From positions 27,289 to 91,288 of the forward strand of contig CADBHB010000001.1 in assembly GCA_902794395.1 (NCBI GenBank): DNA of 64,000 nt, in the 5' to 3' direction. Both the position numbers and the translations under genes were made by a program. The stretch comes from an uncultured Ruminococcus sp. GTDB taxonomy: Bacteria > Bacillota > Clostridia > Oscillospirales > Acutalibacteraceae. Below, piece by piece: positions 1 to 64,000 of this stretch. The notes beneath the pieces were generated by a model. The model was not told the origin of the DNA, made no database searches, and was given only the letters and a program-made list of their open reading frames with translations. Each line of letters starts with the position of its first letter. Position 1 is the first letter of the stretch.

Positions 1-4
1 ATTT

Positions 5-442
5 ATGATGCAGACAAGCACCGCCGCGGCTCAGCTTACGGCGGCACTAAGCTTCTATGATAAATCCATTTCCGCGGCAAAGGTGATCCTCACGGGCTTC
101 GTCGTGGTCTTTGCCATGCTGTTTTTGCTGATTATCATTATCAAGATATACAGCGCCACTATCAAGGGCGCTCAGGACGCAGCGGACAGACGCGCCAAAA
201 GGAAGGAGCGGGTCATGGAGCCCGTCAGCGGTGAAAGCGGCGTCCATATCATCAAGCGTCCAGCCTATGTAACTCCGCCCACCGTAGAGGACGAGATCCC
301 CGAGGAGGTCGTCGCGGTCATCGCAGCGGCGGTCGCGGCGACAATGGGTCCCGCGGTGACCGTCAAGAGCATCAAAAAAACAGGCAGCGGACGCTCCGCC
401 TGGGCGCACGCCGGTGTGCTGGACAATACACGCCCGTTCTGA
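5..442 (+). CDS. oadG: Sodium-pump decarboxylase gamma/delta subunit (OadG family)
   Basis: Small membrane anchor subunit of a biotin-dependent, Na+-translocating decarboxylase (oxaloacetate or methylmalonyl-CoA type), which holds the carboxyltransferase on the membrane beta subunit. The 145-residue product has one hydrophobic segment (about residues 27-47), a basic linker, and the family's C-terminal pattern: an EEVVAVIAAAVAA helix, then a basic stretch ending in a W-A-x-A-G-like motif and RPF. It lies 33 bp upstream of the beta subunit, so the two are co-transcribed. The start could be either of two adjacent ATGs, and only four bases of upstream sequence are visible, so an extension cannot be excluded. 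The alpha carboxyltransferase gene presumably lies outside the window. Family certain; substrate not decidable here. Confidence 0.85.
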   Translation: MMQTSTAAAQLTAALSFYDKSISAAKVILTGFVVVFAMLFLLIIIIKIYSATIKGAQDAADRRAKRKERVMEPVSGESGVHIIKRPAYVTPPTVEDEIPEEVVAVIAAAVAATMGPAVTVKSIKKTGSGRSAWAHAGVLDNTRPF

Positions 443-475
443 GGCGATCTTGAAGGAAAGGAACTTTAGCTGTTT

Positions 476-1711
476 ATGGAAATTATCAACGGCTTTTTGG
501 AAGCCATCAAGGGGATATTCGTCGGTTCGGGCATTATGACCCTCAACTGGCAGAATTATATTATGATCGCGGTATCCATCTTTTTGCTGTACCTCGCGAT
601 CAAAAAGCAGTATGAGCCGCTGTTGCTGCTCCCGATAGCCTTCGGCATGCTGCTGGTCAACCTTTATCCGTCCATCATGGCGCCGCCGTCCTATGAGTGG
701 GTGCCTATGGCTACCTCTACCGACTCGGCCGCAGCGGGTCATGTCACCCAGATGATCGACGGTAAATGGTACTACCAAAATCCTCAGTACGGCGGTCTGC
801 TGTACTATCTCTATCAGGGCGTCAAGCTCGGAATCTACCCGCCGCTGATCTTCCTGGGCATCGGCTGCATGACCGACTTCGGTCCCCTCATCTCCAACCC
901 CAAGAGCCTGATCCTCGGCGCCGCGGCGCAGATCGGTATTTTCGTCACCTTCACGGGCGCTATCTTCCTCGGTTTTTCCGAGGCGCAGTCCGGCGCTATC
1001 GCCATCATCGGCGGCGCGGACGGTCCCACCGCCATCTATGTGACCACCAAGCTCGCGCCCGAAATGCTCGGCTCCATCGCTATCGCGGCGTATTCCTACA
1101 TGGCGCTGGTGCCTATAATCCAGCCGCCCATAATGAAGGCGCTCACCACCAAAAAAGAGCGTTCCGTGGTAATGGAGCAGCTCCGCCCCGTTTCCAAGCT
1201 CGAGAAGATCATCTTCCCGGTGATAGTCGTCATCCTTATCTCGATCTTCCTGCCCGACGCCGCGCCGCTGGTCGGTATGCTGATGCTGGGCAACCTCTTT
1301 AAAGAGTCGGGCGTGGTCGACCGCATCGCCAAGGCTGCGCAGAACGAGCTGATGAACATTATCACCATCTTCCTCGGAGTAACGGTCGGCGCCACCGCGA
1401 AGGGCAGCACCTTCCTTACCCTCGACACCATCAAGATCATAGTTCTCGGTCTTATCGCCTTCTCCATGGGCACCTCCTTCGGCCTGCTGTTCGGCAAGCT
1501 TATGTACAAGTTCACGGGCGGCAAGGTCAATCCTCTGATCGGCTCGGCGGGCGTTTCCGCTGTACCGATGGCGGCGCGTGTGTCTCAGCGCGTCGGTCAG
1601 CAGGAGAACCCGGGCAACTTCCTGCTCATGCACGCCATGGGTCCCAACGTAGCGGGTGTTATCGGCTCCGCCGTCGCGGCAGGTGTGCTCCTGAATGTAA
1701 TACCGCACTGA
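476..1711 (+). CDS. oadB: Sodium ion-translocating decarboxylase beta subunit
   Basis: Integral membrane subunit that decarboxylates carboxybiotin and exports Na+, turning the free energy of decarboxylation into a sodium gradient. The 411-residue protein is polytopic and carries the family hallmark GGADGPTAIYVTTKLAP (about residues 179-195), whose Asp is the essential Na+/proton-handling residue in characterised homologues. It also has the conserved SYMALVPIIQPPIMK stretch and, near the C-terminus, the NPLIGSAGVSAVPMAARVSQ segment. It follows the gamma subunit by 33 bp and ends just before a strong intrinsic terminator, so it is the last gene of its operon. No biotin-carrier gene sits between the two subunits, so the carrier must be upstream or elsewhere. 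Product could be OadB or MmdB. Confidence 0.95.
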   Translation: MEIINGFLEAIKGIFVGSGIMTLNWQNYIMIAVSIFLLYLAIKKQYEPLLLLPIAFGMLLVNLYPSIMAPPSYEWVPMATSTDSAAAGHVTQMIDGKWYYQNPQYGGLLYYLYQGVKLGIYPPLIFLGIGCMTDFGPLISNPKSLILGAAAQIGIFVTFTGAIFLGFSEAQSGAIAIIGGADGPTAIYVTTKLAPEMLGSIAIAAYSYMALVPIIQPPIMKALTTKKERSVVMEQLRPVSKLEKIIFPVIVVILISIFLPDAAPLVGMLMLGNLFKESGVVDRIAKAAQNELMNIITIFLGVTVGATAKGSTFLTLDTIKIIVLGLIAFSMGTSFGLLFGKLMYKFTGGKVNPLIGSAGVSAVPMAARVSQRVGQQENPGNFLLMHAMGPNVAGVIGSAVAAGVLLNVIPH

Positions 1712-1730
1712 TAATTACAGATAATTACGG

Positions 1731-1757
1731 AAAAGGAAGCTTTTGGCTTCCTTTTTT
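1731..1757 (+). terminator. Intrinsic terminator after oadB
   Basis: A perfect 10-bp stem (1731-1740 with 1746-1755) closes a 5-nt loop, and its 3' arm runs into a T tract ending at 1757. It sits 20 bp after the oadB stop and separates the decarboxylase operon from the next pair. The remaining gap to 1868 is AT-rich; it has two TATAAT-like hexamers (1774 and 1814) but no convincing -35 partner. Confidence 0.9.
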
Positions 1758-1867
1758 CTTTAAATTAAACCATTATAATTCTTATTCGGAATTAATATCG
1801 GCTTATTATGTCATATAATAAATACCGTATGAGCATTTAGCCTATGAAAAAATAAAGGAGTAAACCA

Positions 1868-2599
1868 ATGCCTAAGAATATCACTGTTCAAAAAATAATC
1901 GGTATTCTGCTTCACAGACTCCCGCTGATAATCGCGTCGGGTTTTCTTGTGGGCATGATTTTCTATATTTATACCAGCTTTTTCATCAAGCCGGTCTATG
2001 CTACCTCCACCATGATCTATGTGCAGAACTACGGCAAAGGCGGCGCGAACCAAAATGCGACAGACGATGCCGAGGATGTGACCGCCACTTCACCGGCGGG
2101 CGGAGGAGCGAACGATTCCAACAACGCGGTCGCACAGAAGATATTCAACTCCGACCTTGCGGGCTCCGCGTCTCTCGCGTCCAGCTGCGTCATCCTTTTC
2201 CAAAACGACGGAGAGGTCACGCAGTGGTATGACGGCTGCAACGTCACCATGAAAGAGAACACGTTTTACATCACCATAAGCGTCACCGGCAGAAATCCCG
2301 AAAAATGCTCGGCTGTCGCGAATATCGTCGCGGAAAAATGTGCCGAATCCTTCCATAATCGCTTCGCGTACGGCACCATCGGCACCATCCGCAAGGCATA
2401 CACGCCCACTCAGCCCGTTTCTCCCAACAAGAAAAAGAATACCATCATCGGCGTCGGCGTCGGCGTGCTGCTTGCCTGTCTGATCTCGGTGCTCCTTGAG
2501 CTGATAGACACCACCATCAAGAACGACGACGACCTCACCGCAATCTACAAGCTCCCCGTCTTTGCGGAGATACCGGATTTTGAGAGTTCAGGCAGGTGA
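1868..2599 (+). CDS. Polysaccharide co-polymerase / tyrosine-kinase modulator (Wzz/CpsC family)
   Basis: Membrane protein of the chain-length-determinant family, which partners a BY-kinase to control length and export of capsular or exopolysaccharide. The 243 residues show an N-terminal transmembrane segment (about 20-42), an extracytoplasmic middle rich in Asn, Ala and Gly, a proline-containing stretch (PTQPVSP, about residues 179-185) and a second transmembrane segment (about 193-213). It ends in a cytoplasmic tail that in homologues activates the kinase. A strong AAAGGAG ribosome-binding site precedes the ATG. The next gene, a CpsD-type kinase, starts within a few bases of this stop codon, so the two are translationally coupled. 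Confidence 0.85.
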   Translation: MPKNITVQKIIGILLHRLPLIIASGFLVGMIFYIYTSFFIKPVYATSTMIYVQNYGKGGANQNATDDAEDVTATSPAGGGANDSNNAVAQKIFNSDLAGSASLASSCVILFQNDGEVTQWYDGCNVTMKENTFYITISVTGRNPEKCSAVANIVAEKCAESFHNRFAYGTIGTIRKAYTPTQPVSPNKKKNTIIGVGVGVLLACLISVLLELIDTTIKNDDDLTAIYKLPVFAEIPDFESSGR

Positions 2600-2604
2600 C
2601 GTAT

Positions 2605-3333
2605 ATGAGTATGAAAATAAAGCTAAACAAGTTTACCAAAAAAAACAGGGAAAAGAACGCCGAGATGCGCGCGGAGACCATCTCTGACAAGAGCAAATTC
2701 GCGATAGTCGAATCCTACAAAGCAGCGAGGACCAACATCATGTTCTCGCTCTCCGCGGATGACAAAAAGCTGTTCGCGGTCACCAGCTATTCCAAAGGTG
2801 AGGGCAAGAGCACCGTTTCAGCCAATCTGGCTATCTCCTTTTCCAAGATGGAAAAGCGCGTACTGCTGGTCGACGCCGACCTGCGCCGCCCGAACATCCA
2901 CAATATCTTCAAGCTGGAGAACAACGCCGGACTTTCCAATATCATAGGCAAGATGGGCGACTTTGACGAGGTAGTACACCGCGATGTGCTGCCAAATCTG
3001 GACATCCTTCCCTCGGGCACCATCCCGCCGAACCCCTCGGAGCTGCTCTGTTCGGCGCGCTTTATCGATTTTGTCAACCGCGTCAACGAGGAGTACGACT
3101 ATGTTATCTTCGATACGCCTCCTGTCGGCGTGGTAGCCGACGCTTTGCTGCTCAAGGATCTGGTCGCGGGCTTTGTGATCGTACTGCGCGAGCGCAACAC
3201 CACACACGGCGACATCCAAAACCTGCTCGAGAGCGCCAGGCTCGCCGACTGCAAGCTGCTCGGCTTTGTAAAGGTCGGCTGCGACACCGGCAAAAAGCGC
3301 GGCAGACGTTACTATTATTATCAGTACTATTGA
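2605..3333 (+). CDS. CpsD/CapB-family tyrosine-protein kinase
   Basis: Cytoplasmic bacterial tyrosine kinase (BY-kinase) that autophosphorylates on a C-terminal tyrosine cluster and regulates polysaccharide assembly with the modulator encoded just upstream. Visible motifs are Walker A (SKGEGKST), Walker A' (VLLVDADLRRP), Walker B (YVIFDTPPV) and a tail of six tyrosines (RRYYYYQYY). I place the start at the ATG at 2605, five bases after AGGTGA; an in-frame GTG at 2596 and another ATG at 2611 are possible. A terminator follows. No glycosyltransferase, flippase or polymerase gene lies nearby, so the pair is an orphan here. Confidence 0.88.
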   Translation: MSMKIKLNKFTKKNREKNAEMRAETISDKSKFAIVESYKAARTNIMFSLSADDKKLFAVTSYSKGEGKSTVSANLAISFSKMEKRVLLVDADLRRPNIHNIFKLENNAGLSNIIGKMGDFDEVVHRDVLPNLDILPSGTIPPNPSELLCSARFIDFVNRVNEEYDYVIFDTPPVGVVADALLLKDLVAGFVIVLRERNTTHGDIQNLLESARLADCKLLGFVKVGCDTGKKRGRRYYYYQYY

Positions 3334-3346
3334 TCGTTCATTATGC

Positions 3347-3386
3347 ACAGACTTACCAAGGAAACTGCGGTAAGTCTGTTTTTTTC
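3347..3386 (+). terminator. Intrinsic terminator after the tyrosine-kinase gene
   Basis: An 11-bp perfect stem (3347-3357 with 3369-3379), an 11-nt loop and a run of eight T's (3379-3386). It isolates the two-gene kinase/modulator transcript from the aminotransferase gene. Confidence 0.9.
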
Positions 3387-3426
3387 TTGTCAAAACACTG
3401 AAAAATGCAGGAAGCGCAAAAACAAC

Positions 3427-3455
3427 TTGCATTTTGATGCGAAATAGAGTAGAAT
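3427..3455 (+). promoter_or_regulatory. Sigma-A promoter for the aminotransferase gene
   Basis: TTGCAT (3427-3432), a 17-bp spacer, then TAGAAT (3450-3455). It lies about 50 bp upstream of the start codon and just downstream of the preceding terminator. Confidence 0.7.
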
Positions 3456-3507
3456 ATCAGAGGTAAATCCAAATAATTTTGCAATTAACAGACAAGGAGA
3501 AGGCAGA

Positions 3508-4788
3508 ATGAACTATCTGAACTGTACCGCTCAGGAACTTGAGCAGGAGTATCAAGGTCTTAAGAAAATGTACGAGGACGCTAAGGGCAAGGGACTCAGC
3601 CTCAATATGGCGCGCGGCAAGCCGGGCAAGGAACAGCTCGACCTTTCGCTCGATATGCTTGACGTCGTCAACAGCCGTTCCGGATTTGTCGGCGCGGACA
3701 AAATGGACTGCCGCAACTACGGCATACTCGAGGGCATAGAGGAGTGCCGCAAGCTTTTCGGCGACATCCTCGGAGTCGATCACAAAAAGGTGATGGTAGG
3801 CGGAAGCTCCAGCCTGAATATGATGTTCGACACCATCTCCTGTCTGATGACCAAGCCTGTTGCCGAGGGCTGCAAGCCCTGGTACGAGGTTCCCGACCGC
3901 AAGTTCCTCTGTCCCGTGCCCGGCTACGACCGCCACTTCGGCATCACCGGCTACTACGGCTTTGAAATGATCCCCGTTCCCATGAGCGAGGACGGTCCCG
4001 ATATGGACATGATCGAGGAGCTGGTCGCTTCCGACGAGTCCGTCAAGGGCATCTGGTGCGTCCCCAAGTACTCTAATCCTCAGGGCATCACCTACAGCGA
4101 CGAGACCGTGAGACGTTTGGCTAACCTCAAGCCCGCGGCAAAGGATTTCCGCATCATGTGGGACAACGCCTACTGCGTCCACGATGTGACCGATACCCCC
4201 GACACCCTGCTCAACATCTATGACGAGTGCGTCAAGGCGGGCAACGAGGACCTGCCGCTGCTGTTCTGCTCCACCTCAAAAATCACCTTCCCGGGCGCGG
4301 GCGTCGCCGCGATGGCTGCATCCGACAACAATATGAAGGTGTTCAAGGAGCGCTATAACTTTGAGGTCATCAGCTATGACAAGATCAATATGCTGCGTCA
4401 TGTAAGATATTTCGGCGACTTCAACGGTGTGCTTGAGCACATGAAGAAACACAAGGCGGTGCTTGCCCCCAAATTCGAGATCGTGCTCGACACCCTTGAC
4501 CGCGAGCTCAAGCCTGTGGGCGTGGGCAAGTGGACAAAGCCCAACGGCGGCTACTTTGTGAGCATCGACGTCATGGACGGCACCGCAAAGCGCGTGGTGC
4601 AGCTCTGCAAGGAGGCTGGTCTGGTGCTCACGGGAGCGGGAGCTACCTATCCCAACGGCAACGACCCCAAGGACGCCAACATCCGCATAGCGCCCTCGTT
4701 CCCGCCCAACGACGAGCTGCAGACCGCCATGGATCTGTTCTGCGTCTGCGTCAGGCTCGCGGCGTGTGAGAAGCTGCTCAATCATTGA
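3508..4788 (+). CDS. Aspartate-aminotransferase-like PLP enzyme (MocR/AspT-type fold class I)
   Basis: Pyridoxal-phosphate-dependent aminotransferase, probably interconverting aspartate and oxaloacetate. The 426-residue length and the N-terminal pattern (ELEQEYQGLKKMYEDAKGKG, then LNMARGKPGKEQLDLS) match a distinct aspartate aminotransferase subgroup known from actinobacteria and clostridia. The PLP-binding lysine is visible in CSTSKITFPGAGVAA (about residues 251-265). The Asn-Pro-Gln cofactor motif is in KYSNPQG, and the conserved Asp/Tyr pair in WDNAYCVHD. A GAGAAGG ribosome-binding site precedes the ATG. The gene has its own promoter and is probably monocistronic. Its TGA is followed, in the same frame, by a SecD-like remnant that I treat as unrelated. 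Substrate specificity is inferred. Confidence 0.85.
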   Translation: MNYLNCTAQELEQEYQGLKKMYEDAKGKGLSLNMARGKPGKEQLDLSLDMLDVVNSRSGFVGADKMDCRNYGILEGIEECRKLFGDILGVDHKKVMVGGSSSLNMMFDTISCLMTKPVAEGCKPWYEVPDRKFLCPVPGYDRHFGITGYYGFEMIPVPMSEDGPDMDMIEELVASDESVKGIWCVPKYSNPQGITYSDETVRRLANLKPAAKDFRIMWDNAYCVHDVTDTPDTLLNIYDECVKAGNEDLPLLFCSTSKITFPGAGVAAMAASDNNMKVFKERYNFEVISYDKINMLRHVRYFGDFNGVLEHMKKHKAVLAPKFEIVLDTLDRELKPVGVGKWTKPNGGYFVSIDVMDGTAKRVVQLCKEAGLVLTGAGATYPNGNDPKDANIRIAPSFPPNDELQTAMDLFCVCVRLAACEKLLNH

Positions 4789-5064
4789 TCGTCCGCTTTC
4801 CCGGGCGGAACAGCCGAGCACTATGCAAAGCTGAGATCCGATGAGGAAGGAACGAGAAAACTCGCGCAGGTCACAAATGAGTATCAAAACAAAGTGATCT
4901 GCATCCGGACGGATGATACCGTGACCTCCGCGCCTACCGTCTGTTCCGCGATCAGCGACGGCGTTTCTGCCGTTTCGGGCGGCGGCTTAACCGAAGGCTC
5001 CGCGTCGAAGCTTGTCGGGCAAATCAACACGGGCACATTACCCTTTGCTCTAGTGCAAAAATAG
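4789..5064 (+). pseudogene. SecD-like P1-domain remnant with no start codon
   Basis: The reading frame directly after the aminotransferase stop stays open for 91 codons to a TAG at 5062. Its translation resembles the periplasmic P1 head of SecD. It begins near GGTAEHYAKL (compare GGTPEHYVEL in the intact SecD of this window), continues with LAQVTNEY, a TDD-TVTSAP stretch and SGGGLTEGSASKL, and ends in TGTLPFAL (compare AGALPFEL). By eye over a third of about 85 positions match the intact copy, with one single-residue indel. There is no ATG and no ribosome-binding site, only an internal GTG, and the membrane segments of SecD are absent. I read it as a decayed partial copy left between the aminotransferase gene and secD. 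Read-through of TGA to make a fused protein is possible but unlikely. Confidence 0.75.
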
Positions 5065-5115
5065 CACTCGGACGCATATTGAATACACTTTTTTTATCAA
5101 ATCTGCGTTATTCTA

Positions 5116-5144
5116 TTGACATTTTGGTGAAAAAATCATATAAT
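5116..5144 (+). promoter_or_regulatory. Consensus sigma-A promoter for secDF
   Basis: A perfect TTGACA (5116-5121), a 17-bp spacer and a perfect TATAAT (5139-5144), the closest match to consensus in the window. Transcription would start near 5151, giving a leader of about 128 nt before secD. That leader (5145-5278) has no gene I can support. Confidence 0.9.
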
Positions 5145-5278
5145 AGCTCTGTTATGTCTGTAAGTATGCACACGTAACGGAGTTATTTTTTGTGTGCCAT
5201 CAGATATGTGGTCGCTGAAATTACCGGTTTCGGCATTTTTTTGCGGCTGCGGCAATTACAAAACGGAGGTTTTTAGGC

Positions 5279-6778
5279 ATGAAAAGAGTTCCAAAGCCTG
5301 TCTTTTTCATCGTCGCTTTGTTGATCTTTGCCTTCTCGTACACCGCCATTTTCGGAGTCGCCTACTACAACGGCGATAACAAAAAGACGGTCATCAAGGG
5401 CATCAACGACATTCGATGGGGAATCGACATCAGCGGCGGCGTCAACGCTACCTTCAAGCCCGCGGACGGATATGACGCGTCCGCCAGAGAGCTTAAGGCG
5501 GCGAGGGCAACAATTGAAACAAGAATGGTATCATCGGGCATCACCGACTATGAGATGTACGATGACTCCAAAAACGACAGGATCATCGTTCGCTTCCCCT
5601 GGAAGTCCGATGAAAAAGAGTATGACGCGGGCAAGGCTATCGACGAGATCGCGGCGACCGCACAGCTCACCTTCCGCCCCGGCATGAATTATGTCGATAC
5701 AACGGTGGACAAGAACGGCAAAGAGGTTTTCAAAACACCTGCCGACGCCAACAAGTCCACAGCGGCTGCGGAAGCGCGCACCGACGAAGAGACCAAGCAG
5801 CAGGAACAGGAAGCGCTGACCACCAAGAGCACCGACACGACCCTTGTGTTGATGGACGGCTCAATGGTATCCGACGCTCAGGCGCGCTACGGTCAGCTCA
5901 AGCAAGGCGGCACTCCCGAGCACTATGTAGAGCTGACGCTCAACGACGAGGGCAAGGAACGCTTTGCACAGATAACTTCTACCTATACCGGCGACATCGT
6001 ATCCATTTGGATGGATGACATAATGATCTCATATCCCAAGATCAGTGGACCCATCACTGAGGGCAAAGCGGTCATTTCCGGCGATTTCACCGCAGCTTCC
6101 GCGGCGTCTCTCGCCAACAAGATCAAGGCGGGCGCACTGCCCTTCGAGCTTGAAACCGTTACCTACGGCAACATCAGCCCCACCCTCGGACAGAACGCTC
6201 TGCTCGCCATGGGCTGGGCGGCGATCATCGCCTTCGCCATCATCGCGGTATTGATGATCGTATTCTACCGTCTCCCCGGCTTCATCGCCGTTATCTCTCT
6301 GCTGGGACAGATGGCGCTTTCCGTTGCGGCTATCTCGCGTTATTTCCCGATATTCTCGTCCTTTACCATGACACTGCCCGGTATTGCGGGTCTTATCCTG
6401 TCCATCGGTATGGGCGTTGACTGTAACGTTATCACCGCAGAGCGCATCAAGGAAGAGCTGCGCGGCGGAAGGACCCTTGACGGCGCACTGGAAAAGGGCA
6501 CCAAGAACTCACTTGCCGCCATCATCGACGGTAATATGACGGTCGTTATCGTATCCATCATCCTGCTTCTGGTGTTCGGTCCGTCCAACATTCTTTCCTT
6601 CCTGTTCGGCGCGTCCACCACGGGCACCATCTACGCCTTCGGCTACACCCTGCTCGTCGGCGTTCTCTCCAACTTCATAATGGGCGTATTCTTCTCAAGA
6701 CTGATGCTCAGAAGTATCGCGGGATTAAAGCCCTTTAGAAAGACCTGGTTATACGGAGGTGCTAAGAATGGCAAATAA
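5279..6778 (+). CDS. secD: Protein translocase subunit SecD
   Basis: Proton-driven RND-type accessory subunit of the Sec translocon that pulls exported proteins across the membrane after SecA. The 499-residue protein has a first transmembrane helix (about 8-28) and DIRWGIDISGGVNATF, the usual start of the extracytoplasmic head. A large P1 domain follows, with a Gln/Glu-rich linker around 165-180, then five more membrane helices from about 305 on. The conserved GMGVDCNVITAERIKEEL stretch (about 376-393) contains the family's proton-relay Asp. A GGAGG sits 9 bases before the ATG. secF overlaps its 3' end by 11 bp. A degenerate partial copy of its P1 domain lies just upstream of its promoter. 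Confidence 0.96.
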   Translation: MKRVPKPVFFIVALLIFAFSYTAIFGVAYYNGDNKKTVIKGINDIRWGIDISGGVNATFKPADGYDASARELKAARATIETRMVSSGITDYEMYDDSKNDRIIVRFPWKSDEKEYDAGKAIDEIAATAQLTFRPGMNYVDTTVDKNGKEVFKTPADANKSTAAAEARTDEETKQQEQEALTTKSTDTTLVLMDGSMVSDAQARYGQLKQGGTPEHYVELTLNDEGKERFAQITSTYTGDIVSIWMDDIMISYPKISGPITEGKAVISGDFTAASAASLANKIKAGALPFELETVTYGNISPTLGQNALLAMGWAAIIAFAIIAVLMIVFYRLPGFIAVISLLGQMALSVAAISRYFPIFSSFTMTLPGIAGLILSIGMGVDCNVITAERIKEELRGGRTLDGALEKGTKNSLAAIIDGNMTVVIVSIILLLVFGPSNILSFLFGASTTGTIYAFGYTLLVGVLSNFIMGVFFSRLMLRSIAGLKPFRKTWLYGGAKNGK

Positions 6779-7784
6779 TGTTCAGACAAAAGCAGATGCT
6801 CCCATGACCGCTCAGGAAATCCGTGACAAGTACAACGGCGGCAGACGCGTGCTGGACTTCACGGGCAAAAAGAAGATCTTCTTCGGCATCTCCCTCGGTA
6901 TCATTTTGATCGGTATCATCTTCAGCTTTGTGTTCCATCCCGTCCTCGACATCCAGTTCTCGGGCGGTTCCACAAAGACCTTCAGCTTCAAGGGCGATAT
7001 CGACCACAACAAGCTTCATTCATTCATTCAGGATAAAACAGAGGACAACATCACCACCACCTTCTCAAGCGGCGTAGTCGGCGGCACCGGCAACAGCGTC
7101 ACCGTACAGTTCGCGGGTCAGAAGGCAGTTGACGGCAATATAGGTTCCACTCTGGAAGCCGATCTGCAAAAAGAATACCCCGACGCTGATTTCACGCTGA
7201 TCGAGGAAAACTCCGTTGACGCCTCCATGGGTATGAGCTTCCTGCTCAAGTGTTTGGTAGCTGTCGCTCTGGCAAGCGTTCTGATGGTGTTATATGTCAC
7301 CATCCGCTTCAAAAAGATCGGCGGTCTGTCCGCGGGCGTTATGGCGCTGGTCGCGCTGTTCCACGACGTGGCGATGATCTTCTTCATGTATGTCATCTTC
7401 CGCTGGCCGATCGACTCCAACTTCATCGCCGTTGTGCTGATGATCCTCGGTTACTCCCTTAACGACACCATCGTTATCTACGACCGTGTACGTGAGCAGA
7501 GAAAGCTTATGGGCAGAAGAGTACCTGTTGGCACCGTATTCAATGTCAGCTGCTCCAAGACCATGAGAAGAACCATTATGACTTCTGTCACCACCCTGCT
7601 CGCCATTCTCACGGTTTACATCGTTGCTACCGCGTTCAATATCTCTTCCGTAAAGGGATTCGCGCTGCCGATGATGATCGGTGTTATCTCGGGCTGCTAC
7701 TCCTCCCTGTGCATCGCAGGTCCCCTCTGGGTCATCTGGCAAAACTACAAGGCGAAGAAAAAGGCAGAAGCCAAGGCAAAATAA
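6768..7784 (+). CDS. secF: Protein translocase subunit SecF
   Basis: Partner of SecD in the SecDF complex. The 338-residue protein has an N-terminal transmembrane helix (about 36-57), the family-typical FDIQFSGGS-like entry to its head (here VLDIQFSGGSTKTFSF), then five membrane helices. The last block contains LGYSLNDTIVIYDRVREQR (about 225-243), where the Asp and Arg residues are the hallmark of SecF. I choose the ATG at 6768 because a GGAGGT lies 7 bases upstream; an in-frame GTG at 6759 has no suitable ribosome-binding site. It overlaps secD by 11 bp, so translation is coupled. A bidirectional hairpin follows. Confidence 0.96.
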   Translation: MANNVQTKADAPMTAQEIRDKYNGGRRVLDFTGKKKIFFGISLGIILIGIIFSFVFHPVLDIQFSGGSTKTFSFKGDIDHNKLHSFIQDKTEDNITTTFSSGVVGGTGNSVTVQFAGQKAVDGNIGSTLEADLQKEYPDADFTLIEENSVDASMGMSFLLKCLVAVALASVLMVLYVTIRFKKIGGLSAGVMALVALFHDVAMIFFMYVIFRWPIDSNFIAVVLMILGYSLNDTIVIYDRVREQRKLMGRRVPVGTVFNVSCSKTMRRTIMTSVTTLLAILTVYIVATAFNISSVKGFALPMMIGVISGCYSSLCIAGPLWVIWQNYKAKKKAEAKAK

Positions 7785-8165
7785 TCACAGAATATTTTCC
7801 AATAACGGGTACTCGCTTCCTTTTATGGAGGCGAGTGCTTTTTTTGCGCCTGCGCTTTCGGTAAAAAAGCCGTCGCGGCTGCCGTTTTCCAGACAGACGC
7901 GCATTTTTGCTATGCCGGTTCCCACGCTGTCCACATAGTCGTGGATAAGCAGGATGTTGAACCCTTTGGACGCGTCGTTCCATTCGCGCTCAAGCTTTGC
8001 GCAAAGCCGGGCGGCGGCTTTGTCGTTGCCGTCGTTCAAAAGGTTTTCCATCTCGCTCAGCTCCGCGCAAAAGCGGTCGGCGCTGCGGCTTACATACCGC
8101 GTTTCCAGGGTAGCGCCCAGCAGCACCGCCGCCGCGATGCACAGCGATACGATTATCCGTTTCAT
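7785..8165 (-). CDS. DUF4363 family protein
   Basis: A 126-residue protein of unknown function with an N-terminal hydrophobic segment (about residues 3-17) acting as signal or membrane anchor. An alpha-helical, charged remainder (LSEMENLLNDGNDKAAARLC; LEREWN) follows, typical of DUF4363. I set the start at 8165, where MKRIIVSL gives a normal signal sequence and a GAGAGAGGG-like ribosome-binding site precedes it; the open frame extends 15 codons further upstream. It begins one base after the stop of the DUF421 gene, so the pair is one operon. In clostridia these two families recur together; the link to spore physiology is inference from that pairing and from the divergent ger operon. Confidence 0.75.
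   Translation of the reverse strand: MKRIIVSLCIAAAVLLGATLETRYVSRSADRFCAELSEMENLLNDGNDKAAARLCAKLEREWNDASKGFNILLIHDYVDSVGTGIAKMRVCLENGSRDGFFTESAGAKKALASIKGSEYPLLENIL
7811..7845 (+). terminator. Terminator after secF, inside the 3' end of the convergent gene
   Basis: A 10-bp stem with one G-T pair (7811-7820 with 7827-7836), a 6-nt loop and seven T's (7839-7845). It falls within the last codons of the convergent minus-strand DUF4363 gene, so the two genes' 3' ends share the DNA. Confidence 0.8.
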
Positions 8166-8166
8166 C

Positions 8167-8838
8167 CTATCCCTCTCTCTGCAAGATATGGTAAGCTCCG
8201 CTGCCGTCAAGGGTCATCAAAAACACCTTCTCGAGCGAAACATTATTCTTTGAAAGAATATTCTCCACCTGCTCACGGCTGCCCTTGCACAGGGGCAGGG
8301 CTTCCTCCACCAGCTTGCCGTCGCTCACCACCACTGTCTCCAGCTTGTTGTCCTCCATTTTTACGCCGCTTTCCTCGGCGTTGGGCACGCGCTTCTGCGG
8401 CTGCTCCAGCACGCTCAGCGCGCCGTTGGTCTCCATTATGCAGTACTGCACATCCGCCAAAGAAAATATCTCCTGCTGCCGCAGCTGCGCGCTCAGGTCG
8501 TCTATCGTCAGGCGCAGCCGCTTCATCTGGCTCTGCAGCAGCTTTCCGTCCTCGATTATCACCACAGGGCTGCCGCACATCAGGCGGCGAAAGCTGCGGC
8601 TCTTCATCATCAGCACGCTCGCCGTTATCTCCAGCGCCACCAGCACCAGCACGGGCACCATACCGCTGAGCATAGGCTGAGAGGTGTTCTGCATCGGCAG
8701 TGAGGCGATGTTTGATATGACCATGGTCACTACCAGCTCGCTTGGCTGCATTTCGCTGATCTGGCGCTTGCCCATAAGGCGGATGGCCAGCATCACGAAG
8801 GTGTACAGCACCACAGTTCTTATTATCGCAATAAACAT
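8167..8838 (-). CDS. DUF421 (YetF/YcaP-type) membrane protein
   Basis: A 223-residue protein with three N-terminal membrane segments (residues about 5-80). They hold the family signature LMGKRQISEMQPSELVVTMVISNIAS (about 22-47 in total). A soluble alpha/beta C-terminal domain follows, with VVIIEDGKLLQSQMKRLRLTIDDL, as in YetF-type proteins. Its biochemical role is not established; homologues in Bacillus are spore- or membrane-associated. It is the first gene of a two-gene minus-strand operon with DUF4363 and is divergent from the germination operon, with 98 bp between the start codons. Confidence 0.88.
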   Translation of the reverse strand: MFIAIIRTVVLYTFVMLAIRLMGKRQISEMQPSELVVTMVISNIASLPMQNTSQPMLSGMVPVLVLVALEITASVLMMKSRSFRRLMCGSPVVIIEDGKLLQSQMKRLRLTIDDLSAQLRQQEIFSLADVQYCIMETNGALSVLEQPQKRVPNAEESGVKMEDNKLETVVVSDGKLVEEALPLCKGSREQVENILSKNNVSLEKVFLMTLDGSGAYHILQREG

Positions 8839-8882
8839 TTCATCACCAATTCCAGTTTTTGCTGTTTTGTGCCGATTATTCC

Positions 8883-8910
8883 AAAGCGCGGGAATATTCG
8901 GCGCTTTTTT
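8883..8910 (+). other. Hairpin with T tract between DUF421 and gerA
   Basis: A 7-bp stem (8883-8889 with 8901-8907), an 11-nt loop, and T's through 8910. It looks like an intrinsic terminator in the plus direction, but no plus-strand gene precedes it within 1.1 kb except terminated secF. It could guard the ger operon against read-through. Confidence 0.5.
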
Positions 8911-8936
8911 TCAAAGGCTAATACGCAGGTGATCGT

Positions 8937-10388
8937 ATGAATTATTCTATCAAAGAAATAAAAGCCCGCCTGCAGGCTCAGTTTTCCGACTCGGCAGACC
9001 TCACGGTGCGCGAGCTGACCCTGAAATCATCCGGCGAGGTACGGGCGGCGGTGTTCACCCTAGAGGGCATGGTGGACAAGGAGGGGCTTGCGCAGGCGGC
9101 GCTGAATCCACTGCTCGCCTATGATTTCGGGCGTCAGACCGCGGCGCAGGCATACTGCACCATCCGCGACTCGGTGCTTGCCGCCTCGGACGTTACCGAG
9201 ATAAGTGAAACGGAGCTTACAGCCTTTCTCACCTCGGGCTTTGCCGTGCTGGCGGTGGACGGAGCGCCTGAGCTGCTTGCAATCGGAGCGCAGGGCTACG
9301 CCTTCCGAGGCGTTTCGGAGCCGGAGAGCGAGGTGGTGCAGCGCGGCGCCCGCGAGGGCTTCACCGAGCCGCTTAGGGTAAATATGTCCCTGATACGCCG
9401 CCGGCTGAAAAGCCCCGATCTGGTTTTTGAACAGATGACGGTGGGGAAGAAGTCGCGCACTCAGCTTATGCTCTGCTATTTGCAGAGCGCCGCCTCGCCG
9501 CTGCTCCTCCAAAAGCTCAGGGACCGCCTGCGCGCCTGCGACCTTGAAACCGTTCTGGCGGCGGGGTATCTTGCCGAATATCTCGAAGACCCCAACACCA
9601 GCCGCCTGTTTTCGGGGGTGGGTATCTCCGAGCGCCCCGACACCGTCTGCGGCAAGCTCACCGAAGGGCGCATAGCGGTCATAGTAGACGGCACCCCCGC
9701 GGTGCTGGTGGTGCCGCATCTTTTTGTGGAGGAGTTCCAGGGGGTGGACGACTACTCCAACCGCACCTACTACGCCACCCTCATCCGCCTGATAAAATAC
9801 CTCTCGTTCTGTGTTTCTGTCTTTCTGCCCGCCGTATACACCGCTTTGGCGCAGTTCCATCCCGAGTACTTTCCCACCTGGATCCTGATAAAGACCTCAA
9901 ATTCTCTCTCAAAGACCCCTCTGCCCGTGACGCTCGAGGTACTGCTTATAACCTTTGTCTACGAAATAATGAAGGAGGCGGGGCTGCGCATACCAAAGTC
10001 GCTGGGGCACGCGGTCAGCATAGTCGGCGCGCTGGTCATCGGCGAAAGCGCGGTCACGGCGGGCATCATCAGCTCGTCCACCCTGATGGTGGTGGCTACC
10101 GCGGCGATCTGCAGCTATGTCACCTCGCCGCTCTATCCGCCCGTAACTATGCTGCGGCTTGTATTTATAATCATCGCGGGCGTGCTGGGACTGTGGGGGA
10201 TAGTACTGGCGTCGGCGATGGTGATGATAAGCCTCTGCGCCAAAACCTCGCTCGGCGTGCCGTACCTGTCGTCGCTGTCACCGTTTTCGCTGCGCACTAT
10301 GCGTGACGTCTTTGTGCGCGCCGGCTGGAAGCGGCTGTCGCGGCACACCATCAAGGTACAGCATTTTGCGGAAACGGAGGAAAGGTAA
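8937..10388 (+). CDS. Spore germination receptor subunit A (GerA/SpoVAF family)
   Basis: Subunit A of a germinant receptor complex in the spore inner membrane. The 483-residue protein has the family layout: a soluble N-terminal region to about 280, then four to five membrane segments. These include the diagnostic SVFLPAVYTALAQFHPEYFPT (about residues 290-310) and LRIPKSLGHAVSIVGALVIGESAVTAGIISS (about 350-380). A soluble tail with SLSPFSLRTMRD follows. An AGGTGAT ribosome-binding site precedes the ATG. The B subunit gene overlaps its stop (TAATG). A forespore (sigma-G) promoter is expected; I could not identify one with confidence. Confidence 0.9.
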   Translation: MNYSIKEIKARLQAQFSDSADLTVRELTLKSSGEVRAAVFTLEGMVDKEGLAQAALNPLLAYDFGRQTAAQAYCTIRDSVLAASDVTEISETELTAFLTSGFAVLAVDGAPELLAIGAQGYAFRGVSEPESEVVQRGAREGFTEPLRVNMSLIRRRLKSPDLVFEQMTVGKKSRTQLMLCYLQSAASPLLLQKLRDRLRACDLETVLAAGYLAEYLEDPNTSRLFSGVGISERPDTVCGKLTEGRIAVIVDGTPAVLVVPHLFVEEFQGVDDYSNRTYYATLIRLIKYLSFCVSVFLPAVYTALAQFHPEYFPTWILIKTSNSLSKTPLPVTLEVLLITFVYEIMKEAGLRIPKSLGHAVSIVGALVIGESAVTAGIISSSTLMVVATAAICSYVTSPLYPPVTMLRLVFIIIAGVLGLWGIVLASAMVMISLCAKTSLGVPYLSSLSPFSLRTMRDVFVRAGWKRLSRHTIKVQHFAETEER

Positions 10389-11437
10389 TGCGCACGGAGG
10401 TAAAATTCTCATCCAAAAGATTTTTGATGACGCTCACGCTCTGCGCCTGTTCGGTCATCCTGCTTCAAAACGGCAGCCTGCCGCAGCGCTCGTCCTTTCT
10501 GTGTCGGCTTGCGGCTATGGCGGCGGGGCTGCTCGGCTGTTTCTTGATATTTCTGCCGTCTATATGGCTCAGAAAGCGCGGCGGCGACGTTTTTTCGCAA
10601 AGCCTGCCGCGCGCGGCGCGGTATGCGGCAGCGGCGGTCTACACAGCCTGCTTTTTCTACACGGCGGAATATTTTCTGTTTCCGTACACCGACATGTTCT
10701 GCAAAAAATACTACCCCGACACCTCGCCCTGCGTCATAGCGCTTATCCTGCTTATATGTTGCGTGTACGCTGCGCTCAGGGGCGCAAACGTCATCACGCG
10801 GTTCAGCGTTTTTCTGTTCGCGCTGGCTATGCTCACCAACCTGCTTATGTTCGGCGGCAGCCTTTCCTCGCTGCGTTTTTACTCCTCCGACTTGGGTATT
10901 CGCGGCGGCTTTTCCGGCTTTAGCCAAAGCTTCCTGTATTTTCTCACGCCCTCCTTCACGGCGGTGCTCTTTGCCTGCCTTTCGGGATACACGCGCAATT
11001 TCCGCCTGCGACAGCCCGTGATCGCGCTGGCTCTCACCGGAGTAAAGTACGCGCTGGTGCTGTTTTTCATAGCCTTCGCGGTGGGCGAGTACGCCCTGCG
11101 CCAGGAGTACCAGACCTTTGTGCTGTCGCGCGTGGCACATTTCGGTGCTTACGCGGGTATCGAGAGATTTTATATGGCGCTGAGCACCATGTCGGTGTTT
11201 ATGATAGTTTCGCTGCTGCTGTGCGCCATGTGCCGCAGCGTAGACCGCAACGGCAGCCGCGGCTTTACCGCCGCCTTCACCGCGGCGATTTTCGGCGCGC
11301 ATATGCTTGCGGTGTACCGACCCGAGGTGCGCGAGTTTTTTACCTCGCCTCTGCTGTTGGTCGGCTTAAGCGTCCTAACGGCTGCGATCATACCGTCTGT
11401 AATGCTTATTTTCACAAGGAGGGGGCATAATGTCTAA
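10388..11437 (+). CDS. Spore germination receptor permease subunit B (GerB family)
   Basis: Polytopic APC-superfamily transporter-like subunit of the germinant receptor that binds the germinant. The 349 residues contain about ten hydrophobic segments and lack soluble domains, as usual for the family (about 360 residues). Its ATG overlaps the gerA stop by one base and its own end overlaps gerC by eight bases, so all three are translationally coupled. Sequence conservation in this family is low; the assignment rests on topology, length and position between A and C subunits. Confidence 0.85.
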   Translation: MRTEVKFSSKRFLMTLTLCACSVILLQNGSLPQRSSFLCRLAAMAAGLLGCFLIFLPSIWLRKRGGDVFSQSLPRAARYAAAAVYTACFFYTAEYFLFPYTDMFCKKYYPDTSPCVIALILLICCVYAALRGANVITRFSVFLFALAMLTNLLMFGGSLSSLRFYSSDLGIRGGFSGFSQSFLYFLTPSFTAVLFACLSGYTRNFRLRQPVIALALTGVKYALVLFFIAFAVGEYALRQEYQTFVLSRVAHFGAYAGIERFYMALSTMSVFMIVSLLLCAMCRSVDRNGSRGFTAAFTAAIFGAHMLAVYRPEVREFFTSPLLLVGLSVLTAAIIPSVMLIFTRRGHNV

Positions 11438-12011
11438 AAAACTGCTGTTGATTTTGTTAATCATGCCGCTGGTGTTCTCGGGCTGTAAAAATTCTCACCG
11501 CGTCGAGACCGCCGCCGTTATCGAGAACGTCAGTGTGGAGCGGCAGAACGGGCAGCTCTGCTACACCTTCTACCTGCTTACCGAAGAGGAAACTCCCAAC
11601 GCCGTCAGCATACCCGCGGACTCCTTTCAAGAGGCGCAAAAGCTGGCGCGCCGCTCGTATATCCCGAATTTAACTCTTGCTAAGCTGAAGCTGCTGCTTA
11701 TCCACAAGGATGTGGTTTCGGAAATATTGCAGACCGATATTGAATATATATCCACACAGGCGTCCTTTTCGCCCGTGGCGTATGTGGCGCTGTGTGACGA
11801 CAACGCGCTGCGTCGGGTCAGGCAAAACACCCGCGCGCAGACGATGATAGAGCGCCAGCTCATCCTCTGCAAGCAGCAGCACCCGCAGGTCAACATCGAT
11901 TATCTTTCGGTTTTCAACAGCTACGCCCGCAAAAACGAGGACGGTTTTTATCTGCCGTATATCACCGCAGAGGGGGATCTGCGCGTTTCAGAGCGAAAGA
12001 TTGAAAATTAA
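11430..12011 (+). CDS. Short GerC-type germination lipoprotein
   Basis: Lipoprotein subunit of the germinant receptor. The signal peptide ends in a lipobox (LVFSGC, Cys19), and the body resembles the N-terminal domain of GerC: TAAVIENVSVERQNGQLCYTFYLL and later ASFSPVAYVALC. At 193 residues it is about half of the usual 360-400, and the C-terminal domains of GerC are missing. The stop is followed by AT-rich non-coding DNA, with no continuation visible in the other frames. It may be a naturally short subunit or a truncation. Confidence 0.75.
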   Translation: MSKKLLLILLIMPLVFSGCKNSHRVETAAVIENVSVERQNGQLCYTFYLLTEEETPNAVSIPADSFQEAQKLARRSYIPNLTLAKLKLLLIHKDVVSEILQTDIEYISTQASFSPVAYVALCDDNALRRVRQNTRAQTMIERQLILCKQQHPQVNIDYLSVFNSYARKNEDGFYLPYITAEGDLRVSERKIEN

Positions 12012-12056
12012 TGAAAAAAATTCACAAAAAGCCTTTATTAAAATTGCCTTTTGTAG

Positions 12057-12062
12057 TATAAT
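12057..12062 (+). promoter_or_regulatory. Candidate -10 element before hprK
   Basis: TATAAT at 12057-12062, 54 bp upstream of hprK, in a 104-bp AT-rich gap after gerC. The hexamer at the expected -35 position is TTTATT, a poor match, so only the -10 is convincing. Confidence 0.4.
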
Positions 12063-12115
12063 AGATTCAATTATAATGTCTTATCTATACCCAATTTTTA
12101 AAAGGCGGTGGAATT

Positions 12116-13081
12116 ATGTCAGAATTTTCAGTACCCCTCTCCGAAATCGTCGAACGGCTCGGACTAGATAAGGTATACGTTGCCGAAAACTACGAGGACA
12201 CCAAGATATCCTCGGTCGAGATCAACCGACCGGGCTTGGAGCTGACGGGCTACTTCGAGTTCTTCGACAACAGGCGTATACAGATCCTCGGCAACACCGA
12301 GTTTTCCTACCTCGGCCGCTTCGGAAGCGAGGCTCAGCGCATGGTCATCGACTCCATTTTCAGCTTCGGTCCGCCCGCGGTAATCATCTGCCGCCAGATA
12401 GAGCCGACCAACGTCATCCTCGAGAGCGCCAAGCTCCACAAGGTATCTATCTTCCGCACCGATGAAAACACGTCCGACCTCACCGCCCGCCTGGTACAGT
12501 TCCTCAACCGCGAGCTTGCGCCGCGCATCACGCGCCACGGAGTGCTGGTCGAGGTATACGGCGAGGGCTGTCTGCTCATAGGCGACAGCGGCGTCGGTAA
12601 AAGCGAGACCGCCATCGAGCTTATCAAGCGCGGTCACCGTCTGGTCGCGGATGACGCGGTGGAGATACTGCGCACATCCATCAACACCATAGTGGGTCAA
12701 TCGCCCGCAAACATCCGCCACTTCATCGAGCTGCGCGGCATCGGCATAATAAACGCCCGCCAGCTGTTCGGCATGGGCGCCGTAAAAACCAGCGAAAAGA
12801 TCGACATGGTGGTCAACCTGGAGCTGTGGGACAACACTAAGGTCTACGACCGCATGGGACTCGACAACGAGGTCATGGAGATACTCGGCGTCGAGGTGCC
12901 CACCATCACCATCCCCGTAAAGCCCGGACGAAACCTCGCCGTTATCATCGAGGTCGCGGCGATGAACAACCGCCAAAAGAAGATGGGCTACAACGCCGCC
13001 AAGGATCTGCTCAAAAGTCTGGGCATGGACGTAGCGGCTATGCCGGAATCCCCCAAGGTGGTCATAGACAAGTGGGAATAA
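12116..13081 (+). CDS. hprK: HPr kinase/phosphorylase
   Basis: Bifunctional enzyme that phosphorylates or dephosphorylates HPr on a regulatory serine, the sensor for carbon catabolite repression in Gram-positives. The 321-residue protein has the N-terminal domain, then Walker A GDSGVGKS (about 156-163). Next come VADDAVEI and the family signature around ELRGIGIINARQLFGMGAV, then the C-terminal EVPTITIPVKPGRNLAVIIEVAAMN stretch. An AAAGGCGGTGG ribosome-binding site precedes the ATG. It heads a run with murB, rapZ and whiA, a neighbourhood common in Firmicutes. Confidence 0.96.
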   Translation: MSEFSVPLSEIVERLGLDKVYVAENYEDTKISSVEINRPGLELTGYFEFFDNRRIQILGNTEFSYLGRFGSEAQRMVIDSIFSFGPPAVIICRQIEPTNVILESAKLHKVSIFRTDENTSDLTARLVQFLNRELAPRITRHGVLVEVYGEGCLLIGDSGVGKSETAIELIKRGHRLVADDAVEILRTSINTIVGQSPANIRHFIELRGIGIINARQLFGMGAVKTSEKIDMVVNLELWDNTKVYDRMGLDNEVMEILGVEVPTITIPVKPGRNLAVIIEVAAMNNRQKKMGYNAAKDLLKSLGMDVAAMPESPKVVIDKWE

Positions 13082-13154
13082 TATTTGAATCAATAGTTTG
13101 AGTCGAGAGTCGGGGTTCACCGAATACCGACGACCGGCATATAAAGGAGAAAAC

Positions 13155-14060
13155 ATGGACAGAACCGACATCATTTACAATCTCGCCGAGATCTTAGGCT
13201 GTGAGGCGAGAAAATACGAGCCCATGAGCAAACACACCACCTTCAAGATCGGCGGGGCCGCCGATACATATGTAAAGGTGACCTCCGCCAGCAAGCTCAG
13301 CGCGATACTCAAGGAGTGCGTCGAGTCCGACGTTGACTACATGATAATCGGCAACGGCAGCAACCTGCTCGCCTCCGACGACGGCTACCACGGCGTTGTG
13401 CTGCGGCTGGACGGCGACTTCCGAAAGATGGCGCTCGTAGACGAGGACACCATCTACTGCGGCGCGGGCGCTACGCTTGCCGCGCTGTGCAAATACGCGT
13501 TGAGCTGCGGGCTGAGCGGGCTTGAGTTTGCCTGGGGCATCCCCGGCACCGTCGGCGGCGCGGTGTTTATGAACGCGGGCGCCTACGGCGGCGAGATGAA
13601 GGACGTGGTATACAGCGTAAACCACGTCACTCCCGAAGGCGAAACGGGCAGGACGGAAAAGGACGACCTGCAATTCGGCTACCGCACCAGCGTTTACCGC
13701 AAAAACAAGGCTATCATCACGGGCGTCACCTTAAAGCTCAAAAAGGGCGATCCCGAGGAGATACGCGCTAAAATGGACGATTTCCTCGGCAGACGCAGCA
13801 GCAAGCAGCCCCTGGAATACCCCAGCGCCGGCAGCGTTTTCAAGCGCCCCGAGGGAGCCTACGCGGGCGCGCTTATCGAGCAGTGCGGGCTGAAGGGTCA
13901 TTCGCACGGCGGCGCTCAGGTCAGCGAAAAGCACGCGGGCTTCATTATCAACCGCGACCACGCTACCGCCAACGACGTAAAAAGCCTGATACGCGAGGTG
14001 CAGACCAAGGTTTACGACGAAACAGGCTACAATCTGGAATGTGAACTTATAATTCTCTAG
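13155..14060 (+). CDS. murB: UDP-N-acetylenolpyruvoylglucosamine reductase
   Basis: FAD-dependent cytoplasmic enzyme that reduces UDP-GlcNAc-enolpyruvate to UDP-MurNAc in peptidoglycan synthesis. The 301-residue type II form shows HTTFKIGGAADTY, GNGSNLLASDDGYHGVVLRL (FAD binding), GLEFAWGIPGTVGGAVFMNAGAYGGE, FGYRTSVYR, and PSAGSVFKRPEG with the catalytic Ser. It ends with GGAQVSEKHAGFIIN. I use the ATG at 13155 behind AAGGAG; the open frame begins 19 codons earlier without a ribosome-binding site. It sits 73 bp after hprK; the gap holds a small GTCGG/CCGAC inverted repeat of unknown meaning. Confidence 0.96.
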   Translation: MDRTDIIYNLAEILGCEARKYEPMSKHTTFKIGGAADTYVKVTSASKLSAILKECVESDVDYMIIGNGSNLLASDDGYHGVVLRLDGDFRKMALVDEDTIYCGAGATLAALCKYALSCGLSGLEFAWGIPGTVGGAVFMNAGAYGGEMKDVVYSVNHVTPEGETGRTEKDDLQFGYRTSVYRKNKAIITGVTLKLKKGDPEEIRAKMDDFLGRRSSKQPLEYPSAGSVFKRPEGAYAGALIEQCGLKGHSHGGAQVSEKHAGFIINRDHATANDVKSLIREVQTKVYDETGYNLECELIIL

Positions 14061-14074
14061 GAGAAAAATAATAT

Positions 14075-14938
14075 ATGGAATTTGTCATCATTACGGGAAT
14101 GTCCGGTGCGGGCAAAACCACCGCTCTCCATGTTTTGGAGGACATCGGCTACTATTGCGTTGACAATATACCGGCGGCGCTGCTGCCCACGCTCTACACC
14201 CTCTGCTCCAAGTCCGAGGATTTCAGCATGAGCCGTGTAGCGGTGGTGGTCGATGTGCGCGGCAACGAAAACTACACTATGATGAACAATGAGATATGGG
14301 ATTTCAAAAAGGCGCACAGCGACGTCAAGATCCTGTTTCTCGACGCGAAAACCGACCTCATCATCACCCGCTACAAGGAAACGCGCCGCAAGCATCCGCT
14401 TGCAGCCCGCCTCAAGGACGGCTCCGTGGTGGATGCGGTAGCCTATGAAAAGGAGCTCATGCACTCCGCCAAAAAGCTCGCCGATTACACCATCGACACC
14501 ACCTTTATGTCCAACAAGCAGCTGCGCGAGCGCGTAAAAAGCCTGTTTATGGGCGACACCTCACAGTCGCTCACGCTCACCTTCATGTCCTTCGGCTTCA
14601 AATACGGCATCCCGCTAGAAGCGGACATGATACTCGATGTGCGCTGTCTGCCTAACCCCTTCTACATCCCCTCGCTAAAGCAGCTCACGGGGCTCGACAA
14701 GGAGGTAAGGGACTACGTGCTCAGCAGCAGCGACACACAGGAATTTATAAAACGCACGCTGGGACTGCTCGACTTCGCCGTGCCTCTCTATCTCAAGGAG
14801 GGCAAAAGCGAGCTTGTTGTAGGCATCGGCTGCACGGGCGGTCAGCACCGCAGCGTCACCGTGGCGCGCGAGCTGGACGCGCATTTCGCCGAAATGGGCT
14901 ACCGCTGTGTCATCCAGCACCGCGACGCCAGAAAGTGA
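14075..14938 (+). CDS. rapZ: RNase adapter/nucleotide-binding protein RapZ (YvcJ)
   Basis: P-loop protein that binds nucleotides; in enterobacteria the homologue RapZ controls GlcN6P synthase through small RNAs and in Bacillus YvcJ affects competence and wall metabolism. The 287 residues show Walker A GMSGAGKT at residues 8-15, CVDNIPAALLPTL, and VRGNENYTMMN. The C-terminal domain has SFGFKYGIPLEADMILDVRCLPNPFYIP and IGCTGGQHRSVTVARELD. It is 14 bp after murB and precedes whiA. The gluconeogenesis factor gene yvcK, which usually lies between rapZ and whiA, is absent. Confidence 0.95.
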   Translation: MEFVIITGMSGAGKTTALHVLEDIGYYCVDNIPAALLPTLYTLCSKSEDFSMSRVAVVVDVRGNENYTMMNNEIWDFKKAHSDVKILFLDAKTDLIITRYKETRRKHPLAARLKDGSVVDAVAYEKELMHSAKKLADYTIDTTFMSNKQLRERVKSLFMGDTSQSLTLTFMSFGFKYGIPLEADMILDVRCLPNPFYIPSLKQLTGLDKEVRDYVLSSSDTQEFIKRTLGLLDFAVPLYLKEGKSELVVGIGCTGGQHRSVTVARELDAHFAEMGYRCVIQHRDARK

Positions 14939-15022
14939 GCGGGAAGGGATGTTGCCGCGTCCGGCTATCCGGTCTTTTCATCCCGATCTTTGATTTTTGA
15001 TTATACAAAAGAGGCTGTTATC

Positions 15023-15955
15023 GTGTCTTTTTCATCTGATATAAAAAAGGAGCTGTGCGGCGTACAGTGCTTTGACCGCGAGGCGCTCAAAGCCGAGCTC
15101 TACGGCATCCTGCTCTACGGCAAGACCTTTCGGGAGGACAGCATCGTTTTCACCACCGAAAACGTCTACTCCGCCAAGCGCGCCTGCTTTCTGCTTGAAA
15201 ATCTATATATGCCCATCATCGAGCGGCAGACCGCTCTGCGCACCCGCTCGGGAGAGGGGCATCTTTATAAAATCATCGTGGTCGATGCAAACGACTGCAG
15301 GCGGATATTCAACGACTTCGGTCACTCGCGTTCACAGGTTACCCTGCGAGTTAACCGCGCCAACGTGTCGGGCGAGGAACATTCGGCGGCGTTCGTGCGG
15401 GGCGTCTTTCTCGCCTGCGGCTCTGTGTCCGACCCCATGAAAGGCTACCACGCGGAATTTTGCGTTCCGCACAAAAATCTCAGTGTTGATTTGTGCAAAA
15501 TACTCAGCGAGGTGACCGAGTGCGAGTTCTCTCCCAAAACCGTCACCCGCAGCGGCAGCTACATCGTCTACTTCAAGGGCAGCGAGCAGATCTGCGACCT
15601 GCTCACGTACACCGGAGCACCGATACAGGCGATGGAGATCATGGGCACCAAAGCGGTAAAGCAGGTGCGCAACAACATCAACCGCCGCGTAAACAGCGAA
15701 ATGGCAAATATTACCAAGGTCGTCTCCGCGTCCGTGCGGCAGGTAGAGGCGATAAATTACATTCAACGCACCGTCGGGCTGGAATCTTTGCCCGACGATT
15801 TACGGGAAATAGCGTATCTCCGTCTGGAAAACCCCGAAATGTCCCTGCGCGCCCTGGGCGCGGCGCTGTCGCCGCCCATCAGCCGCAGCGGCGCAAATCA
15901 CCGCATACAGCGCTTGATGGAATACGCGTCCCCTATGGAGGAATCACATGGATAA
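15023..15955 (+). CDS. whiA: DNA-binding protein WhiA
   Basis: LAGLIDADG-like plus helix-turn-helix protein, a regulator of sporulation in actinobacteria and of division and chromosome segregation in Firmicutes. I choose the GTG at 15023 (protein SFSSDIKKELCG, 310 residues) because the family normally starts M/V-SFSS-KKEL and an AGAGG lies upstream; the frame is open from 14990. It shows RGVFLACGSVSDP and a C-terminal helix-turn-helix with LRALGAALSPPISRSGANHR (about 276-295). The start of xseB overlaps its last eight bases. The 84-bp gap after rapZ has no yvcK. Confidence 0.92.
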   Translation: MSFSSDIKKELCGVQCFDREALKAELYGILLYGKTFREDSIVFTTENVYSAKRACFLLENLYMPIIERQTALRTRSGEGHLYKIIVVDANDCRRIFNDFGHSRSQVTLRVNRANVSGEEHSAAFVRGVFLACGSVSDPMKGYHAEFCVPHKNLSVDLCKILSEVTECEFSPKTVTRSGSYIVYFKGSEQICDLLTYTGAPIQAMEIMGTKAVKQVRNNINRRVNSEMANITKVVSASVRQVEAINYIQRTVGLESLPDDLREIAYLRLENPEMSLRALGAALSPPISRSGANHRIQRLMEYASPMEESHG

Positions 15956-16169
15956 GAATATGACGCTTGAGCAGGCTAACGACCTGCTCGACCAAACCGT
16001 TGCCCGGCTTGAAAACGAGGCGCTCCCCTTCGGGGAAAGCGTTGAACTCTACACCGAGGCATGTGAGCTTATGGCGTTTTGCGTTGAACAGCTGGAGAAC
16101 TGCAAGGGCAAGATAGAAAACGCCAATCAAAAGCTGGCACAGCTGACAACAGAGGGAGAATCGATATGA
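15948..16169 (+). CDS. xseB: Exodeoxyribonuclease VII small subunit
   Basis: Small helical subunit that wraps the XseA nuclease, which degrades single-stranded DNA. At 73 residues with LEQANDLLDQTVARLENEALPFGESVELYTEAC it matches XseB well. It overlaps whiA by 8 bp and its end overlaps ispA by 4 bp. The gene for the large subunit XseA, usually directly upstream, is not in this window and must lie elsewhere. Confidence 0.9.
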   Translation: MDKNMTLEQANDLLDQTVARLENEALPFGESVELYTEACELMAFCVEQLENCKGKIENANQKLAQLTTEGESI

Positions 16170-17038
16170 AACACTATTTGGAACATGTTGAGGCGGCGTT
16201 AAAAAGCTATCTGCCGGACAAAAACTGCCGCGAGAAAAAGCTGCTTGACGCCATGGAATACAGCTTGGAGGCGGGCGGAAAACGCGTGCGTCCGCTGCTG
16301 GTGCTGGAGTTTTGCAAGCTTTGCGGCGGCAAGGTGGAAAAGGCTATGCCCTTTGCCTGCGCGGTGGAAATGATCCACACCTACTCGCTTATCCACGACG
16401 ACCTGCCCTGCATGGACAACGACGACCTGCGCCGCGGCAAGCCTTCAAACCACAAGGCGTTCGGCGAGGACACCGCGCTGCTGGCGGGCGACGCCTTGCA
16501 GACCCTCGCCTTTGACATCCTCACGCGCGACGAGACCGCCGAGCTGGTAGGCGACGCGGCAAGCCGCAAGGCTGCGCTGACGCTGGCGAGATACGCGGGC
16601 TGTTCGGGAATGGTCGGAGGTCAGATGATAGACCTGCAAAGCGAAAACACCGTTGTTTCTATAGATACCGTCAAGGATCTCGTCACCAAAAAGACCGCCT
16701 GCCTTATTCAGGCGGCGTGTGAGCTGGGCTGCATAGCCGCGGGCGCGGATGAGGGAAAGCTCAGGGCTGCGTCCGTCTACGGCAAAAGCATCGGACTCGC
16801 CTTCCAGATACAGGACGACATCCTCGACTGCACCTCCACCGACGAGGAGCTGGGCAAGCCCGTGGGCAGCGACGCCGAGAACCAAAAGAACACCTTTGTC
16901 TCTCTGCTGGGGCTTGACGCCTGCCGAAAGCTGGTAGAGGAATACACCGCTCAGGCGGTGGCGGCGCTGCGCGCCTTCAATGGCAACACCACGCCGCTGT
17001 CTATCTTTGCCATGAATCTCGCAAAACGCAAAAACTGA
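16166..17038 (+). CDS. ispA: Farnesyl diphosphate synthase (polyprenyl synthetase)
   Basis: Condenses IPP with DMAPP and GPP to farnesyl diphosphate for undecaprenyl phosphate and quinone synthesis. The 290-residue protein carries the first aspartate-rich motif HDDLPCMDNDDLRRGKPSNHK, the GGQMIDL motif, and the second aspartate-rich motif IQDDILDCTSTDEELGKPVGSD. Its ATG overlaps the xseB stop. It is followed 70 bp later by dxs, which makes the first committed precursor of the same pathway. Confidence 0.95.
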   Translation: MKHYLEHVEAALKSYLPDKNCREKKLLDAMEYSLEAGGKRVRPLLVLEFCKLCGGKVEKAMPFACAVEMIHTYSLIHDDLPCMDNDDLRRGKPSNHKAFGEDTALLAGDALQTLAFDILTRDETAELVGDAASRKAALTLARYAGCSGMVGGQMIDLQSENTVVSIDTVKDLVTKKTACLIQAACELGCIAAGADEGKLRAASVYGKSIGLAFQIQDDILDCTSTDEELGKPVGSDAENQKNTFVSLLGLDACRKLVEEYTAQAVAALRAFNGNTTPLSIFAMNLAKRKN

Positions 17039-17108
17039 TAAGTATCCGTTACGGGCAGCGGTAAACGCCGCGAAAGCCCCGCGGACCATTATTGATAAGG
17101 AAAACACT

Positions 17109-18986
17109 ATGGGTGAGTATCAACTGCTCTCAACAATCAAATCCTCCGAGGACGTAAAACGAATCTCCGAGGAACAGCTTCCCTCTCTGTGTACGGAGAT
17201 AAGGGAGAAGCTGGTGGAGGTCGTGTCCCTTAACGGCGGTCACCTTTCGCCGAATCTCGGTGTAGTGGAGCTCACTGTCGCCATGCACCGCGTGTTCGAC
17301 TTTCCGAACGACAGCCTTGTGTGGGACGTAGGACACCAAAGCTATACCCACAAGCTGCTGACGGGACGCTTTGACCGCTTTGACACCCTGCGGCAAAAGG
17401 GCGGAATCTCGGGCTTCCCCAAAAAGGAGGAGAGCCGCTACGACGACTTCAACACAGGTCACAGCAGCACCTCTATCTCAGCTGCCTTCGGCATAGCCAA
17501 CGCCAAGGCGATGAACGGCGACAACAGCCACACCATAGCTGTCATAGGCGACGGCTCGCTCACGGGCGGACTGGCGTTCGAGGCGCTCAACAACGCGGGG
17601 CGCTTCAACAAAAATTTTATCGTTGTCCTAAACGACAACAAAATGTCTATTTCCAAAAACGTCGGCGCCATCCCGCGCTACCTGACCACGGTGCGCATCC
17701 AGCCGCGCTACATCCGCGTCAAGCGTTTTACCGAGCGCGCGCTGTCGCATGTTCCGCTGTTCGGCAGGCTGATGAAGGGCGTGCTGCGCCGCAGTAAATC
17801 CAAAATCAAGAATCTCGTATATAAAAACACCCTTTTCGACTGCTTCGGCTTCACCTATCTGGGTCCGATCGACGGCCACAATCTCGAGGAGCTCGAAAAC
17901 GCCTTCAAGGCGGCAAAAAAGGACAATTCTCCGGTTTTGCTGCACGTTGTCACAAAAAAGGGCAAAGGCTACCAGCCCGCCGAGGACAAGCCCGGCGAGT
18001 TCCACGGCATAGGTCAGTTCGACATCGACTCCGGCGAGCCGCTCTCCAGCCACAAGGGCTTTTCGGCGGAATTCGGCAAAACCCTCTGCCGCTTCGCTGA
18101 GATGGACGACAAGATCTGCGCTGTCACCGCCGCCATGGCGAGCGGCACCGGTCTTACCGAGTTCTCGCGCGTACATAAAAACCGTTTCTTTGACGTAGGT
18201 ATAGCCGAGGAACACGCCGTCACCTTCGGCTGCGGTCTTGCCTCCAAGGGCTACCGCCCTGTTTTCGCGGTGTATTCCACCTTCCTCCAGCGCTCCTACG
18301 ACCAGCTCATCCACGACGCGGCTCTGGGCAAAAATCACCTTGTGCTCGCGATCGACCGCGCCGGCATCGTCGGCAGCGACGGCGAGACCCACCAGGGCGT
18401 GTTCGACGTATCAATGCTCAACACCATCCCCAACGCCGTCATCTATTCACCCTCGTACTTTGAAGGCATGCGCCGCTCACTGGCGGACGCGCTCTATCAG
18501 CAGGAGGGTCTGGCGGCAGTGCGCTATCCGCGCGGCGGCGAGCTCTACCGCCCCTCGGATTTCGGCGAGGAGAGCATCTACTACAACATCTATGGCAACC
18601 CCAACGCGAAATATCTGATAATCACCTACGGCAGACTCTTCTCCTACGCCTGCAAGGCAAAGGAGCAGCTCAAAAAGAAAAAGATAGACATCTGCATCCT
18701 CAAGCTCTGCCGCATAAAGCCCATAAGCCACGAGGCTGTGTTCTTCGCCTCGCGCTTCCAAAGCGTATGGTTCTTTGAGGAGGGCGTGAAAAACGGCGGC
18801 ATCGCCCGCAACTTCGCCGACCTCATCGCCCTGCGCGGCTTCAAGGGCAACTATCACATCAAGGCTATCGGCGACGTGTTCGTCAAGCAGATGAGCGTAA
18901 ACGAGGCGCTTGAGCAGCTCAAGCTCGACAACAAGGGCATGGTCGAGGTAATCAAAAGGGACATCTACAATGAAAAAAAGACTTGA
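17109..18986 (+). CDS. dxs: 1-deoxy-D-xylulose-5-phosphate synthase
   Basis: Thiamine-diphosphate enzyme joining pyruvate and glyceraldehyde-3-phosphate in the first step of the MEP isoprenoid pathway. The 625 residues are the normal length. Visible features are GHQSYTHKLLTGR, the ThDP motif GDGSLTGGLAFEALNNAG followed by NDNKMSISKNVG, and the catalytic Glu in IAEEHAVTFG. They are followed by SDGETHQGVFDVSML, and RYPRGGELYRP in the transketolase core. The C-terminal domain is intact. Its end overlaps tlyA by 17 bp. Confidence 0.96.
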   Translation: MGEYQLLSTIKSSEDVKRISEEQLPSLCTEIREKLVEVVSLNGGHLSPNLGVVELTVAMHRVFDFPNDSLVWDVGHQSYTHKLLTGRFDRFDTLRQKGGISGFPKKEESRYDDFNTGHSSTSISAAFGIANAKAMNGDNSHTIAVIGDGSLTGGLAFEALNNAGRFNKNFIVVLNDNKMSISKNVGAIPRYLTTVRIQPRYIRVKRFTERALSHVPLFGRLMKGVLRRSKSKIKNLVYKNTLFDCFGFTYLGPIDGHNLEELENAFKAAKKDNSPVLLHVVTKKGKGYQPAEDKPGEFHGIGQFDIDSGEPLSSHKGFSAEFGKTLCRFAEMDDKICAVTAAMASGTGLTEFSRVHKNRFFDVGIAEEHAVTFGCGLASKGYRPVFAVYSTFLQRSYDQLIHDAALGKNHLVLAIDRAGIVGSDGETHQGVFDVSMLNTIPNAVIYSPSYFEGMRRSLADALYQQEGLAAVRYPRGGELYRPSDFGEESIYYNIYGNPNAKYLIITYGRLFSYACKAKEQLKKKKIDICILKLCRIKPISHEAVFFASRFQSVWFFEEGVKNGGIARNFADLIALRGFKGNYHIKAIGDVFVKQMSVNEALEQLKLDNKGMVEVIKRDIYNEKKT

Positions 18987-19770
18987 TATATTAGTACACG
19001 AAAAGGGTCTGGCGGAAAGCCGTGAAAAAGCCAAGGCTATCATCATGGCGGGTCAGGTGTATGTCGACAACCAAAAAGCCGACAAGTGCGGCGCCTCCTA
19101 TGAGGAGACCTCCCAAATAGAGGTGCGCGGCAGCACGCTGAAATACGTCAGCCGAGGCGGGCTTAAGCTTGAAAAAGCCATTGACAGCTTTGCTCTGGAG
19201 CTAGGCGGCAAGACCGCCATGGACATCGGCGCCTCCACCGGAGGCTTCACCGACTGCATGCTGCAAAACGGCGCCGCCAAGGTGTACTCCATCGACGTCG
19301 GCTACGGTCAGCTCGCCTGGAAGCTTCGCACCGACGACCGCGTGGTCAACCTCGAGCGCACCAATATGCGCAAGGTGACGCGCGAGCAGGTGCCCGACCC
19401 GATCGACTTCTTCTCCGTCGACGTTTCCTTCATTTCGCTGCGTCTTATCCTGCCTGTGGCGCGAGAGCTGATGACCGAGCGCGCTCAGGCTGTCTGCCTT
19501 ATAAAGCCCCAGTTTGAAGCGGGCAGGGAAAAGGTGGGCAAGAAGGGCGTCGTCCGCGACCCCGCGGTTCACGTCGAGGTGGTGCGCGGTATCTTCGATT
19601 TTTGCCTTCAAAACGGATTTGATGTGCTCGGTCTGGATTATTCTCCCGTAAAGGGACCCGAGGGCAACATCGAATATCTAATACATCTGCAAAGATCGGA
19701 CGACCCAAAGGCTCTGACCGACATTAGCCCCGAGGATCTGGTAAAACGCTCCCACGAGGCGCTCGATTAA
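18970..19770 (+). CDS. tlyA: TlyA-family rRNA 2'-O-methyltransferase (S4 plus FtsJ-like)
   Basis: Predicted ribosomal RNA ribose methyltransferase of the TlyA/YqxC family, historically called hemolysin. The 266-residue protein has an N-terminal S4 RNA-binding domain (residues 1-60, RLDILVHEKGLAESREKAKA). A Rossmann methyltransferase follows, with the SAM motif MDIGASTGGFTDCML, and KPQFEAGREKVGKKGVVRD further on. It is in the conserved dxs-tlyA-nadK-argR-recN order of Firmicutes. Confidence 0.93.
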   Translation: MKKRLDILVHEKGLAESREKAKAIIMAGQVYVDNQKADKCGASYEETSQIEVRGSTLKYVSRGGLKLEKAIDSFALELGGKTAMDIGASTGGFTDCMLQNGAAKVYSIDVGYGQLAWKLRTDDRVVNLERTNMRKVTREQVPDPIDFFSVDVSFISLRLILPVARELMTERAQAVCLIKPQFEAGREKVGKKGVVRDPAVHVEVVRGIFDFCLQNGFDVLGLDYSPVKGPEGNIEYLIHLQRSDDPKALTDISPEDLVKRSHEALD

Positions 19771-19832
19771 GGCAATACATTGTTGAGGGACGGCATAAGC
19801 CCTCGGCTCTCGATCACATATTTAAACTTTTT

Positions 19833-20690
19833 ATGAAGATAGCTATTATTGTAAACCTCACAAAAGAAAAGGCGATCGCCTGTGCCGGTCAGATCATCGA
19901 CATTCTGCGTTCGGCGGGCGCCGAGATCATTCTGCCGCCCGATTGCCGTGAACTGTTCGCCGACAGCGGCGCGGCTTTTGCCGAAACCATAGAACAGCTT
20001 TTTGAAACCGCGGACGCCGCCGTCACCGTGGGCGGCGACGGCACCATCATCCACTCCGCCAAATACGCCGCCGTCACCGACACGCCGCTAATCGGCGTTA
20101 ACGTCGGCAGACTGGGCTTTGCCGCCGACGTGGAGATGGAAGAGATCGGCGATTTGAAAAAGCTGGTCAGCGGAAACTACTACTCGGAGCGACGCACTCT
20201 CCTCGACGTCGAGGTCACCTACGAGGGCGGCTCCTCCCGCTTTCTGGCGGTGAACGACGCGGTGGTCACCCACGGACAGCTCTCAAAGATCGTTGACTTC
20301 ACGCTCGGGCTCGACGGTGAGGCCATTTCCAAATACCGCGCCGACGGGCTTCTCTTCTCCACGCCCACAGGCTCCACAGCCTACTCGCTGTCCGCAGGCG
20401 GACCCATCGTAGCGCCGCAGCTCGACTGCATTTTGATGACGCCCGTATGTCCGCACTCGCTGTTTTCGCGCTCGGTGCTCTTCGGCGCCGACGCCTCGCT
20501 CTCCGTCACGGTAAAGATACCTGCCGGCTGCAGCTGTGTGCTGTCCATCGACGGCGAAACCAATATCAACATCAACGAGACCGACGTCATCAATGTCCGC
20601 AAGTCAGCCCTGTCGCTGACGCTGCTGTCGGTAAAAAAGCGGAATTTTTACCGCAGGCTCAACGAAAAGCTCAAAGAGAGGGAACTGTAA
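19833..20690 (+). CDS. nadK: NAD kinase
   Basis: Phosphorylates NAD to NADP. The 285 residues contain the GGDGT motif (VGGDGTIIHSAKYA, about residues 67-80) and GVNVGRLGFAADVE. The NAD-binding loop is FSTPTGSTAYSLSAGGPIV, followed by CPHSLFSRSVL. It starts 62 bp after tlyA; its stop lies directly before the argR ATG (TAAATG). Confidence 0.95.
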   Translation: MKIAIIVNLTKEKAIACAGQIIDILRSAGAEIILPPDCRELFADSGAAFAETIEQLFETADAAVTVGGDGTIIHSAKYAAVTDTPLIGVNVGRLGFAADVEMEEIGDLKKLVSGNYYSERRTLLDVEVTYEGGSSRFLAVNDAVVTHGQLSKIVDFTLGLDGEAISKYRADGLLFSTPTGSTAYSLSAGGPIVAPQLDCILMTPVCPHSLFSRSVLFGADASLSVTVKIPAGCSCVLSIDGETNININETDVINVRKSALSLTLLSVKKRNFYRRLNEKLKEREL

Positions 20691-21143
20691 ATGAAAAGCG
20701 GAAGACACGCAAAAATCCTCGAGATAATTTCCGAATACCCCGTAGAGACCCAGGATGAGATCATCCTTCGCCTCAAGGAGGCGGGCTACAAGGCGACGCA
20801 GGCTACCATTTCCCGCGACATCAAGGACCTTCGCCTTGTAAAGACCCTTGGCAGCGACGGAAAATACCGCTATATTTCCGACATGAGCCGCACCGCCGAT
20901 CCGCGCAACGGCTTCGAGCAGCTTTTTTCCGGCTCTGTCGTGTCGGTCGACTGCGCGCAGAACATCGTGGTCATCAAGACCTTCAGCGGCATGGCCAATG
21001 CCGTCTGCGCCTCTATGGACTCCACCGAAAACGCCGCCGTCGTGGGCACCATTGCGGGCGACGACACTATCTTTGTCGCCTGCCGCAGCGCCGAAAGCGC
21101 GGCGGAGCTTAACGAATCTCTCAAACAATATATCATAAAGTAG
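20691..21143 (+). CDS. argR: Arginine repressor
   Basis: Hexameric transcription factor that senses arginine. The 150-residue protein has an N-terminal winged helix (KAGYKATQATISRDIKDLRL, about residues 28-47). The C-terminal arginine-binding and oligomerisation domain includes VGTIAGDDTIFVACRS (about 120-135). No arginine operon is near; the location next to recN is a conserved Firmicutes arrangement rather than functional coupling. Confidence 0.95.
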   Translation: MKSGRHAKILEIISEYPVETQDEIILRLKEAGYKATQATISRDIKDLRLVKTLGSDGKYRYISDMSRTADPRNGFEQLFSGSVVSVDCAQNIVVIKTFSGMANAVCASMDSTENAAVVGTIAGDDTIFVACRSAESAAELNESLKQYIIK

Positions 21144-21162
21144 TCATCACCGGGTATACGAA

Positions 21163-22827
21163 ATGTTAAAGACCTTATACATAGAAAACATAGCCGTTAT
21201 CGAAAAAACCTCGATCGACTTCTCGCGGGGGCTCAACGTGCTCACGGGCGAAACAGGCGCGGGAAAAAGTATCATCATCGACGCTATAAACGCCGTTTTG
21301 GGGCAGCGCACCTCAAAGGACATCATCCGCACCGGCGAGAGCAGCGCCTTTGTCAGCGCTCAGTTCGAGGATGTAGGTCCCGCCGTCGCCGCAAAGCTGT
21401 CGGAGCTGGGCTTCGACCTCGAGGACGACGTTCTCATCATCCAGCGCAGCCTTAGTCAAAGCGGCAAAAGCGCCTGCAAAATCAACGGCAGACCCGCCAC
21501 GGTATCAATGCTGCGCGCGCTGGGCAGCAGCCTTATCAACATCCACGGACAACATGAGAGCTACGAGCTCTTTTCCGCCGACACCCATCTGGGCTACATC
21601 GACAGCTACGGCGGCACCGGGCTTCAGCTTGACGCCTACCGACAGGCGTACAGCGAGTTTAAAGTTCTTCAAAAGAAATTAAGAGAGGCAAATTCCGACG
21701 AAAGCGAGCGTCTGCGCGAGATAGACCTGCTGCAATTCCAGTCAAAGGAGCTTTTTGACGCCGACGTGCGACCCGGCGAGGAGGAAGCGCTTGAAGCCGA
21801 ACGCGCGGCGCTGCTCAATTATGAAAAGATCGCCTCGTTATTAAATAAAGCCAAGCGTATGCTCGAGGGCGAGGACACGGTAGGAGGCGCCGAGGCTGTG
21901 GACATCGCCGCGACCGCCATTAGGAACGCCGCGTCCTACAACCCCGAATACGAGGCGCTGGGCAACGATTTGACCGATATTTATTACAACCTCCGCGACT
22001 GCCTTGAAGGCATCGGCGACGCCATCGACGACCTCGAAAGCGATCCCCTGCGGTTGGAGGAGATAGAGGAGCGGCTCGACCTGCTCAACCGTCTTACCCG
22101 CAAATACGACCGTCCCGCGGATGAGCTGCCGGCTCTCGCCGAGCAAATGCAGGCTCGGCTGGAGGAGCTGCTCAACTACGACCGCAGCCGCGACGAGCTT
22201 ATCGACGCCTGCTCCGCCGCCAAGGAAAAGGCGCTCTCGCTCGCAGACGAGCTCAGCCGCAGGCGCAAGGAGGCGGCGGGGGTATTTGCCGCCAAGGTCA
22301 GGGAGGAAATGCGTTTTCTCAATATGCCCAACGTGGAGCTCATCCCTCAGTTCCAAACCACGGAGCTGACTCCCGACGGCGTCGACAAGGCGGAGCTGCT
22401 CATATCCGCCAATCCGGGCGAGACCCCCAGACCCGTTGCTAAGATTGCCTCGGGCGGCGAGCTGTCGCGCATGATGCTCGCCATCAAGACCGTGCTTGCC
22501 GCCACCGACGACGTTGGCACCCTTATTTTCGACGAGGTCGACACGGGCATCTCGGGCTCAGCCGCCGAAAAGGTAGGCTTGAAGCTCCGCGAGGTGTCCC
22601 GCGACAGTCAGGTGCTGTGCGTCACGCATCAGGCTCAAATCGCCGCTTTGGCAAATCACCACTATCTTATCGACAAGCGCGTGGAGCAGGGTAGGACCTT
22701 CACCGTCGTCACCCCGCTTGACCGCGACGCCCGCATCAACGAGCTGGCGCGCATCATCGGCGGCGTGAACATCACCCGCGCGGCGCTCTCACACGCGGAG
22801 GATATGCTCCGCGAGGCAGAGAGCTGA
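21163..22827 (+). CDS. recN: DNA repair protein RecN
   Basis: SMC-like ATPase recruited to double-strand breaks. The 554 residues show Walker A GETGAGKS at 29-36, long coiled-coil arms (about 150-360), the ABC signature ASGGELSRMMLAIK, Walker B TLIFDEVDTGISG, and the H-loop CVTHQAQIAALA. In many Firmicutes recN is followed by spoIVB and spo0A; here recJ follows, and the spoIVB-spo0A pair lies some 36 kb away on the other strand. Confidence 0.96.
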   Translation: MLKTLYIENIAVIEKTSIDFSRGLNVLTGETGAGKSIIIDAINAVLGQRTSKDIIRTGESSAFVSAQFEDVGPAVAAKLSELGFDLEDDVLIIQRSLSQSGKSACKINGRPATVSMLRALGSSLINIHGQHESYELFSADTHLGYIDSYGGTGLQLDAYRQAYSEFKVLQKKLREANSDESERLREIDLLQFQSKELFDADVRPGEEEALEAERAALLNYEKIASLLNKAKRMLEGEDTVGGAEAVDIAATAIRNAASYNPEYEALGNDLTDIYYNLRDCLEGIGDAIDDLESDPLRLEEIEERLDLLNRLTRKYDRPADELPALAEQMQARLEELLNYDRSRDELIDACSAAKEKALSLADELSRRRKEAAGVFAAKVREEMRFLNMPNVELIPQFQTTELTPDGVDKAELLISANPGETPRPVAKIASGGELSRMMLAIKTVLAATDDVGTLIFDEVDTGISGSAAEKVGLKLREVSRDSQVLCVTHQAQIAALANHHYLIDKRVEQGRTFTVVTPLDRDARINELARIIGGVNITRAALSHAEDMLREAES

Positions 22828-22888
22828 CACCCTTGCCGACCTATGCACAGCGCAAAATCAACTTATACAACGAAAGGAGCGATATAGT

Positions 22889-24934
22889 TTGAAGCTATGG
22901 ACAGTATCTCCGTTTGACAAAAACGAAGCCACCATCATACAAAATCAATACGGACTGCCGGGCATAATCGCTATGTTGCTCCAGATACGGGGCATCACCA
23001 CCCGCGAGGAGATCACGGATTTTCTGCAAAACGAAAGCGAGATCGCCTCTCCCTTTGAAATCAAGGATATGGACAAAGCCTGCTTGCGCGTCAGGGCGGC
23101 GCTCGAGCGCGGCGAGTTCATCTGTGTTTACGGCGACTACGACGCCGACGGCGTCACCTCCACCGCGCTGCTCTACTCCTATCTGGATGCCGTAGGCGCT
23201 CGTGTGATGTATTACATCCCTTCGCGTGAGGCCGAGGGCTACGGCATGAACCTCCACGCCGTAGATAAGCTGCGCGAAAAGGGCGTAAACCTTATAATAA
23301 CCGTAGACAACGGCGTCGCCGCCATCGAGGAGATAGCCTACGCCAAAAGTCTGGGCATCGACACCGTCGTCACCGACCACCACATGCCGCTGGGCGAGCT
23401 GCCCGACGCCTGCGCGGTAGTCGATCTGCACCGCGCCGACTGTCCGTCGCGCTTCAAGCAGCTCTCGGGAGTCGGCGTAGCCTTCAAGCTGATAATGGCG
23501 CTTGAGGGCGAATACTGCGACGCCGACAGCCTGCTCGACAACTATTCCGATCTGCTCAGTCTGGGCACCATAGGCGACATAGTCGAGCTGCGCGGCGAAA
23601 ACCGCGTCTTTGTCAAGCGCGGCCTTCAAAGTCTGATGAACACGGATCGCACCGGACTGCGGGCGCTCATAATCAACGCCGGACTTCTGGGCAAAACCAT
23701 CACCGCGGGCAACGTTTCCTTTACGCTGGTGCCGCGCATAAACGCCGTCGGCAGACTGGGGCTTTCGGGCAAATCCGTGGAGCTGCTGCTGACCGACGAC
23801 GAAGCCGAGGCGAGTGAGATCGCCGCCGGCATGGGCTACGACAACGCCGAGCGCCAGCAGATAGAACGCGACATCATCAATAAAATAGACGAACGCATAC
23901 AGCGCGACCCGACGCTCGTTATGGATAAGATCATCGTCATCGACGGCGAGGGCTGGCACCAGGGCGTTGTGGGGATAGTCGCCTCACGCATACGCGAAAT
24001 CTACGGCAAGCCCGCCATAGTTATCTCGCGCGACGGCGAGTTCGCCAAGGGTTCCGGCAGAAGCATCGAGGGCTTTGCGCTCTGCGACGCCGTGGACGCC
24101 TGCGGCGACCTGCTCACCCACTACGGCGGCCACCCTATGGCGGTCGGTCTGTCGCTGCGCTCCGACGACATAGGGGCGTTCCGTGAAAGAATCAACGATT
24201 ACGCCGACCGCATGGGCGATATGCCCTTCGATCGGCTCAGGATAGACTGCAAGATCAAGCCCTCCTCGATTTCAGTGGACCTGGTGCGGGAGCTTTCCTA
24301 TTTGCAGCCCTACGGCGCGGGCAATCCCACGCCCGTGTTCGGGTTGTATCAAATGACCCTTACAAATATTATTCCTTTATCGAACAATAAGCACCTCCGT
24401 CTGGTGCTCAACAACCGAGGCACCACCATTTCGGCTATGCTTTTTTCCACCTCTGCCGAAGAATTCCCCTATGTTAAAGGGGATGTGCTCGACGTTGCCG
24501 TGACCCTCGACCTAAACACCTACAACGGCGTGACAAACGTTTCCGTTATCGCCAAGGATCTCAAGTCAGCGGGTGAGGATATGCAGGCTATGCTCTCAAG
24601 CCGACGGGCGTACGAGAGCTTTTGCCGCGGCAGAGAGCTGCCGCGCGAGCAGCTTGCTCAGCTATATCCCGACCGCGGCGCTTTCGCCCTGCTCTACCGC
24701 TACCTGCGCGACAGCGGCGGCTGCTTCGCCCCTGTTGAAACGCTGGTGCACAAGCTCGGCGGACGGCTGTCCTACGGCAAGATACGCGTCGCGCTTGAGG
24801 CGATGAACGAGCTGGGGCTTGTGGAGATACACGAGGGACTCAGATCCACCCGCATCACTCTGCGCCGCGTCAACGGCAAGGTCGATCTCGAAAGCGCGCG
24901 CATCATCAAGAAACTCAGAGAGGTACTGTCATGA
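22889..24934 (+). CDS. recJ: Single-stranded-DNA-specific exonuclease RecJ
   Basis: 5'-3' single-strand exonuclease in recombination and mismatch/base-excision repair. The 681-residue protein has the DHH phosphoesterase motifs YGDYDADGVTSTALL and VVTDHHMPLGELPDA, the DHHA1 motif GGHPMAVGLSLRSDD, an OB-type domain and a C-terminal extension with a winged-helix look. The start is a TTG at 22889, nine bases after AGGAG; no in-frame ATG fits better. Its stop overlaps the next start (ATGA). Confidence 0.93.
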   Translation: MKLWTVSPFDKNEATIIQNQYGLPGIIAMLLQIRGITTREEITDFLQNESEIASPFEIKDMDKACLRVRAALERGEFICVYGDYDADGVTSTALLYSYLDAVGARVMYYIPSREAEGYGMNLHAVDKLREKGVNLIITVDNGVAAIEEIAYAKSLGIDTVVTDHHMPLGELPDACAVVDLHRADCPSRFKQLSGVGVAFKLIMALEGEYCDADSLLDNYSDLLSLGTIGDIVELRGENRVFVKRGLQSLMNTDRTGLRALIINAGLLGKTITAGNVSFTLVPRINAVGRLGLSGKSVELLLTDDEAEASEIAAGMGYDNAERQQIERDIINKIDERIQRDPTLVMDKIIVIDGEGWHQGVVGIVASRIREIYGKPAIVISRDGEFAKGSGRSIEGFALCDAVDACGDLLTHYGGHPMAVGLSLRSDDIGAFRERINDYADRMGDMPFDRLRIDCKIKPSSISVDLVRELSYLQPYGAGNPTPVFGLYQMTLTNIIPLSNNKHLRLVLNNRGTTISAMLFSTSAEEFPYVKGDVLDVAVTLDLNTYNGVTNVSVIAKDLKSAGEDMQAMLSSRRAYESFCRGRELPREQLAQLYPDRGAFALLYRYLRDSGGCFAPVETLVHKLGGRLSYGKIRVALEAMNELGLVEIHEGLRSTRITLRRVNGKVDLESARIIKKLREVLS

Positions 24935-27126
24935 GCAAATTTTCCCATGTTGCACACTATCAGGATTTTAACGAGCTGCTGGGCATAATTTCAAAGTCGG
25001 GCGGCTCATATGATATGGAAAAAATCGAGTCTGCGTACCGCTTTGCAGAGGCGTCACACGGCGACCAGCGCCGCGTGTCCGGCATACCGTACATCCTGCA
25101 TCCCACCTCGGTCGCCTGCATCGTAGCCGAGCTGGGCATGGACACCGACAGCATCTGCGGAGCGCTGCTGCACGACGTGGTGGAGGACACCCCCGTCATG
25201 CTCGACGAGATACGCAGGCGCTTCGGCAACGACGTCGCCAAGCTGATCGACGGCGTCACCAAGATCTCCAAAATCCCATATTCCACTCGCGAGGAGCAGC
25301 AGGCTGAAAACATCCGCAAAATGCTCATCGCCATGGCGGACGACATCCGCGTAATCATCATCAAGCTGGCAGACCGCCTGCACAATATGCGCACCATGGA
25401 CTGTATGCCCGAGCAAAAGCGCCGCGACAAGTCCGTGGAGAATATGCAGGTCTACGCGCCCATCGCTCACCGCCTCGGTATCAAAACCGTAAAGGAGGAG
25501 CTTGAGGACCGTTCGCTGCAATACCTCGATCCCGTAGGCTACAAGGAGATCGAGGACGCCCTGCTGCTCAACGAGGAGGAGCGCCAGCGCTTTATCGAGT
25601 CCATCAAGACCCAGATCCTCGAAAAGACCCGCGGCACCATACCGAACGTTTACATCAGCGGCAGGGTCAAAAGCGTCAACAGCATCTATCGCAAGACCAT
25701 AATGCGCAACCAGAGCATCAACGATATTTTCGACGTTTTCGCGGTGCGCGTCATAGTTGACAACGTTTCCGACTGCTACAACGTGCTGGGCGTGGTGCAC
25801 GACATTTTTAAGCCGATACCAAACCGCTTTAAGGACTATATCTCCATGCCCAAGCAGAATATGTACCAGAGCCTGCACACCACCGTGCTCGACAACAAGG
25901 CGATCCCCTTTGAGGTGCAGATACGCACCTGGGAGATGCACTACACCGCCGAATACGGAATCGCGGCGCACTGGAAATACAAGCTGGGCATGGGCGCCGA
26001 CGCCAAGGGCGGCGACCGCGTCAGCCAAAACATCGAGAAGGTCAAGCGCATGATCCTCGACCAGCTCGAAACCGAGGACGCCACCGACATCGCGCGGAAC
26101 ATCCGCAACGACCTCGGCGAAAACGAGGTCTACGTGTTCACCCCCAAGGGCGACGTAATCAGCCTGCCGCGCGGCTCCACACCTATCGACCTGGCGTATC
26201 TGATCCATACGCAGGTCGGACACCGCATGGTGGGCGCGAAGATAAACGGCAAGATAGTGCCCATTGACCACGTGCTCAAAACTGGCGAGATCTGCGAGAT
26301 CATCACCCAAAAGGAAGAGCACCCCAACCGCGCGTGGCTCGACATCTGCAAGACCGCCTCGGCAAAATCCAAGATACGCGTTTGGTTCAAGCACGAAAAG
26401 CGCGACGAAAACATAATCGAGGGCAAGCAGATAGTAGACCGTGAGTTCAAGCGTCAGGGCATGAACCTCAACGACGAGGAGATGGCGGAATTTTTCGGTA
26501 ACATCAGCATGAAAAAGCAGTACAACACCCTCGACGACTTCTACGCGGCGGTGGGCTACGGCGGAATCCAGCTTTGGAAGATCATGCCTCGCATCAAGGA
26601 GGAGTACCAGAAGAAATACGCCGCCGACGTCGAGAGCATCAAGGTGCCGCCCGCGCCCGTAAAACGCAAGCGCGCGCTGTCGGGCGTCATAATCGAGGGC
26701 AACGACGACGTGCTGGTCAAGTTTTCCAACTGCTGCAACCCGCTGCCGGGTGACGAGATCATCGGTTACATCACCCGCGGCTACGGCGTTTCCATACACA
26801 AGCGCGACTGTACCAATGTGCCCAAGGACCTCAACGACAGCGAGGAGCCTGAGCGCTGGGTCTCCGCGCACTGGGAGAATGAAGCGGGCGAGGCGTTCCG
26901 CAGTACCTTGCAGATAATCGCCGTCGACCGCACCGGGCTGCTGGCTGATCTCACCATCCAGCTCTCGAATATGCATATATTCATACACACCTTCAACTCC
27001 CGCGAGCTTAAAAACGGCAGGGCGCAGATAACCGTAACCATCGACGTAGCGGGCAGAGATCACCTGCGCGGCGTTATTTCGCGCCTGTCCGACATCAACG
27101 GCATAGAGGAGATCAAGCGCGTATAG
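24931..27126 (+). CDS. rel: Bifunctional (p)ppGpp synthetase/hydrolase (Rel/RSH)
   Basis: Long RelA/SpoT homologue that makes and degrades the alarmone (p)ppGpp. Domains in the 731 residues: HD hydrolase (HPTSVACIVAELGMD; LLHDVVEDT, about residues 49-90) and synthetase (GRVKSVNSIYRKTIMRN; EVQIRTWEMHYTAEYGIAAHW). These are followed by TGS (VYVFTPKGDVISLPRGSTPIDLAY), a zinc-finger/CC region (VLVKFSNCCNPLPGDEIIGY), and a C-terminal ACT domain. Both catalytic sites look intact. It overlaps recJ by 4 bp and is followed by dtd, a common pairing. Confidence 0.96.
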   Translation: MSKFSHVAHYQDFNELLGIISKSGGSYDMEKIESAYRFAEASHGDQRRVSGIPYILHPTSVACIVAELGMDTDSICGALLHDVVEDTPVMLDEIRRRFGNDVAKLIDGVTKISKIPYSTREEQQAENIRKMLIAMADDIRVIIIKLADRLHNMRTMDCMPEQKRRDKSVENMQVYAPIAHRLGIKTVKEELEDRSLQYLDPVGYKEIEDALLLNEEERQRFIESIKTQILEKTRGTIPNVYISGRVKSVNSIYRKTIMRNQSINDIFDVFAVRVIVDNVSDCYNVLGVVHDIFKPIPNRFKDYISMPKQNMYQSLHTTVLDNKAIPFEVQIRTWEMHYTAEYGIAAHWKYKLGMGADAKGGDRVSQNIEKVKRMILDQLETEDATDIARNIRNDLGENEVYVFTPKGDVISLPRGSTPIDLAYLIHTQVGHRMVGAKINGKIVPIDHVLKTGEICEIITQKEEHPNRAWLDICKTASAKSKIRVWFKHEKRDENIIEGKQIVDREFKRQGMNLNDEEMAEFFGNISMKKQYNTLDDFYAAVGYGGIQLWKIMPRIKEEYQKKYAADVESIKVPPAPVKRKRALSGVIIEGNDDVLVKFSNCCNPLPGDEIIGYITRGYGVSIHKRDCTNVPKDLNDSEEPERWVSAHWENEAGEAFRSTLQIIAVDRTGLLADLTIQLSNMHIFIHTFNSRELKNGRAQITVTIDVAGRDHLRGVISRLSDINGIEEIKRV

Positions 27127-27171
27127 CGGTGATTTCTTCAGTTTTCAATTTTTAACTTCTACGGAGGATTT

Positions 27172-27627
27172 ATGAAAGCCATACTCCAGCGCGTTACCCG
27201 CGCGGAAGTCACCGTAGGCGGCGACTCCGTCGGTGCGATATATCAGGGCTTCCTGATCCTGCTCGGCGTAGCGCAGGGCGACGACCAAACCGAAGCGCGG
27301 GTGCTTGCCGATAAAATCGCGGGACTGCGCGTGTTTACCGACCCGAACGACAAAATGAACCTCTCGCTCGCCGACATCGGCGGCGCGGTGCTGGTCATTT
27401 CCAACTTCACCCTCTGTGCCGACTGCTCCCACGGCAGACGTCCCAGCTTCATCGGCGCGGCGCGTCCCGAGACCGCCGAGCCGCTCTACGAGTTTTTCTG
27501 TGAAAGGCTGCGGCAAAACGGCGTAAAAAAGGTGGAGCAGGGCATATTCGGCGCGGATATGCAGGTCAGTCTGGTGAACGACGGACCTGTCACAATAGAA
27601 ATCAACTCAAAGGATCTGAAAAGATGA
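27172..27627 (+). CDS. dtd: D-aminoacyl-tRNA deacylase
   Basis: Removes D-amino acids mischarged on tRNA. The 151 residues include the start MKAILQRVTRAEVTVGGD, the catalytic LVISNFTLCADCSHGRRPSF region (normally SQFTL; here SNFTL) and the C-terminal LVNDGPVTIEI, which matches the NXGPVT motif. A TACGGAGG ribosome-binding site precedes it. The next gene overlaps its stop by 4 bp. Confidence 0.95.
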   Translation: MKAILQRVTRAEVTVGGDSVGAIYQGFLILLGVAQGDDQTEARVLADKIAGLRVFTDPNDKMNLSLADIGGAVLVISNFTLCADCSHGRRPSFIGAARPETAEPLYEFFCERLRQNGVKKVEQGIFGADMQVSLVNDGPVTIEINSKDLKR

Positions 27628-28250
27628 TACAAGTTCAAATATACCCCGTAACCATGCTGCAAACCAACTGCTGCTATCTGCGGGACGAAAAAACCGGCAA
27701 AACCGCTGTTTCCGATCCGGGCGCACGCTCCAAGGCGCTTGAGGCGCAGATTGAAAGCGACGGCGGCAGGCTCGACTTCGTGCTGCTTACCCACGGTCAC
27801 TACGACCACATCTGCTACGCCGGGCAGCTAGCCGACAAATACGGCGCCAAAATCGTCACAGGCAGGCACAACGCGCCGTTTTTGCGCGACACCTACCTCA
27901 ACGGCACCCGCAACCACGGCATCATTTTCACGCCCTTTGAAGCCGACATCCTGCTTGAGGACGGCGAGACCTTCTTTCTGGGCGAAACCGAGATCACCTA
28001 CCTATACACCCCGGGCCACACCACGGGCTGCGGCGTCTTTATCTTTGATGATGTGATGCTCGCCGGCGATCTCATTTTCCGCGATTCCTACGGCAGGACC
28101 GACCTGCCCACCGGCAGCGACGAGCAGATGATCGACTCCATGCGCAGGATAAAGGCGCTCGAGGGCGACTACACTATTGTTCCGGGGCACGGACCTCTGA
28201 CGGAGCTATCCTACGAACGGCTGCACAATCCGCTGATGGGACGGCTGTAA
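27624..28250 (+). CDS. Metallo-beta-lactamase-fold hydrolase (glyoxalase II-like)
   Basis: A 208-residue dinuclear-metal hydrolase of the YqgX/glyoxalase II-like group. Metal ligands are visible in THGHYDH (residues about 55-61), TPGHTTG, LAGDLIF and PGHGP. The true substrate is not known for this group; thioester hydrolysis is usual. It is coupled to dtd by a 4-bp overlap and lies one base before hemZ. Confidence 0.9.
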   Translation: MIQVQIYPVTMLQTNCCYLRDEKTGKTAVSDPGARSKALEAQIESDGGRLDFVLLTHGHYDHICYAGQLADKYGAKIVTGRHNAPFLRDTYLNGTRNHGIIFTPFEADILLEDGETFFLGETEITYLYTPGHTTGCGVFIFDDVMLAGDLIFRDSYGRTDLPTGSDEQMIDSMRRIKALEGDYTIVPGHGPLTELSYERLHNPLMGRL

Positions 28251-28251
28251 T

Positions 28252-29715
28252 ATGGATCTTTACGTAAAAAACAACACCTTCTGGTTCGAATTGGAAAACC
28301 TCACCCGCGCCTTTTTCCCGAATGAGAAGATAACGGTGCACAGGGAGTTTTCCGAGATCATCGAACCGTTCATCTACACCGAGCTGGGCGAACTGGTCAC
28401 GGTCAGGGTCAAGATAGGCGATTTCTTCGAGGAGCAAACCGCCGAGCCGGCCGATGACAACGCCAAAAACGAGCTGATAACCGTGCGGCTCCTTTATCGC
28501 ATACTGGTGCGGCTGTGCGGCGTAGAGCTGCCGTGGGGCTTGCTGACGGGCGTGCGCCCGATAAAGCTGTTCCGCAGCATAAGCGAGAAAAGCGGCGGGG
28601 AAGAGGCGCGCCGACGCTTTCAAAACGATTACTTCGTAAGCGGCGAAAAAACCGAGCTCGCTGCACTCACCGAGAAAAACGAGCGCAAGATAATATCGCT
28701 ATCTTCGCCCGAATCTTTCAGCCTTTACGTCGGCGTCCCGTTTTGCCCCTCGCGGTGCAGCTACTGCTCCTTCGTAATGTCCTCAGTGGAGCGCGCCGAG
28801 AAGCTTATGGCGCCCTATGTGCGCCTGCTCTGCGAGGAGCTCAAGGTCACTGCGCAGATCGCCTCCGACCTCGGCCTGCGGCTCGAGAGCGTCTACTTCG
28901 GCGGCGGCACGCCCACCACCCTCTCAGCCGAGCAGCTCAACGAGGTGCTTGGCACGGTCAACCGCTGCTTTGATATGTCCTCCTGCCGCGAATTTACAGT
29001 TGAGGCAGGCAGACCCGACACCATTGATACCGAGCGCCTTTTTGCTTTAAAAGAAAATAGCGTTGACCGAATAAGCATCAATCCTCAGACCCTCAGCGAC
29101 TCCGTACTGCAAGCCATCGGCAGACGCCACACCGCGGGGCAGTTTCTCGACGCCTTCGCGCTGGCGCGGAAATGCGGCTTCGGCAACATCAACACCGACC
29201 TCATCGCGGGGCTGCCCACCGACACGCTGTCGGGCTTCAAAAACTCGCTTGATACCGTGCTGGAGCTGGGCGCGGAGTGCGTAACGGTGCACACCCTCTG
29301 CATGAAGCGCGCCGCAAGGCTCACCACCGAGGGCAAGTCCCTCAACAGGGAAGAGGCGCTTTTGACCCGCGAAATGCTCAACTACGCGCAGACCGTCCTA
29401 ACCGGACAGGGGTACATCCCTTACTACCTCTACCGCCAGACGCGGATGGTTGGCAATCTTGAAAACGTCGGCTGGTCAAAGCGCGGGTATGAAAGTCTGT
29501 ACAACGTCTTTGTTATGGACGAAACCCACACCATCCTTGGCTGCGGCTCGGGCGGGGTGACCAAGCTGAAAAATCAGGAAACGGGTTTTCTGAAACGGAT
29601 ATTCAATTTCAAATACCCGTATGAATATATAGACAGATTTGAAGAAATGCTCAAAAGAAAAGCAGAAATATACACGTTTTACGGCAGTAATACGGTTGAT
29701 TATTCGCATCAATAG
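28252..29715 (+). CDS. hemZ: Oxygen-independent coproporphyrinogen dehydrogenase-like radical SAM protein HemZ
   Basis: Radical SAM enzyme of the HemN/HemZ group, formally for anaerobic heme synthesis. In the 487-residue protein a variable N-terminal domain is followed by the [4Fe-4S] motif FCPSRCSYCSF (Cys at about 165, 169, 172). SVYFGGGTPTTLSAEQL, NTDLIAGLPTDT and a C-terminal GCGSGGVTKL region come after. No other heme genes are present in the window, so the physiological substrate is uncertain. A promoter for the next gene lies in its last codons. Confidence 0.9.
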   Translation: MDLYVKNNTFWFELENLTRAFFPNEKITVHREFSEIIEPFIYTELGELVTVRVKIGDFFEEQTAEPADDNAKNELITVRLLYRILVRLCGVELPWGLLTGVRPIKLFRSISEKSGGEEARRRFQNDYFVSGEKTELAALTEKNERKIISLSSPESFSLYVGVPFCPSRCSYCSFVMSSVERAEKLMAPYVRLLCEELKVTAQIASDLGLRLESVYFGGGTPTTLSAEQLNEVLGTVNRCFDMSSCREFTVEAGRPDTIDTERLFALKENSVDRISINPQTLSDSVLQAIGRRHTAGQFLDAFALARKCGFGNINTDLIAGLPTDTLSGFKNSLDTVLELGAECVTVHTLCMKRAARLTTEGKSLNREEALLTREMLNYAQTVLTGQGYIPYYLYRQTRMVGNLENVGWSKRGYESLYNVFVMDETHTILGCGSGGVTKLKNQETGFLKRIFNFKYPYEYIDRFEEMLKRKAEIYTFYGSNTVDYSHQ

Positions 29716-29724
29716 TGGTATAAT
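29696..29724 (+). promoter_or_regulatory. Sigma-A promoter with extended -10 for the zinc-ribbon gene
   Basis: TTGATT (29696-29701), 17-bp spacer, TATAAT (29719-29724), preceded by TGG, which forms an extended -10. It overlaps the last codons of hemZ and lies 58 bp upstream of the next start. Confidence 0.85.
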
Positions 29725-29781
29725 ACTACATGACACAATATAACCAAGGGCATGATATGCCGGCAAGGAAAGGTGATAACA

Positions 29782-30360
29782 ATGAAAAACTTTGACACAA
29801 TCATCGGCGACGTAAAAGTGAACGCAAAGGCGGCAGCCTCTGCTGTTTCTCAGCAGGCGGCAAAGATCTATGACGCATCCAAGCACAGGATCTCCGCCGA
29901 GACCATCAAGCGTTCCATCGGCAAAAAGCTCATCGAGCTGGGCAAGCTGACCTACAAGGCTACCACCCAGGACGAGGATCTTGCCGAGGAGATCGCGAAG
30001 GTAGTTGAGGAGATCACCGAACTCAAGCAGAACCTCGCTATCGTCAACGCGCACATCGCCTCCATCAAGAACCAGAAGATCTGTCCCGAGTGCGAAACAA
30101 AGGTAAGCAAGGAGAGCAAGTTCTGCAACATCTGCGGCTACAAGTTCGAGGACGAGGTCGCAGAGCCTGCCGAGGAAGCTGAAACAGCGGCGGAAGAAGC
30201 GGCAGAGGAGACCTTGGAAGAGGTCAAGGAGGACGTAGCCGAGGCAAAGGCTGAGGCTGACGATATCGTTATCGCCGCCAATGACGCGGTCGAGGAGATC
30301 GCAGAGGACGCCGAGGCTTCCGTAGCCGACGCCGACGCTGCCGGGGACGCGGCAGAATAA
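29782..30360 (+). CDS. Zinc-ribbon protein with acidic C-terminal tail
   Basis: I do not recognise a characterised function. The 192-residue protein begins with a helical, lysine- and alanine-rich region (1-95), including a likely short coiled coil (EEIAKVVEEITELKQNLAIV). A treble-clef zinc ribbon follows with two CPEC/CNIC-type knuckles (about residues 97-117). It ends in a 70-residue tail almost entirely of Glu, Ala, Asp and Val. I choose ATG 29782 after AAAGGTG; the frame is open ten codons further up. It has its own promoter and is probably monocistronic. Similar short zinc-ribbon proteins are common in clostridia. Confidence 0.8.
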   Translation: MKNFDTIIGDVKVNAKAAASAVSQQAAKIYDASKHRISAETIKRSIGKKLIELGKLTYKATTQDEDLAEEIAKVVEEITELKQNLAIVNAHIASIKNQKICPECETKVSKESKFCNICGYKFEDEVAEPAEEAETAAEEAAEETLEEVKEDVAEAKAEADDIVIAANDAVEEIAEDAEASVADADAAGDAAE

Positions 30361-30383
30361 GCGCAAAACAAAGCATTTTTTCC

Positions 30384-30412
30384 GTAGGGGCGGCAGTTTT
30401 TGACGCCCCTAC
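30384..30412. repeat. Perfect 9-bp inverted repeat after the zinc-ribbon gene
   Basis: GTAGGGGCG (30384-30392) and its exact complement (30404-30412) enclose an 11-nt loop. There is no good T tract, so it may be a small dispersed palindrome or mRNA-end hairpin rather than a true terminator. Confidence 0.6.
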
Positions 30413-30446
30413 AGGTTTGTCATAACTACAATACAGGTGATTGAAT

Positions 30447-32261
30447 TTGATAAAAAAATACAACGCAATCAAAAACTTCGACCAGGACGTATCCACCTCC
30501 TTTGTCAAAGGCGCCGCTATACTCACCATCAGTATGGTGATCGTCAAGGTGTTCGGTTTGTTCAATAAGATCGTCCTCACCGCCATCTTCACCGAGTGCG
30601 GTGTCGACGGCGACATGGCGTCCTTCGGCATGGGTCTGTACGCCAACGCCTACGAGCTTTTTGTCGTTATTTTCACCGTCGCTACGGGCGGACTGCCCAT
30701 AGCCATATCGCGTCTGGTGGCGGAAAACATGACCCAAAAGCGCTACAAGGACGTGCGGATGATACACAGGATCTCCGTGCCCTTCTTTACGATAATGGGT
30801 CTGGTGTGTTTTCTTATCATCGTCGGAGCCAGCGTGCCGTACACGCGCTATGTTATCAATTCCCCCTACGCGGTCTACGGTATGCTCTGTTTGGCGCCCA
30901 CGGTGTTTTTCGGCTGCCTTGCCTCAGCCTACCGCGGCTACTACGAGGGACAGCGGAACATGTTCCCTACGGCGGTGTCGGAGATCATCGAGGCGGTAGT
31001 CAAGCTCGTGGTCGGCTCCGTGCTGGCTTACGGCATCCTTATCTGGGGCTTGAAATCGGAAGCCGCCACCCACACCTTCCTATGGTTTGACTTTACCAAC
31101 GCGCCCCGAGGCGAAGCCCACCGCACCATTTTGGCGCTGTCGGTTTCGGGCGCTATCATAGGCATCTCGCTGAGCAGTATGCTCTCGTGGCTCTACTACT
31201 TCCTGAAATTCAGGCTCCAGGGCGACGGCATCCCCAAGGAGTACTACGAAAACTCCATCGACGCCCGCGAAAAACGCGAGACCTTTATGACCATCATCAA
31301 GACCGCGCTGCCCATCGCCGGCGGAGCGCTGGTAATGAGCCTCGGCTCATGGATAGACTCTATCATCATCCAAAACGTGCTTGTGAACCTCGCGCACGAC
31401 CACGGTCCCGAGCTGGAGCATCAGTATCACCGCTTCTACTCGCCCGACACCTTCAGAGGCAAGGACATCACCATACACACAAATCTCTGGGGCTGTTACG
31501 CAAACGCCCTTACATTGATGCAGCTTGTCACCGCGGTAACGCAGGTGTTCGGTTCTTCGGCTATGCCTAACGTGACCAGCGCGTGGACAAAGGGCAATAA
31601 GCAGGAGCTGCGCCAGTCTGTCAACACCGTGCTGAAGCTCACAATGATGTTCACCCTGCCAATGTCCTTCGGACTCATCGTGCTGGCGCATCCCATCATG
31701 GGCTTGGTGTTCGGCAGAAGCCCCGCCATAGTCGAGATCGGCGGCAACATCCTCTCGGTAATGGGCATCACCACTATCTTCACCGCGATAATCACGCCTA
31801 TCTGCTCCATGATAAACGGTATAGGCAAGGTCAAGATACCCATGATACTCTACACCATCTGCATGCTCGTCAAGATCGGCACCTCATGGATATTCGTCAG
31901 CATCCCCGCCATCAACGTGCAGGGCGCCACAGCCGGTTCGCTGGTCTCCTACGCGCTTATCTGCGTTATCGGAATGTTCCTGCTAATAAAGTACAGCGGC
32001 GTGGTTCCGGACTTCTTCTCCACCACCATCAAGCCCCTTGTAGGCGCGGTTTGCAGCTCCGCGGCGGCGTACTTCGTCAACCGCATGCTGGCGCCTTCAA
32101 TGAACATGCGCCTGTCCGCAATAGTCTCCATCCTTGTTGCGGTGGTAGTTTATGTAGCAGTTTTACTAATAATTCGCACCTTTAGTGCAGAAGAAATCAA
32201 ATTTCTTCCAAAAGGCGAAAAAATCGCAAAAACACTTGAAAAATTGCATCTTATTGGGTAA
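30447..32261 (+). CDS. SpoVB/YabM-family polysaccharide flippase
   Basis: MOP-superfamily lipid-linked oligosaccharide flippase of the SpoVB/MurJ-like group. The protein has 604 residues and about 14 membrane segments. It includes FVKGAAILTISMVIVKVFGLFNKI, which is the N-terminal signature, and APTVFFGCLASAYRGYYEGQRNMFPTAVSEI, also typical. It heads the mazG-hup-rqcP-yabP-yabQ-divIC-yabR block, which matches Bacillus yabM upstream of yabN. I prefer the TTG at 30447, seven bases after AGGTG, to the one at 30441. A role in spore cortex or cell-wall precursor export is inferred from family and position. Confidence 0.88.
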   Translation: MIKKYNAIKNFDQDVSTSFVKGAAILTISMVIVKVFGLFNKIVLTAIFTECGVDGDMASFGMGLYANAYELFVVIFTVATGGLPIAISRLVAENMTQKRYKDVRMIHRISVPFFTIMGLVCFLIIVGASVPYTRYVINSPYAVYGMLCLAPTVFFGCLASAYRGYYEGQRNMFPTAVSEIIEAVVKLVVGSVLAYGILIWGLKSEAATHTFLWFDFTNAPRGEAHRTILALSVSGAIIGISLSSMLSWLYYFLKFRLQGDGIPKEYYENSIDAREKRETFMTIIKTALPIAGGALVMSLGSWIDSIIIQNVLVNLAHDHGPELEHQYHRFYSPDTFRGKDITIHTNLWGCYANALTLMQLVTAVTQVFGSSAMPNVTSAWTKGNKQELRQSVNTVLKLTMMFTLPMSFGLIVLAHPIMGLVFGRSPAIVEIGGNILSVMGITTIFTAIITPICSMINGIGKVKIPMILYTICMLVKIGTSWIFVSIPAINVQGATAGSLVSYALICVIGMFLLIKYSGVVPDFFSTTIKPLVGAVCSSAAAYFVNRMLAPSMNMRLSAIVSILVAVVVYVAVLLIIRTFSAEEIKFLPKGEKIAKTLEKLHLIG

Positions 32262-32264
32262 AAT
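32236..32264 (+). promoter_or_regulatory. Sigma-A promoter for mazG
   Basis: TTGAAA (32236-32241), a 17-bp spacer and TAAAAT (32259-32264), overlapping the end of the flippase gene and 58 bp before mazG. Confidence 0.7.
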
Positions 32265-32321
32265 AGAGTACTGTAGGCTACGCAAAAAACACATCAGTCC
32301 GATGATAAGCAGGGGATGAAA

Positions 32322-33125
32322 ATGGATTTTCAAGAGAAGCAAAACTACGATTTTAACGATTTGGTTGAAATAGTAAGGATCCTTCGAGCCCCGGGCGGTT
32401 GTCCGTGGGACATGGCGCAGACGCATAAGTCCATCCGCTCCAATTTTATCGAGGAAACCTATGAGGCAATCGAGGCGATCGACAACAACGACAAGGCTCT
32501 GCTCCGCGAAGAGCTGGGCGACGTGCTGCTGCAGGTAGCGCTCCACGCTGAAATGGAGCGCGAGGAAGGCACCTTCGATATGAATGATATCGTCAGTGAC
32601 CTCTGCAAAAAGCTTATCGTTCGCCACCCGCACGTGTTCGGCGACAAAAGCGCCGACAGCGAGCAGCAGGCGCTGCAAAACTGGGACGCGGTAAAAATGC
32701 AGACCAAGCAGCAAAAAAGCCAGACCGAGGCTATGAAAAGCGTGTCGCGCGCGCTGCCCTCGCTGATGCGCAGCGAAAAGATACAGCGCAAATCGGCAAA
32801 GGTCGGCTTTGACTGGGACACAGTAGACGGTGCGCTCGATAAGCTCTACGAGGAGTACAACGAGCTAAGGGTAGCCATCGGTCACGGCAGCGTAGAAAAC
32901 CAAAGCGAGGAGCTGGGCGACCTGCTTTTCTCCGCGGTAAATGTTTCGCGCTTCCTCGGTATCGACAGCGAAAAGGCGCTTTATGACGCCTGCGACAAGT
33001 ACATCAAACGTTTTTCAATGGTCGAGCAGCTCGCCGAAGAGCGCGGCATCGACATGAAAACAGCCGAGTTATCACAGCTTGATTCCCTTTGGGAGGAAGT
33101 TAAGATAAAACAAAAGGAAAAGTAA
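32322..33125 (+). CDS. mazG: Nucleoside triphosphate pyrophosphohydrolase MazG
   Basis: Hydrolyses NTPs to NMP and PPi and helps clear aberrant nucleotides. The 267-residue protein has two tandem MazG domains. The first is LRAPGGCPWDMAQTHKSIRSNFIEETYEAIEAID (in pieces), then EELGDVLLQV. The second holds KVGFDWDTVDGALDKLYEEYNEL, then EELGDLLFSAVNVSRFLGID. Each keeps the ExxE and ExxD metal ligands. I use the ATG at 32322, six bases after AGGGG, rather than 32316. In Bacillus the orthologue YabN carries an N-terminal methylase domain; it is missing here. Confidence 0.93.
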   Translation: MDFQEKQNYDFNDLVEIVRILRAPGGCPWDMAQTHKSIRSNFIEETYEAIEAIDNNDKALLREELGDVLLQVALHAEMEREEGTFDMNDIVSDLCKKLIVRHPHVFGDKSADSEQQALQNWDAVKMQTKQQKSQTEAMKSVSRALPSLMRSEKIQRKSAKVGFDWDTVDGALDKLYEEYNELRVAIGHGSVENQSEELGDLLFSAVNVSRFLGIDSEKALYDACDKYIKRFSMVEQLAEERGIDMKTAELSQLDSLWEEVKIKQKEK

Positions 33126-33141
33126 TGGAGGTTATTCTAAA

Positions 33142-33417
33142 ATGAAAAAGACAGATTTGATCGATGTTATTAAGGAAAAAAGCGGTCTTTCCAAGAAGGA
33201 CGCTGAAAAGGCTCTCAACGCCGCTCTCGAAGCTATCGTTGAGGGAGTCGCTGCAGGCGAAAAGATCCAGCTCACCGGCTTCGGTACCTTTGAGCAGCGC
33301 CAGAGAAACGCCAGAACCGGCGTAGATCCCAGAACCGGCAATTCCATCGAGATCCCCGCTTCCAAGGTCCCCGCTTTCAAGGCAGGCAAGGCGTTCAAGG
33401 ATATCGTAAATCAGTAA
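33142..33417 (+). CDS. hup: HU-family DNA-binding protein
   Basis: Histone-like nucleoid protein. The 91 residues match the family, with KTDLIDVIKEKSGLSKKDAEKALNA at the N-terminus, and FGTFEQRQRNARTGVDPRTG, the DNA-binding arm, at about 46-65. A TGGAGG ribosome-binding site precedes the start. It is placed between mazG and rqcP, as in several clostridia, and is followed by a hairpin terminator. Confidence 0.97.
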   Translation: MKKTDLIDVIKEKSGLSKKDAEKALNAALEAIVEGVAAGEKIQLTGFGTFEQRQRNARTGVDPRTGNSIEIPASKVPAFKAGKAFKDIVNQ

Positions 33418-33428
33418 TAAGCGTTTTG

Positions 33429-33457
33429 GAAAAGAGCCGCGTAAGGCTCTTTTCTTT
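33429..33457 (+). terminator. Intrinsic terminator after hup
   Basis: A perfect 10-bp stem (33429-33438 with 33445-33454) with a 6-nt loop. T-rich bases are in and after the 3' arm. It would let hup be transcribed at high level without equal transcription of rqcP and the sporulation genes. Confidence 0.75.
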
Positions 33458-33490
33458 CGCTCTCAGCGTTTTTGCTGGAAAGGACAAACA

Positions 33491-33733
33491 ATGCGACTTG
33501 ATAAATATCTAAAGGTGTCACGTCTTATCAAGCGCCGCACCGTCGCAAACGAAGCCTGCGACGCGGGCAAGGTGCTGGTAAACGACAAGGTTGCCCGCGC
33601 TTCCTACGACGTCAAGGAAGGCGACGTCATCCAAATCACCCTCGGCGCCCGTACGGTCAAGGTGAGGGTCACCGCCGTCAGGGAGGTCGTCCGCAAGGAA
33701 GAGGCGGCGACGATGTACGAGGCTGTGCTGTAA
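33491..33733 (+). CDS. rqcP: S4-domain RNA-binding protein RqcP (YabO)
   Basis: 80-residue S4 protein that, in Bacillus, works with RqcH in ribosome-associated quality control, adding alanine tails to stalled chains. It begins MRLDKYLKVSRLIKRRTVANEA and continues GKVLVNDKVARASYDVKEGD, as in the family. It lies between hup and yabP, the position expected from the Bacillus yabN-yabO-yabP order. Confidence 0.93.
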   Translation: MRLDKYLKVSRLIKRRTVANEACDAGKVLVNDKVARASYDVKEGDVIQITLGARTVKVRVTAVREVVRKEEAATMYEAVL

Positions 33734-33748
33734 TATTTTCGGTTTTTT

Positions 33749-33781
33749 CTCCGTATATTGAAATGATATCAATTTACGGAG
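33749..33781 (+). promoter_or_regulatory. Hairpin sequestering the yabP ribosome-binding site
   Basis: Two 13-nt arms (33749-33761 and 33769-33781) pair with a single mismatch around a 7-nt loop. The 3' arm contains four of the five bases of the GGAGG (33778-33782) that serves yabP nine bases downstream. As RNA it would mask the ribosome-binding site; as DNA it is a near-palindrome that could be an operator. Confidence 0.6.
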
Positions 33782-33790
33782 GCATTTTTT

Positions 33791-34063
33791 ATGAGTGAAA
33801 CACCATCGGGCAAAAAACATTCGCTTATACTTGACAACCGCCGCAAGCTTTCCATAACGGGCGCCGAGGATGTGAACGGCTTCAACGAAGAAACCGTGTC
33901 GGTCAAAACCACGGCGGGCGCGCTGATAATAAAGGGCAGCGGGCTGCACATAGGCAAGCTAAACCTCGAAACAGGCGACGTCGCGGTAGAGGGCGTTATT
34001 AACTCCCTGCAATACCTCGGCGGCGGCGAATCGCGCTCGCGCCTGTCAAAGCTCTTCCGCTAG
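33791..34063 (+). CDS. yabP: Sporulation protein YabP
   Basis: 90-residue member of the YabP/YqfC family, needed for normal sporulation in Bacillus; it acts in the mother cell and is thought to associate with the membrane protein YabQ. Family features are HSLILDNRRKLSITGAEDVNGFNEETVSVKT at the start (in pieces), and LIIKGSGLHIGKLNLETGDVAVEGVI in the middle. A GGAGG precedes the start within a hairpin. yabQ follows by 7 bp. Confidence 0.95.
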   Translation: MSETPSGKKHSLILDNRRKLSITGAEDVNGFNEETVSVKTTAGALIIKGSGLHIGKLNLETGDVAVEGVINSLQYLGGGESRSRLSKLFR

Positions 34064-34070
34064 GTGGCGC

Positions 34071-34640
34071 ATGGAGCTTAGCTTTGCCCAGCAGTCCTCG
34101 GCGTTTGGCTGGTCGCTCCTTTTGGGCGCCATGCTGTCGGTGCTGTACGGACTGATGAAATTTTGCCGCTTCACCTTCTCGCTCGGCAGAGCCGCGACAG
34201 TTGCGCTCGACATCGGCTTCATGCTTATCTGGGCGCTGTCGCTGTTTTATTTCTGCCTGGGCTTTCTGTGGGGCTGCGTCCGCGTCCATGTCGTTTTCGG
34301 CAGCCTGCTCGGTTTTTTGCTCTGCCGCCTCACCGTTGGGCGTATCAGCTTCCTGCTTTACCGTCCGGTGGTCGGTTTTTTTAAGGCTGTGCTGCAAAAA
34401 ATTCGCGGAAAACTTAAAATATTTGCGAAATACCTATTGAAAATTGCCTATAAGTTATTGTATAATATAAGAAGTAAAATAGAATCTTTTAAAAAGAACC
34501 ACGCAGAATCCAAAAAAAGGAAGGCAAACAGAATTGAAACTGCCAAGAAAAAAGCGGGCGGCAGTCGAGCCCGTGATTCCGGAGCGCGACGGGCCGAGAG
34601 AGCTGAAAAAGACCTCAAAGAAGCCCGCGAAAAAGCATAA
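34071..34640 (+). CDS. yabQ: Sporulation membrane protein YabQ
   Basis: Spore-cortex-associated membrane protein. The 189 residues have three or four hydrophobic segments within residues 10-110 (QQSSAFGWSLLLGAMLSVLYGL and ALDIGFMLIWALSLFYF). A basic cytoplasmic tail rich in Lys, Arg and Ala follows. Its 3' end overlaps the divIC reading frame by 107 bp, an unusual amount; a sigma-A promoter for divIC lies within it. The extended basic tail may exist only because the DNA also encodes the divIC start. Confidence 0.85.
   Translation: MELSFAQQSSAFGWSLLLGAMLSVLYGLMKFCRFTFSLGRAATVALDIGFMLIWALSLFYFCLGFLWGCVRVHVVFGSLLGFLLCRLTVGRISFLLYRPVVGFFKAVLQKIRGKLKIFAKYLLKIAYKLLYNIRSKIESFKKNHAESKKRKANRIETAKKKAGGSRARDSGARRAERAEKDLKEAREKA
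34437..34466 (+). promoter_or_regulatory. Sigma-A promoter inside yabQ for divIC
   Basis: TTGAAA (34437-34442), 18-bp spacer, TATAAT (34461-34466), in the only AT-rich stretch of yabQ. The start point would be near 34473, about 60 bases before the divIC TTG and just ahead of its AAGGAAGG ribosome-binding site. Confidence 0.8.
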
Positions 34641-34917
34641 GCTTCGCTATGTGCTTCTCACTTTGGCGGTGATAGGCTTTGTGTTCTACGCTGTTATCAC
34701 CATCATCAACCAGAGTGTAAAAATAGCCGAAAAGCGCGCGGAGCTAAGCGAATTGCAGCAGCATATCAATGTTGTTGAAATTGAGTCAGGATATCTCGAA
34801 AAGGTCCGCAACTACAAGGGCGCGGAGCTTGCCGAGTATATGGAAAGAATCGCCAAGGAGGACCTTGGCTATGTCGGCGAGGGCGAGCGCATCTTCATCA
34901 ACGTCGCCGGCGACTAA
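34534..34917 (+). CDS. divIC: Septum formation initiator DivIC/FtsB-like
   Basis: Single-pass division protein of the FtsB/DivIC family that joins FtsL and DivIB at the septum. The 127 residues have a basic cytoplasmic head (1-45), one transmembrane segment (about 48-66) and an extracytoplasmic coiled coil (VKIAEKRAELSELQQHINVVE). The C-terminal domain has MERIAKEDLGYVGEGERIFIN, which is characteristic. The start is a TTG, nine bases after AAGGAAGG. It overlaps yabQ by 107 bp but has its own internal promoter. Confidence 0.9.
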   Translation: MKLPRKKRAAVEPVIPERDGPRELKKTSKKPAKKHKLRYVLLTLAVIGFVFYAVITIINQSVKIAEKRAELSELQQHINVVEIESGYLEKVRNYKGAELAEYMERIAKEDLGYVGEGERIFINVAGD

Positions 34918-34964
34918 AAGGCGAAAGGAACGGCCCGAGAGGGTACAAGGGGTAAGTATTTTTT

Positions 34965-35441
34965 ATGGCAATTGAGGTCGGAACAGTTTTAGAGGGCAAG
35001 GTGTCGGGCATCACCAAATTCGGCGCATTCATCGACCTTCCCGAAAACAAAACAGGTATGGTGCACATTTCAGAGGTTGCGTCTACCTTCATCTCGGAAA
35101 TCAGCGATTATGTAAAGGTCGGTCAGACCGTCAAAGTCAAGGTGCTCGCTGTCAACGACGGCAAGATTAGTCTGTCTATGAAGCAGGCTGCGCCCAAGGA
35201 GCAGCAGAAAAAGCCGCAGCGCCAGCAGCGTGTCAGCACGCCCAGGCAGCCCTACAAGCCGGCGCCGCCGGTCACCTCGCCCGGTGACTATGAGTGGCAA
35301 AGCTCGCGCAAGGCGTCGCCCGTGACCTTTGAGGACATGATGTCACGCTTCAAGCAGACCAGCGAGGATAAAATATCCGATCTCAAGCGCGGCGAAAGCA
35401 GAGGCTACAGCCGCCGCGGCAACGGCAACGGACGCAGATGA
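34965..35441 (+). CDS. yabR: S1-domain RNA-binding protein YabR
   Basis: 158-residue protein with an N-terminal S1 domain (residues 2-70: VGTVLEGKVSGITKFGAFIDL, GMVHISEVA, VKVKVLAVNDGKISLSMK). A basic, Gln/Pro-rich disordered tail of about 85 residues follows. Bacillus yabR also follows divIC. Function is not established; general RNA or ribosome binding is expected. A weak hairpin follows the gene. Confidence 0.92.
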   Translation: MAIEVGTVLEGKVSGITKFGAFIDLPENKTGMVHISEVASTFISEISDYVKVGQTVKVKVLAVNDGKISLSMKQAAPKEQQKKPQRQQRVSTPRQPYKPAPPVTSPGDYEWQSSRKASPVTFEDMMSRFKQTSEDKISDLKRGESRGYSRRGNGNGRR

Positions 35442-35445
35442 TATA

Positions 35446-35471
35446 GCGAAAGACAACACTGTTGTTTTCGC
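35446..35471 (+). terminator. Hairpin after yabR
   Basis: An 11-bp stem with one bulged base (35446-35457 with 35461-35471) and a 3-nt loop. The 3' arm is T-rich but no long T tract follows, so termination is probably partial. Confidence 0.55.
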
Positions 35472-35501
35472 GTTAACTGATATATACAAAGGAGGACAAT
35501 T

Positions 35502-36044
35502 ATGAAGATTACCTACACTGCAAGAAAAGTAAATCTGAGAGATAATTTCAAGGAACGCGTTGAGAAAAAGCTGGCAAAGTTCAAAAAGATCTTTTCCGAC
35601 GATGCGGTCGCCAACGTAGTTGTCACCCTTGAAAAAAACCGCCAGACGGTCGAGATCACAATTCGTGACAACCGCATGGTATATCGCGCCGAGAGCACAC
35701 AGCCCGAGATGAACGACGCGCTTGACCGCGTTATCGACATCCTTACTCGCCAGATACGCAAAAACAAGACCCGTCTTGAAAAGCGCATCAAAACAGGCGG
35801 AAGCCTGGACGACCTCACCGCTGAGCTGCCTGTCGAGGCGGCTGACGAGCCGGAGGACGAGTACAAGGTGCTCCGCAAAAAGCAGGTGTTCGTTAAGCCC
35901 ATCACCATCGACGAGGCTATCCTCGAGATGAACATGGTCAACCACGATTTCTTTATGTTCATCAACGCCGAAACCGACGAGATGAACGTTGTGTATAAGC
36001 GCGCCGACGGCAACTACGGCGTTTTGGAGCCCACCACTGAATGA
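35502..36044 (+). CDS. hpf: Ribosome hibernation-promoting factor (long form)
   Basis: Stationary-phase factor that dimerises 70S ribosomes into inactive 100S particles. The 180-residue long form has the N-terminal YfiA-type domain (KITYTARKVNLRDNFKERVEKKL) and the C-terminal dimerisation domain, with KKQVFVKPITIDEAILEMNMVNHDFFMFINAET in pieces. The AAAGGAGG ribosome-binding site is strong. It is flanked by hairpins on both sides and is probably a single-gene unit. Confidence 0.96.
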   Translation: MKITYTARKVNLRDNFKERVEKKLAKFKKIFSDDAVANVVVTLEKNRQTVEITIRDNRMVYRAESTQPEMNDALDRVIDILTRQIRKNKTRLEKRIKTGGSLDDLTAELPVEAADEPEDEYKVLRKKQVFVKPITIDEAILEMNMVNHDFFMFINAETDEMNVVYKRADGNYGVLEPTTE

Positions 36045-36053
36045 TAAAACCGC

Positions 36054-36085
36054 GGGGTATCGGTTTTCCGATACCCCTTATTTTT
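36054..36085 (+). terminator. Intrinsic terminator after hpf
   Basis: A perfect 10-bp stem (36054-36063 with 36068-36077), TTTT loop, then a T-rich tract to 36085. The GGAGG of the next gene begins at the following base. Confidence 0.92.
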
Positions 36086-36095
36086 GGAGGAAAGT

Positions 36096-37238
36096 ATGAC
36101 AATGACCTTTTGCGCGCCCTGTATCTTCGGACTGGAGGGGCTTTGCGCCAACGAGTTCCGCTTTTTGGGGCTTCAAAACGTCCGCGCCGAAAACGGCAGA
36201 GTGCTCTTTGACGGCGATTGGTCGGCGATGGCGCGCGCCAATATCCGGGCCCGCTATGCCGAGCGCGTCCAGATTTTGCTCGGCGAGTTTCGCGCAACCA
36301 CCTTCTCGCAGCTTTTTGACGGCGTCAAAAGCCTGCCGTGGTCGGATTATATCGGCATGAGCGACGCCTTCCCCGTCAAGGGCAGCTGCCTCAACTCGAA
36401 GCTGATGAGCGTGCCCGACTGTCAAAAGATCATTAAAAAGGCGGTAGTGCAAAGCCTTTCCGAGCGCTACATGCTCTCGTGGTTCGAGGAGACGGGCGCG
36501 CCGCGTCAGATACAATTCCTCATTATGAACGACCGTGTCAGTATCCTGCTCGACACTTCCGGCGCGGGTCTTCACAAGCGCGGCTACCGCGCGCAGGCTA
36601 ACGACGCGCCCATCAAGGAGACCCTTGCCGCCGCGATGGCGGAGCTTTCCGGCGTGCGCCCAAATCACTTCGTCGTCGATCCCATGTGCGGCAGCGGCAC
36701 TATCCTGATAGAAGCCGCTCTCAAGGCGCTCAAAATCGCCCCGGGGCTGCACCGGTATTTCGCCGCCGAGCGCTGGAGCTGTGTGCCCGCAGGCGTTTTT
36801 GAGGAGGAACGCGCGCGCGCCGAGGCGATGATCGACCGCGACGCTCCCTTCCGCGCCGAGGGATATGACATAGACGAAGCCGCGCTGGAGACCGCCCGTA
36901 GCAACGCCGAAAAAGCGGGCGTCGCCGATCATATCACCTTCCGAAAGCGCGACCTGCGCGACTTCACACCGCCCGAGGGCTACTGCACGGTGATCACCAA
37001 CCCGCCCTACGGCGAGCGCCTGCTCGATCTGCATGCCGCCGAGGAATTGTACAAGGTGATGGGGGAGAGGTTCCTTCCTCTGTCCGGCAAGCGCTACACC
37101 GTCATCACGCCCGACGACGACTTTGAAAAGCTCTTCGGCAGAAAGGCGGACAAGCGCCGCAAAACCTACAACGGCACGCTGAAATGCCAGATCTATCTGT
37201 TCAGGAGCTATGACCCGTCACCGTCAAAAAAACCTTGA
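36096..37238 (+). CDS. THUMP-domain class I RNA methyltransferase (RlmL/YpsC-like)
   Basis: Predicted 23S rRNA guanine-N2 methyltransferase of the UPF0020 family. The 380 residues hold an N-terminal THUMP region (LEGLCANEFRFLGLQNVRAENGRVLF in pieces) and a methyltransferase domain with VVDPMCGSGTILIEAALKAL (SAM site, about residues 191-210). The catalytic NPPYGERL follows at about 308-315. I use the ATG at 36096, five bases after GGAGG; the open frame extends four codons upstream through the ribosome-binding site. Exact target base is inferred from homologues. Confidence 0.9.
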   Translation: MTMTFCAPCIFGLEGLCANEFRFLGLQNVRAENGRVLFDGDWSAMARANIRARYAERVQILLGEFRATTFSQLFDGVKSLPWSDYIGMSDAFPVKGSCLNSKLMSVPDCQKIIKKAVVQSLSERYMLSWFEETGAPRQIQFLIMNDRVSILLDTSGAGLHKRGYRAQANDAPIKETLAAAMAELSGVRPNHFVVDPMCGSGTILIEAALKALKIAPGLHRYFAAERWSCVPAGVFEEERARAEAMIDRDAPFRAEGYDIDEAALETARSNAEKAGVADHITFRKRDLRDFTPPEGYCTVITNPPYGERLLDLHAAEELYKVMGERFLPLSGKRYTVITPDDDFEKLFGRKADKRRKTYNGTLKCQIYLFRSYDPSPSKKP

Positions 37239-37263
37239 CATTTTTTCCCAAACGTTGTAAACT
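37235..37263 (+). promoter_or_regulatory. Promoter of the thiamine riboswitch operon
   Basis: TTGACA (37235-37240) overlapping the stop of the preceding gene, 17-bp spacer, then TAAACT (37258-37263), about 18 bp before the riboswitch. Confidence 0.75.
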
Positions 37264-37278
37264 AAATACGAAAACAAA

Positions 37279-37367
37279 GCAGGGGCGTCCGCGCAAGCGG
37301 GCTGAGATTAGGCTGTGTCGCCTTGACCCTTTTAACCTGATACGGTTCACACCGACGTAGGAAGCTT
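37279..37367 (+). ncRNA. TPP (THI-box) riboswitch
   Basis: Conserved THI-element segments are in order: GGGGCGTC (37282-37289), GCTGAGA (37301-37307), ACCCTTTTAACCTGATAC (37326-37343) and CGACGTAGGAAGC (37353-37365). The element binds thiamine diphosphate. An intrinsic terminator hairpin follows at 37385-37412, so TPP is expected to stop transcription of the downstream thiamine-binding protein and ABC transporter genes. Confidence 0.96.
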
Positions 37368-37384
37368 ATTATTATCCGATTGAA

Positions 37385-37414
37385 AAAAGCACTGCGTCTT
37401 TGCAGTGCTTTTAT
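37385..37414 (+). terminator. Riboswitch expression-platform terminator
   Basis: A perfect 11-bp stem (37385-37395 with 37402-37412), 6-nt loop, T-rich 3' arm, lying between the TPP aptamer and the AAGGAG of the first gene. No obvious antiterminator was traced by eye. Confidence 0.85.
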
Positions 37415-37433
37415 TGTTGAAAGGAGCCATTTT

Positions 37434-37730
37434 ATGAACGCAAGTGTCGCTATCCAAACCTTGCCCGAGGCAAAAAACGACGAGGAGCTCATCCGCATTG
37501 TCGACGAGGTCATCGCCTACATCAAAAGCACGGGACTTAAATGCTATGTCGGTCCCTTTGAAACCGCCATTGAGGGCGATTACGACGAGTTGATGGACAT
37601 TGTAAAGGAGTGCCAGCATATCGCCATCCGCGCGGGCGCGCCTTCGGTGCTCGCTTATATCAAGGTGGATTACCGCCCGGAGGGAGACGTGCTGACCATT
37701 GAACGAAAAGTTACGAAGCATCATCAATAA
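37434..37730 (+). CDS. Thiamine-binding protein of the YkoF/MTH1187 family
   Basis: 98-residue soluble protein of the family that binds thiamine or its hydroxymethylpyrimidine (HMP) moiety. NASVAIQTLPEAKNDEELIRIVDEVIAYIK (in pieces) and TGLKCYVGPFETAIEGDYDELM are characteristic. I take the ATG at 37434 after AAGGAG; the open frame extends upstream through the terminator and is not real coding. It is the first gene under the TPP riboswitch, and its end overlaps the permease gene by 32 bp. Confidence 0.92.
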   Translation: MNASVAIQTLPEAKNDEELIRIVDEVIAYIKSTGLKCYVGPFETAIEGDYDELMDIVKECQHIAIRAGAPSVLAYIKVDYRPEGDVLTIERKVTKHHQ

Positions 37731-38487
37731 AACGCTTTTGCCTGTCGCCGCGCTGCTTATCGTGCTGGGCGTATGGTACGTTGTCTGTGAATCGGGCAGT
37801 GTGCCGCAGTTTTTGCTGCCCTCGCCTCAGGCGGTGTGGCAGGCGTTCCTAAAGGACAGACAGCTGTTGATGAAGCACGCCCGGGTCACCCTTACCGAAA
37901 CCTTTATCGGGCTGTTTTTCGGCATCATCATCGGCTTTTTATCGGCAGTGGTGATGGATCGCTTTTCTATCGTCCGCAAAATGCTCTATCCGCTGATCAT
38001 CATCACCCAAACTATCCCCACCGTCGCCATCGCGCCCCTGCTGGTGCTGTGGCTGGGCTACAAAATGCTGCCCAAGATAGTGCTGATAGTGCTCATCGTG
38101 TTTTTCCCTATCGCCATCGGTCTGCTCGAGGGCTTTCAGTCGGTGGACGCCGACACGGTCAACCTCATGCGCTCAATGGGCGCCAAACGTTTGCAGATCT
38201 TTCGCATTGTTAAAATGCCCTCCGCTCTGGGTCACTTTTTTTCCGGCCTCAAAATCTCCGTCTCCTACGCCGTCGTCGGCGCGGTGCTGGCGGAATGGCT
38301 GGGCGGCACCGAGGGCTTGGGCTGCTATATGACCCGCGTGCGCAAGGCGTATGCCTACGACAAAATGTTCGCGGTCATCATCCTTATCTCCGTTATCAGT
38401 CTGCTGATGATCTGGCTGACCGACATGCTTCAAAAAAGCCTGATGCCGTGGGAAAAGGTAAATAAAAAAAGGAGACTTCCGACATGA
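37699..38487 (+). CDS. thiX: ABC transporter permease for a thiamine precursor (ThiX-like)
   Basis: 262-residue membrane permease with about six helices and the EAA-loop pattern LEGFQSVDADTVNLMRSMGAKRLQIFRIVKMP (in pieces, about 137-168). It is closest to the SsuC/TauC/ThiX permease group. The start is a TTG at 37699 inside the previous gene, with a GGAGGGAG about 12 bases upstream; this start is the least certain part. With the binding protein and ATPase downstream, and the TPP riboswitch upstream, it most likely imports formylaminopyrimidine or another HMP precursor. Confidence 0.88.
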   Translation: MNEKLRSIINKTLLPVAALLIVLGVWYVVCESGSVPQFLLPSPQAVWQAFLKDRQLLMKHARVTLTETFIGLFFGIIIGFLSAVVMDRFSIVRKMLYPLIIITQTIPTVAIAPLLVLWLGYKMLPKIVLIVLIVFFPIAIGLLEGFQSVDADTVNLMRSMGAKRLQIFRIVKMPSALGHFFSGLKISVSYAVVGAVLAEWLGGTEGLGCYMTRVRKAYAYDKMFAVIILISVISLLMIWLTDMLQKSLMPWEKVNKKRRLPT

Positions 38488-39482
38488 AAAAAAGAATAAT
38501 ATCTATCGTGCTAGCCTGCGCCGTGCTGATTTCCGCGGCGACTGTATTCGCGGGCTGCAAGAAAAAAACAAATCCGTCCAAAATCACCTTTGTGCTCGAC
38601 TGGGCGCCCAACACCAACCACACGGGGCTTTATGTAGCTCAGGAAAACGGCTACTTCAAGGAAGCGGGACTGGACGTCGAGATAGTCCAGCCGGCTGAGG
38701 ACGCCGCCGAGGCAATGGTCGGCACGGGACAGGCGCAGTTCGGCGTTTCGTTCCAGGACTCGCTGATCCCCACCATCGCGGGCGACAACAAAATGCCCGT
38801 CACCGCGGTAGCCGCCCTGCTGCAGCACAACACCTCAGGCATCATCTCCCGCAAGGGCGAGGGCATGGACAGCCCTAAGGGCTTAGAGGGCAAAAAGTAC
38901 GCCACCTGGGACCTGCCCATTGAAAAGGCGACCCTTCAGCAGGTGGTAGAGAAGGACGGCGGCGATTTCAGCAAGGTGCAGCTTATCCCCTCAAACGTAA
39001 CCGACGAGGTTTCCGCCCTTCAGTCAAAGCAGGTGGACGCCATCTGGATATTCTACGGCTGGGCTGGCATAGCTACCGAGGTCGCGGGACTTGCGACCGA
39101 CTACTTCGCCTTCAAGGACATTGACCCCGTATTCGATTACTACACTCCCGTCGTTATCGGCAACACCGACTGGATGAGCGCTCATCCCGAGGAAGCCAAA
39201 AAGTTCCTCACGGCGCTGCGCAAGGGCTACGAGTTCGCGGTGGACGATCCCGACGGCGCGGCGGAGATACTGCTCAAGGCGGCGCCCGAGCTTGATAACG
39301 GCGACCTCGTAAAGAAGAGCCAGCAGTACCTTTCCGCTCAGTACAAGGCTGAGGTCACCCGCTGGGGCTACATCGACCCCGCCCGCTGGAACCGCTTCTA
39401 CAACTGGATCAACGAAAACAAGCTCTTTGACGTTGAGATACCCGAAAACACGGGCTTTACCAACGACTATCTCCCCGAATAA
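38484..39482 (+). CDS. thiY: Substrate-binding lipoprotein for a thiamine precursor (ThiY, NMT1/THI5-like)
   Basis: Extracytoplasmic lipoprotein of the NMT1/THI5 family. Signal peptide with lipobox VFAGC (Cys25); the mature part begins with KITFVLDWAPNTNHTGLYVAQENGYFKEAGLDVEIVQP (in pieces), the usual HMP-precursor-binding fold, followed by GVSFQDSLIPT and WIFYGWAGIATEVAGL. It has 332 residues. Overlaps thiX by 4 bp and thiZ by 1 bp. The family also contains other pyrimidine and aromatic binders; the riboswitch makes a thiamine precursor most likely. Confidence 0.92.
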   Translation: MKKRIISIVLACAVLISAATVFAGCKKKTNPSKITFVLDWAPNTNHTGLYVAQENGYFKEAGLDVEIVQPAEDAAEAMVGTGQAQFGVSFQDSLIPTIAGDNKMPVTAVAALLQHNTSGIISRKGEGMDSPKGLEGKKYATWDLPIEKATLQQVVEKDGGDFSKVQLIPSNVTDEVSALQSKQVDAIWIFYGWAGIATEVAGLATDYFAFKDIDPVFDYYTPVVIGNTDWMSAHPEEAKKFLTALRKGYEFAVDDPDGAAEILLKAAPELDNGDLVKKSQQYLSAQYKAEVTRWGYIDPARWNRFYNWINENKLFDVEIPENTGFTNDYLPE

Positions 39483-40222
39483 TGACTGCGCTAGAGGTAA
39501 AAAACGTCACCTTTTCCTATGATAACGTGACGCCGGTTTTGGAAAATATAAACATCACTCTGAATAAGGGCGAGCTGGTCTGCCTGCTCGGCGTGAGCGG
39601 CGGCGGCAAGACAACGCTTTTCAATGTGATAGCGGGACTTAACCGCCCGCAGCAGGGGCAGGTGCTGCTCAACGGAGAGGACATCACGGGCAGTACGGGA
39701 AAAATCAGCTATATGCTGCAAAAGGACATGCTCCTGCCGTTTCGCACCGTAGTTGACAACGTCGCGCTTCCTTTGATACTCAGGGGCGTCCCCAAGCGGA
39801 GGGCGCGGCAGACAGCGGGCAGCCACTTCGCTCAGTTCGGCATCGAGGGCACGCAAAAGCAGTATCCCGCCGAGCTTTCGGGCGGCATGCGCCAGCGCGC
39901 CGCTATGCTGCGCACCTACCTGTTTTCGGGCGAGGCTGCGCTGCTCGACGAGCCGTTCTCAGCGCTTGACACCCTGACCAAAAGCGAAATGCACCGCTGG
40001 TATCTGCGCGTGATGGACGAGATAAAGCTTTCCACCATCTTCATCACCCACGACATCGACGAGGCGATACTGCTCTCTGACCGCATCTATCTTCTCGGCG
40101 GCAAGCCGGGCACCATCACGGATGAGATAGTCATTCGCGAGCCCAAGCCGAGACAGGAGGACTTCAACCTCACCGAGGACTTCCTCCGCTACAAAAAACT
40201 GATAATCTCAAAAATACGATAA
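39482..40222 (+). CDS. thiZ: ABC transporter ATP-binding protein (ThiZ-like)
   Basis: 246-residue ATPase: Walker A GVSGGGKTT (about residues 37-45), Q-loop QKDML, signature LSGGMRQRAAMLR, Walker B ALLDEPFSALD, H-loop ITHDIDEA. The start overlaps the thiY stop by one base. A terminator follows, closing the riboswitch operon. Confidence 0.94.
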   Translation: MTALEVKNVTFSYDNVTPVLENINITLNKGELVCLLGVSGGGKTTLFNVIAGLNRPQQGQVLLNGEDITGSTGKISYMLQKDMLLPFRTVVDNVALPLILRGVPKRRARQTAGSHFAQFGIEGTQKQYPAELSGGMRQRAAMLRTYLFSGEAALLDEPFSALDTLTKSEMHRWYLRVMDEIKLSTIFITHDIDEAILLSDRIYLLGGKPGTITDEIVIREPKPRQEDFNLTEDFLRYKKLIISKIR

Positions 40223-40233
40223 CCTCACTTTGG

Positions 40234-40266
40234 AAAAGGGCGCGTTCTGTGAACAGCGTCCTTTTT
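40234..40266 (+). terminator. Intrinsic terminator after thiZ
   Basis: A 10-bp stem with one G-T pair (40234-40243 with 40256-40265), a 12-nt loop and a T tract. Confidence 0.8.
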
Positions 40267-40315
40267 CATTTTGTATAAATGTCGATTTTGTAAGAATAAA
40301 ATGTGTGTGCGCGTC

Positions 40316-40344
40316 TTTACAAATACCATATCTTGTGTTAAAAT
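40316..40344 (+). promoter_or_regulatory. Sigma-A promoter with extended -10 for pyrE
   Basis: TTTACA (40316-40321), 17-bp spacer, TAAAAT (40339-40344) preceded by TGT. Transcription would start near 40351, inside an inverted repeat. Confidence 0.8.
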
Positions 40345-40345
40345 G

Positions 40346-40373
40346 ATATTTGTGTAAATATGCAAACAAATAT
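40346..40373. repeat. Inverted repeat at the pyrE transcription start
   Basis: ATATTTGT (40346-40353) and its exact complement (40366-40373) flank 12 bases, overlapping the predicted start site and ending 5 bp before the pyrE ACGGAGG. Position suits an operator; no PyrR-type attenuator is visible. Confidence 0.45.
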
Positions 40374-40389
40374 TTGACGGAGGTAAATC

Positions 40390-41064
40390 ATGGAAGCTTA
40401 TAAAAAGGAATTTATTGAATTTATGGTAGACTGTCAGGTGCTCAAGTTCGGCGACTTCGTCACCAAGAGCGGCAGAAAGACACCCTTCTTCGTAAACACC
40501 GGTTTCTACCGCACGGGCGCGCAGCTCAGACGTCTCGGCGCTTACTATGCCGAGGCTATCAACAGCAAGTTCGGTCTTGACTTCGACGTGCTCTTCGGTC
40601 CCGCCTACAAGGGCATCCCGCTGTCGGTCGCTGCTACCATCGCCCTCAGCGAAAAATACGGTGCCGATATACGCTACTGCTCCAACCGCAAGGAGGTCAA
40701 GGATCACGGCGACAAGGGCATTTTGCTCGGCAGCCCCATCACCGACGGCGACAGGGTGGTCATCATTGAGGACGTCACCACCGCCGGCACCTCCATCGAG
40801 GAGACGCTGCCCATCATCAAGGCGCAGGGCGACGTCAGCCCCATCGGTCTTGTGGTTTCCGTCGACAGGATGGAGCGCGGCAAAGGCGAAAAGAGCGCCC
40901 TTGACGAGATCGAGGAAAAATACGGTCTTAAAACCACCGCCATCGTCACTATGGCAGAGGTGGTGGAGCATCTTTACAACAGAGAATACAAGGGCAAGGT
41001 AATAATCGACGACGCGCTCAAGGCGGCGATCGACGCGTATTATGAAGAATACGGCGTAAAATAA
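40390..41064 (+). CDS. pyrE: Orotate phosphoribosyltransferase
   Basis: Joins orotate and PRPP to OMP in pyrimidine synthesis. The 224 residues include FGDFVTKSGRKTPFFVNTGFYRTG and the PRPP-binding loop VVIIEDVTTAGTSIEE (about residues 119-134). It has its own promoter; no other pyr genes are near. radC follows 14 bp downstream, probably by read-through. Confidence 0.95.
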   Translation: MEAYKKEFIEFMVDCQVLKFGDFVTKSGRKTPFFVNTGFYRTGAQLRRLGAYYAEAINSKFGLDFDVLFGPAYKGIPLSVAATIALSEKYGADIRYCSNRKEVKDHGDKGILLGSPITDGDRVVIIEDVTTAGTSIEETLPIIKAQGDVSPIGLVVSVDRMERGKGEKSALDEIEEKYGLKTTAIVTMAEVVEHLYNREYKGKVIIDDALKAAIDAYYEEYGVK

Positions 41065-41078
41065 ACGGGAGAATAACT

Positions 41079-41777
41079 ATGAGCGACAAGAAGGAAAATG
41101 TCCATACGGGGCACCGTCAGCGCATGCGAAAGCGCTTTATCGAGCACGGCTTTCAGGGCTTTGAACCGCACGAAATACTGGAGATGGTGCTCTACTACGC
41201 CATCCCGCGCAGGGACACCAACCTTCTGGCGCACCAGCTGCTCGACCGCTACGGCACCTTCGCCAAGGTCTGCGACACTCCCATCGATGTGCTGCAAAAG
41301 GACTTCGCGCTCAGTGAATCGGCGGCTGTGCTGATAAAAATGCTGCCGCCGCTGGCGTCCTTCTACACCGAATCGCGGCTTGACGCGCAGTATATAGATA
41401 TGCATGAGGCGGTAAAGGTGCTGCGCCCCAAATTCATCGGCGCTACATCGGAAAAGATAGCGCTGGCGCTCGGCGACGCGAAGGATCACCTTATTTTCTG
41501 CGACGTCATCGCCGTCGGCTCTCTCACCTCCACCGATTCGCCCATCCGCAAGATAGTGGATCTGGCGCTGCGCCACAACGCGCGTTACGCCTACATCGGG
41601 CACAATCATCCCAGCGAGCTCTGCGTGCCGTCCAAGGCGGACATCGAAACCACCCGCAAGATCTCCGAAACACTCAACACGGTCGGCGTTATGCTGGTAG
41701 ATCACATCATCTTCACCGCCACCGAGCATTTTTCCATTCGAGCGCATAAAAACTACTCAAAAGCTTTTGTGAGATAG
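41079..41777 (+). CDS. radC: RadC family protein (MPN/JAMM fold)
   Basis: Named for DNA repair but of unproven function; carries a JAMM-type metal site. The 232 residues contain an N-terminal helix-hairpin-helix region (FEPHEILEMVLYYAIPRRDTN) and the MPN domain, with IGHNHPSELCVPSKADIETT (about 176-195). The metal ligands His, His and Asp are kept; the usual HNHPSG glycine is a glutamate here. A second conserved part is MLVDHIIFTATEHFSI. It is followed 3 bp later by uvrB. Confidence 0.9.
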   Translation: MSDKKENVHTGHRQRMRKRFIEHGFQGFEPHEILEMVLYYAIPRRDTNLLAHQLLDRYGTFAKVCDTPIDVLQKDFALSESAAVLIKMLPPLASFYTESRLDAQYIDMHEAVKVLRPKFIGATSEKIALALGDAKDHLIFCDVIAVGSLTSTDSPIRKIVDLALRHNARYAYIGHNHPSELCVPSKADIETTRKISETLNTVGVMLVDHIIFTATEHFSIRAHKNYSKAFVR

Positions 41778-41780
41778 ACT

Positions 41781-43742
41781 ATGGAATTTAAGATCCACTC
41801 CAAATACAAGCCCACAGGCGACCAGCCGCAGGCGATCGACGCTATCGTCGAAAGCATAAACGCGGGCAACAAGGAGACCACCCTCCTGGGCGTCACCGGT
41901 TCGGGCAAAACCTTCACCATGGCAAACGTCATCGAGCGCACCCAGCGCCCGACGCTCGTGCTGGCGCACAACAAGACGCTTGCCGCGCAGCTCTGCAGCG
42001 AGTTCAAGGAGATATTTCCCGACAACGCCGTAGAGTATTTTGTGTCCTACTACGACTACTACCAGCCCGAGGCGTATGTAGCCCAAACCGACACCTATAT
42101 CGAAAAGGACAGCTCCATCAATGACGAGATCGACAAGCTGCGCCACAGCGCCACGCTGGCGCTCTCGGAGCGCCGCGACGTTATCATCGTCGCCTCGGTG
42201 TCCTGCATCTACAGCCTCGGCGACCCCATTGACTACCGCAACATGGTCATTTCGCTGCGCCCGGGCATGGAGAAATCGCGCGACGAGCTGGTAAAAAAGC
42301 TCGTTGAGCTGCAATACGAGCGCAACGACATAAACTTCATCCGCAACAAGTTCCGCGTAAGGGGCGACGTGGTCGAGATCTTTCCCGCCGCTTCGGGCGA
42401 CTCGATCATCCGCGTGGAGTTCTTCGGCGACGAGATCGATCGCATCTCCGAGATAAACCCGCTAACGGGAGAGCTTAAGGCGCATCTTAAGCACGCCGCT
42501 GTATACCCCGCCTCTCACTACATCGTCTCGCGCGAAAAAATGCAGGTCGCCCTTGCCGAGATCGAGCGCGAGCTGGAGGAGCGGCTAGTCTACTTCCGCG
42601 AAAACGGCAAGCTGCTGGAAGCCCAGCGCATCGAGCAGCGCACCCGCTACGACATGGAGATGCTGCAGGAGATAGGCTTCTGCTCCGGCATCGAAAACTA
42701 CTCGCGCATACTCTCGGGCAGAGCGCCCGGCTCCTCGCCCTACACCCTGCTCGACTATTTTCCCGACGACTTTCTGCTCTTTGTCGACGAGTCCCACGTA
42801 ACGCTGCCGCAGGTGCGTGGCATGTACGCCGGCGACCGCGCCCGCAAAAAGAGCCTTATCGACTACGGCTTTCGGCTGCCATCGGCGTACGACAACCGTC
42901 CGCTGAATTTCGACGAGTTCTACGCCCACATCAATCAGGCGGTGTTCGTCAGCGCCACCCCGGGCGATTTGGAGCTTGAGAAAAGTCAGGTCGTCGCCGA
43001 GCAGATCATCCGTCCCACCGGACTGCTCGACCCCGAGATCTCGGTGCGTCCCACCGAGGGGCAGCTCGACGACCTCGTTTCCGAAATAAACCTCCGCGCC
43101 GCCAAAAAACAGCGCGTGCTGGTCACCACCCTCACCAAAAAGATGGCGGAGGACCTCACCTCGTATCTGGAGACCCTGGGCATCCGTGTGCGCTATATGC
43201 ACCACGACATCGACACCGTGGAGCGCATGGAGATAGTGCGCGACCTGCGTCTGGGCGAATTTGACGTGCTGGTCGGCATCAATCTGCTTCGCGAGGGTCT
43301 GGACATCCCCGAGGTTTCGCTGGTAGCGGTGCTCGACGCCGACAAGGAGGGCTTTTTGCGCAGCGCCCGTTCGCTTATCCAGATCGTCGGACGCGCGGCG
43401 CGCAACAGCGAGGGCATGGTCATAATGTACGCCGACAGCGTCACCGATTCCATGGAGACCACTATCGTCGAGACCAACCGCCGCCGCGAGATACAGCAGC
43501 GCTACAACGAGGAGCACGGCATCATCCCCAAGACCATCACCAAGAAGGTCAGCGAGATACTCGAGATCTCCACCCACTCCGACAGCGAGTTCAAGAACAC
43601 CAAAAAGCTCAGCAGGGCACAGCGCCAGCAGCTCATTGAAAGCCTTACAAAGGAAATGAAGGCGGCGGCGCGCCTGCTCGAATTTGAGCACGCCGCGTAT
43701 CTGCGCGATAAGATCAAAAAGCTGCGCGGAGATAAACAGTAG
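41781..43742 (+). CDS. uvrB: Excinuclease ABC subunit UvrB
   Basis: DNA damage-verifying helicase-like subunit of nucleotide excision repair. The 653-residue protein has Walker [14 protein letters not shown] (about residues 35-47) and the beta-hairpin region [21 protein letters not shown]. They are followed by [45 protein letters not shown] (in pieces), [15 protein letters not shown], and a C-terminal UVR domain. uvrA and uvrC are not in the window. Confidence 0.97.
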
Positions 43743-43753
43743 CCGATCACAAA

Positions 43754-43774
43754 GGGGCGGGCGTTGTCCGCCCG
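43754..43774. repeat. Small GC-rich palindrome, copy 1
   Basis: CGGGCG (43758-43763) and CGCCCG (43769-43774) around the loop TTGTC, between uvrB and the topoisomerase genes. The same core with loop TCGTC occurs at 55607-55627. Confidence 0.6.
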
Positions 43775-43821
43775 TCATCTGAGTTTGCCATTCAGTTTGA
43801 TTTAATATTAGGAAGGTATAT

Positions 43822-45807
43822 ATGCCAAGAAAAAAACCACAGGAATACGGCAACGACAGCATAGTCACACTAAAAGGCGCCGACCGCGTGCGCAAGCGCC
43901 CGGCGGTCATCTTCGGCTCCGACGGTATCGACGGCTGTCAGCACTCCGTTTTTGAGATCCTCTCCAACTCCATAGATGAGGCGCGCGAGGGTTTCGGCAA
44001 AAAAATCACCGTCACGCGCTACTCCGACGGCTCCATCGAGGTGGAGGATCACGGCAGAGGCATCCCCGTTGACTTCAACGAAAAGGAAGGGCGCTTCAAC
44101 TGGGAGCTGGTGTTCTGCGAGATGTACGCGGGCGGCAAATACAACAACAACGAGGGCGAAAGCTACGAGTTTTCGCTGGGAATGAACGGTCTGGGACTCT
44201 GCTCCACGCAGTATGCCTCGGAGTATATGGACGTCGACATCCGCCGCGACGGCACGCGCTACACCCTGCACTTTGAGAAGGGCGAAAACATCGGCGGCCT
44301 GAAAAAGGAGCCATATGCCAAGCGCGACACCGGCACAAAAATCACATGGAAGCCCGACCTGGAGGTGTTCACCGACATCAACATCGCCCCGGAATACTTC
44401 ATCGACGTGATGAAGCGTCAGGCGATAGTCAACGCGGGCGTGGAATTTGTTTTCCGCAGCCAGAACGGCAAAAGCTTCGACACCACCACCTTCAATTACG
44501 TCAACGGCGTGGTCGACCACGTGTCCGAGATCATCGGCGACAACGGCTTGACCGGCGTTCAGCACTGGGAGACCGAGGTAAAGACCCGCGACCGCGAGGA
44601 CAAGCCCGTGTACAAGCTTAAAATGAACATAGCCGTCGCCTTCTCCAACAAAGTAAGCACCACCGAGTACTACCACAACTCAAGCTGGCTGGAGTACGGC
44701 GGCGCGCCCGACAAGGCGGTACGCAACGCCTTCGTATATCAAATCGACAACTATCTCAAAACCAACAATAAATACAACAAAACCGAAAAGAAGATCAACT
44801 TCGACGACGTTGCCGACTGCCTTGTCTGCGTCATTTCCTCCTTCTCCAACGTGACCTCCTACGAAAACCAAACCAAAAAGGCGGTCAACAACAAGGGCAT
44901 ACAGGACGCTATGACGGCGTTCCTGCGTCAGAGTTTGGAGATATACTTCATCGAAAACCCGATCGAGGCGGAAAAGATCGCCGAGCAGGTGCTCATCAAC
45001 AAGCGCAGCCGCGAAAACGCCGAAAAAACCCGACTCAACATAAAAAAGAAGCTCTCGGGCAACCTCGACATCACCAACCGCGTGGCGAAGTTTGTCGACT
45101 GCCGCAGCAAAGATATTTCTAAAAGAGAATTATTTATAGTGGAGGGCGACTCGGCGCTGGGCGCGTGCAAGCAGGCGCGCGACGCCGATTTTCAGGCGAT
45201 CATGCCCATACGCGGCAAGATACTCAACTGCCTCAAGGCGGACTACGACAAGATATTCAAAAGCGAGATCATCACCGACCTGCTCAAGGTGCTGGGCTGC
45301 GGCGTTGAGGTCAAGAGCAAGGCAAACAAAAACCTCGCCACCTTCGATCTGGACGCGCTGCGCTGGAGCAAGGTCATCCTCTGTACCGATGCCGATGTTG
45401 ACGGCTTCCAGATCCGCACCCTGCTGCTAACCATGCTCTACCGCCTGACGCCCACCCTTATAGAGGAGGGCAAGGTGTTCATAGCGGAATCGCCGCTGTA
45501 TGAGATCACCACCAAAAGCAACGTCTACTTCGCCTATGACGAAGTGGAAAAGGACAGGTTCATCACCGAGATAGGCAAGGAAAAGTTCACTATCCAGCGC
45601 AGCAAGGGACTGGGTGAAAACGAGCCGGACATGATGAACCTCACCACCATGAATCCCGCGTCACGCCGTTTGATAAAGGTGATGCCCGACGACGCGGCGC
45701 AGACCGCCGAGATATTTGACATCCTTCTCGGCGACAATCTTCAGGGCAGAAAAGACTACATCGTCGAGCACGGCAACGAGTACATCGACCAGCTCGACGT
45801 CAGCTGA
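43822..45807 (+). CDS. parE: Divergent type IIA topoisomerase subunit B (ParE/GyrB-like)
   Basis: ATPase and TOPRIM subunit of a type IIA topoisomerase. In the 661 residues the GHKL site is present (FEILSNSIDEA; DHGRGIPV), but the usual GGLHGVG loop reads LGMNGLGLCSTQ. TOPRIM is present as FIVEGDSALGACKQARDADFQ, where the normal EGDSAGG has Leu for Gly, then PIRGKILNCLKADYDK and CTDADVDGFQIRTLLLT with the DxD metal site. C-terminal QRSKGLGENEPDMM is normal. It pairs with the next gene. Probably a topoisomerase IV-like enzyme rather than the main gyrase; specificity is inferred. Confidence 0.88.
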   Translation: MPRKKPQEYGNDSIVTLKGADRVRKRPAVIFGSDGIDGCQHSVFEILSNSIDEAREGFGKKITVTRYSDGSIEVEDHGRGIPVDFNEKEGRFNWELVFCEMYAGGKYNNNEGESYEFSLGMNGLGLCSTQYASEYMDVDIRRDGTRYTLHFEKGENIGGLKKEPYAKRDTGTKITWKPDLEVFTDINIAPEYFIDVMKRQAIVNAGVEFVFRSQNGKSFDTTTFNYVNGVVDHVSEIIGDNGLTGVQHWETEVKTRDREDKPVYKLKMNIAVAFSNKVSTTEYYHNSSWLEYGGAPDKAVRNAFVYQIDNYLKTNNKYNKTEKKINFDDVADCLVCVISSFSNVTSYENQTKKAVNNKGIQDAMTAFLRQSLEIYFIENPIEAEKIAEQVLINKRSRENAEKTRLNIKKKLSGNLDITNRVAKFVDCRSKDISKRELFIVEGDSALGACKQARDADFQAIMPIRGKILNCLKADYDKIFKSEIITDLLKVLGCGVEVKSKANKNLATFDLDALRWSKVILCTDADVDGFQIRTLLLTMLYRLTPTLIEEGKVFIAESPLYEITTKSNVYFAYDEVEKDRFITEIGKEKFTIQRSKGLGENEPDMMNLTTMNPASRRLIKVMPDDAAQTAEIFDILLGDNLQGRKDYIVEHGNEYIDQLDVS

Positions 45808-45821
45808 GGAGGCGGAACACT

Positions 45822-48065
45822 TTGGCACCCCGAAAAAAATCATCAAAAACCGCTGTGCCCGCCAAGGCGCAGGGCGTCATACAGGGCGCGGGCGACGTTG
45901 TGGAGCAGCCCATAGTTTCCACCATCCGCGAAAACTACATGCCCTACGCGATGAGCGTCATCCTCTCGCGCGCCATACCCGAGATCGACGGCTTCAAGCC
46001 CTCCCACCGCAAGCTGCTGTTCACCATGTACAAGATGGGACTGCTTACGGGCGGCAGGACCAAGTCCGCCAACATCGTCGGCGCAACAATGAAGCTTAAT
46101 CCCCACGGCGACTCAGCCATTTACGACACCATGGTGCGCCTGTCGCGCGGCTACGAGGCGCTGCTGCACCCCTATGTGGATTCCAAGGGCAACTTCGGCA
46201 AGTTCTACAGCCGCGACATGGCGTGGGCGGCTTCTCGTTACACCGAGGCAAAGCTTTCGCCCATCTGCGCCGAGCTGTTCCGCGACATCGACAAGGACAC
46301 CGTCGATTTCGTCGATAACTACGACAACACCATGAAGGAGCCGACCCTGCTTCCCGCCAGCTTCCCGTCTGTGCTGGTCAACGCCAACACGGGCATAGCC
46401 GTCGGCATGGCAAGCAACATCTGCTCCTTCAACCTAAAAGAGATCTGCGAGACCACCGCGGCGATCATCCGCGACCCTGACCACGACGTAAAGTCCACTC
46501 TGCCGGCGCCTGACTTCATCGGCGGCTGCCAGATACTCTACGACGAAAAGGTCATCGACCAGGTTTACGAAACAGGCCGCGGCAGCATACGTCTGCGCGC
46601 GCGCTACGCCTACGATAAAAGCCAGAACTGCATCGACATCCTCTCCATACCCTCAACCACGACCTGCGAGGTCATAATCGAGAAGATTATCGACCTCGTA
46701 AAGCAGGGCAAGGTAAAGGAGATCTCTGACATCCGCGACGAAACAGGTCTTGACGGAATGAAGATCACCATCGACCTCAAGCGCGGCGTCGACCCCGAGC
46801 TGCTTATGGCAAAGCTCTTCAAGCTCACCACTCTCGAGGACAGCTACGCCTGCAATTTCAATGTCCTCATCGGCGGCGTGCCCATGGTGCTCGGCGTCAA
46901 GGCGCTGCTCGAGGAGTGGATCGCTTTCCGCATCGAGTGCGTCAAGCGCCGCACCTTTTTCGACCGCACCAAAAAGGCGGAGCGCCTGCACCTTTTGCAG
47001 GGTCTGGCAAAGATACTGCTCGACATCGACAAGGCTATCAAGATCATCCGCGAGACCGACGAGGAGATAGAGGTCGTGCCAAATTTGATGATCGGCTTCG
47101 GCATCGACAAGATCCAGGCGGAGTATGTCGCCGAAATCAAGCTGCGCCACCTCAACCGCGAATACATCCTCAAGCGCACGCAGGACATAGAGCAGCTTGA
47201 AAAGGAGATAGCCGAGCTGGACGACATCCTCAAGAGCAAGGCGCGCATCAAGACCATCATTGTCAAGGAGCTTAAGGCGGTCGCCGAAAAATACGGCGAG
47301 CCGCGCCGCAGCATAATCATCTACGAGGACACCGTGCAGCAGTACCATGAGGAAAACGCCTCTGTCGACGACTATCCCTGCACCTTCTTCTTCACCCGCG
47401 AGGGCTATTTCAAGAAAATACGTCCGCAGTCGCTGCGCATGAGCAACGTACACAAGCTTAAGGACGGCGACGAGATCACGCAGGAGCTCGAGTTCTCCAA
47501 CGACTGCGACCTGCTGTTCTTCTCCGACAAGGCACAGGTATACAAGGCAAAGGCAGACGATTTTGACAGCACGAAGGCGAGCGAGCTGGGCGATTACGTC
47601 GCCGCCAAGCTGGGCATGGACGAGGGCGAAAACGCCGTCTGTATGGTCGCCACCAAGGACTACAAGGGCATGCTGCTGTTTGCCTTTGAGAACGGCAAGG
47701 CGGCAAAGGTGCCGCTGGAGGCATACGCCACCAAAACCAACCGCAAAAAGCTCACCGCCGCCTATTCCGACAAGTCGCCGCTTGTCGGCGCGCTGTGGAT
47801 AGGGGAGGACAAAGAGGTGCTCTTCACCGCGTCATCGGGCAGGATGCTGCTGGTGCATACCGGCGCCCTCGCCCTCAAAACCACCCGCTCCACTCAGGGC
47901 GTGGCGGTAATGAAGCTCAAGAAGGGACACCGACTCTTTGCCGTGGGCGAGTACGTCGAAAACACCTTTGCAAAGCCGCAGCGCTACCGCACACGTTCGC
48001 TGCCCGCGCTGGGCGCGCTGCCCTCCAACGAGGACAAAACCGACGAACAGCTTTCCCTGATTTGA
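45822..48065 (+). CDS. parC: Type IIA topoisomerase subunit A (ParC/GyrA-like)
   Basis: DNA-cleaving subunit. The 747 residues contain AIPEIDGFKPSHRKLLFTMY, the quinolone-region helix PHGDSAIYDTMVRL with Ser and Asp retained at the usual resistance positions, and the catalytic Tyr in AASRYTEAKLSP. They are followed by coiled-coil DIEQLEKEIAELDDILKS and a C-terminal beta-pinwheel. I see no QRRGGKG-type GyrA box, which favours decatenase (topoisomerase IV-like) activity. The start is a TTG nine bases after AGGAGG; the gene is 14 bp after its partner. Confidence 0.88.
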   Translation: MAPRKKSSKTAVPAKAQGVIQGAGDVVEQPIVSTIRENYMPYAMSVILSRAIPEIDGFKPSHRKLLFTMYKMGLLTGGRTKSANIVGATMKLNPHGDSAIYDTMVRLSRGYEALLHPYVDSKGNFGKFYSRDMAWAASRYTEAKLSPICAELFRDIDKDTVDFVDNYDNTMKEPTLLPASFPSVLVNANTGIAVGMASNICSFNLKEICETTAAIIRDPDHDVKSTLPAPDFIGGCQILYDEKVIDQVYETGRGSIRLRARYAYDKSQNCIDILSIPSTTTCEVIIEKIIDLVKQGKVKEISDIRDETGLDGMKITIDLKRGVDPELLMAKLFKLTTLEDSYACNFNVLIGGVPMVLGVKALLEEWIAFRIECVKRRTFFDRTKKAERLHLLQGLAKILLDIDKAIKIIRETDEEIEVVPNLMIGFGIDKIQAEYVAEIKLRHLNREYILKRTQDIEQLEKEIAELDDILKSKARIKTIIVKELKAVAEKYGEPRRSIIIYEDTVQQYHEENASVDDYPCTFFFTREGYFKKIRPQSLRMSNVHKLKDGDEITQELEFSNDCDLLFFSDKAQVYKAKADDFDSTKASELGDYVAAKLGMDEGENAVCMVATKDYKGMLLFAFENGKAAKVPLEAYATKTNRKKLTAAYSDKSPLVGALWIGEDKEVLFTASSGRMLLVHTGALALKTTRSTQGVAVMKLKKGHRLFAVGEYVENTFAKPQRYRTRSLPALGALPSNEDKTDEQLSLI

Positions 48066-48096
48066 TTTTTTGTTCCGTAAAAATTTCAAAAACCCC

Positions 48097-48125
48097 TTGC
48101 CAACTCGGTTTTTCTGTGGTAATAT
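48097..48125 (+). promoter_or_regulatory. Sigma-A promoter with extended -10 for secG
   Basis: TTGCCA (48097-48102), 17-bp spacer, TAATAT (48120-48125) preceded by TGG. The promoter found before spo0A has the same hexamers and the same TGG. Confidence 0.82.
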
Positions 48126-48168
48126 ATATGAGTTAATGTATGTATTTCTCAAATGAAAGGACGATAAT

Positions 48169-48435
48169 ATGAACGCATTATTCATTGTTTTAGGAAGTAT
48201 CCTCGCGGTTGTTTCCATCGCTATCATCGTGGTCATCATCCTTCAGGAAGGCAACCAGCAGGGTCTCGGCGTTGTCACAGGTGCCGCGGATTCTTATTTT
48301 TCCAAGAACAAGGCTCGTTCCATCGACGCTTTCCTGTCCCGCTGGACAAAGGTATTTGCCGCGATCTTTGTCGCTTTTGTCATCGCGCTCAACGTGCTGT
48401 CTTTCCTTCAGGACAAGGGCGTCATCGGCAAATAA
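48169..48435 (+). CDS. secG: Preprotein translocase subunit SecG
   Basis: Small two-helix subunit of the SecYEG channel. The 88 residues have the first helix (3-25) and the conserved VIILQEGNQQGLGVVTGAADSYFSKNKARS stretch in pieces (27-55). A second helix follows (62-82). It has its own promoter and terminator. Confidence 0.94.
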   Translation: MNALFIVLGSILAVVSIAIIVVIILQEGNQQGLGVVTGAADSYFSKNKARSIDAFLSRWTKVFAAIFVAFVIALNVLSFLQDKGVIGK

Positions 48436-48459
48436 TCCTCTGATACTAAACTTAAATAA

Positions 48460-48494
48460 AAAATAGACAATCTTTGCGGTCTATTTTCCGCAAA
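48460..48494 (+). terminator. Terminator after secG with an overlapping alternative hairpin
   Basis: A 9-bp stem (48460-48468 with 48479-48487) with a T-rich 3' arm. A second perfect stem, TTTGCGG (48473-48479) with CCGCAAA (48488-48494), uses the loop of the first and cannot form at the same time. Confidence 0.6.
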
Positions 48495-48552
48495 TCTTTG
48501 TCCACTTTTTATCTGAGATTAGTATGACATAACCACGTGTCAACAAGCATAT

Positions 48553-48585
48553 AATAGACTGTCGATCCGTCGGCGGTCTATTTTT
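48553..48585 (+). terminator. Second hairpin with the same stem, before bofA
   Basis: AATAGAC (48553-48559) pairs with GTCTATT (48576-48582), then T's to 48585. The stem repeats that of the terminator at 48460. It lies 19 bp before the bofA start; a TATAAT-like hexamer at 48550 overlaps its 5' arm. Confidence 0.5.
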
Positions 48586-48603
48586 GTTTTGGGGATGTTT
48601 TTT

Positions 48604-48864
48604 ATGCCGTGGTGGGGAATACTGACCGTATTGTTGTCCGCATATCTTTTGTACGCCGTTTTGCTTGTCGCGGCAAAAAACAAGCGCCCTCTTCAAAGGG
48701 CGCTTTTGTCAATGCTTTCGGGGGTGCTGACGCTTTTTGCCATAAACCTGACCGCGGGGTTCACCGGCGTCAGGCTGCCGGTCAGCCTGCTCTCGCTGCT
48801 GGTGTCCTCGGTGGGCGGCGTGCCGGGCGTCACGCTGCTGTTGTTCCTTAACCTGCTGATATGA
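48604..48864 (+). CDS. bofA: BofA-like pro-sigma-K processing inhibitor
   Basis: 86-residue membrane protein of the BofA family, which holds the SpoIVFB protease inactive until the SpoIVB signal arrives from the forespore. It has about three hydrophobic segments and the family's C-terminal GGVPGVTLLLFLNLLI. The ATG at 48604 follows a GGGG by nine bases; upstream in-frame starts at 48589 and 48595 lack a ribosome-binding site. spoIVB is also in the window, 10 kb away. Confidence 0.8.
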   Translation: MPWWGILTVLLSAYLLYAVLLVAAKNKRPLQRALLSMLSGVLTLFAINLTAGFTGVRLPVSLLSLLVSSVGGVPGVTLLLFLNLLI

Positions 48865-48900
48865 TGCCGGCTGAGGATAAGCTTTACGCGGCTGAGCCAC

Positions 48901-49512
48901 TTAAGGCTCAATAAGCTCGCCGTAAACCTCCTCCAGGGCTTCGCCGACGTTTTCGGTGTCCTTGGTCATAAGCCCCAGCATAGTTTTGTATACTGTCTGC
49001 GGATAGCTCAAAAAGTTCTTTTTTATCACTTCCGCCTGTTCAAGATTCGGAGCGTACAAAGTAAAGGCAAACAGGTCCATAGCGCCGCCGGAAACCCGGC
49101 ACCGCACCTCAAAGCCCTGCTCGGTCTTTTCTATCTCAACAAAATTCTCACGCGCGGTTTTGCGTTCGCTCAGCAGCCTCAGGGCGCAGTCGTAGCTTTT
49201 TTGCTTAACGGTGTGCGCCAAAGTAGTTTCCAGCTGCTTGGCGATTACCCTGCCGTTGTCGCTAAGCACATAGGTCTGTTCGCTGTCCACCACATCGCTG
49301 CTCAAAAGATTTCCGTCGCGCACCAGCTCCTCAAAGGCGACAACTATCTCAAAAAAGTTTGCCAGCTCGTCGGCGCGGATAGCCTCCACCACCAAACTCT
49401 GACTCATTTTATCATTCACGGAGTAAAACAGATAGCAAATAAGTATTTTGATCTCATTCTTGCTGCGAAGTCCGCCGGGAGCTATGCCCTCGTCAAAGGT
49501 ATCAAAAGCCAA
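48901..49512 (-). CDS. DUF4364 family protein
   Basis: 203-residue protein of a clostridial family of unknown function; its N-terminal part looks like a winged helix. FDTFDEGIAPGGLRSKNEIKILICYLFYSVN (in pieces, 3-33) is the family signature. The start is a TTG at 49512 after GAGGTGA. It stands alone on the minus strand between bofA and nfeD. A transcriptional role is possible but not shown. Confidence 0.88.
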   Translation of the reverse strand: MAFDTFDEGIAPGGLRSKNEIKILICYLFYSVNDKMSQSLVVEAIRADELANFFEIVVAFEELVRDGNLLSSDVVDSEQTYVLSDNGRVIAKQLETTLAHTVKQKSYDCALRLLSERKTARENFVEIEKTEQGFEVRCRVSGGAMDLFAFTLYAPNLEQAEVIKKNFLSYPQTVYKTMLGLMTKDTENVGEALEEVYGELIEP

Positions 49513-49545
49513 ATCAGCTCACCTCTTTGTCTACATATTTTCAAT

Positions 49546-49554
49546 ATTATAGCA
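49546..49554 (-). promoter_or_regulatory. Extended -10 promoter for the DUF4364 gene
   Basis: On the minus strand TGC-TATAAT (49554 to 49546), 34 bp before the start codon. The -35 region is poor, consistent with an extended -10 promoter. Confidence 0.6.
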
Positions 49555-49601
49555 TATCCTAACCCTAAAAAGTATTCTCATTCGAAAATTGAACAAAAAA
49601 C

Positions 49602-49630
49602 TTGAAAAAAAACTCGGTTTGTGATATGGT
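49602..49630 (+). promoter_or_regulatory. Sigma-A promoter with extended -10 for nfeD
   Basis: TTGAAA (49602-49607), 17-bp spacer, TATGGT (49625-49630) preceded by TGA; divergent from the DUF4364 promoter. The 75-nt leader to nfeD contains a CCGCG/CGCGG mini-hairpin. Confidence 0.7.
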
Positions 49631-49710
49631 ATTACTTAAGACAGGACCGCGCTATCCGCGGGACACCTTATTTTACGGGTGCTTTGTCAACAACAAAGGA
49701 GCGTGAAGCG

Positions 49711-50148
49711 ATGGAAGAATATATGGCATATGTTTGGATAGGCGTGGCGGTTTTTATGGCTGTCATTGAAATGGCGACTACGCAGCTTGTATCGGTGTGG
49801 TTCGTCATAGGCGCTCTATGTGCCGCGTTTACCAGCTTGTTTACCGACAGCATAGTAAACCAGCTTGTCGTGTTCGTGGGCGTTTCGGGCATAGCGCTGA
49901 TCGTCACACGTCCGTTGGTGAAAAGGTTCAAAAAAACCACGGAAAAGGTCAACACCAACGCCGACAGGCTCATAGGAGAGATAGGCGTTATGCGCAGCGA
50001 CATAACCGACCCCGAGGAAGTGGGACAGGCACGGGTGCTCGGTTCGGTTTGGAGCGTCAGAACCGGCAGCCCTCCCTTAAAAAAGGGCGACAAGGTCCGC
50101 GTGCTCTCGATCGAGGGCGTTAAGCTTATAGTTGAAAAAGTCCAGTAA
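49711..50148 (+). CDS. NfeD-like membrane protein
   Basis: 145-residue NfeD family protein with three hydrophobic segments (8-75) and a C-terminal OB-fold (about 90-145: DRLIGEIGVMRSDI; VRTGSPPLKKGDKVRVLSIEG). NfeD proteins are typically encoded next to an SPFH protein, as here, and the pair organises membrane microdomains. I take ATG 49711 after AAAGGAG; the frame is open 30 codons further up with no ribosome-binding site. Confidence 0.9.
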   Translation: MEEYMAYVWIGVAVFMAVIEMATTQLVSVWFVIGALCAAFTSLFTDSIVNQLVVFVGVSGIALIVTRPLVKRFKKTTEKVNTNADRLIGEIGVMRSDITDPEEVGQARVLGSVWSVRTGSPPLKKGDKVRVLSIEGVKLIVEKVQ

Positions 50149-50159
50149 AGGAGAAAGAC

Positions 50160-51056
50160 ATGACAGCAGGAATCATCATTACCGCAATAATCGCATTATT
50201 CATCATCATTTTGCTGATTCGCAATATCAAGATCGTGCCTCAGGCGCACGCCTTCGTAATTGAGCGTCTGGGTACCTACCACGCTACGTGGGAAACGGGT
50301 CTGCATCTCAAGACCCCCTTCATCGACAAGATCTCCAAGCGCGTTTCGCTCAAGGAGCAGGTAGTCGACTTCCCGCCGCAGCCCGTTATCACCCGCGATA
50401 ACGTAACCATGCAGATCGACACGGTCGTGTATTTTGAGATCACCGACCCCAAGCTCTACACCTACGGCGTAGAGCGTCCGCTCAGCGCTATCGAAAACCT
50501 CACCGCCACTACCCTGCGTAACATCATCGGCGATCTGGAACTCGATAACACGCTGACCTCGCGCGATACCATCAACGACAAGATCCGCATCATCCTCGAC
50601 GAAGCCACCGACGCCTGGGGCATCCGCGTCATCCGCGTAGAGCTCAAGAACATCCTTCCGCCGCGCGAGATCCAGGACGCCATGGAAAAGCAGATGAAGG
50701 CTGAGCGTGAGCGCCGCGCCCGCATCCTCGACGCCGAGGGTGAAAAGCGCAGCCAGATCCTCGTAGCCGAGGGTCTTAAGGAATCCGCCATCCTCAAGGC
50801 GGACGCTGTCAAGGAGCAGAAGATCCGCGAGGCGCAGGGTGAGGCAGAGGCTATCCTCACCGTACAAAAGGCTAACGCCGACGCGCTGCGTATGCTCAAC
50901 GAAGCCGCGCCCACGGACCGCGTTATCCAGCTGCGCAGTCTTGAGGCATTTGCCAAGGCGGCAGACGGCAAGGCTACCAAAATCATCATCCCCTCCGACA
51001 TCCAGGCGCTGGCAGGCTCTGTCACCGCCGTCAAGGAGATCTGGAATAATCAGTGA
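50160..51056 (+). CDS. SPFH/band-7 domain protein (QmcA/stomatin-like)
   Basis: 298-residue membrane-anchored scaffold: one N-terminal transmembrane helix (3-22), then the SPFH domain (VPQAHAFVIERLGTYHATWETGLHLKTPFIDKI in pieces; ENLTATTLRNIIGDLELDNTLTSRD). A long charged helix follows (MKAERERRARILDAEGEKRS; ILTVQKANADALRML). Co-transcribed with nfeD (11-bp gap). A strong terminator follows. Confidence 0.93.
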   Translation: MTAGIIITAIIALFIIILLIRNIKIVPQAHAFVIERLGTYHATWETGLHLKTPFIDKISKRVSLKEQVVDFPPQPVITRDNVTMQIDTVVYFEITDPKLYTYGVERPLSAIENLTATTLRNIIGDLELDNTLTSRDTINDKIRIILDEATDAWGIRVIRVELKNILPPREIQDAMEKQMKAERERRARILDAEGEKRSQILVAEGLKESAILKADAVKEQKIREAQGEAEAILTVQKANADALRMLNEAAPTDRVIQLRSLEAFAKAADGKATKIIIPSDIQALAGSVTAVKEIWNNQ

Positions 51057-51061
51057 TTTCA

Positions 51062-51087
51062 AGCGGCAGCTCAGGCTGCCGCTTTTT
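51062..51087 (+). terminator. Intrinsic terminator after the SPFH gene
   Basis: A perfect 9-bp stem (51062-51070 with 51075-51083), TCAG loop, then T's. Confidence 0.92.
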
Positions 51088-51133
51088 ATGTTGCCGAAAC
51101 GCGCAACAAATCCCGTATAATTCTTTTAAACTA

Positions 51134-51162
51134 TTGCAAATCCTCCGCGCTTCTTATATAAT
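51134..51162 (+). promoter_or_regulatory. Sigma-A promoter of the purine operon
   Basis: TTGCAA (51134-51139), 17-bp spacer, TATAAT (51157-51162). Only about 35 nt separate the start site from purE, too short for a purine riboswitch. Confidence 0.85.
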
Positions 51163-51202
51163 ATAAAGGTTAAAAACTGTTTAAAAAAAGGTTGTGTTAA
51201 GG

Positions 51203-51700
51203 ATGAAAAAAGTAGCTGTTATCATGGGTTCCGACAGCGATTTTCCCATCGTATCAAAAGCTGTCCTCAAATTAAAGGAATTTAATGTGCCCTATGAGGT
51301 GCACGTTATGAGCGCGCACCGCACTCCCGACGCTGCCATCGCCTTTGCCGCGGGCGCAAAGCAAAACGGCTTCGGCGTAATAATCGCCGCCGCGGGCATG
51401 GCGGCGCACCTGGCGGGCGTTCTCGCCGCCAAGACCACACTTCCGGTCATCGGCATCCCCTGCAAGTCCGCCCAGCTCGACGGCATGGATGCGCTGCTTG
51501 CCACGGTGATGATGCCCACGGGCATACCCGTTGCCACCGTAGCGGTAAACGGAGCCGCCAACGCCGCCATTCTCGCGGTGGAAATGCTGGCGCTTTCCGA
51601 CGACGCGCTCGCGGAAAAACTGGAGACCATGAAGGCGGAAATGGAGCAGGGCGTCGCCGCAAAGGACGCCGCAATGCAGGCTAAGGTGGCTGAGCTTTAA
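51203..51700 (+). CDS. purE: N5-carboxyaminoimidazole ribonucleotide mutase
   Basis: Class I PurE, isomerising N5-CAIR to CAIR. The 165 residues show VAVIMGSDSDFPIVSKA, VMSAHRTPD, GVIIAAAGMAAHLAGVLAAKT and VATVAVNGAANAAILAVEML. I use the ATG at 51203; an in-frame GTG at 51194 is possible. First gene of the purine operon; its stop overlaps the purF start (TAATG). Confidence 0.95.
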   Translation: MKKVAVIMGSDSDFPIVSKAVLKLKEFNVPYEVHVMSAHRTPDAAIAFAAGAKQNGFGVIIAAAGMAAHLAGVLAAKTTLPVIGIPCKSAQLDGMDALLATVMMPTGIPVATVAVNGAANAAILAVEMLALSDDALAEKLETMKAEMEQGVAAKDAAMQAKVAEL

Positions 51701-53151
51701 TGAAGAATTACGTAGACATCACCCCCGCGCTCGACAAGGCGAACGACGAGTGCGGCGTATTCGGCATATACCGCAACGACGAAGCGCTCAATGTGGTCGC
51801 CGTCACCCACGACGCGCTCTACAGCCTCCAGCACAGGGGCCACATAAGCGCAGGCATAACCGTCAACGAGAACCAGTCCTTCACCACCGTAAAGGAGCTG
51901 GGCATGGTTTCCGAGGTCTTCAACGAAAAGACCCTGAAAAAGCTGCCTAACGGCAAAATAGCCGTAGGTCACGTGCGCTACACCTCGGGCGGAGCGCTGG
52001 ACCGCGCCGCGAACCAGCCGCTGGTGCTGCGCTACAAGGAGGGCAGCATAGCCATCGCCAACAACGGCTCCATCACCAATTTCCCCGAGATACGCAAGGA
52101 GCTTGAGCGCGGCGGCTCCATCTTCCAGTCAAATTCAAACGCCGAGGTCATGGCGTACGTCATCGCCACCGAGCGCATAGCCACCGACAATCTGGAGGAC
52201 GCGGTGCTGCGCGCTATGAAGCGACTCAAGGGCGCTTACTCCACCGTTATCTGCGCGCCGACCCGCCTTATCGGTTTCCGCGACATCTACGGCTTCCGCC
52301 CGCTGTGCGTCGGCAAGATCGGCGAAAGCTATGTCATCACCTCCGAGAGCTGCGTGCTCGACACCATCGGCGGCACGCTCATCCGCGATGTGCGCCCGGG
52401 CGAGATGGTGGTGATAGACGAGGAAGGCTTCCACAGCTTCATGCTCGACAAAAAAGCCCCCAAAACCTCGCTCTGTGTGTTCGAGTACGTCTATGTAGCC
52501 CGTCCCGACAGCTTCATCAACAACGTCAGCGTATACAACGCGCGTCTTAAAGCGGGCGAGCTGCTGTTCAGGGAATACCCCATCGAGGCGGATATGGTCT
52601 GCGGTGTGCCCGATTCGGGCATCATAGCCGCCGAGGGCTACGCCCGCGCCTCGGGCATACCTTACGGCATGGGCTTTATCAAGAATAAATTTCTCGGCAG
52701 AAACGCCGGCACCGGCATGGACAAGAAAAAGCGTTTGCTGCACACCAAGCTCAGCGCCCTGAAATGCAACGTCGAGGGCAAGCGGGTCATCGTTATCGAC
52801 GACTCCATCGTGCGCGGACAGACCTCGCAGCACATCGTCAACCTGCTGCGCAAGGCGGGCGCCAGGGAGATACACATGCTCATCAGCTCGCCTCCCTTCA
52901 TCTTTCCCTGTTACTTCGGCATCGACATCAGCGACAGGGAAAACCTGATCGCCAACAAAATGAGCATCGATGAGATCCGCCGCGAGATCGGCGCCGACAC
53001 GCTGGGCTATCTAAGCGTGAAAAGCCTGCGCGAGACCGCCGCGGGCTGCGACATCGACCTCTGCGACGGCTGCTTCACCAAGCAGTTCAGCGCCGAGGTG
53101 CCCACTACCTTCTTTGTAGATAAGTACGCATCAAAGATAAAGCGTTCATAA
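51700..53151 (+). CDS. purF: Amidophosphoribosyltransferase
   Basis: Commits PRPP to purine synthesis using glutamine. The 483-residue protein has a short propeptide and the N-terminal nucleophile Cys18 (DECGVFGIY). The PRPP loop is VIVIDDSIVRGQTSQHIV (about residues 364-381). It has Cys residues at FPCYFG and CDIDLCDGCFTKQF that fit the oxygen-labile [4Fe-4S] cluster of the Bacillus-type enzyme. Overlaps purE by one base. Confidence 0.95.
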   Translation: MKNYVDITPALDKANDECGVFGIYRNDEALNVVAVTHDALYSLQHRGHISAGITVNENQSFTTVKELGMVSEVFNEKTLKKLPNGKIAVGHVRYTSGGALDRAANQPLVLRYKEGSIAIANNGSITNFPEIRKELERGGSIFQSNSNAEVMAYVIATERIATDNLEDAVLRAMKRLKGAYSTVICAPTRLIGFRDIYGFRPLCVGKIGESYVITSESCVLDTIGGTLIRDVRPGEMVVIDEEGFHSFMLDKKAPKTSLCVFEYVYVARPDSFINNVSVYNARLKAGELLFREYPIEADMVCGVPDSGIIAAEGYARASGIPYGMGFIKNKFLGRNAGTGMDKKKRLLHTKLSALKCNVEGKRVIVIDDSIVRGQTSQHIVNLLRKAGAREIHMLISSPPFIFPCYFGIDISDRENLIANKMSIDEIRREIGADTLGYLSVKSLRETAAGCDIDLCDGCFTKQFSAEVPTTFFVDKYASKIKRS

Positions 53152-53195
53152 ACCATTCTCTATACACCAACCACTAAAAACCGGAGGTTTTTTCT

Positions 53196-54229
53196 ATGGA
53201 AAGTTTTTCTGAAAGTTACAAGGCAGCAGGCGTTGACATCACCGCGGGCTACAAAAGCGTAGAGCTGATGAAGCGCCACGTCGCGCGCACCAACATTCCG
53301 GGCGTTGTGTCCGGCATCGGCGGCTTCGGCGGACTGTTCGCCCCCGATTTCAAGGGCATGCAGGAGCCTGTGCTCGTCAGCGGCACCGATGGCGTAGGCA
53401 CCAAGATCAAGCTCGCTTTTCTGCTTGACAAGCACGACACCATCGGCATCGACGCGGTCGCCATGTGCGTCAACGACATCATCTGCTGCGGCGCCAAGCC
53501 CCTGTTTTTCTTAGATTATATCGCCATCGGCAAAAATATCCCCGAAAAGGTCGCGTCCATCGTCGAGGGTATCGCCGAGGGCTGCGTGCAGTCAGGCTGC
53601 GCGCTCATCGGCGGCGAGACCGCCGAGCATCCCGGACTCATGCCCGAGGACGAATACGACGTGGCGGGCTTCTCCGTAGGTCTCGCCGACAAGCCCAAGA
53701 TGATCGACGGCTCCAAGCTCAAAGCGGGTGACGTGCTGCTGGGTCTGCGCTCCTCGGGCGTACACTCCAACGGCTTCTCGCTTGTCCGCAAGATCTTCGG
53801 CATCAACGAAGAGACCGTTCACAACACCTATCCCGAGCTGGACAAGCCTCTCGGCGAAGCCCTGCTCACCCCGACCAAGATATACGTCAAGCCCATTCTG
53901 GCGCTGATGGAGCAGGTAGAGGTAAAGGCTGTGTCCCACATCACGGGCGGCGGCTTCTATGAAAATATCCCCCGCATGCTCAAAGGCGGCCTTTCCGCAA
54001 AAATCACCAAATCCGCCATCCCCGTTCTGCCCATTTTCACGCTCATGCAGCGTGTGGGCGGCATCAGCGAGCACGATATGTTCAACACCTTCAACATGGG
54101 CGTCGGCATGGTGGTCGCGGTAGCCAAAGAGGAAGCGGACAAGGCGCTTGAGATACTGAAGGCCAACGGCGAGGACGCGGTCGTCCTCGGCGAGGTCATC
54201 GAGGGCAGCGAAGGAGTTGTGTTCGCGTA

Positions 54230-54230
<1 letters not shown>
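53196..54230 (+). CDS. purM: Phosphoribosylformylglycinamidine cyclo-ligase
   Basis: ATP-dependent closure of FGAM to AIR. In 344 residues: [44 protein letters not shown] (in pieces), [24 protein letters not shown] and [15 protein letters not shown]. Starts 44 bp after purF behind CGGAGG; overlaps purN by one base. Confidence 0.96.
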
Positions 54231-54856
<626 letters not shown>

Positions 54857-54874
54857 CAGAAAGGAATCGATCCT

Positions 54875-55591
54875 ATGAAAGCGGTATCACTCACCAAAGA
54901 AATCGCCTCCACCACCTATCCGGGCAGAGGCATCGTCCTCGGCAGATCAGCCGACGGCGCAAAGGCGGTAATCGCCTATTTCATCATGGGCAGAAGCGAA
55001 AACAGCCGTAATCGTGTCTTTACAGCCACCGAGGACGGCATCAAGACAGAAGCCTTCGACCCCTCCAAGCTCACCGATCCCTCGCTTATCATCTATTCTC
55101 CCGTCCGTGTGCTGGGCAACAAAACCATCGTCACCAACGGCGACCAGACCGACACAATCTACGATCTGATGAACCAACAGCTCACCTTTGAGCAGGCGCT
55201 GCGCACCCGTGAGTTCGAGCCCGACGCGCCCAACTACACGCCCCGTATCTCGGGCATAGTCAAATGCAGTGACGGCGCCATGAACTACGCGCTCTCCATC
55301 CTCAAGAGCGCCGACGGCGATCCCGCCTGCTGCCAGCGCTACACCTTCTCCTACGACGCGCCCCTTAAGGGCAAAGGCCGCTTCATCCACACCTACATGA
55401 GCGACGGAAATCCGCTCCCGAGCTTTGAGGGCGAGCCTACTTTGGTCGAGATCGGCGACGACGACATCGATACCTTTGCCGAGAGCGTCTGGAACGCGCT
55501 TGATGAGGACAACAAGGTCTCTCTCTTTGTCCGCTACATCGACATCGCCACCGGCAAAGCGGAGTCCCGCATAATCAATAAAAATCAGTGA
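54875..55591 (+). CDS. purO: IMP cyclohydrolase, PurO-like
   Basis: 238-residue protein of the stand-alone IMP cyclohydrolase family, first known from archaea, which closes FAICAR to IMP. Typical segments are YPGRGIVLGRSADGAKAVIAYFIMGRSENSRNRVF (in pieces), and DPSLIIYSPVRV. Its neighbour downstream supplies the AICAR transformylase domain alone, so together the two replace bifunctional PurH. Gene spacing is 18 bp from purN. Confidence 0.88.
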   Translation: MKAVSLTKEIASTTYPGRGIVLGRSADGAKAVIAYFIMGRSENSRNRVFTATEDGIKTEAFDPSKLTDPSLIIYSPVRVLGNKTIVTNGDQTDTIYDLMNQQLTFEQALRTREFEPDAPNYTPRISGIVKCSDGAMNYALSILKSADGDPACCQRYTFSYDAPLKGKGRFIHTYMSDGNPLPSFEGEPTLVEIGDDDIDTFAESVWNALDEDNKVSLFVRYIDIATGKAESRIINKNQ

Positions 55592-55606
55592 CCGAATACC
55601 TGTAAG

Positions 55607-55627
55607 TGCGGGCGTCGTCCGCCCGCA
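55607..55627. repeat. Small GC-rich palindrome, copy 2
   Basis: TGCGGGCG (55607-55614) and CGCCCGCA (55620-55627) around TCGTC, between purO and the transformylase gene. It shares the core of the palindrome at 43754. Confidence 0.6.
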
Positions 55628-55666
55628 GCATCCATATCATAGCCATATCAGAAAGGGAAAAAACCA

Positions 55667-56845
55667 ATGAATGAACTTCAACTAAAATACGGCTGCAACC
55701 CCAACCAAAAGCCCTCCCGTGTCTTTATGCAGGACGGCAGGGACCTCCCCGTTGAGGTGCTCAACGGCAAGCCCGGCTACATCAACTTCCTCGACGCCTT
55801 TAACTCCTGGCAGCTCGTGCGCGAGCTGAAAGCCGCCACGGGACTTCCCGCGGCAGCCTCCTTCAAGCACGTCAGCCCCGCGGGCGCGGCGGTCGCCACC
55901 GAGCTTTCCGACACCCTTAAAAAGATCTACTTCGTAGACGACCTCGAGCTTTCGCCCATAGCCTCAGCCTACGCTATGGCGCGCGGCGCGGACAGAATGT
56001 CCTCCTACGGAGACTGGGTAGCGCTCTCCGACACCTGCGACGTCCAGACCGCCAAGCTGCTTCAAAGAGAAGTTTCCGACGGCATCATTGCGCCCGGCTA
56101 CACTCCCGAGGCGCTCGAGGTACTCAAGACCAAGCGCAAGGGCAGCTACAACGTAGTCAAGATCGACCCCGACTATGTTCCCGCTCCCATCGAGCACAAG
56201 GACGTTTTCGGCGTCACCTTTGAGCAGGGCAGAAACGAGCTCAAGATCGACGAAGCCATGCTTATGCAGAACATCGTAACCAAGAACAAGGACATCCCCG
56301 AGGACGCCAAGCGCGACCTGCTTATCGCCCTCATCACCTTAAAATACACCCAGTCCAACTCCGTTTGCTACGCCAAGGGCGGTCAGGCTATCGGCGTGGG
56401 CGCGGGTCAGCAGTCGCGTATCCACTGCACCCGTCTTGCGGGCAACAAGGCTGACATCTGGTTCCTGCGCCAGCATCCGAAGGTAATGAACCTGCCGTTC
56501 GTGGACAATATCCGCCGTCCCGACCGCGACAACACCATCGACGTCTATATCTCCGACGATTACGAGGATGTGCTCGCCGACGGCGTGTGGGAGCAGTTCT
56601 TCACCACCAAGCCCGAACCCCTCACCAAGGAGGAAAAGAAGGCGTGGCTCCAAACCTTCACCGGCGTTTCGCTCGGCAGCGACGCGTTCTTCCCCTTCGG
56701 CGACAACATCGAGCGTGCAAAGCGCAGCGGCGTGCAGTATGTGGCGCAGCCCGGCGGTTCCATCCGCGACGACAACGTCATCGACACCTGCGACAAGTAC
56801 AACATGACCATGTCCTTCACAGGCATCCGTCTTTTCCACCACTGA
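55667..56845 (+). CDS. purH: Stand-alone AICAR formyltransferase (PurH C-terminal domain homologue)
   Basis: 392-residue transformylase converting AICAR to FAICAR with 10-formyl-THF. It begins directly with LKYGCNPNQKPSRVF, the start of the AICARFT domain, and has SFKHVSPAGAAVA with the catalytic Lys-His. LKYTQSNSVCYAKGGQAIGVGAGQQSRIHCTRLAG (in pieces) and DAFFPFGDNIERAKRSGVQYVAQPGGSIRD (in pieces) follow. The N-terminal IMP cyclohydrolase domain of bacterial PurH is absent, not truncated by mutation; that activity is encoded by purO just upstream. Confidence 0.93.
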   Translation: MNELQLKYGCNPNQKPSRVFMQDGRDLPVEVLNGKPGYINFLDAFNSWQLVRELKAATGLPAAASFKHVSPAGAAVATELSDTLKKIYFVDDLELSPIASAYAMARGADRMSSYGDWVALSDTCDVQTAKLLQREVSDGIIAPGYTPEALEVLKTKRKGSYNVVKIDPDYVPAPIEHKDVFGVTFEQGRNELKIDEAMLMQNIVTKNKDIPEDAKRDLLIALITLKYTQSNSVCYAKGGQAIGVGAGQQSRIHCTRLAGNKADIWFLRQHPKVMNLPFVDNIRRPDRDNTIDVYISDDYEDVLADGVWEQFFTTKPEPLTKEEKKAWLQTFTGVSLGSDAFFPFGDNIERAKRSGVQYVAQPGGSIRDDNVIDTCDKYNMTMSFTGIRLFHH

Positions 56846-56850
56846 TAACA

Positions 56851-56972
56851 AAGTTGAGAGTTGAAAGCTAGAGTTGAGAGTTAATTGTTGCTCTGAGCGG
56901 CACGGAAGTATCTCCTTTGGATACATACAAAGGTTTCCTTTGTTTAACTCTACACTCTTAACTCTTAACTCT
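56851..56972. mobile_element. MITE-like inverted-repeat element between purH and purD
   Basis: About 120 bp with imperfect inverted ends of 28-30 bp (56857-56884 and 56943-56972). Each end is built of tandem GAGAGTT/AGAGTTAA-type units. The centre holds nested CCTTTG/CAAAGG palindromes. It encodes nothing and has no similarity to its neighbours. The rest of the 150-bp gap carries only the purD ribosome-binding region. Assignment as a MITE is inference from structure. Confidence 0.6.
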
Positions 56973-56995
56973 CCGTTCAAACGAGGTACATTCCC

Positions 56996-58261
56996 ATGAA
57001 AATCTTAATGATTGGTTCCGGCGGCAGAGAGCACGCGCTCATCAAAAAGCTGCTCGAGAGCCCCAAATGCGAAAAGCTCTACTGTGCCCCCGGCAACGGC
57101 GGCATTTCCCGCGACGCCGAGATAGTTGACATCAACGTTATGGACAAGGAGAATATGGTCAAGTTCGCGCAGGACAACGCCATCGACCTCGTCTTTGTCG
57201 CGCCCGATGACCCTCTTGCGGACGGAATGGTCGACGCGTTCGAGGCGGCGGGCATCCGTGCTTTCGGTCCCAACGCCAAGGCGGCGATAATCGAAGCGAG
57301 CAAGGTGTTCTCCAAAAACCTGATGAAAAAATACGGTATTCCCACCGCGAAATACGAGGTGTTTGACGATCCCGAAAAGGCTATCGCCTATGTCAAAGCC
57401 GAAAACACCACGCCCGTCGTCGTCAAGGCGGACGGTCTGGCGCTCGGCAAGGGCGTCATTATCGCGCAGACCATCGACGATGCCGTAGCCGCCATCAAAT
57501 CCATCATGGAGGACAAGCAGTTCGGCGACAGCGGCAATAACATAGTTATCGAGGAATTTCTCACAGGCCCCGAGGTATCCGTTCTCGCGTTCACCGACGG
57601 TCACTGTGTCAAGCCCATGGTCAGCTCCAAGGACCACAAGCGCGCCTATGATAACGACGAAGGTCTCAACACCGGCGGCATGGGCACCGTAAGCCCCAAC
57701 CCCTACTACACCGACGCCCTCGCGGACGAGTGCATGAAAACCATCTTTGTTCCTACCATCGAAGCCATGGTCAAGGAGGGCAGACCCTTCAAGGGCTGTC
57801 TGTACTTTGGCTTGATGATGACCCCAAAGGGTCCCAAGGTCATCGAGTACAACGCCCGTTTCGGCGATCCCGAGGCGCAGGTAGTGCTTCCGAGGCTCAA
57901 AACCGATCTGGTCGATATTTGTGAAGCCGTCATCGACGAGCGCCTTTCCGACCTCGACATCGAGTGGTACGACGGAGCGGCGGCTTGCGTAGTCATGGCG
58001 AGCGGCGGCTATCCCGTGTCCTACAAGAAGGGCATAGAGATGTTCGGTCTGGACGATAACGGCGGCGTCGACGGCGCCATCGTCTATCACGCAGGCACCA
58101 AGTACGAAAACGGTAAATTCTACACCAACGGCGGCAGAGTGCTGGGCGTGACCGCCAAGGCGCCCACGCTTGACGAGGCGCTTGATAAAGCCTATGCCGC
58201 GGTGAAAAAGATCTCCTTTGAAGGCGCGCACTACCGCACCGATATAGGACGCACAAAATGA
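56996..58261 (+). CDS. purD: Phosphoribosylamine-glycine ligase
   Basis: ATP-grasp enzyme making GAR. In 421 residues: MKILMIGSGGREHALIKKL, VVVKADGLALGKGVIIAQ, EFLTGPEVSVLAFTDG, DEGLNTGGMGTVSPNPYY and VIEYNARFGDPEAQVVLPRL. Last gene of the operon, ending 14 bp before a strong bidirectional terminator. purC, purL/Q/S and purB are not in this cluster. Confidence 0.96.
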   Translation: MKILMIGSGGREHALIKKLLESPKCEKLYCAPGNGGISRDAEIVDINVMDKENMVKFAQDNAIDLVFVAPDDPLADGMVDAFEAAGIRAFGPNAKAAIIEASKVFSKNLMKKYGIPTAKYEVFDDPEKAIAYVKAENTTPVVVKADGLALGKGVIIAQTIDDAVAAIKSIMEDKQFGDSGNNIVIEEFLTGPEVSVLAFTDGHCVKPMVSSKDHKRAYDNDEGLNTGGMGTVSPNPYYTDALADECMKTIFVPTIEAMVKEGRPFKGCLYFGLMMTPKGPKVIEYNARFGDPEAQVVLPRLKTDLVDICEAVIDERLSDLDIEWYDGAAACVVMASGGYPVSYKKGIEMFGLDDNGGVDGAIVYHAGTKYENGKFYTNGGRVLGVTAKAPTLDEALDKAYAAVKKISFEGAHYRTDIGRTK

Positions 58262-58275
58262 TGATAAAAAATCAA

Positions 58276-58310
58276 GGAGAAGCCGAGCGCTCGGCTTCTC
58301 CCGTTTTTTT
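58276..58310. terminator. Bidirectional terminator between purD and spo0A
   Basis: A 26-bp perfect palindrome (58276-58301) is followed by T's at 58304-58310. It is preceded by an A run (58265-58270), which gives a T tract for minus-strand transcripts. It ends both purD and spo0A messages. Confidence 0.95.
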
Positions 58311-59076
58311 AGGATGCGTTTTTGATTTGCAGTCTGAGCCTGTCGGCTATCATGGCGATAAACTCGCTGTTGGTCGGCTTGCCTCTGTCGTTGTGGATGG
58401 TGTAGCCGAAATACGAGTTCAGCACGTCAATATCGCCTCTGTCCCATGCCACCTCTATGGCATGGCGGATAGCGCGCTCCACCCTTGACGAGGTGGTGTC
58501 GTATTTTTTGGCTACAGCGGGGTATAATTGCTTTGTTACGGCGTTTATGACCTCGGGGCGCTCTACCGACATTATTATCGAGTCGCGCAGATAGTGATAA
58601 CCCTTGATGTGCGCGGGTACGCCTATCTCGTGCAGTATTTCAGTCACCCGCATCTCCAGCCCAAAGGCGTCCACGCTTACGGGCATACGCAGCAGACGGT
58701 CGTTTTTGCGCGTCATCATCACCACGGTCTCGCAAAGCTGCTCTACCTCAAACGGCTTCAGCATAAAATACCCGGCGCCGCTGTTCATTATCTCCCGCTC
58801 CAGCACAGCGCTGTGGAAGGAGGAGAACACTATGAAAAGCGGTTGGCTTATATTTTGTCGTTTAATGCTGCGCATAACGCCTATGGCGTCCAGCCGCGTC
58901 ATAAACGATTCCATCAGCACCACGTCGGGCTGCTCCTGCGCGATGCGGGCGCAAAGCTCCTCGCCGTCCTTTGAACAAAAGGCGGGCAAAATATTAAATT
59001 TTTGAAACATTTCCAGCGACTCTCTGTCAAATTCGGCAGCGTCCTCGGTGATCATCATCTTAATGCTATTGTCCAT
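58309..59076 (-). CDS. spo0A: Sporulation master regulator Spo0A with Glu at the phospho-acceptor site
   Basis: Response regulator that switches on sporulation. 255 residues from the ATG at 59076 (GGGAGA seven bases upstream). The C-terminal DNA-binding domain is well conserved: [32 protein letters not shown] and [16 protein letters not shown]. The N-terminal receiver keeps an acidic pair as ITED, the Thr/Ser position as FSSF and the Lys in YFMLKPFE. The phospho-acceptor motif, normally LDxxMPxLDG, reads [13 protein letters not shown], so the acceptor Asp is Glu56 (codon 58909-58911). This should block normal phosphorelay activation or mimic it. spoIVB lies upstream, as in most spore formers. 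Confidence 0.94.
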
Positions 59077-59110
59077 AACGATTCTCCCATCAATTTTTTG
59101 TTGTGAGATA

Positions 59111-59139
59111 ATATTACCACAAAATGGCAAAGTTGGCAA
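59111..59139 (-). promoter_or_regulatory. Sigma-A promoter with extended -10 for spo0A
   Basis: On the minus strand TTGCCA (59139-59134), 17-bp spacer, TAATAT (59116-59111) preceded by TGG. It lies 35 bp upstream of the start codon. I found no convincing sigma-H promoter; a TGTCAAT further up only loosely resembles a 0A box. Confidence 0.75.
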
Positions 59140-59223
59140 TAGTTTCCAAAGAATTTTTTTAAAATTTTTTCTGGAAAATCCCCTTTAAAAGCGATTATTG
59201 ACACAAAAACGCCATATATTGTG

Positions 59224-60237
59224 TTAACTGCGATAATTCGACACCATATTTTGCACTGTTACGCCATAGCCCTCGCAGGGATCGTTCAAGAAGACATGGG
59301 TCACAGCACCCGCCAGCTTACCGTTTTGCACCACAGGGCTGCCGCTCATGCCCTGCACTATACCTCCGCATTTTCCGATAAGCCGCCTGTCTGTAACCTT
59401 TATGACAAAGTTTTCATTATTTCGACTTCCCATGCCGCACAGCTTGGTTATCTCGGCGTCAAAGCACTCGGCTTTTTCACCCTCAACAGTGGTGTATATC
59501 TCTGCCTTGCCAACTTTTATCTCACCGTTCTCCGCAAGCTCAAGCTTCATGCCGTCGTGAGAAAAATTGTCGTCTGTTGTCCCAAAAACGCCGCAGTTGG
59601 TGTTTTTTGTCAAATCTCCGAGAGGCTTGTCGCTGAAATACCCGTTAAGGCATCCCGCTCTGCCTGTGCTGCTTTTGGTCACGGAGCTAATATCTGCCTT
59701 TACCACCTCGGCGCTGCCCAGCGGCAGCAAAGCCTGAGTGTCCTTGTCGCAGATGCCGTGCCCCAGAGCCGCAAAGCTGCCGTCCTCCTCGTCGTAGTAG
59801 GTCACGGTGCCTATACCGGCGCAGCTGTCGCGCACCCACGCTCCCGTCAAATACACGCCCGCGCAGTTTTTTTGCGGGATGACGGTCTTTATCAGCTCCT
59901 TGCCTTCGCGCTCCACGGTCAGGCGCAGCGGAGCGCCGCCGCTGCCGCAGGTCGCGCGGGCAACATCCTCGTTGGTTTTCACATCGGTGTCGCCTATCTT
60001 TTTAATCACGTCGTTTACCTTCAATCCGCCTTCGGCGGCGGGACAGACGGTTTTTCCTTCGCTTTCAAAACATTCAAGCTCCACTACTATCACGCCGTCA
60101 TTGTAAAATTTTACGCCGAAGGGCTGTCCGCCCAGGGTGACGGTTTTGGCGGTTTTCGCCGAGGCAGGCGTTGCCGCCGCGTTTAATAGCAGTGACATCG
60201 AAAGCGAAACTATCAAAATTTTCGGGATTTTTTTCAA
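59224..60237 (-). CDS. spoIVB: SpoIVB serine peptidase
   Basis: Forespore-secreted S55 protease that signals to the mother cell, releasing SpoIVFB from BofA control. The 337 residues have an N-terminal signal/membrane segment (6-25), a PDZ domain (about 65-115: GGLKVNDVIKKIGDTDVKTNEDV) and the peptidase domain. The peptidase shows GIGTVTYYDEEDGSFAALGHGI with the catalytic His and GGIVQGMSGSPVVQNGKLAGAV with the catalytic Ser. The start is a TTG after AAGGAGGTG. It precedes spo0A by 147 bp. A sigma-G promoter is expected in the 168-bp AT-rich gap before it, but I could not place one. Confidence 0.95.
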   Translation of the reverse strand: MKKIPKILIVSLSMSLLLNAAATPASAKTAKTVTLGGQPFGVKFYNDGVIVVELECFESEGKTVCPAAEGGLKVNDVIKKIGDTDVKTNEDVARATCGSGGAPLRLTVEREGKELIKTVIPQKNCAGVYLTGAWVRDSCAGIGTVTYYDEEDGSFAALGHGICDKDTQALLPLGSAEVVKADISSVTKSSTGRAGCLNGYFSDKPLGDLTKNTNCGVFGTTDDNFSHDGMKLELAENGEIKVGKAEIYTTVEGEKAECFDAEITKLCGMGSRNNENFVIKVTDRRLIGKCGGIVQGMSGSPVVQNGKLAGAVTHVFLNDPCEGYGVTVQNMVSNYRS

Positions 60238-60405
60238 GTTTTCACCTCCTTTTCGTTGCTTTTATTAGTTTTTGCATTTATAATAAAAAATAAGGTCATT
60301 AAAAATATTAATTTATTTCTTGGAAAGCGACGCCGCGCCGCCGCGGATAACGCTGTTTTTTTCAAGAATTTTTCAAATTTTCAATCATTTTTTTAGGGGT
60401 CCTAT

Positions 60406-62763
60406 ATGGAAAAACAAACTGCAGAGCTTAGGGGACTTACCTCGGAACAGGTCGCTCAGCGCGTCGCCGAGGGCAAGGTCAACACCGCGTCCACAGTCAA
60501 AACAAAATCCGTAAAACGCATTTTCATTGATAACATTTGCACGCTTTTCAATTTGATAAACGTTATCCTGTTCGTCGCGCTGCTGTCGGTCGGCTCTTAC
60601 CGCAACCTGCTGTTCATCGGCGTGGTGCTGTTCAACACAGTCATCGGCATCGTTCAGGAGATACGCTCCAAAAAGACCGTCGACGCGCTCACCATACTCA
60701 CCGAGAGCAAGATAAAGGTGCTGCGCGACGGAAGTATCGCGGAGCTGAGCAAGGACGAGCTGGTGCAGGATGACATCATCATCCTCTCGCGCGGCGCGCA
60801 GGTGCCCGCAGACTGCGTGCTGGCGCAGGGCAGCTGTAAAGCGAACGAGAGCCTGCTGACGGGCGAGTCTGACCTCATTGAGAAAAACGAGGGCGACGAG
60901 CTGCTGTCGGGCAGCTTTATCGCCGCGGGCAGCTGCTATTGCCGCGTAAATCGCGTCGGCGCGGACAGCTACGCCGCGAAGATCAACAACGAAGCAAAGT
61001 ACCTGAAAAAAAACAACTCTCAGATTTTAAAATCCTTTAAGCTGATCATCAACATCTGTACGGCGATCATCTTTCCGCTGGGCGCGATGCTGTTTGTCAA
61101 GGAATTTGTCATTTATCAAAGAACGCTGTATCATTCTGTCGTGTATACGGTGGGCGCCTTGGTCGGCATGATCCCGGGCGGCATGATTCTGCTGACGAGC
61201 ACGGTGCTGGCGGTGTCGGTCATCCGTCTGGCAAAGAAGAAGGTGCTGGTCAACGAGATGTACTGCATTGAAACGCTGGCGCGGGTGGACGTTATCTGTC
61301 TGGACAAGACCGGCACGCTTACCGCGGAGTCGATGGACGTGTGCGGCGTGGAGTGCTTTGACTGTGAAGAAGCGGAGATGAAGACCGCGCTCGCGTCGGT
61401 GGTCGCCGCCAGTGAGGATATTAACGCCACCTTGCAGGCGATGGCGGATTATACGGAGGGCGTATCGCCGGTCGGCTGCGAAAGCTTTGTGCCCTTTGCG
61501 TCCGAAACCAAGTGGTCGGGCGGAAACTTCGAGGGCGGCAAGTGCTATGTGATAGGCGCTGCGGAGTTTGTATTTTCCGATAAAGAAAAATACAAAGACG
61601 TATTTGACAGGATCGACCGGATACAGGAAACCGTGCGTATTCTGGTGCTGGCGCAGGCGCGCGGCAAAGTTGAAAGCGGAAAACTGCCTGACGGCTTGGT
61701 TCCGATGGCGTTGGTGCTTATCAAGGATAAGCTGCGCGACAACGTGTGCGAGACGGTGAACTACTTTAAGGAGCAGGGCGTGACGCTCAAGGTGATCTCG
61801 GGCGACAGCGTGGGCACCGTGCAGCGCATCGCCGCGGATACGGGCATAGAGGGCGCTGAAAACGCGGTGGATATGACTACCGTAACCACCGACGAGGCGC
61901 TGGCTGAGGCTGCCGAGCGCTGTAATGTTTTCGGCAGGGTTACGCCCGCACAGAAGAAAAAGCTGCTGCTGGCGCTCAAGGCGAACGGTCATACCGTGGC
62001 GATGACCGGCGACGGCGTCAACGATGTGCTCGCGCTGCGAGAGGCGGACTGCTCGGTGGCTATGGCGTCGGGCAGCGAGGCGGCGCGCAACGTGTCGCAG
62101 CTGGTGCTGGTGAACAACGACTTTGCCGCCATGCCCGAGGTGGTCGCCGAGGGCAGACGCACCATCAATAATGTGGAGCGCAGCTCGTCGCTGTATTTGG
62201 TAAAAACGATCTATTCCATTTTGCTGTCGCTGTTCTTCCTGTTTTCACCGCAGGCTTATATGTTCAAGCCTATTCAGCTTACCCTGATCGGCGCGCTTAC
62301 CGTGGGCTTTCCGTCCTTTGTGCTGGCTTTGCAGCCTAACAAAAGCATCGTGCGCGGCAACTTTACCATCAACATCATCGCGCGCGCGCTGCCTGCGGCG
62401 CTCTGCGTGACGGCGGGCATCATCCTCGATACCGTGCTAGGCGGTGTGATGGGGCTGGAACGTCCGGAATTGCAGACCATAGCGGTGTATCTTACCGCGC
62501 TTATCTGCCTGATGCTGATCGTGCGGCTCTGTGTGCCCTTCAACGCCCTGCGCGGCGCTATGCTGGCGCTGAGTACGGCGGGCTTGGTGATCGCCGTGGT
62601 GTTTTTCAGCGGCTTCTTCGGCATGGTGTGGCTGCACGGCTTCGGCTTGGTGCTGGCGGCGGCGCTGATGGCGGGAGCTGCGGCGGTGTTCCACGTGCTG
62701 TACACGTTTGCCGACCGTTACATAGAAAAGAGCAAGAGAAATGAAAATACAAATAAGTCCTGA
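60406..62763 (+). CDS. Cation-translocating P-type ATPase (CtpE-like)
   Basis: 785-residue membrane pump. It has the actuator TGES motif (NESLLTGESDLIE), phosphorylation motif CLDKTGTLTAES, KDKLRDN, and MTGDGVNDVLALREADCSVAMASGSEAARN. Membrane helix 4 reads GALVGMIPGGMILLTSTVLA; its PGGM instead of the PEGL of calcium pumps or CPC of copper pumps resembles CtpE-like pumps, for which calcium has been proposed. Ion specificity is therefore uncertain. ATG follows AGGGG. The 168-bp upstream gap is AT-rich with a GC-rich island near 60330-60346. Its end overlaps cca. Confidence 0.9.
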   Translation: MEKQTAELRGLTSEQVAQRVAEGKVNTASTVKTKSVKRIFIDNICTLFNLINVILFVALLSVGSYRNLLFIGVVLFNTVIGIVQEIRSKKTVDALTILTESKIKVLRDGSIAELSKDELVQDDIIILSRGAQVPADCVLAQGSCKANESLLTGESDLIEKNEGDELLSGSFIAAGSCYCRVNRVGADSYAAKINNEAKYLKKNNSQILKSFKLIINICTAIIFPLGAMLFVKEFVIYQRTLYHSVVYTVGALVGMIPGGMILLTSTVLAVSVIRLAKKKVLVNEMYCIETLARVDVICLDKTGTLTAESMDVCGVECFDCEEAEMKTALASVVAASEDINATLQAMADYTEGVSPVGCESFVPFASETKWSGGNFEGGKCYVIGAAEFVFSDKEKYKDVFDRIDRIQETVRILVLAQARGKVESGKLPDGLVPMALVLIKDKLRDNVCETVNYFKEQGVTLKVISGDSVGTVQRIAADTGIEGAENAVDMTTVTTDEALAEAAERCNVFGRVTPAQKKKLLLALKANGHTVAMTGDGVNDVLALREADCSVAMASGSEAARNVSQLVLVNNDFAAMPEVVAEGRRTINNVERSSSLYLVKTIYSILLSLFFLFSPQAYMFKPIQLTLIGALTVGFPSFVLALQPNKSIVRGNFTINIIARALPAALCVTAGIILDTVLGGVMGLERPELQTIAVYLTALICLMLIVRLCVPFNALRGAMLALSTAGLVIAVVFFSGFFGMVWLHGFGLVLAAALMAGAAAVFHVLYTFADRYIEKSKRNENTNKS

Positions 62764-64000
62764 GGCAAATAGAATAATCCGTATTTTGCAGGCGCACGGC
62801 TTTGAAGCCTACGTTGTGGGCGGCTGTGTGCGAAACGCGGTGCTGGGACTGACCCCGCACGACTGGGACATCTGCACCAACGCCCGTCCCGAGCAGCTGC
62901 GCGAGGTGTTCGGCGGCTTTGAAACCTGCGATTTCGGCTTGAAGCACGGCACACTGGCGGTGATGGTCGGCGGCACACCCTTCGAGGTCACTACCTACCG
63001 CGTAGACGGCGTATACGCCGACAACCGCCATCCCGAGAGCGTGAGCTTCACCGACGATCTGTCGCTCGATCTGTCGCGCCGCGACTTCACGGTGAACGCG
63101 ATGGCGTATAACGACGAGGAGGGGCTTAAGGACCCCTTCGGCGGCGCTGAGGACATCCGAAGCAACATCCTGCGCTGTGTCGGCGTGCCCGACAACCGCT
63201 TCAACGAGGACGCGCTGCGTATACTGCGCGGTTTGCGCTTTGCCGCCGTGTACGGTTTTACTGTGGAAAAGGAGACCGCCGAGGCTATACACCGCAACCG
63301 TTTTTTGCTCAACAACATCGCCGCCGAGCGCATATTCACGGAGTTAAAGGGGATTATATGCGGAAAATACGCCGCGAGTGTGCTCGAGGATTTCCGCGAC
63401 GTTTTGGCGGCGGTCATACCTGAGCTGGAGGAGACCTTCGATTTCCCGCAGAGGACCAAGCACCATCAGTATGACGTGTGGCGCCACATCCTGCGCTCCG
63501 TTGAAGCGATAGAGCCACTGCCGGAGCTGAGGATGACTATGCTGCTGCACGATATAGGCAAGCCGCGCGCCTGCACCGTTGACGAAAACGGCTGTAACCA
63601 CTTTAAGGGTCACCAGAAGATAAGCGCCGAGCTGGCACAGAAGATACTGCGTCGGCTGCGCTGCCCTAACGCGTTTTCGCGAACAGTGCTGCTGTTGACA
63701 GAGTGGCACGACATCCGCTTTGACGGCTCCGAAAAGCAGGTGAAGCTGGTGCTGCGTGAGCTGGGAGAAACGCATATAAGGCAGCTTTTCGCGGTGCAGC
63801 GTGCCGATATAGCGGCGCAGAGCTGCTATTTGCGGGACGAAAAGCTGGCGGCGGTGGACAGAGCCGAGCGCATGACAGAGGAGCTGCTCTCGCAAAATCA
63901 GTGCTTCAGCCTGAAACAGCTTGCGGTAAACGGCAGAGATCTGCAAAGCGTCGGGATACCCGCGGGAAAGGAGCTGGGCGCTGTTTTGAACTGCCTGCTC
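62741..64000 (+). CDS. cca: CCA tRNA nucleotidyltransferase (partial, cut by window end)
   Basis: Adds the 3'-CCA to tRNAs. The frame is open for 420 codons to the last base with no stop, so the 3' end is outside the window. Visible: AYVVGGCVRNAVLGLTPHDWDIC with the catalytic DxD-type pair, RRDFTVNAMAY and DPFGGAEDI. They are followed by NEDALRILRGLRFAAVYGF, and an HD domain with KHHQYDVWRH and LLHDIGKP. The HD phosphohydrolase domain marks the two-domain bacterial form. The ATG overlaps the last 23 bases of the P-type ATPase gene, with only a weak AG-rich ribosome-binding site. Confidence 0.93.
   Translation, partial: MKIQISPEANRIIRILQAHGFEAYVVGGCVRNAVLGLTPHDWDICTNARPEQLREVFGGFETCDFGLKHGTLAVMVGGTPFEVTTYRVDGVYADNRHPESVSFTDDLSLDLSRRDFTVNAMAYNDEEGLKDPFGGAEDIRSNILRCVGVPDNRFNEDALRILRGLRFAAVYGFTVEKETAEAIHRNRFLLNNIAAERIFTELKGIICGKYAASVLEDFRDVLAAVIPELEETFDFPQRTKHHQYDVWRHILRSVEAIEPLPELRMTMLLHDIGKPRACTVDENGCNHFKGHQKISAELAQKILRRLRCPNAFSRTVLLLTEWHDIRFDGSEKQVKLVLRELGETHIRQLFAVQRADIAAQSCYLRDEKLAAVDRAERMTEELLSQNQCFSLKQLAVNGRDLQSVGIPAGKELGAVLNCLL

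Follow-up and report, generated by a model that had tools for sequence, protein, structure and literature searches.

A Spo0A ortholog with glutamate at the phospho-acceptor position, maintained in a clade of mostly uncultured Ruminococcus

The spo0A gene lies beside spoIVB on the reverse strand of the window, by which we mean the whole stretch of 64,000 nucleotides analyzed here (Table 1). Its product is by sequence family an ortholog of Spo0A, judging from the TIGR02875 score and from the combination of a receiver with a Spo0A_C domain, and the same model is matched by 83 of 83 A1 members at E <= 1e-30. The original prediction had described the DNA-binding domain as almost canonical, which the Spo0A_C match bears out. 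The genome to which the window belongs (G000) is an assembly of 2.2 Mb in 51 contigs that is 99.3% complete, and it contains a single Spo0A_C match, that adjacent to spoIVB; a second Spo0A_C paralog that might have replaced Spo0A was looked for in this genome and none was found. Distant second Spo0A-like proteins, with around 25-38% identity, are found in many members of the genus, such as those encoded at G392 C125:1038-1802 and G361 C15:265772-266497. Elsewhere in the window, the germination genes at 10388-12011 are weak matches (20.6 and 44.7 bits, below the cut-off), with a short Ger(x)C-like protein of 193 aa, and positions 30441-32261 encode a 606-aa MurJ/SpoVB-like flippase whose SpoVB match reaches 150 bits against a cut-off of 372.

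Table 1. Features of the spo0A region, in window coordinates, with the basis on which each was assigned
Feature	Position	Strand	Basis
spo0A CDS, 255 aa, aspartate-less Spo0A ortholog	58309..59076	-	TIGR02875, 265.6 bits (cut-off 200)
Spo0A_C DNA-binding domain, residues 144-247, near canonical	58336..58647	-	159.7 bits
PF00072 receiver domain, residues 11-118	58723..59046	-	38.4 bits (cut-off 30.2)
Lys107, conserved pocket lysine, present in 16/16 E-clade sequences	58756..58758	-	residue tally
Ser85, Thr/Ser switch position, retained	58822..58824	-	alignment and residue tally
Codon of the acceptor, GAA for Glu56 (canonical Spo0A: Asp)	58909..58911	-	codon reading and alignments
Residues 17-22, with E-clade-specific acidic Asp17 and Glu22	59011..59028	-	residue comparison
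Acidic residues Glu11 and Asp12, retained in the phosphorylation pocket	59041..59046	-	residue tally
Putative sigma-A promoter of spo0A, TTGCCA - 17 bp - TAATAT	59111..59139	-	by eye
Degenerate 0A-box-like site TGTGTCAAT	59197..59205	-	interval of the relatives' TGTCRAA core
spoIVB, adjoining spo0A upstream, same strand	59224..60237	-	TIGR02860, 314 bits (cut-off 305.25)

The window Spo0A is without the phosphorylatable acceptor aspartate that defines the canonical switch. The presence of glutamate in its place, which had been proposed earlier, is confirmed both by the codon and by a phmmer alignment in which Glu56 pairs with the Asp of the solved Spo0A receivers 1dz3 and 5wq0. The domain remains recognizable as a receiver and resembles the Asp-less receivers or pseudo-receivers in missing its acceptor. 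The slot is not filled by another aspartate, since Asp63 (128/128 genus loci) and Asp51 (120/128) are common to Asp- and Glu-bearing proteins alike, and a relocated acceptor is thereby ruled out. A read error, chance or a misalignment is also ruled out, given that 16 of the 128 genus loci carry Glu, that 15 of these fall into one clade together with a named record and that both Glu codons are used.

The comparison within the genus was based on 150 genomes, 145 of which gave a match, and 128 orthologous loci were aligned; G260, G376 and G374, genomes that yielded just fragments without the acceptor column, and genomes with only weak paralog matches were left out. Named loci were represented by the best 80 of 583, and these overlap with the unnamed loci. 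The acceptor residue is Asp in 111 of the genus loci, Glu in 16 and Asn in one. Fifteen of the 16 Glu loci, together with the named record L121 (RUG081), form a single clade of 16 sequences, referred to here as the E clade, which has a support of 96/80 when codons 17, 22 and 56 are excluded from the DNA tree and whose sister group consists of three Asp species of the same genus; the tree rules out L046 as a basal intermediate. Glu is found at the acceptor in 16/16 E-clade sequences with no reversal, and it is encoded by both GAG (11) and GAA (5), indicating that it has been kept through silent changes. The change noticed in the original prediction is lineage-specific and maintained. The E-clade genomes are mostly from uncultured organisms; among those with names are RUG13014, RUG196 and RUG11254, MAGs of the RUG series, which derives from rumen. 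The sixteenth Glu locus of the genus is L119, and only 3 of its 259 residues, the acceptor among them, distinguish it from its Asp sister L206.

Two further peculiarities of the receiver that had been singled out turn out to be genus background. Of the 128 genus loci, 118 have Thr for Pro after Met (MT for MP) and 83 have Glu as the first acidic residue, 27 of the 29 near Asp relatives being among the latter; family-wide, among 285 sequences, the two are found in 132 and 134, respectively. Within the E clade, all 16 sequences retain Ser85, and 12 have Asp and four have Asn at the second acidic position.

By evolutionary criteria the Glu receiver appears to be still in use. The pN/pS values for the receiver and the DNA-binding domain are 0.224 and 0.059 in the E clade and 0.245 and 0.065 in the 29 Asp relatives, ratios that are rough because many Asp pairs approach saturation at synonymous sites (receiver dS is finite in 152 of 406). 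Where the DNA-binding domains have diverged to the same degree, Glu receivers show the smaller divergence in all four bins that hold both groups. The idea of a decaying spo0A is unsupported, as the receiver pN/pS is like that of the Asp relatives, and the suggestion that the receiver might simply be inert is weakened by this same constraint.

The sporulation system is, as had been anticipated, not obviously dead. Among the 15 E-clade genomes, SpoIIE is matched at 334 bits or more in 13, SpoIVA above its cut-off in 12 and as fragments in a further two, SASP in ten, a SigK-like protein at 277 bits or more in 13 and DpaA in 14. These searches covered 77 genomes for SpoIIE, SpoIVA, Spo0E and HisKA, 50 for SASP and SigK, and 27 for SigF and DpaA, and gaps in the sporulation genes are also seen in Asp relatives and in incomplete assemblies. 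SpoIIE, SigF and DpaA gave no match above the curated cut-off in either the Glu or the Asp group, and the SigK cut-off was passed by one match among the 50 genomes. The window's own genome carries SpoIVA, SpoIVB, DpaA, two SASP genes and, besides a SigK-like protein, other sigma factors of the sporulation type. A full-length SpoIIE, which 13 of the remaining 14 E-clade genomes possess, was not found in it; G299 is likewise without a SpoIIE match in the search of E-clade genomes. When G000 was searched with the neighbors of the G308 spoIIE gene, two were matched, on separate contigs, with no SpoIIE beside them. In two genomes the sigK-like gene occurs in two pieces (G223 C1:211717-212067 and 227303-227641; G279 C3:66606-66935 and 80035-80391), which lie 13-15 kb apart, as if split by a skin-type element.

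The number of histidine kinases gave no clear correlate of Glu: HisKA matches are found in 77/77 genomes, with medians of six in the 15 Glu-clade genomes and seven in 30 near Asp genomes. Spo0E-like phosphatases were found in 0/77 genomes, Asp- and Glu-bearing alike, and loss of Spo0E is consequently uninformative as a correlate.

The regions upstream of spoIIE were compared in ten E loci, from among the 13 E genomes with spoIIE, and in nine Asp loci. In all of them (10/10 and 9/9) the sequence GACAAA is followed by TAYAAT, with 21 bp from GACA to TAYAAT, an arrangement that arises in around 0.04% of single-base shuffles. A reverse-strand TTTTGTAGAA site is also present upstream of spoIIE in 10/10 E loci, compared with 4/9 Asp loci. 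An exact TGTCRAA core was found in none of these upstream regions except for one inside a coding start, so the spoIIE boxes are non-consensus. Promoters of the Spo0A-activated class have a displaced -35 element and an overlapping Spo0A site, and the spoIIE arrangement appears to match this class. With a Spo0A-type spoIIE promoter in the clade members, the output of the switch appears to be preserved there.

The spo0A gene itself is preceded by a putative sigma-A promoter, and a similar promoter block is visible in those E-clade loci that were inspected, with a loose form of the pattern matching 64 of 126 genus loci. Further upstream, where the window has only a degenerate box, many relatives carry TGTCRAA, a motif shown to be important for Spo0A binding (PMC3485338). 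Between -155 and -75 of spo0A this core is found in 1/15 E-clade loci, 19/29 near Asp relatives and 25/80 other Asp members of the genus, and in about 2% of shuffles; the count is made without L080 and L234, which have too little upstream sequence. In place of the core, TTGTCRTT is found in 6/15 E-clade loci and in 0/29 near Asp relatives. The core is also absent from 10 of the 29 near Asp relatives, including two of the three sister species (L048 and L058), so the change is not Glu-specific and may have arisen before Glu56 or independently of it; as a specific correlate of Glu, loss of the 0A box is only suggestive, and the Fisher p value for it takes no account of relatedness. The isolated Glu case L119 retains the core. 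The 0A boxes of B. subtilis spo0A are reported to be mainly repressive (PMC12090719).

Loss of the acceptor extends across the family. The sample from other genera was non-random, being made up of 109 loci that ranked highest by Spo0A_C score, 216 of 250 genomes having given a match. In the set of 285 distinct sequences, 247 have Asp at the acceptor, 27 Glu, seven Asn, two Trp, one Pro and one a gap. Changes between Asp and non-Asp number 15 on a 283-row tree, 13-14 on a 184-row tree and 14 on a third tree, and the first two trees each give nine Asp/Glu and six Asp/Asn changes. The starred branches of the 184-row tree alone force at least eight Asp/Glu and at least six Asp/Asn changes; many branches of this tree are weak, with 66 of its 181 inner branches below 80, and the origin counts rest on such trees. 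When counted from clades, there are 16 origins, made up of nine to Glu, six to Asn and one Trp/Pro lineage, a figure to which L307 (Glu) and L017 (Asn), although joined as a pair, contribute one origin each; the maximal non-Asp clades number 15. Under simple single-base mutation models, the probability that 15 of 16 origins lead to Glu or Asn is 4e-6 to 3e-5, and that of at least nine Glu origins is 1e-4 to 7e-3. The acceptor has been lost in 17 of 128 loci in the genus and in 10 of 109 in the sample of other genera, compared with 2.0% (3,111 of 152,269) reported for receivers in general in PMC12632262, a comparison that is rough because the other-genera sample is the top of a score ranking.

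The sequences with Trp (L257 and L262) or Pro (L152) at the acceptor are all without the pocket Lys, and both Trp genomes (G054 and G173) retain SpoIVA, SASP and SigK-like genes. The pocket Lys has also been lost from 25 of the 247 sequences that keep the acceptor Asp (L016, L024, L027 and others), and these are possibly pseudo-receivers by another route. When loss of the acceptor was compared with loss of the pocket Lys by independent pairs, few of the pairs were informative. Among sequences from named, non-MAG sources, that of Lachnoclostridium sp. MSJ-17 (L129) is an Asp relative, and the isolate HV4-5-B5C (L153), deposited as DSM-104463 (PMC5887030), bears Asn.

In several respects the window protein mirrors the canonical Spo0A of Bacillus and Clostridioides (TIGR02875), with which it shares its architecture, a near-identical DNA-binding domain, an upstream spoIVB and, in its relatives, a Spo0A-type spoIIE promoter. 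However, the Glu at its acceptor means that textbook phosphotransfer to Asp is unavailable there. The acceptor Asp is described as conserved in Spo0A (PMC11210211, PMC3416734), and its phosphorylation as the start of sporulation in endospore formers (PMC11210211). Asp-less receivers are a known class, of which the window protein would be a Spo0A variant, sharing with them a receiver domain in which the acceptor is missing (PMC4395418, PMC12632262). Glu is the commonest replacement in this class, at 26% (PMC4395418). Here, in contrast, the loss is in the master regulator of sporulation, with the Lys and Ser retained, and Spo0A is not named as a natural Asp-less receiver in PMC4395418, which mentions it twice, or in PMC12632262, which does not mention it. 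ChxR of Chlamydia trachomatis likewise has a natural Glu at the acceptor and is reported to bind DNA constitutively, but it belongs to the OmpR/PhoB subfamily, and its activity was not abolished when the Glu was replaced by Asp or Ala (PMC4395418). The developmental program of Epulopiscium has been called seemingly hard-wired, whereas the conserved residues of the phospho-acceptor domain in its Spo0A are said to be kept (PMC3416734). No description of a natural Spo0A without its acceptor was found in the open-access literature as accessed, most subscription papers lying outside the search.

As Spo0A and the spore genes are apparently in use without the acceptor, the cells probably enter sporulation by another route. 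The best explanation, to which we give about even credence, is a Spo0A that acts independently of phosphorylation, with Glu56 as a weak built-in phosphomimic and with control by abundance or a partner. Glu56 is not the Asp on which phosphotransfer depends; in such a mechanism it most likely acts, with the retained Lys107 and Ser85, as a weak phosphomimic that allows the receiver to dimerize and bind DNA with no kinase involved. The amount of Spo0A that is made or kept would then be the main determinant of entry into sporulation, and a partner at an altered alpha1 face would possibly tune its activity. Many response regulators can be activated in part by a Glu at the Asp position (PMC12632262). 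The Asp-to-Glu change alone is described as often insufficient for constitutive activity, with Spo0A named as an example (PMC4395418, citing Green et al. 1991), so that a contribution from further changes, in the receiver or the linker, would be needed. Against this explanation, the six Asn origins are not obvious phosphomimics, and they suggest that at least part of the pattern reflects release from phosphorylation rather than mimicry. Moreover, retention of the pocket residues is equally expected of a phosphate- or metal-dependent receiver, and the assembly from which the window comes gave no SpoIIE.

The alternative that survives best, which we consider rather unlikely, is a pseudo-receiver switched by a partner or ligand through its alpha1 surface and linker, in which Glu56 is merely tolerated and confers no constitutive activity. 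The Glu clade is indeed set apart by an acidic residue at position 22 (16/16) and Asp17 (15/16), where the 29 near Asp relatives mostly have Lys and Ser, and by Arg127 (15/16), Leu128 (15/16) and Met131 (13/16) in the linker. Of the 11 parsimony substitutions on its stem, ten are in the receiver, K22E and D56E included. Residues 17 and 22 are presumably located on helix alpha1, as expected from the receiver fold, and alpha1 is a kinase-docking face of receivers, so a change of partner is possible, but several other Asp-bearing branches, mostly longer ones, have as many or more alpha1 changes. Parsimony also places S17D one node earlier than the Glu clade, and the isolated Glu cases are without the clade's residue pattern. 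The Asn origins, which are hard to call phosphomimics, are in keeping with this alternative, and both ligand and partner control are listed for pseudo-receivers in PMC12632262.

It is improbable that Glu disables Spo0A and that the pathway is being lost. The failure to find SpoIIE in G000 or G299 and the lack of an SASP match in 5/15 E-clade genomes would accord with fading sporulation, but the constraint on the receiver is unrelaxed, the sporulation genes are kept, and missing matches are seen in Asp genomes and incomplete assemblies too; in addition, the presence of spo0A and the sporulation-gene score are reported to be concordant in 1343 of 1358 genomes (PMC8340488). Natural drift, with Glu and Asp interchangeable in species that need little Spo0A phosphorylation anyway, is quite improbable: it would account for the near identity of L119 and L206 in closely related species, and for Asp-bearing sequences without the pocket Lys, but not readily for the fixation of Glu in a large clade without reversal. 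We regard as very improbable a phospho-control retained through another residue, such as a neighboring Ser/Thr, or through a phosphorylated Glu, as although the pocket residues are kept and most E-clade members have Ser at position 57, L036 and L037 have Ala there, and no precedent in Spo0A was found in the open-access literature as accessed.

Genomes that keep their sporulation genes and a constrained receiver without the acceptor make it possible to ask, in a testable way, whether phosphorylation is needed or is just one route to active Spo0A. The Glu/Asp pair L119 (genome G359) and L206 (genome G330), with three differing residues, represents a natural near-isogenic experiment. How pseudo-receivers work has been called a mystery (PMC12632262), and the repeated origins provide replicates for this open problem. 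Extending the explanation of a phosphorylation-independent Spo0A to the family, we suggest tentatively, and with somewhat less than even confidence, that phosphorylation-free control of sporulation evolved repeatedly, by about nine Asp-to-Glu changes, taking Spo0A from kinase-driven to level-driven in spore formers of the gut and rumen. If this is true, a core and supposedly universal feature of the initiation of endospore formation would be dispensable in nature.
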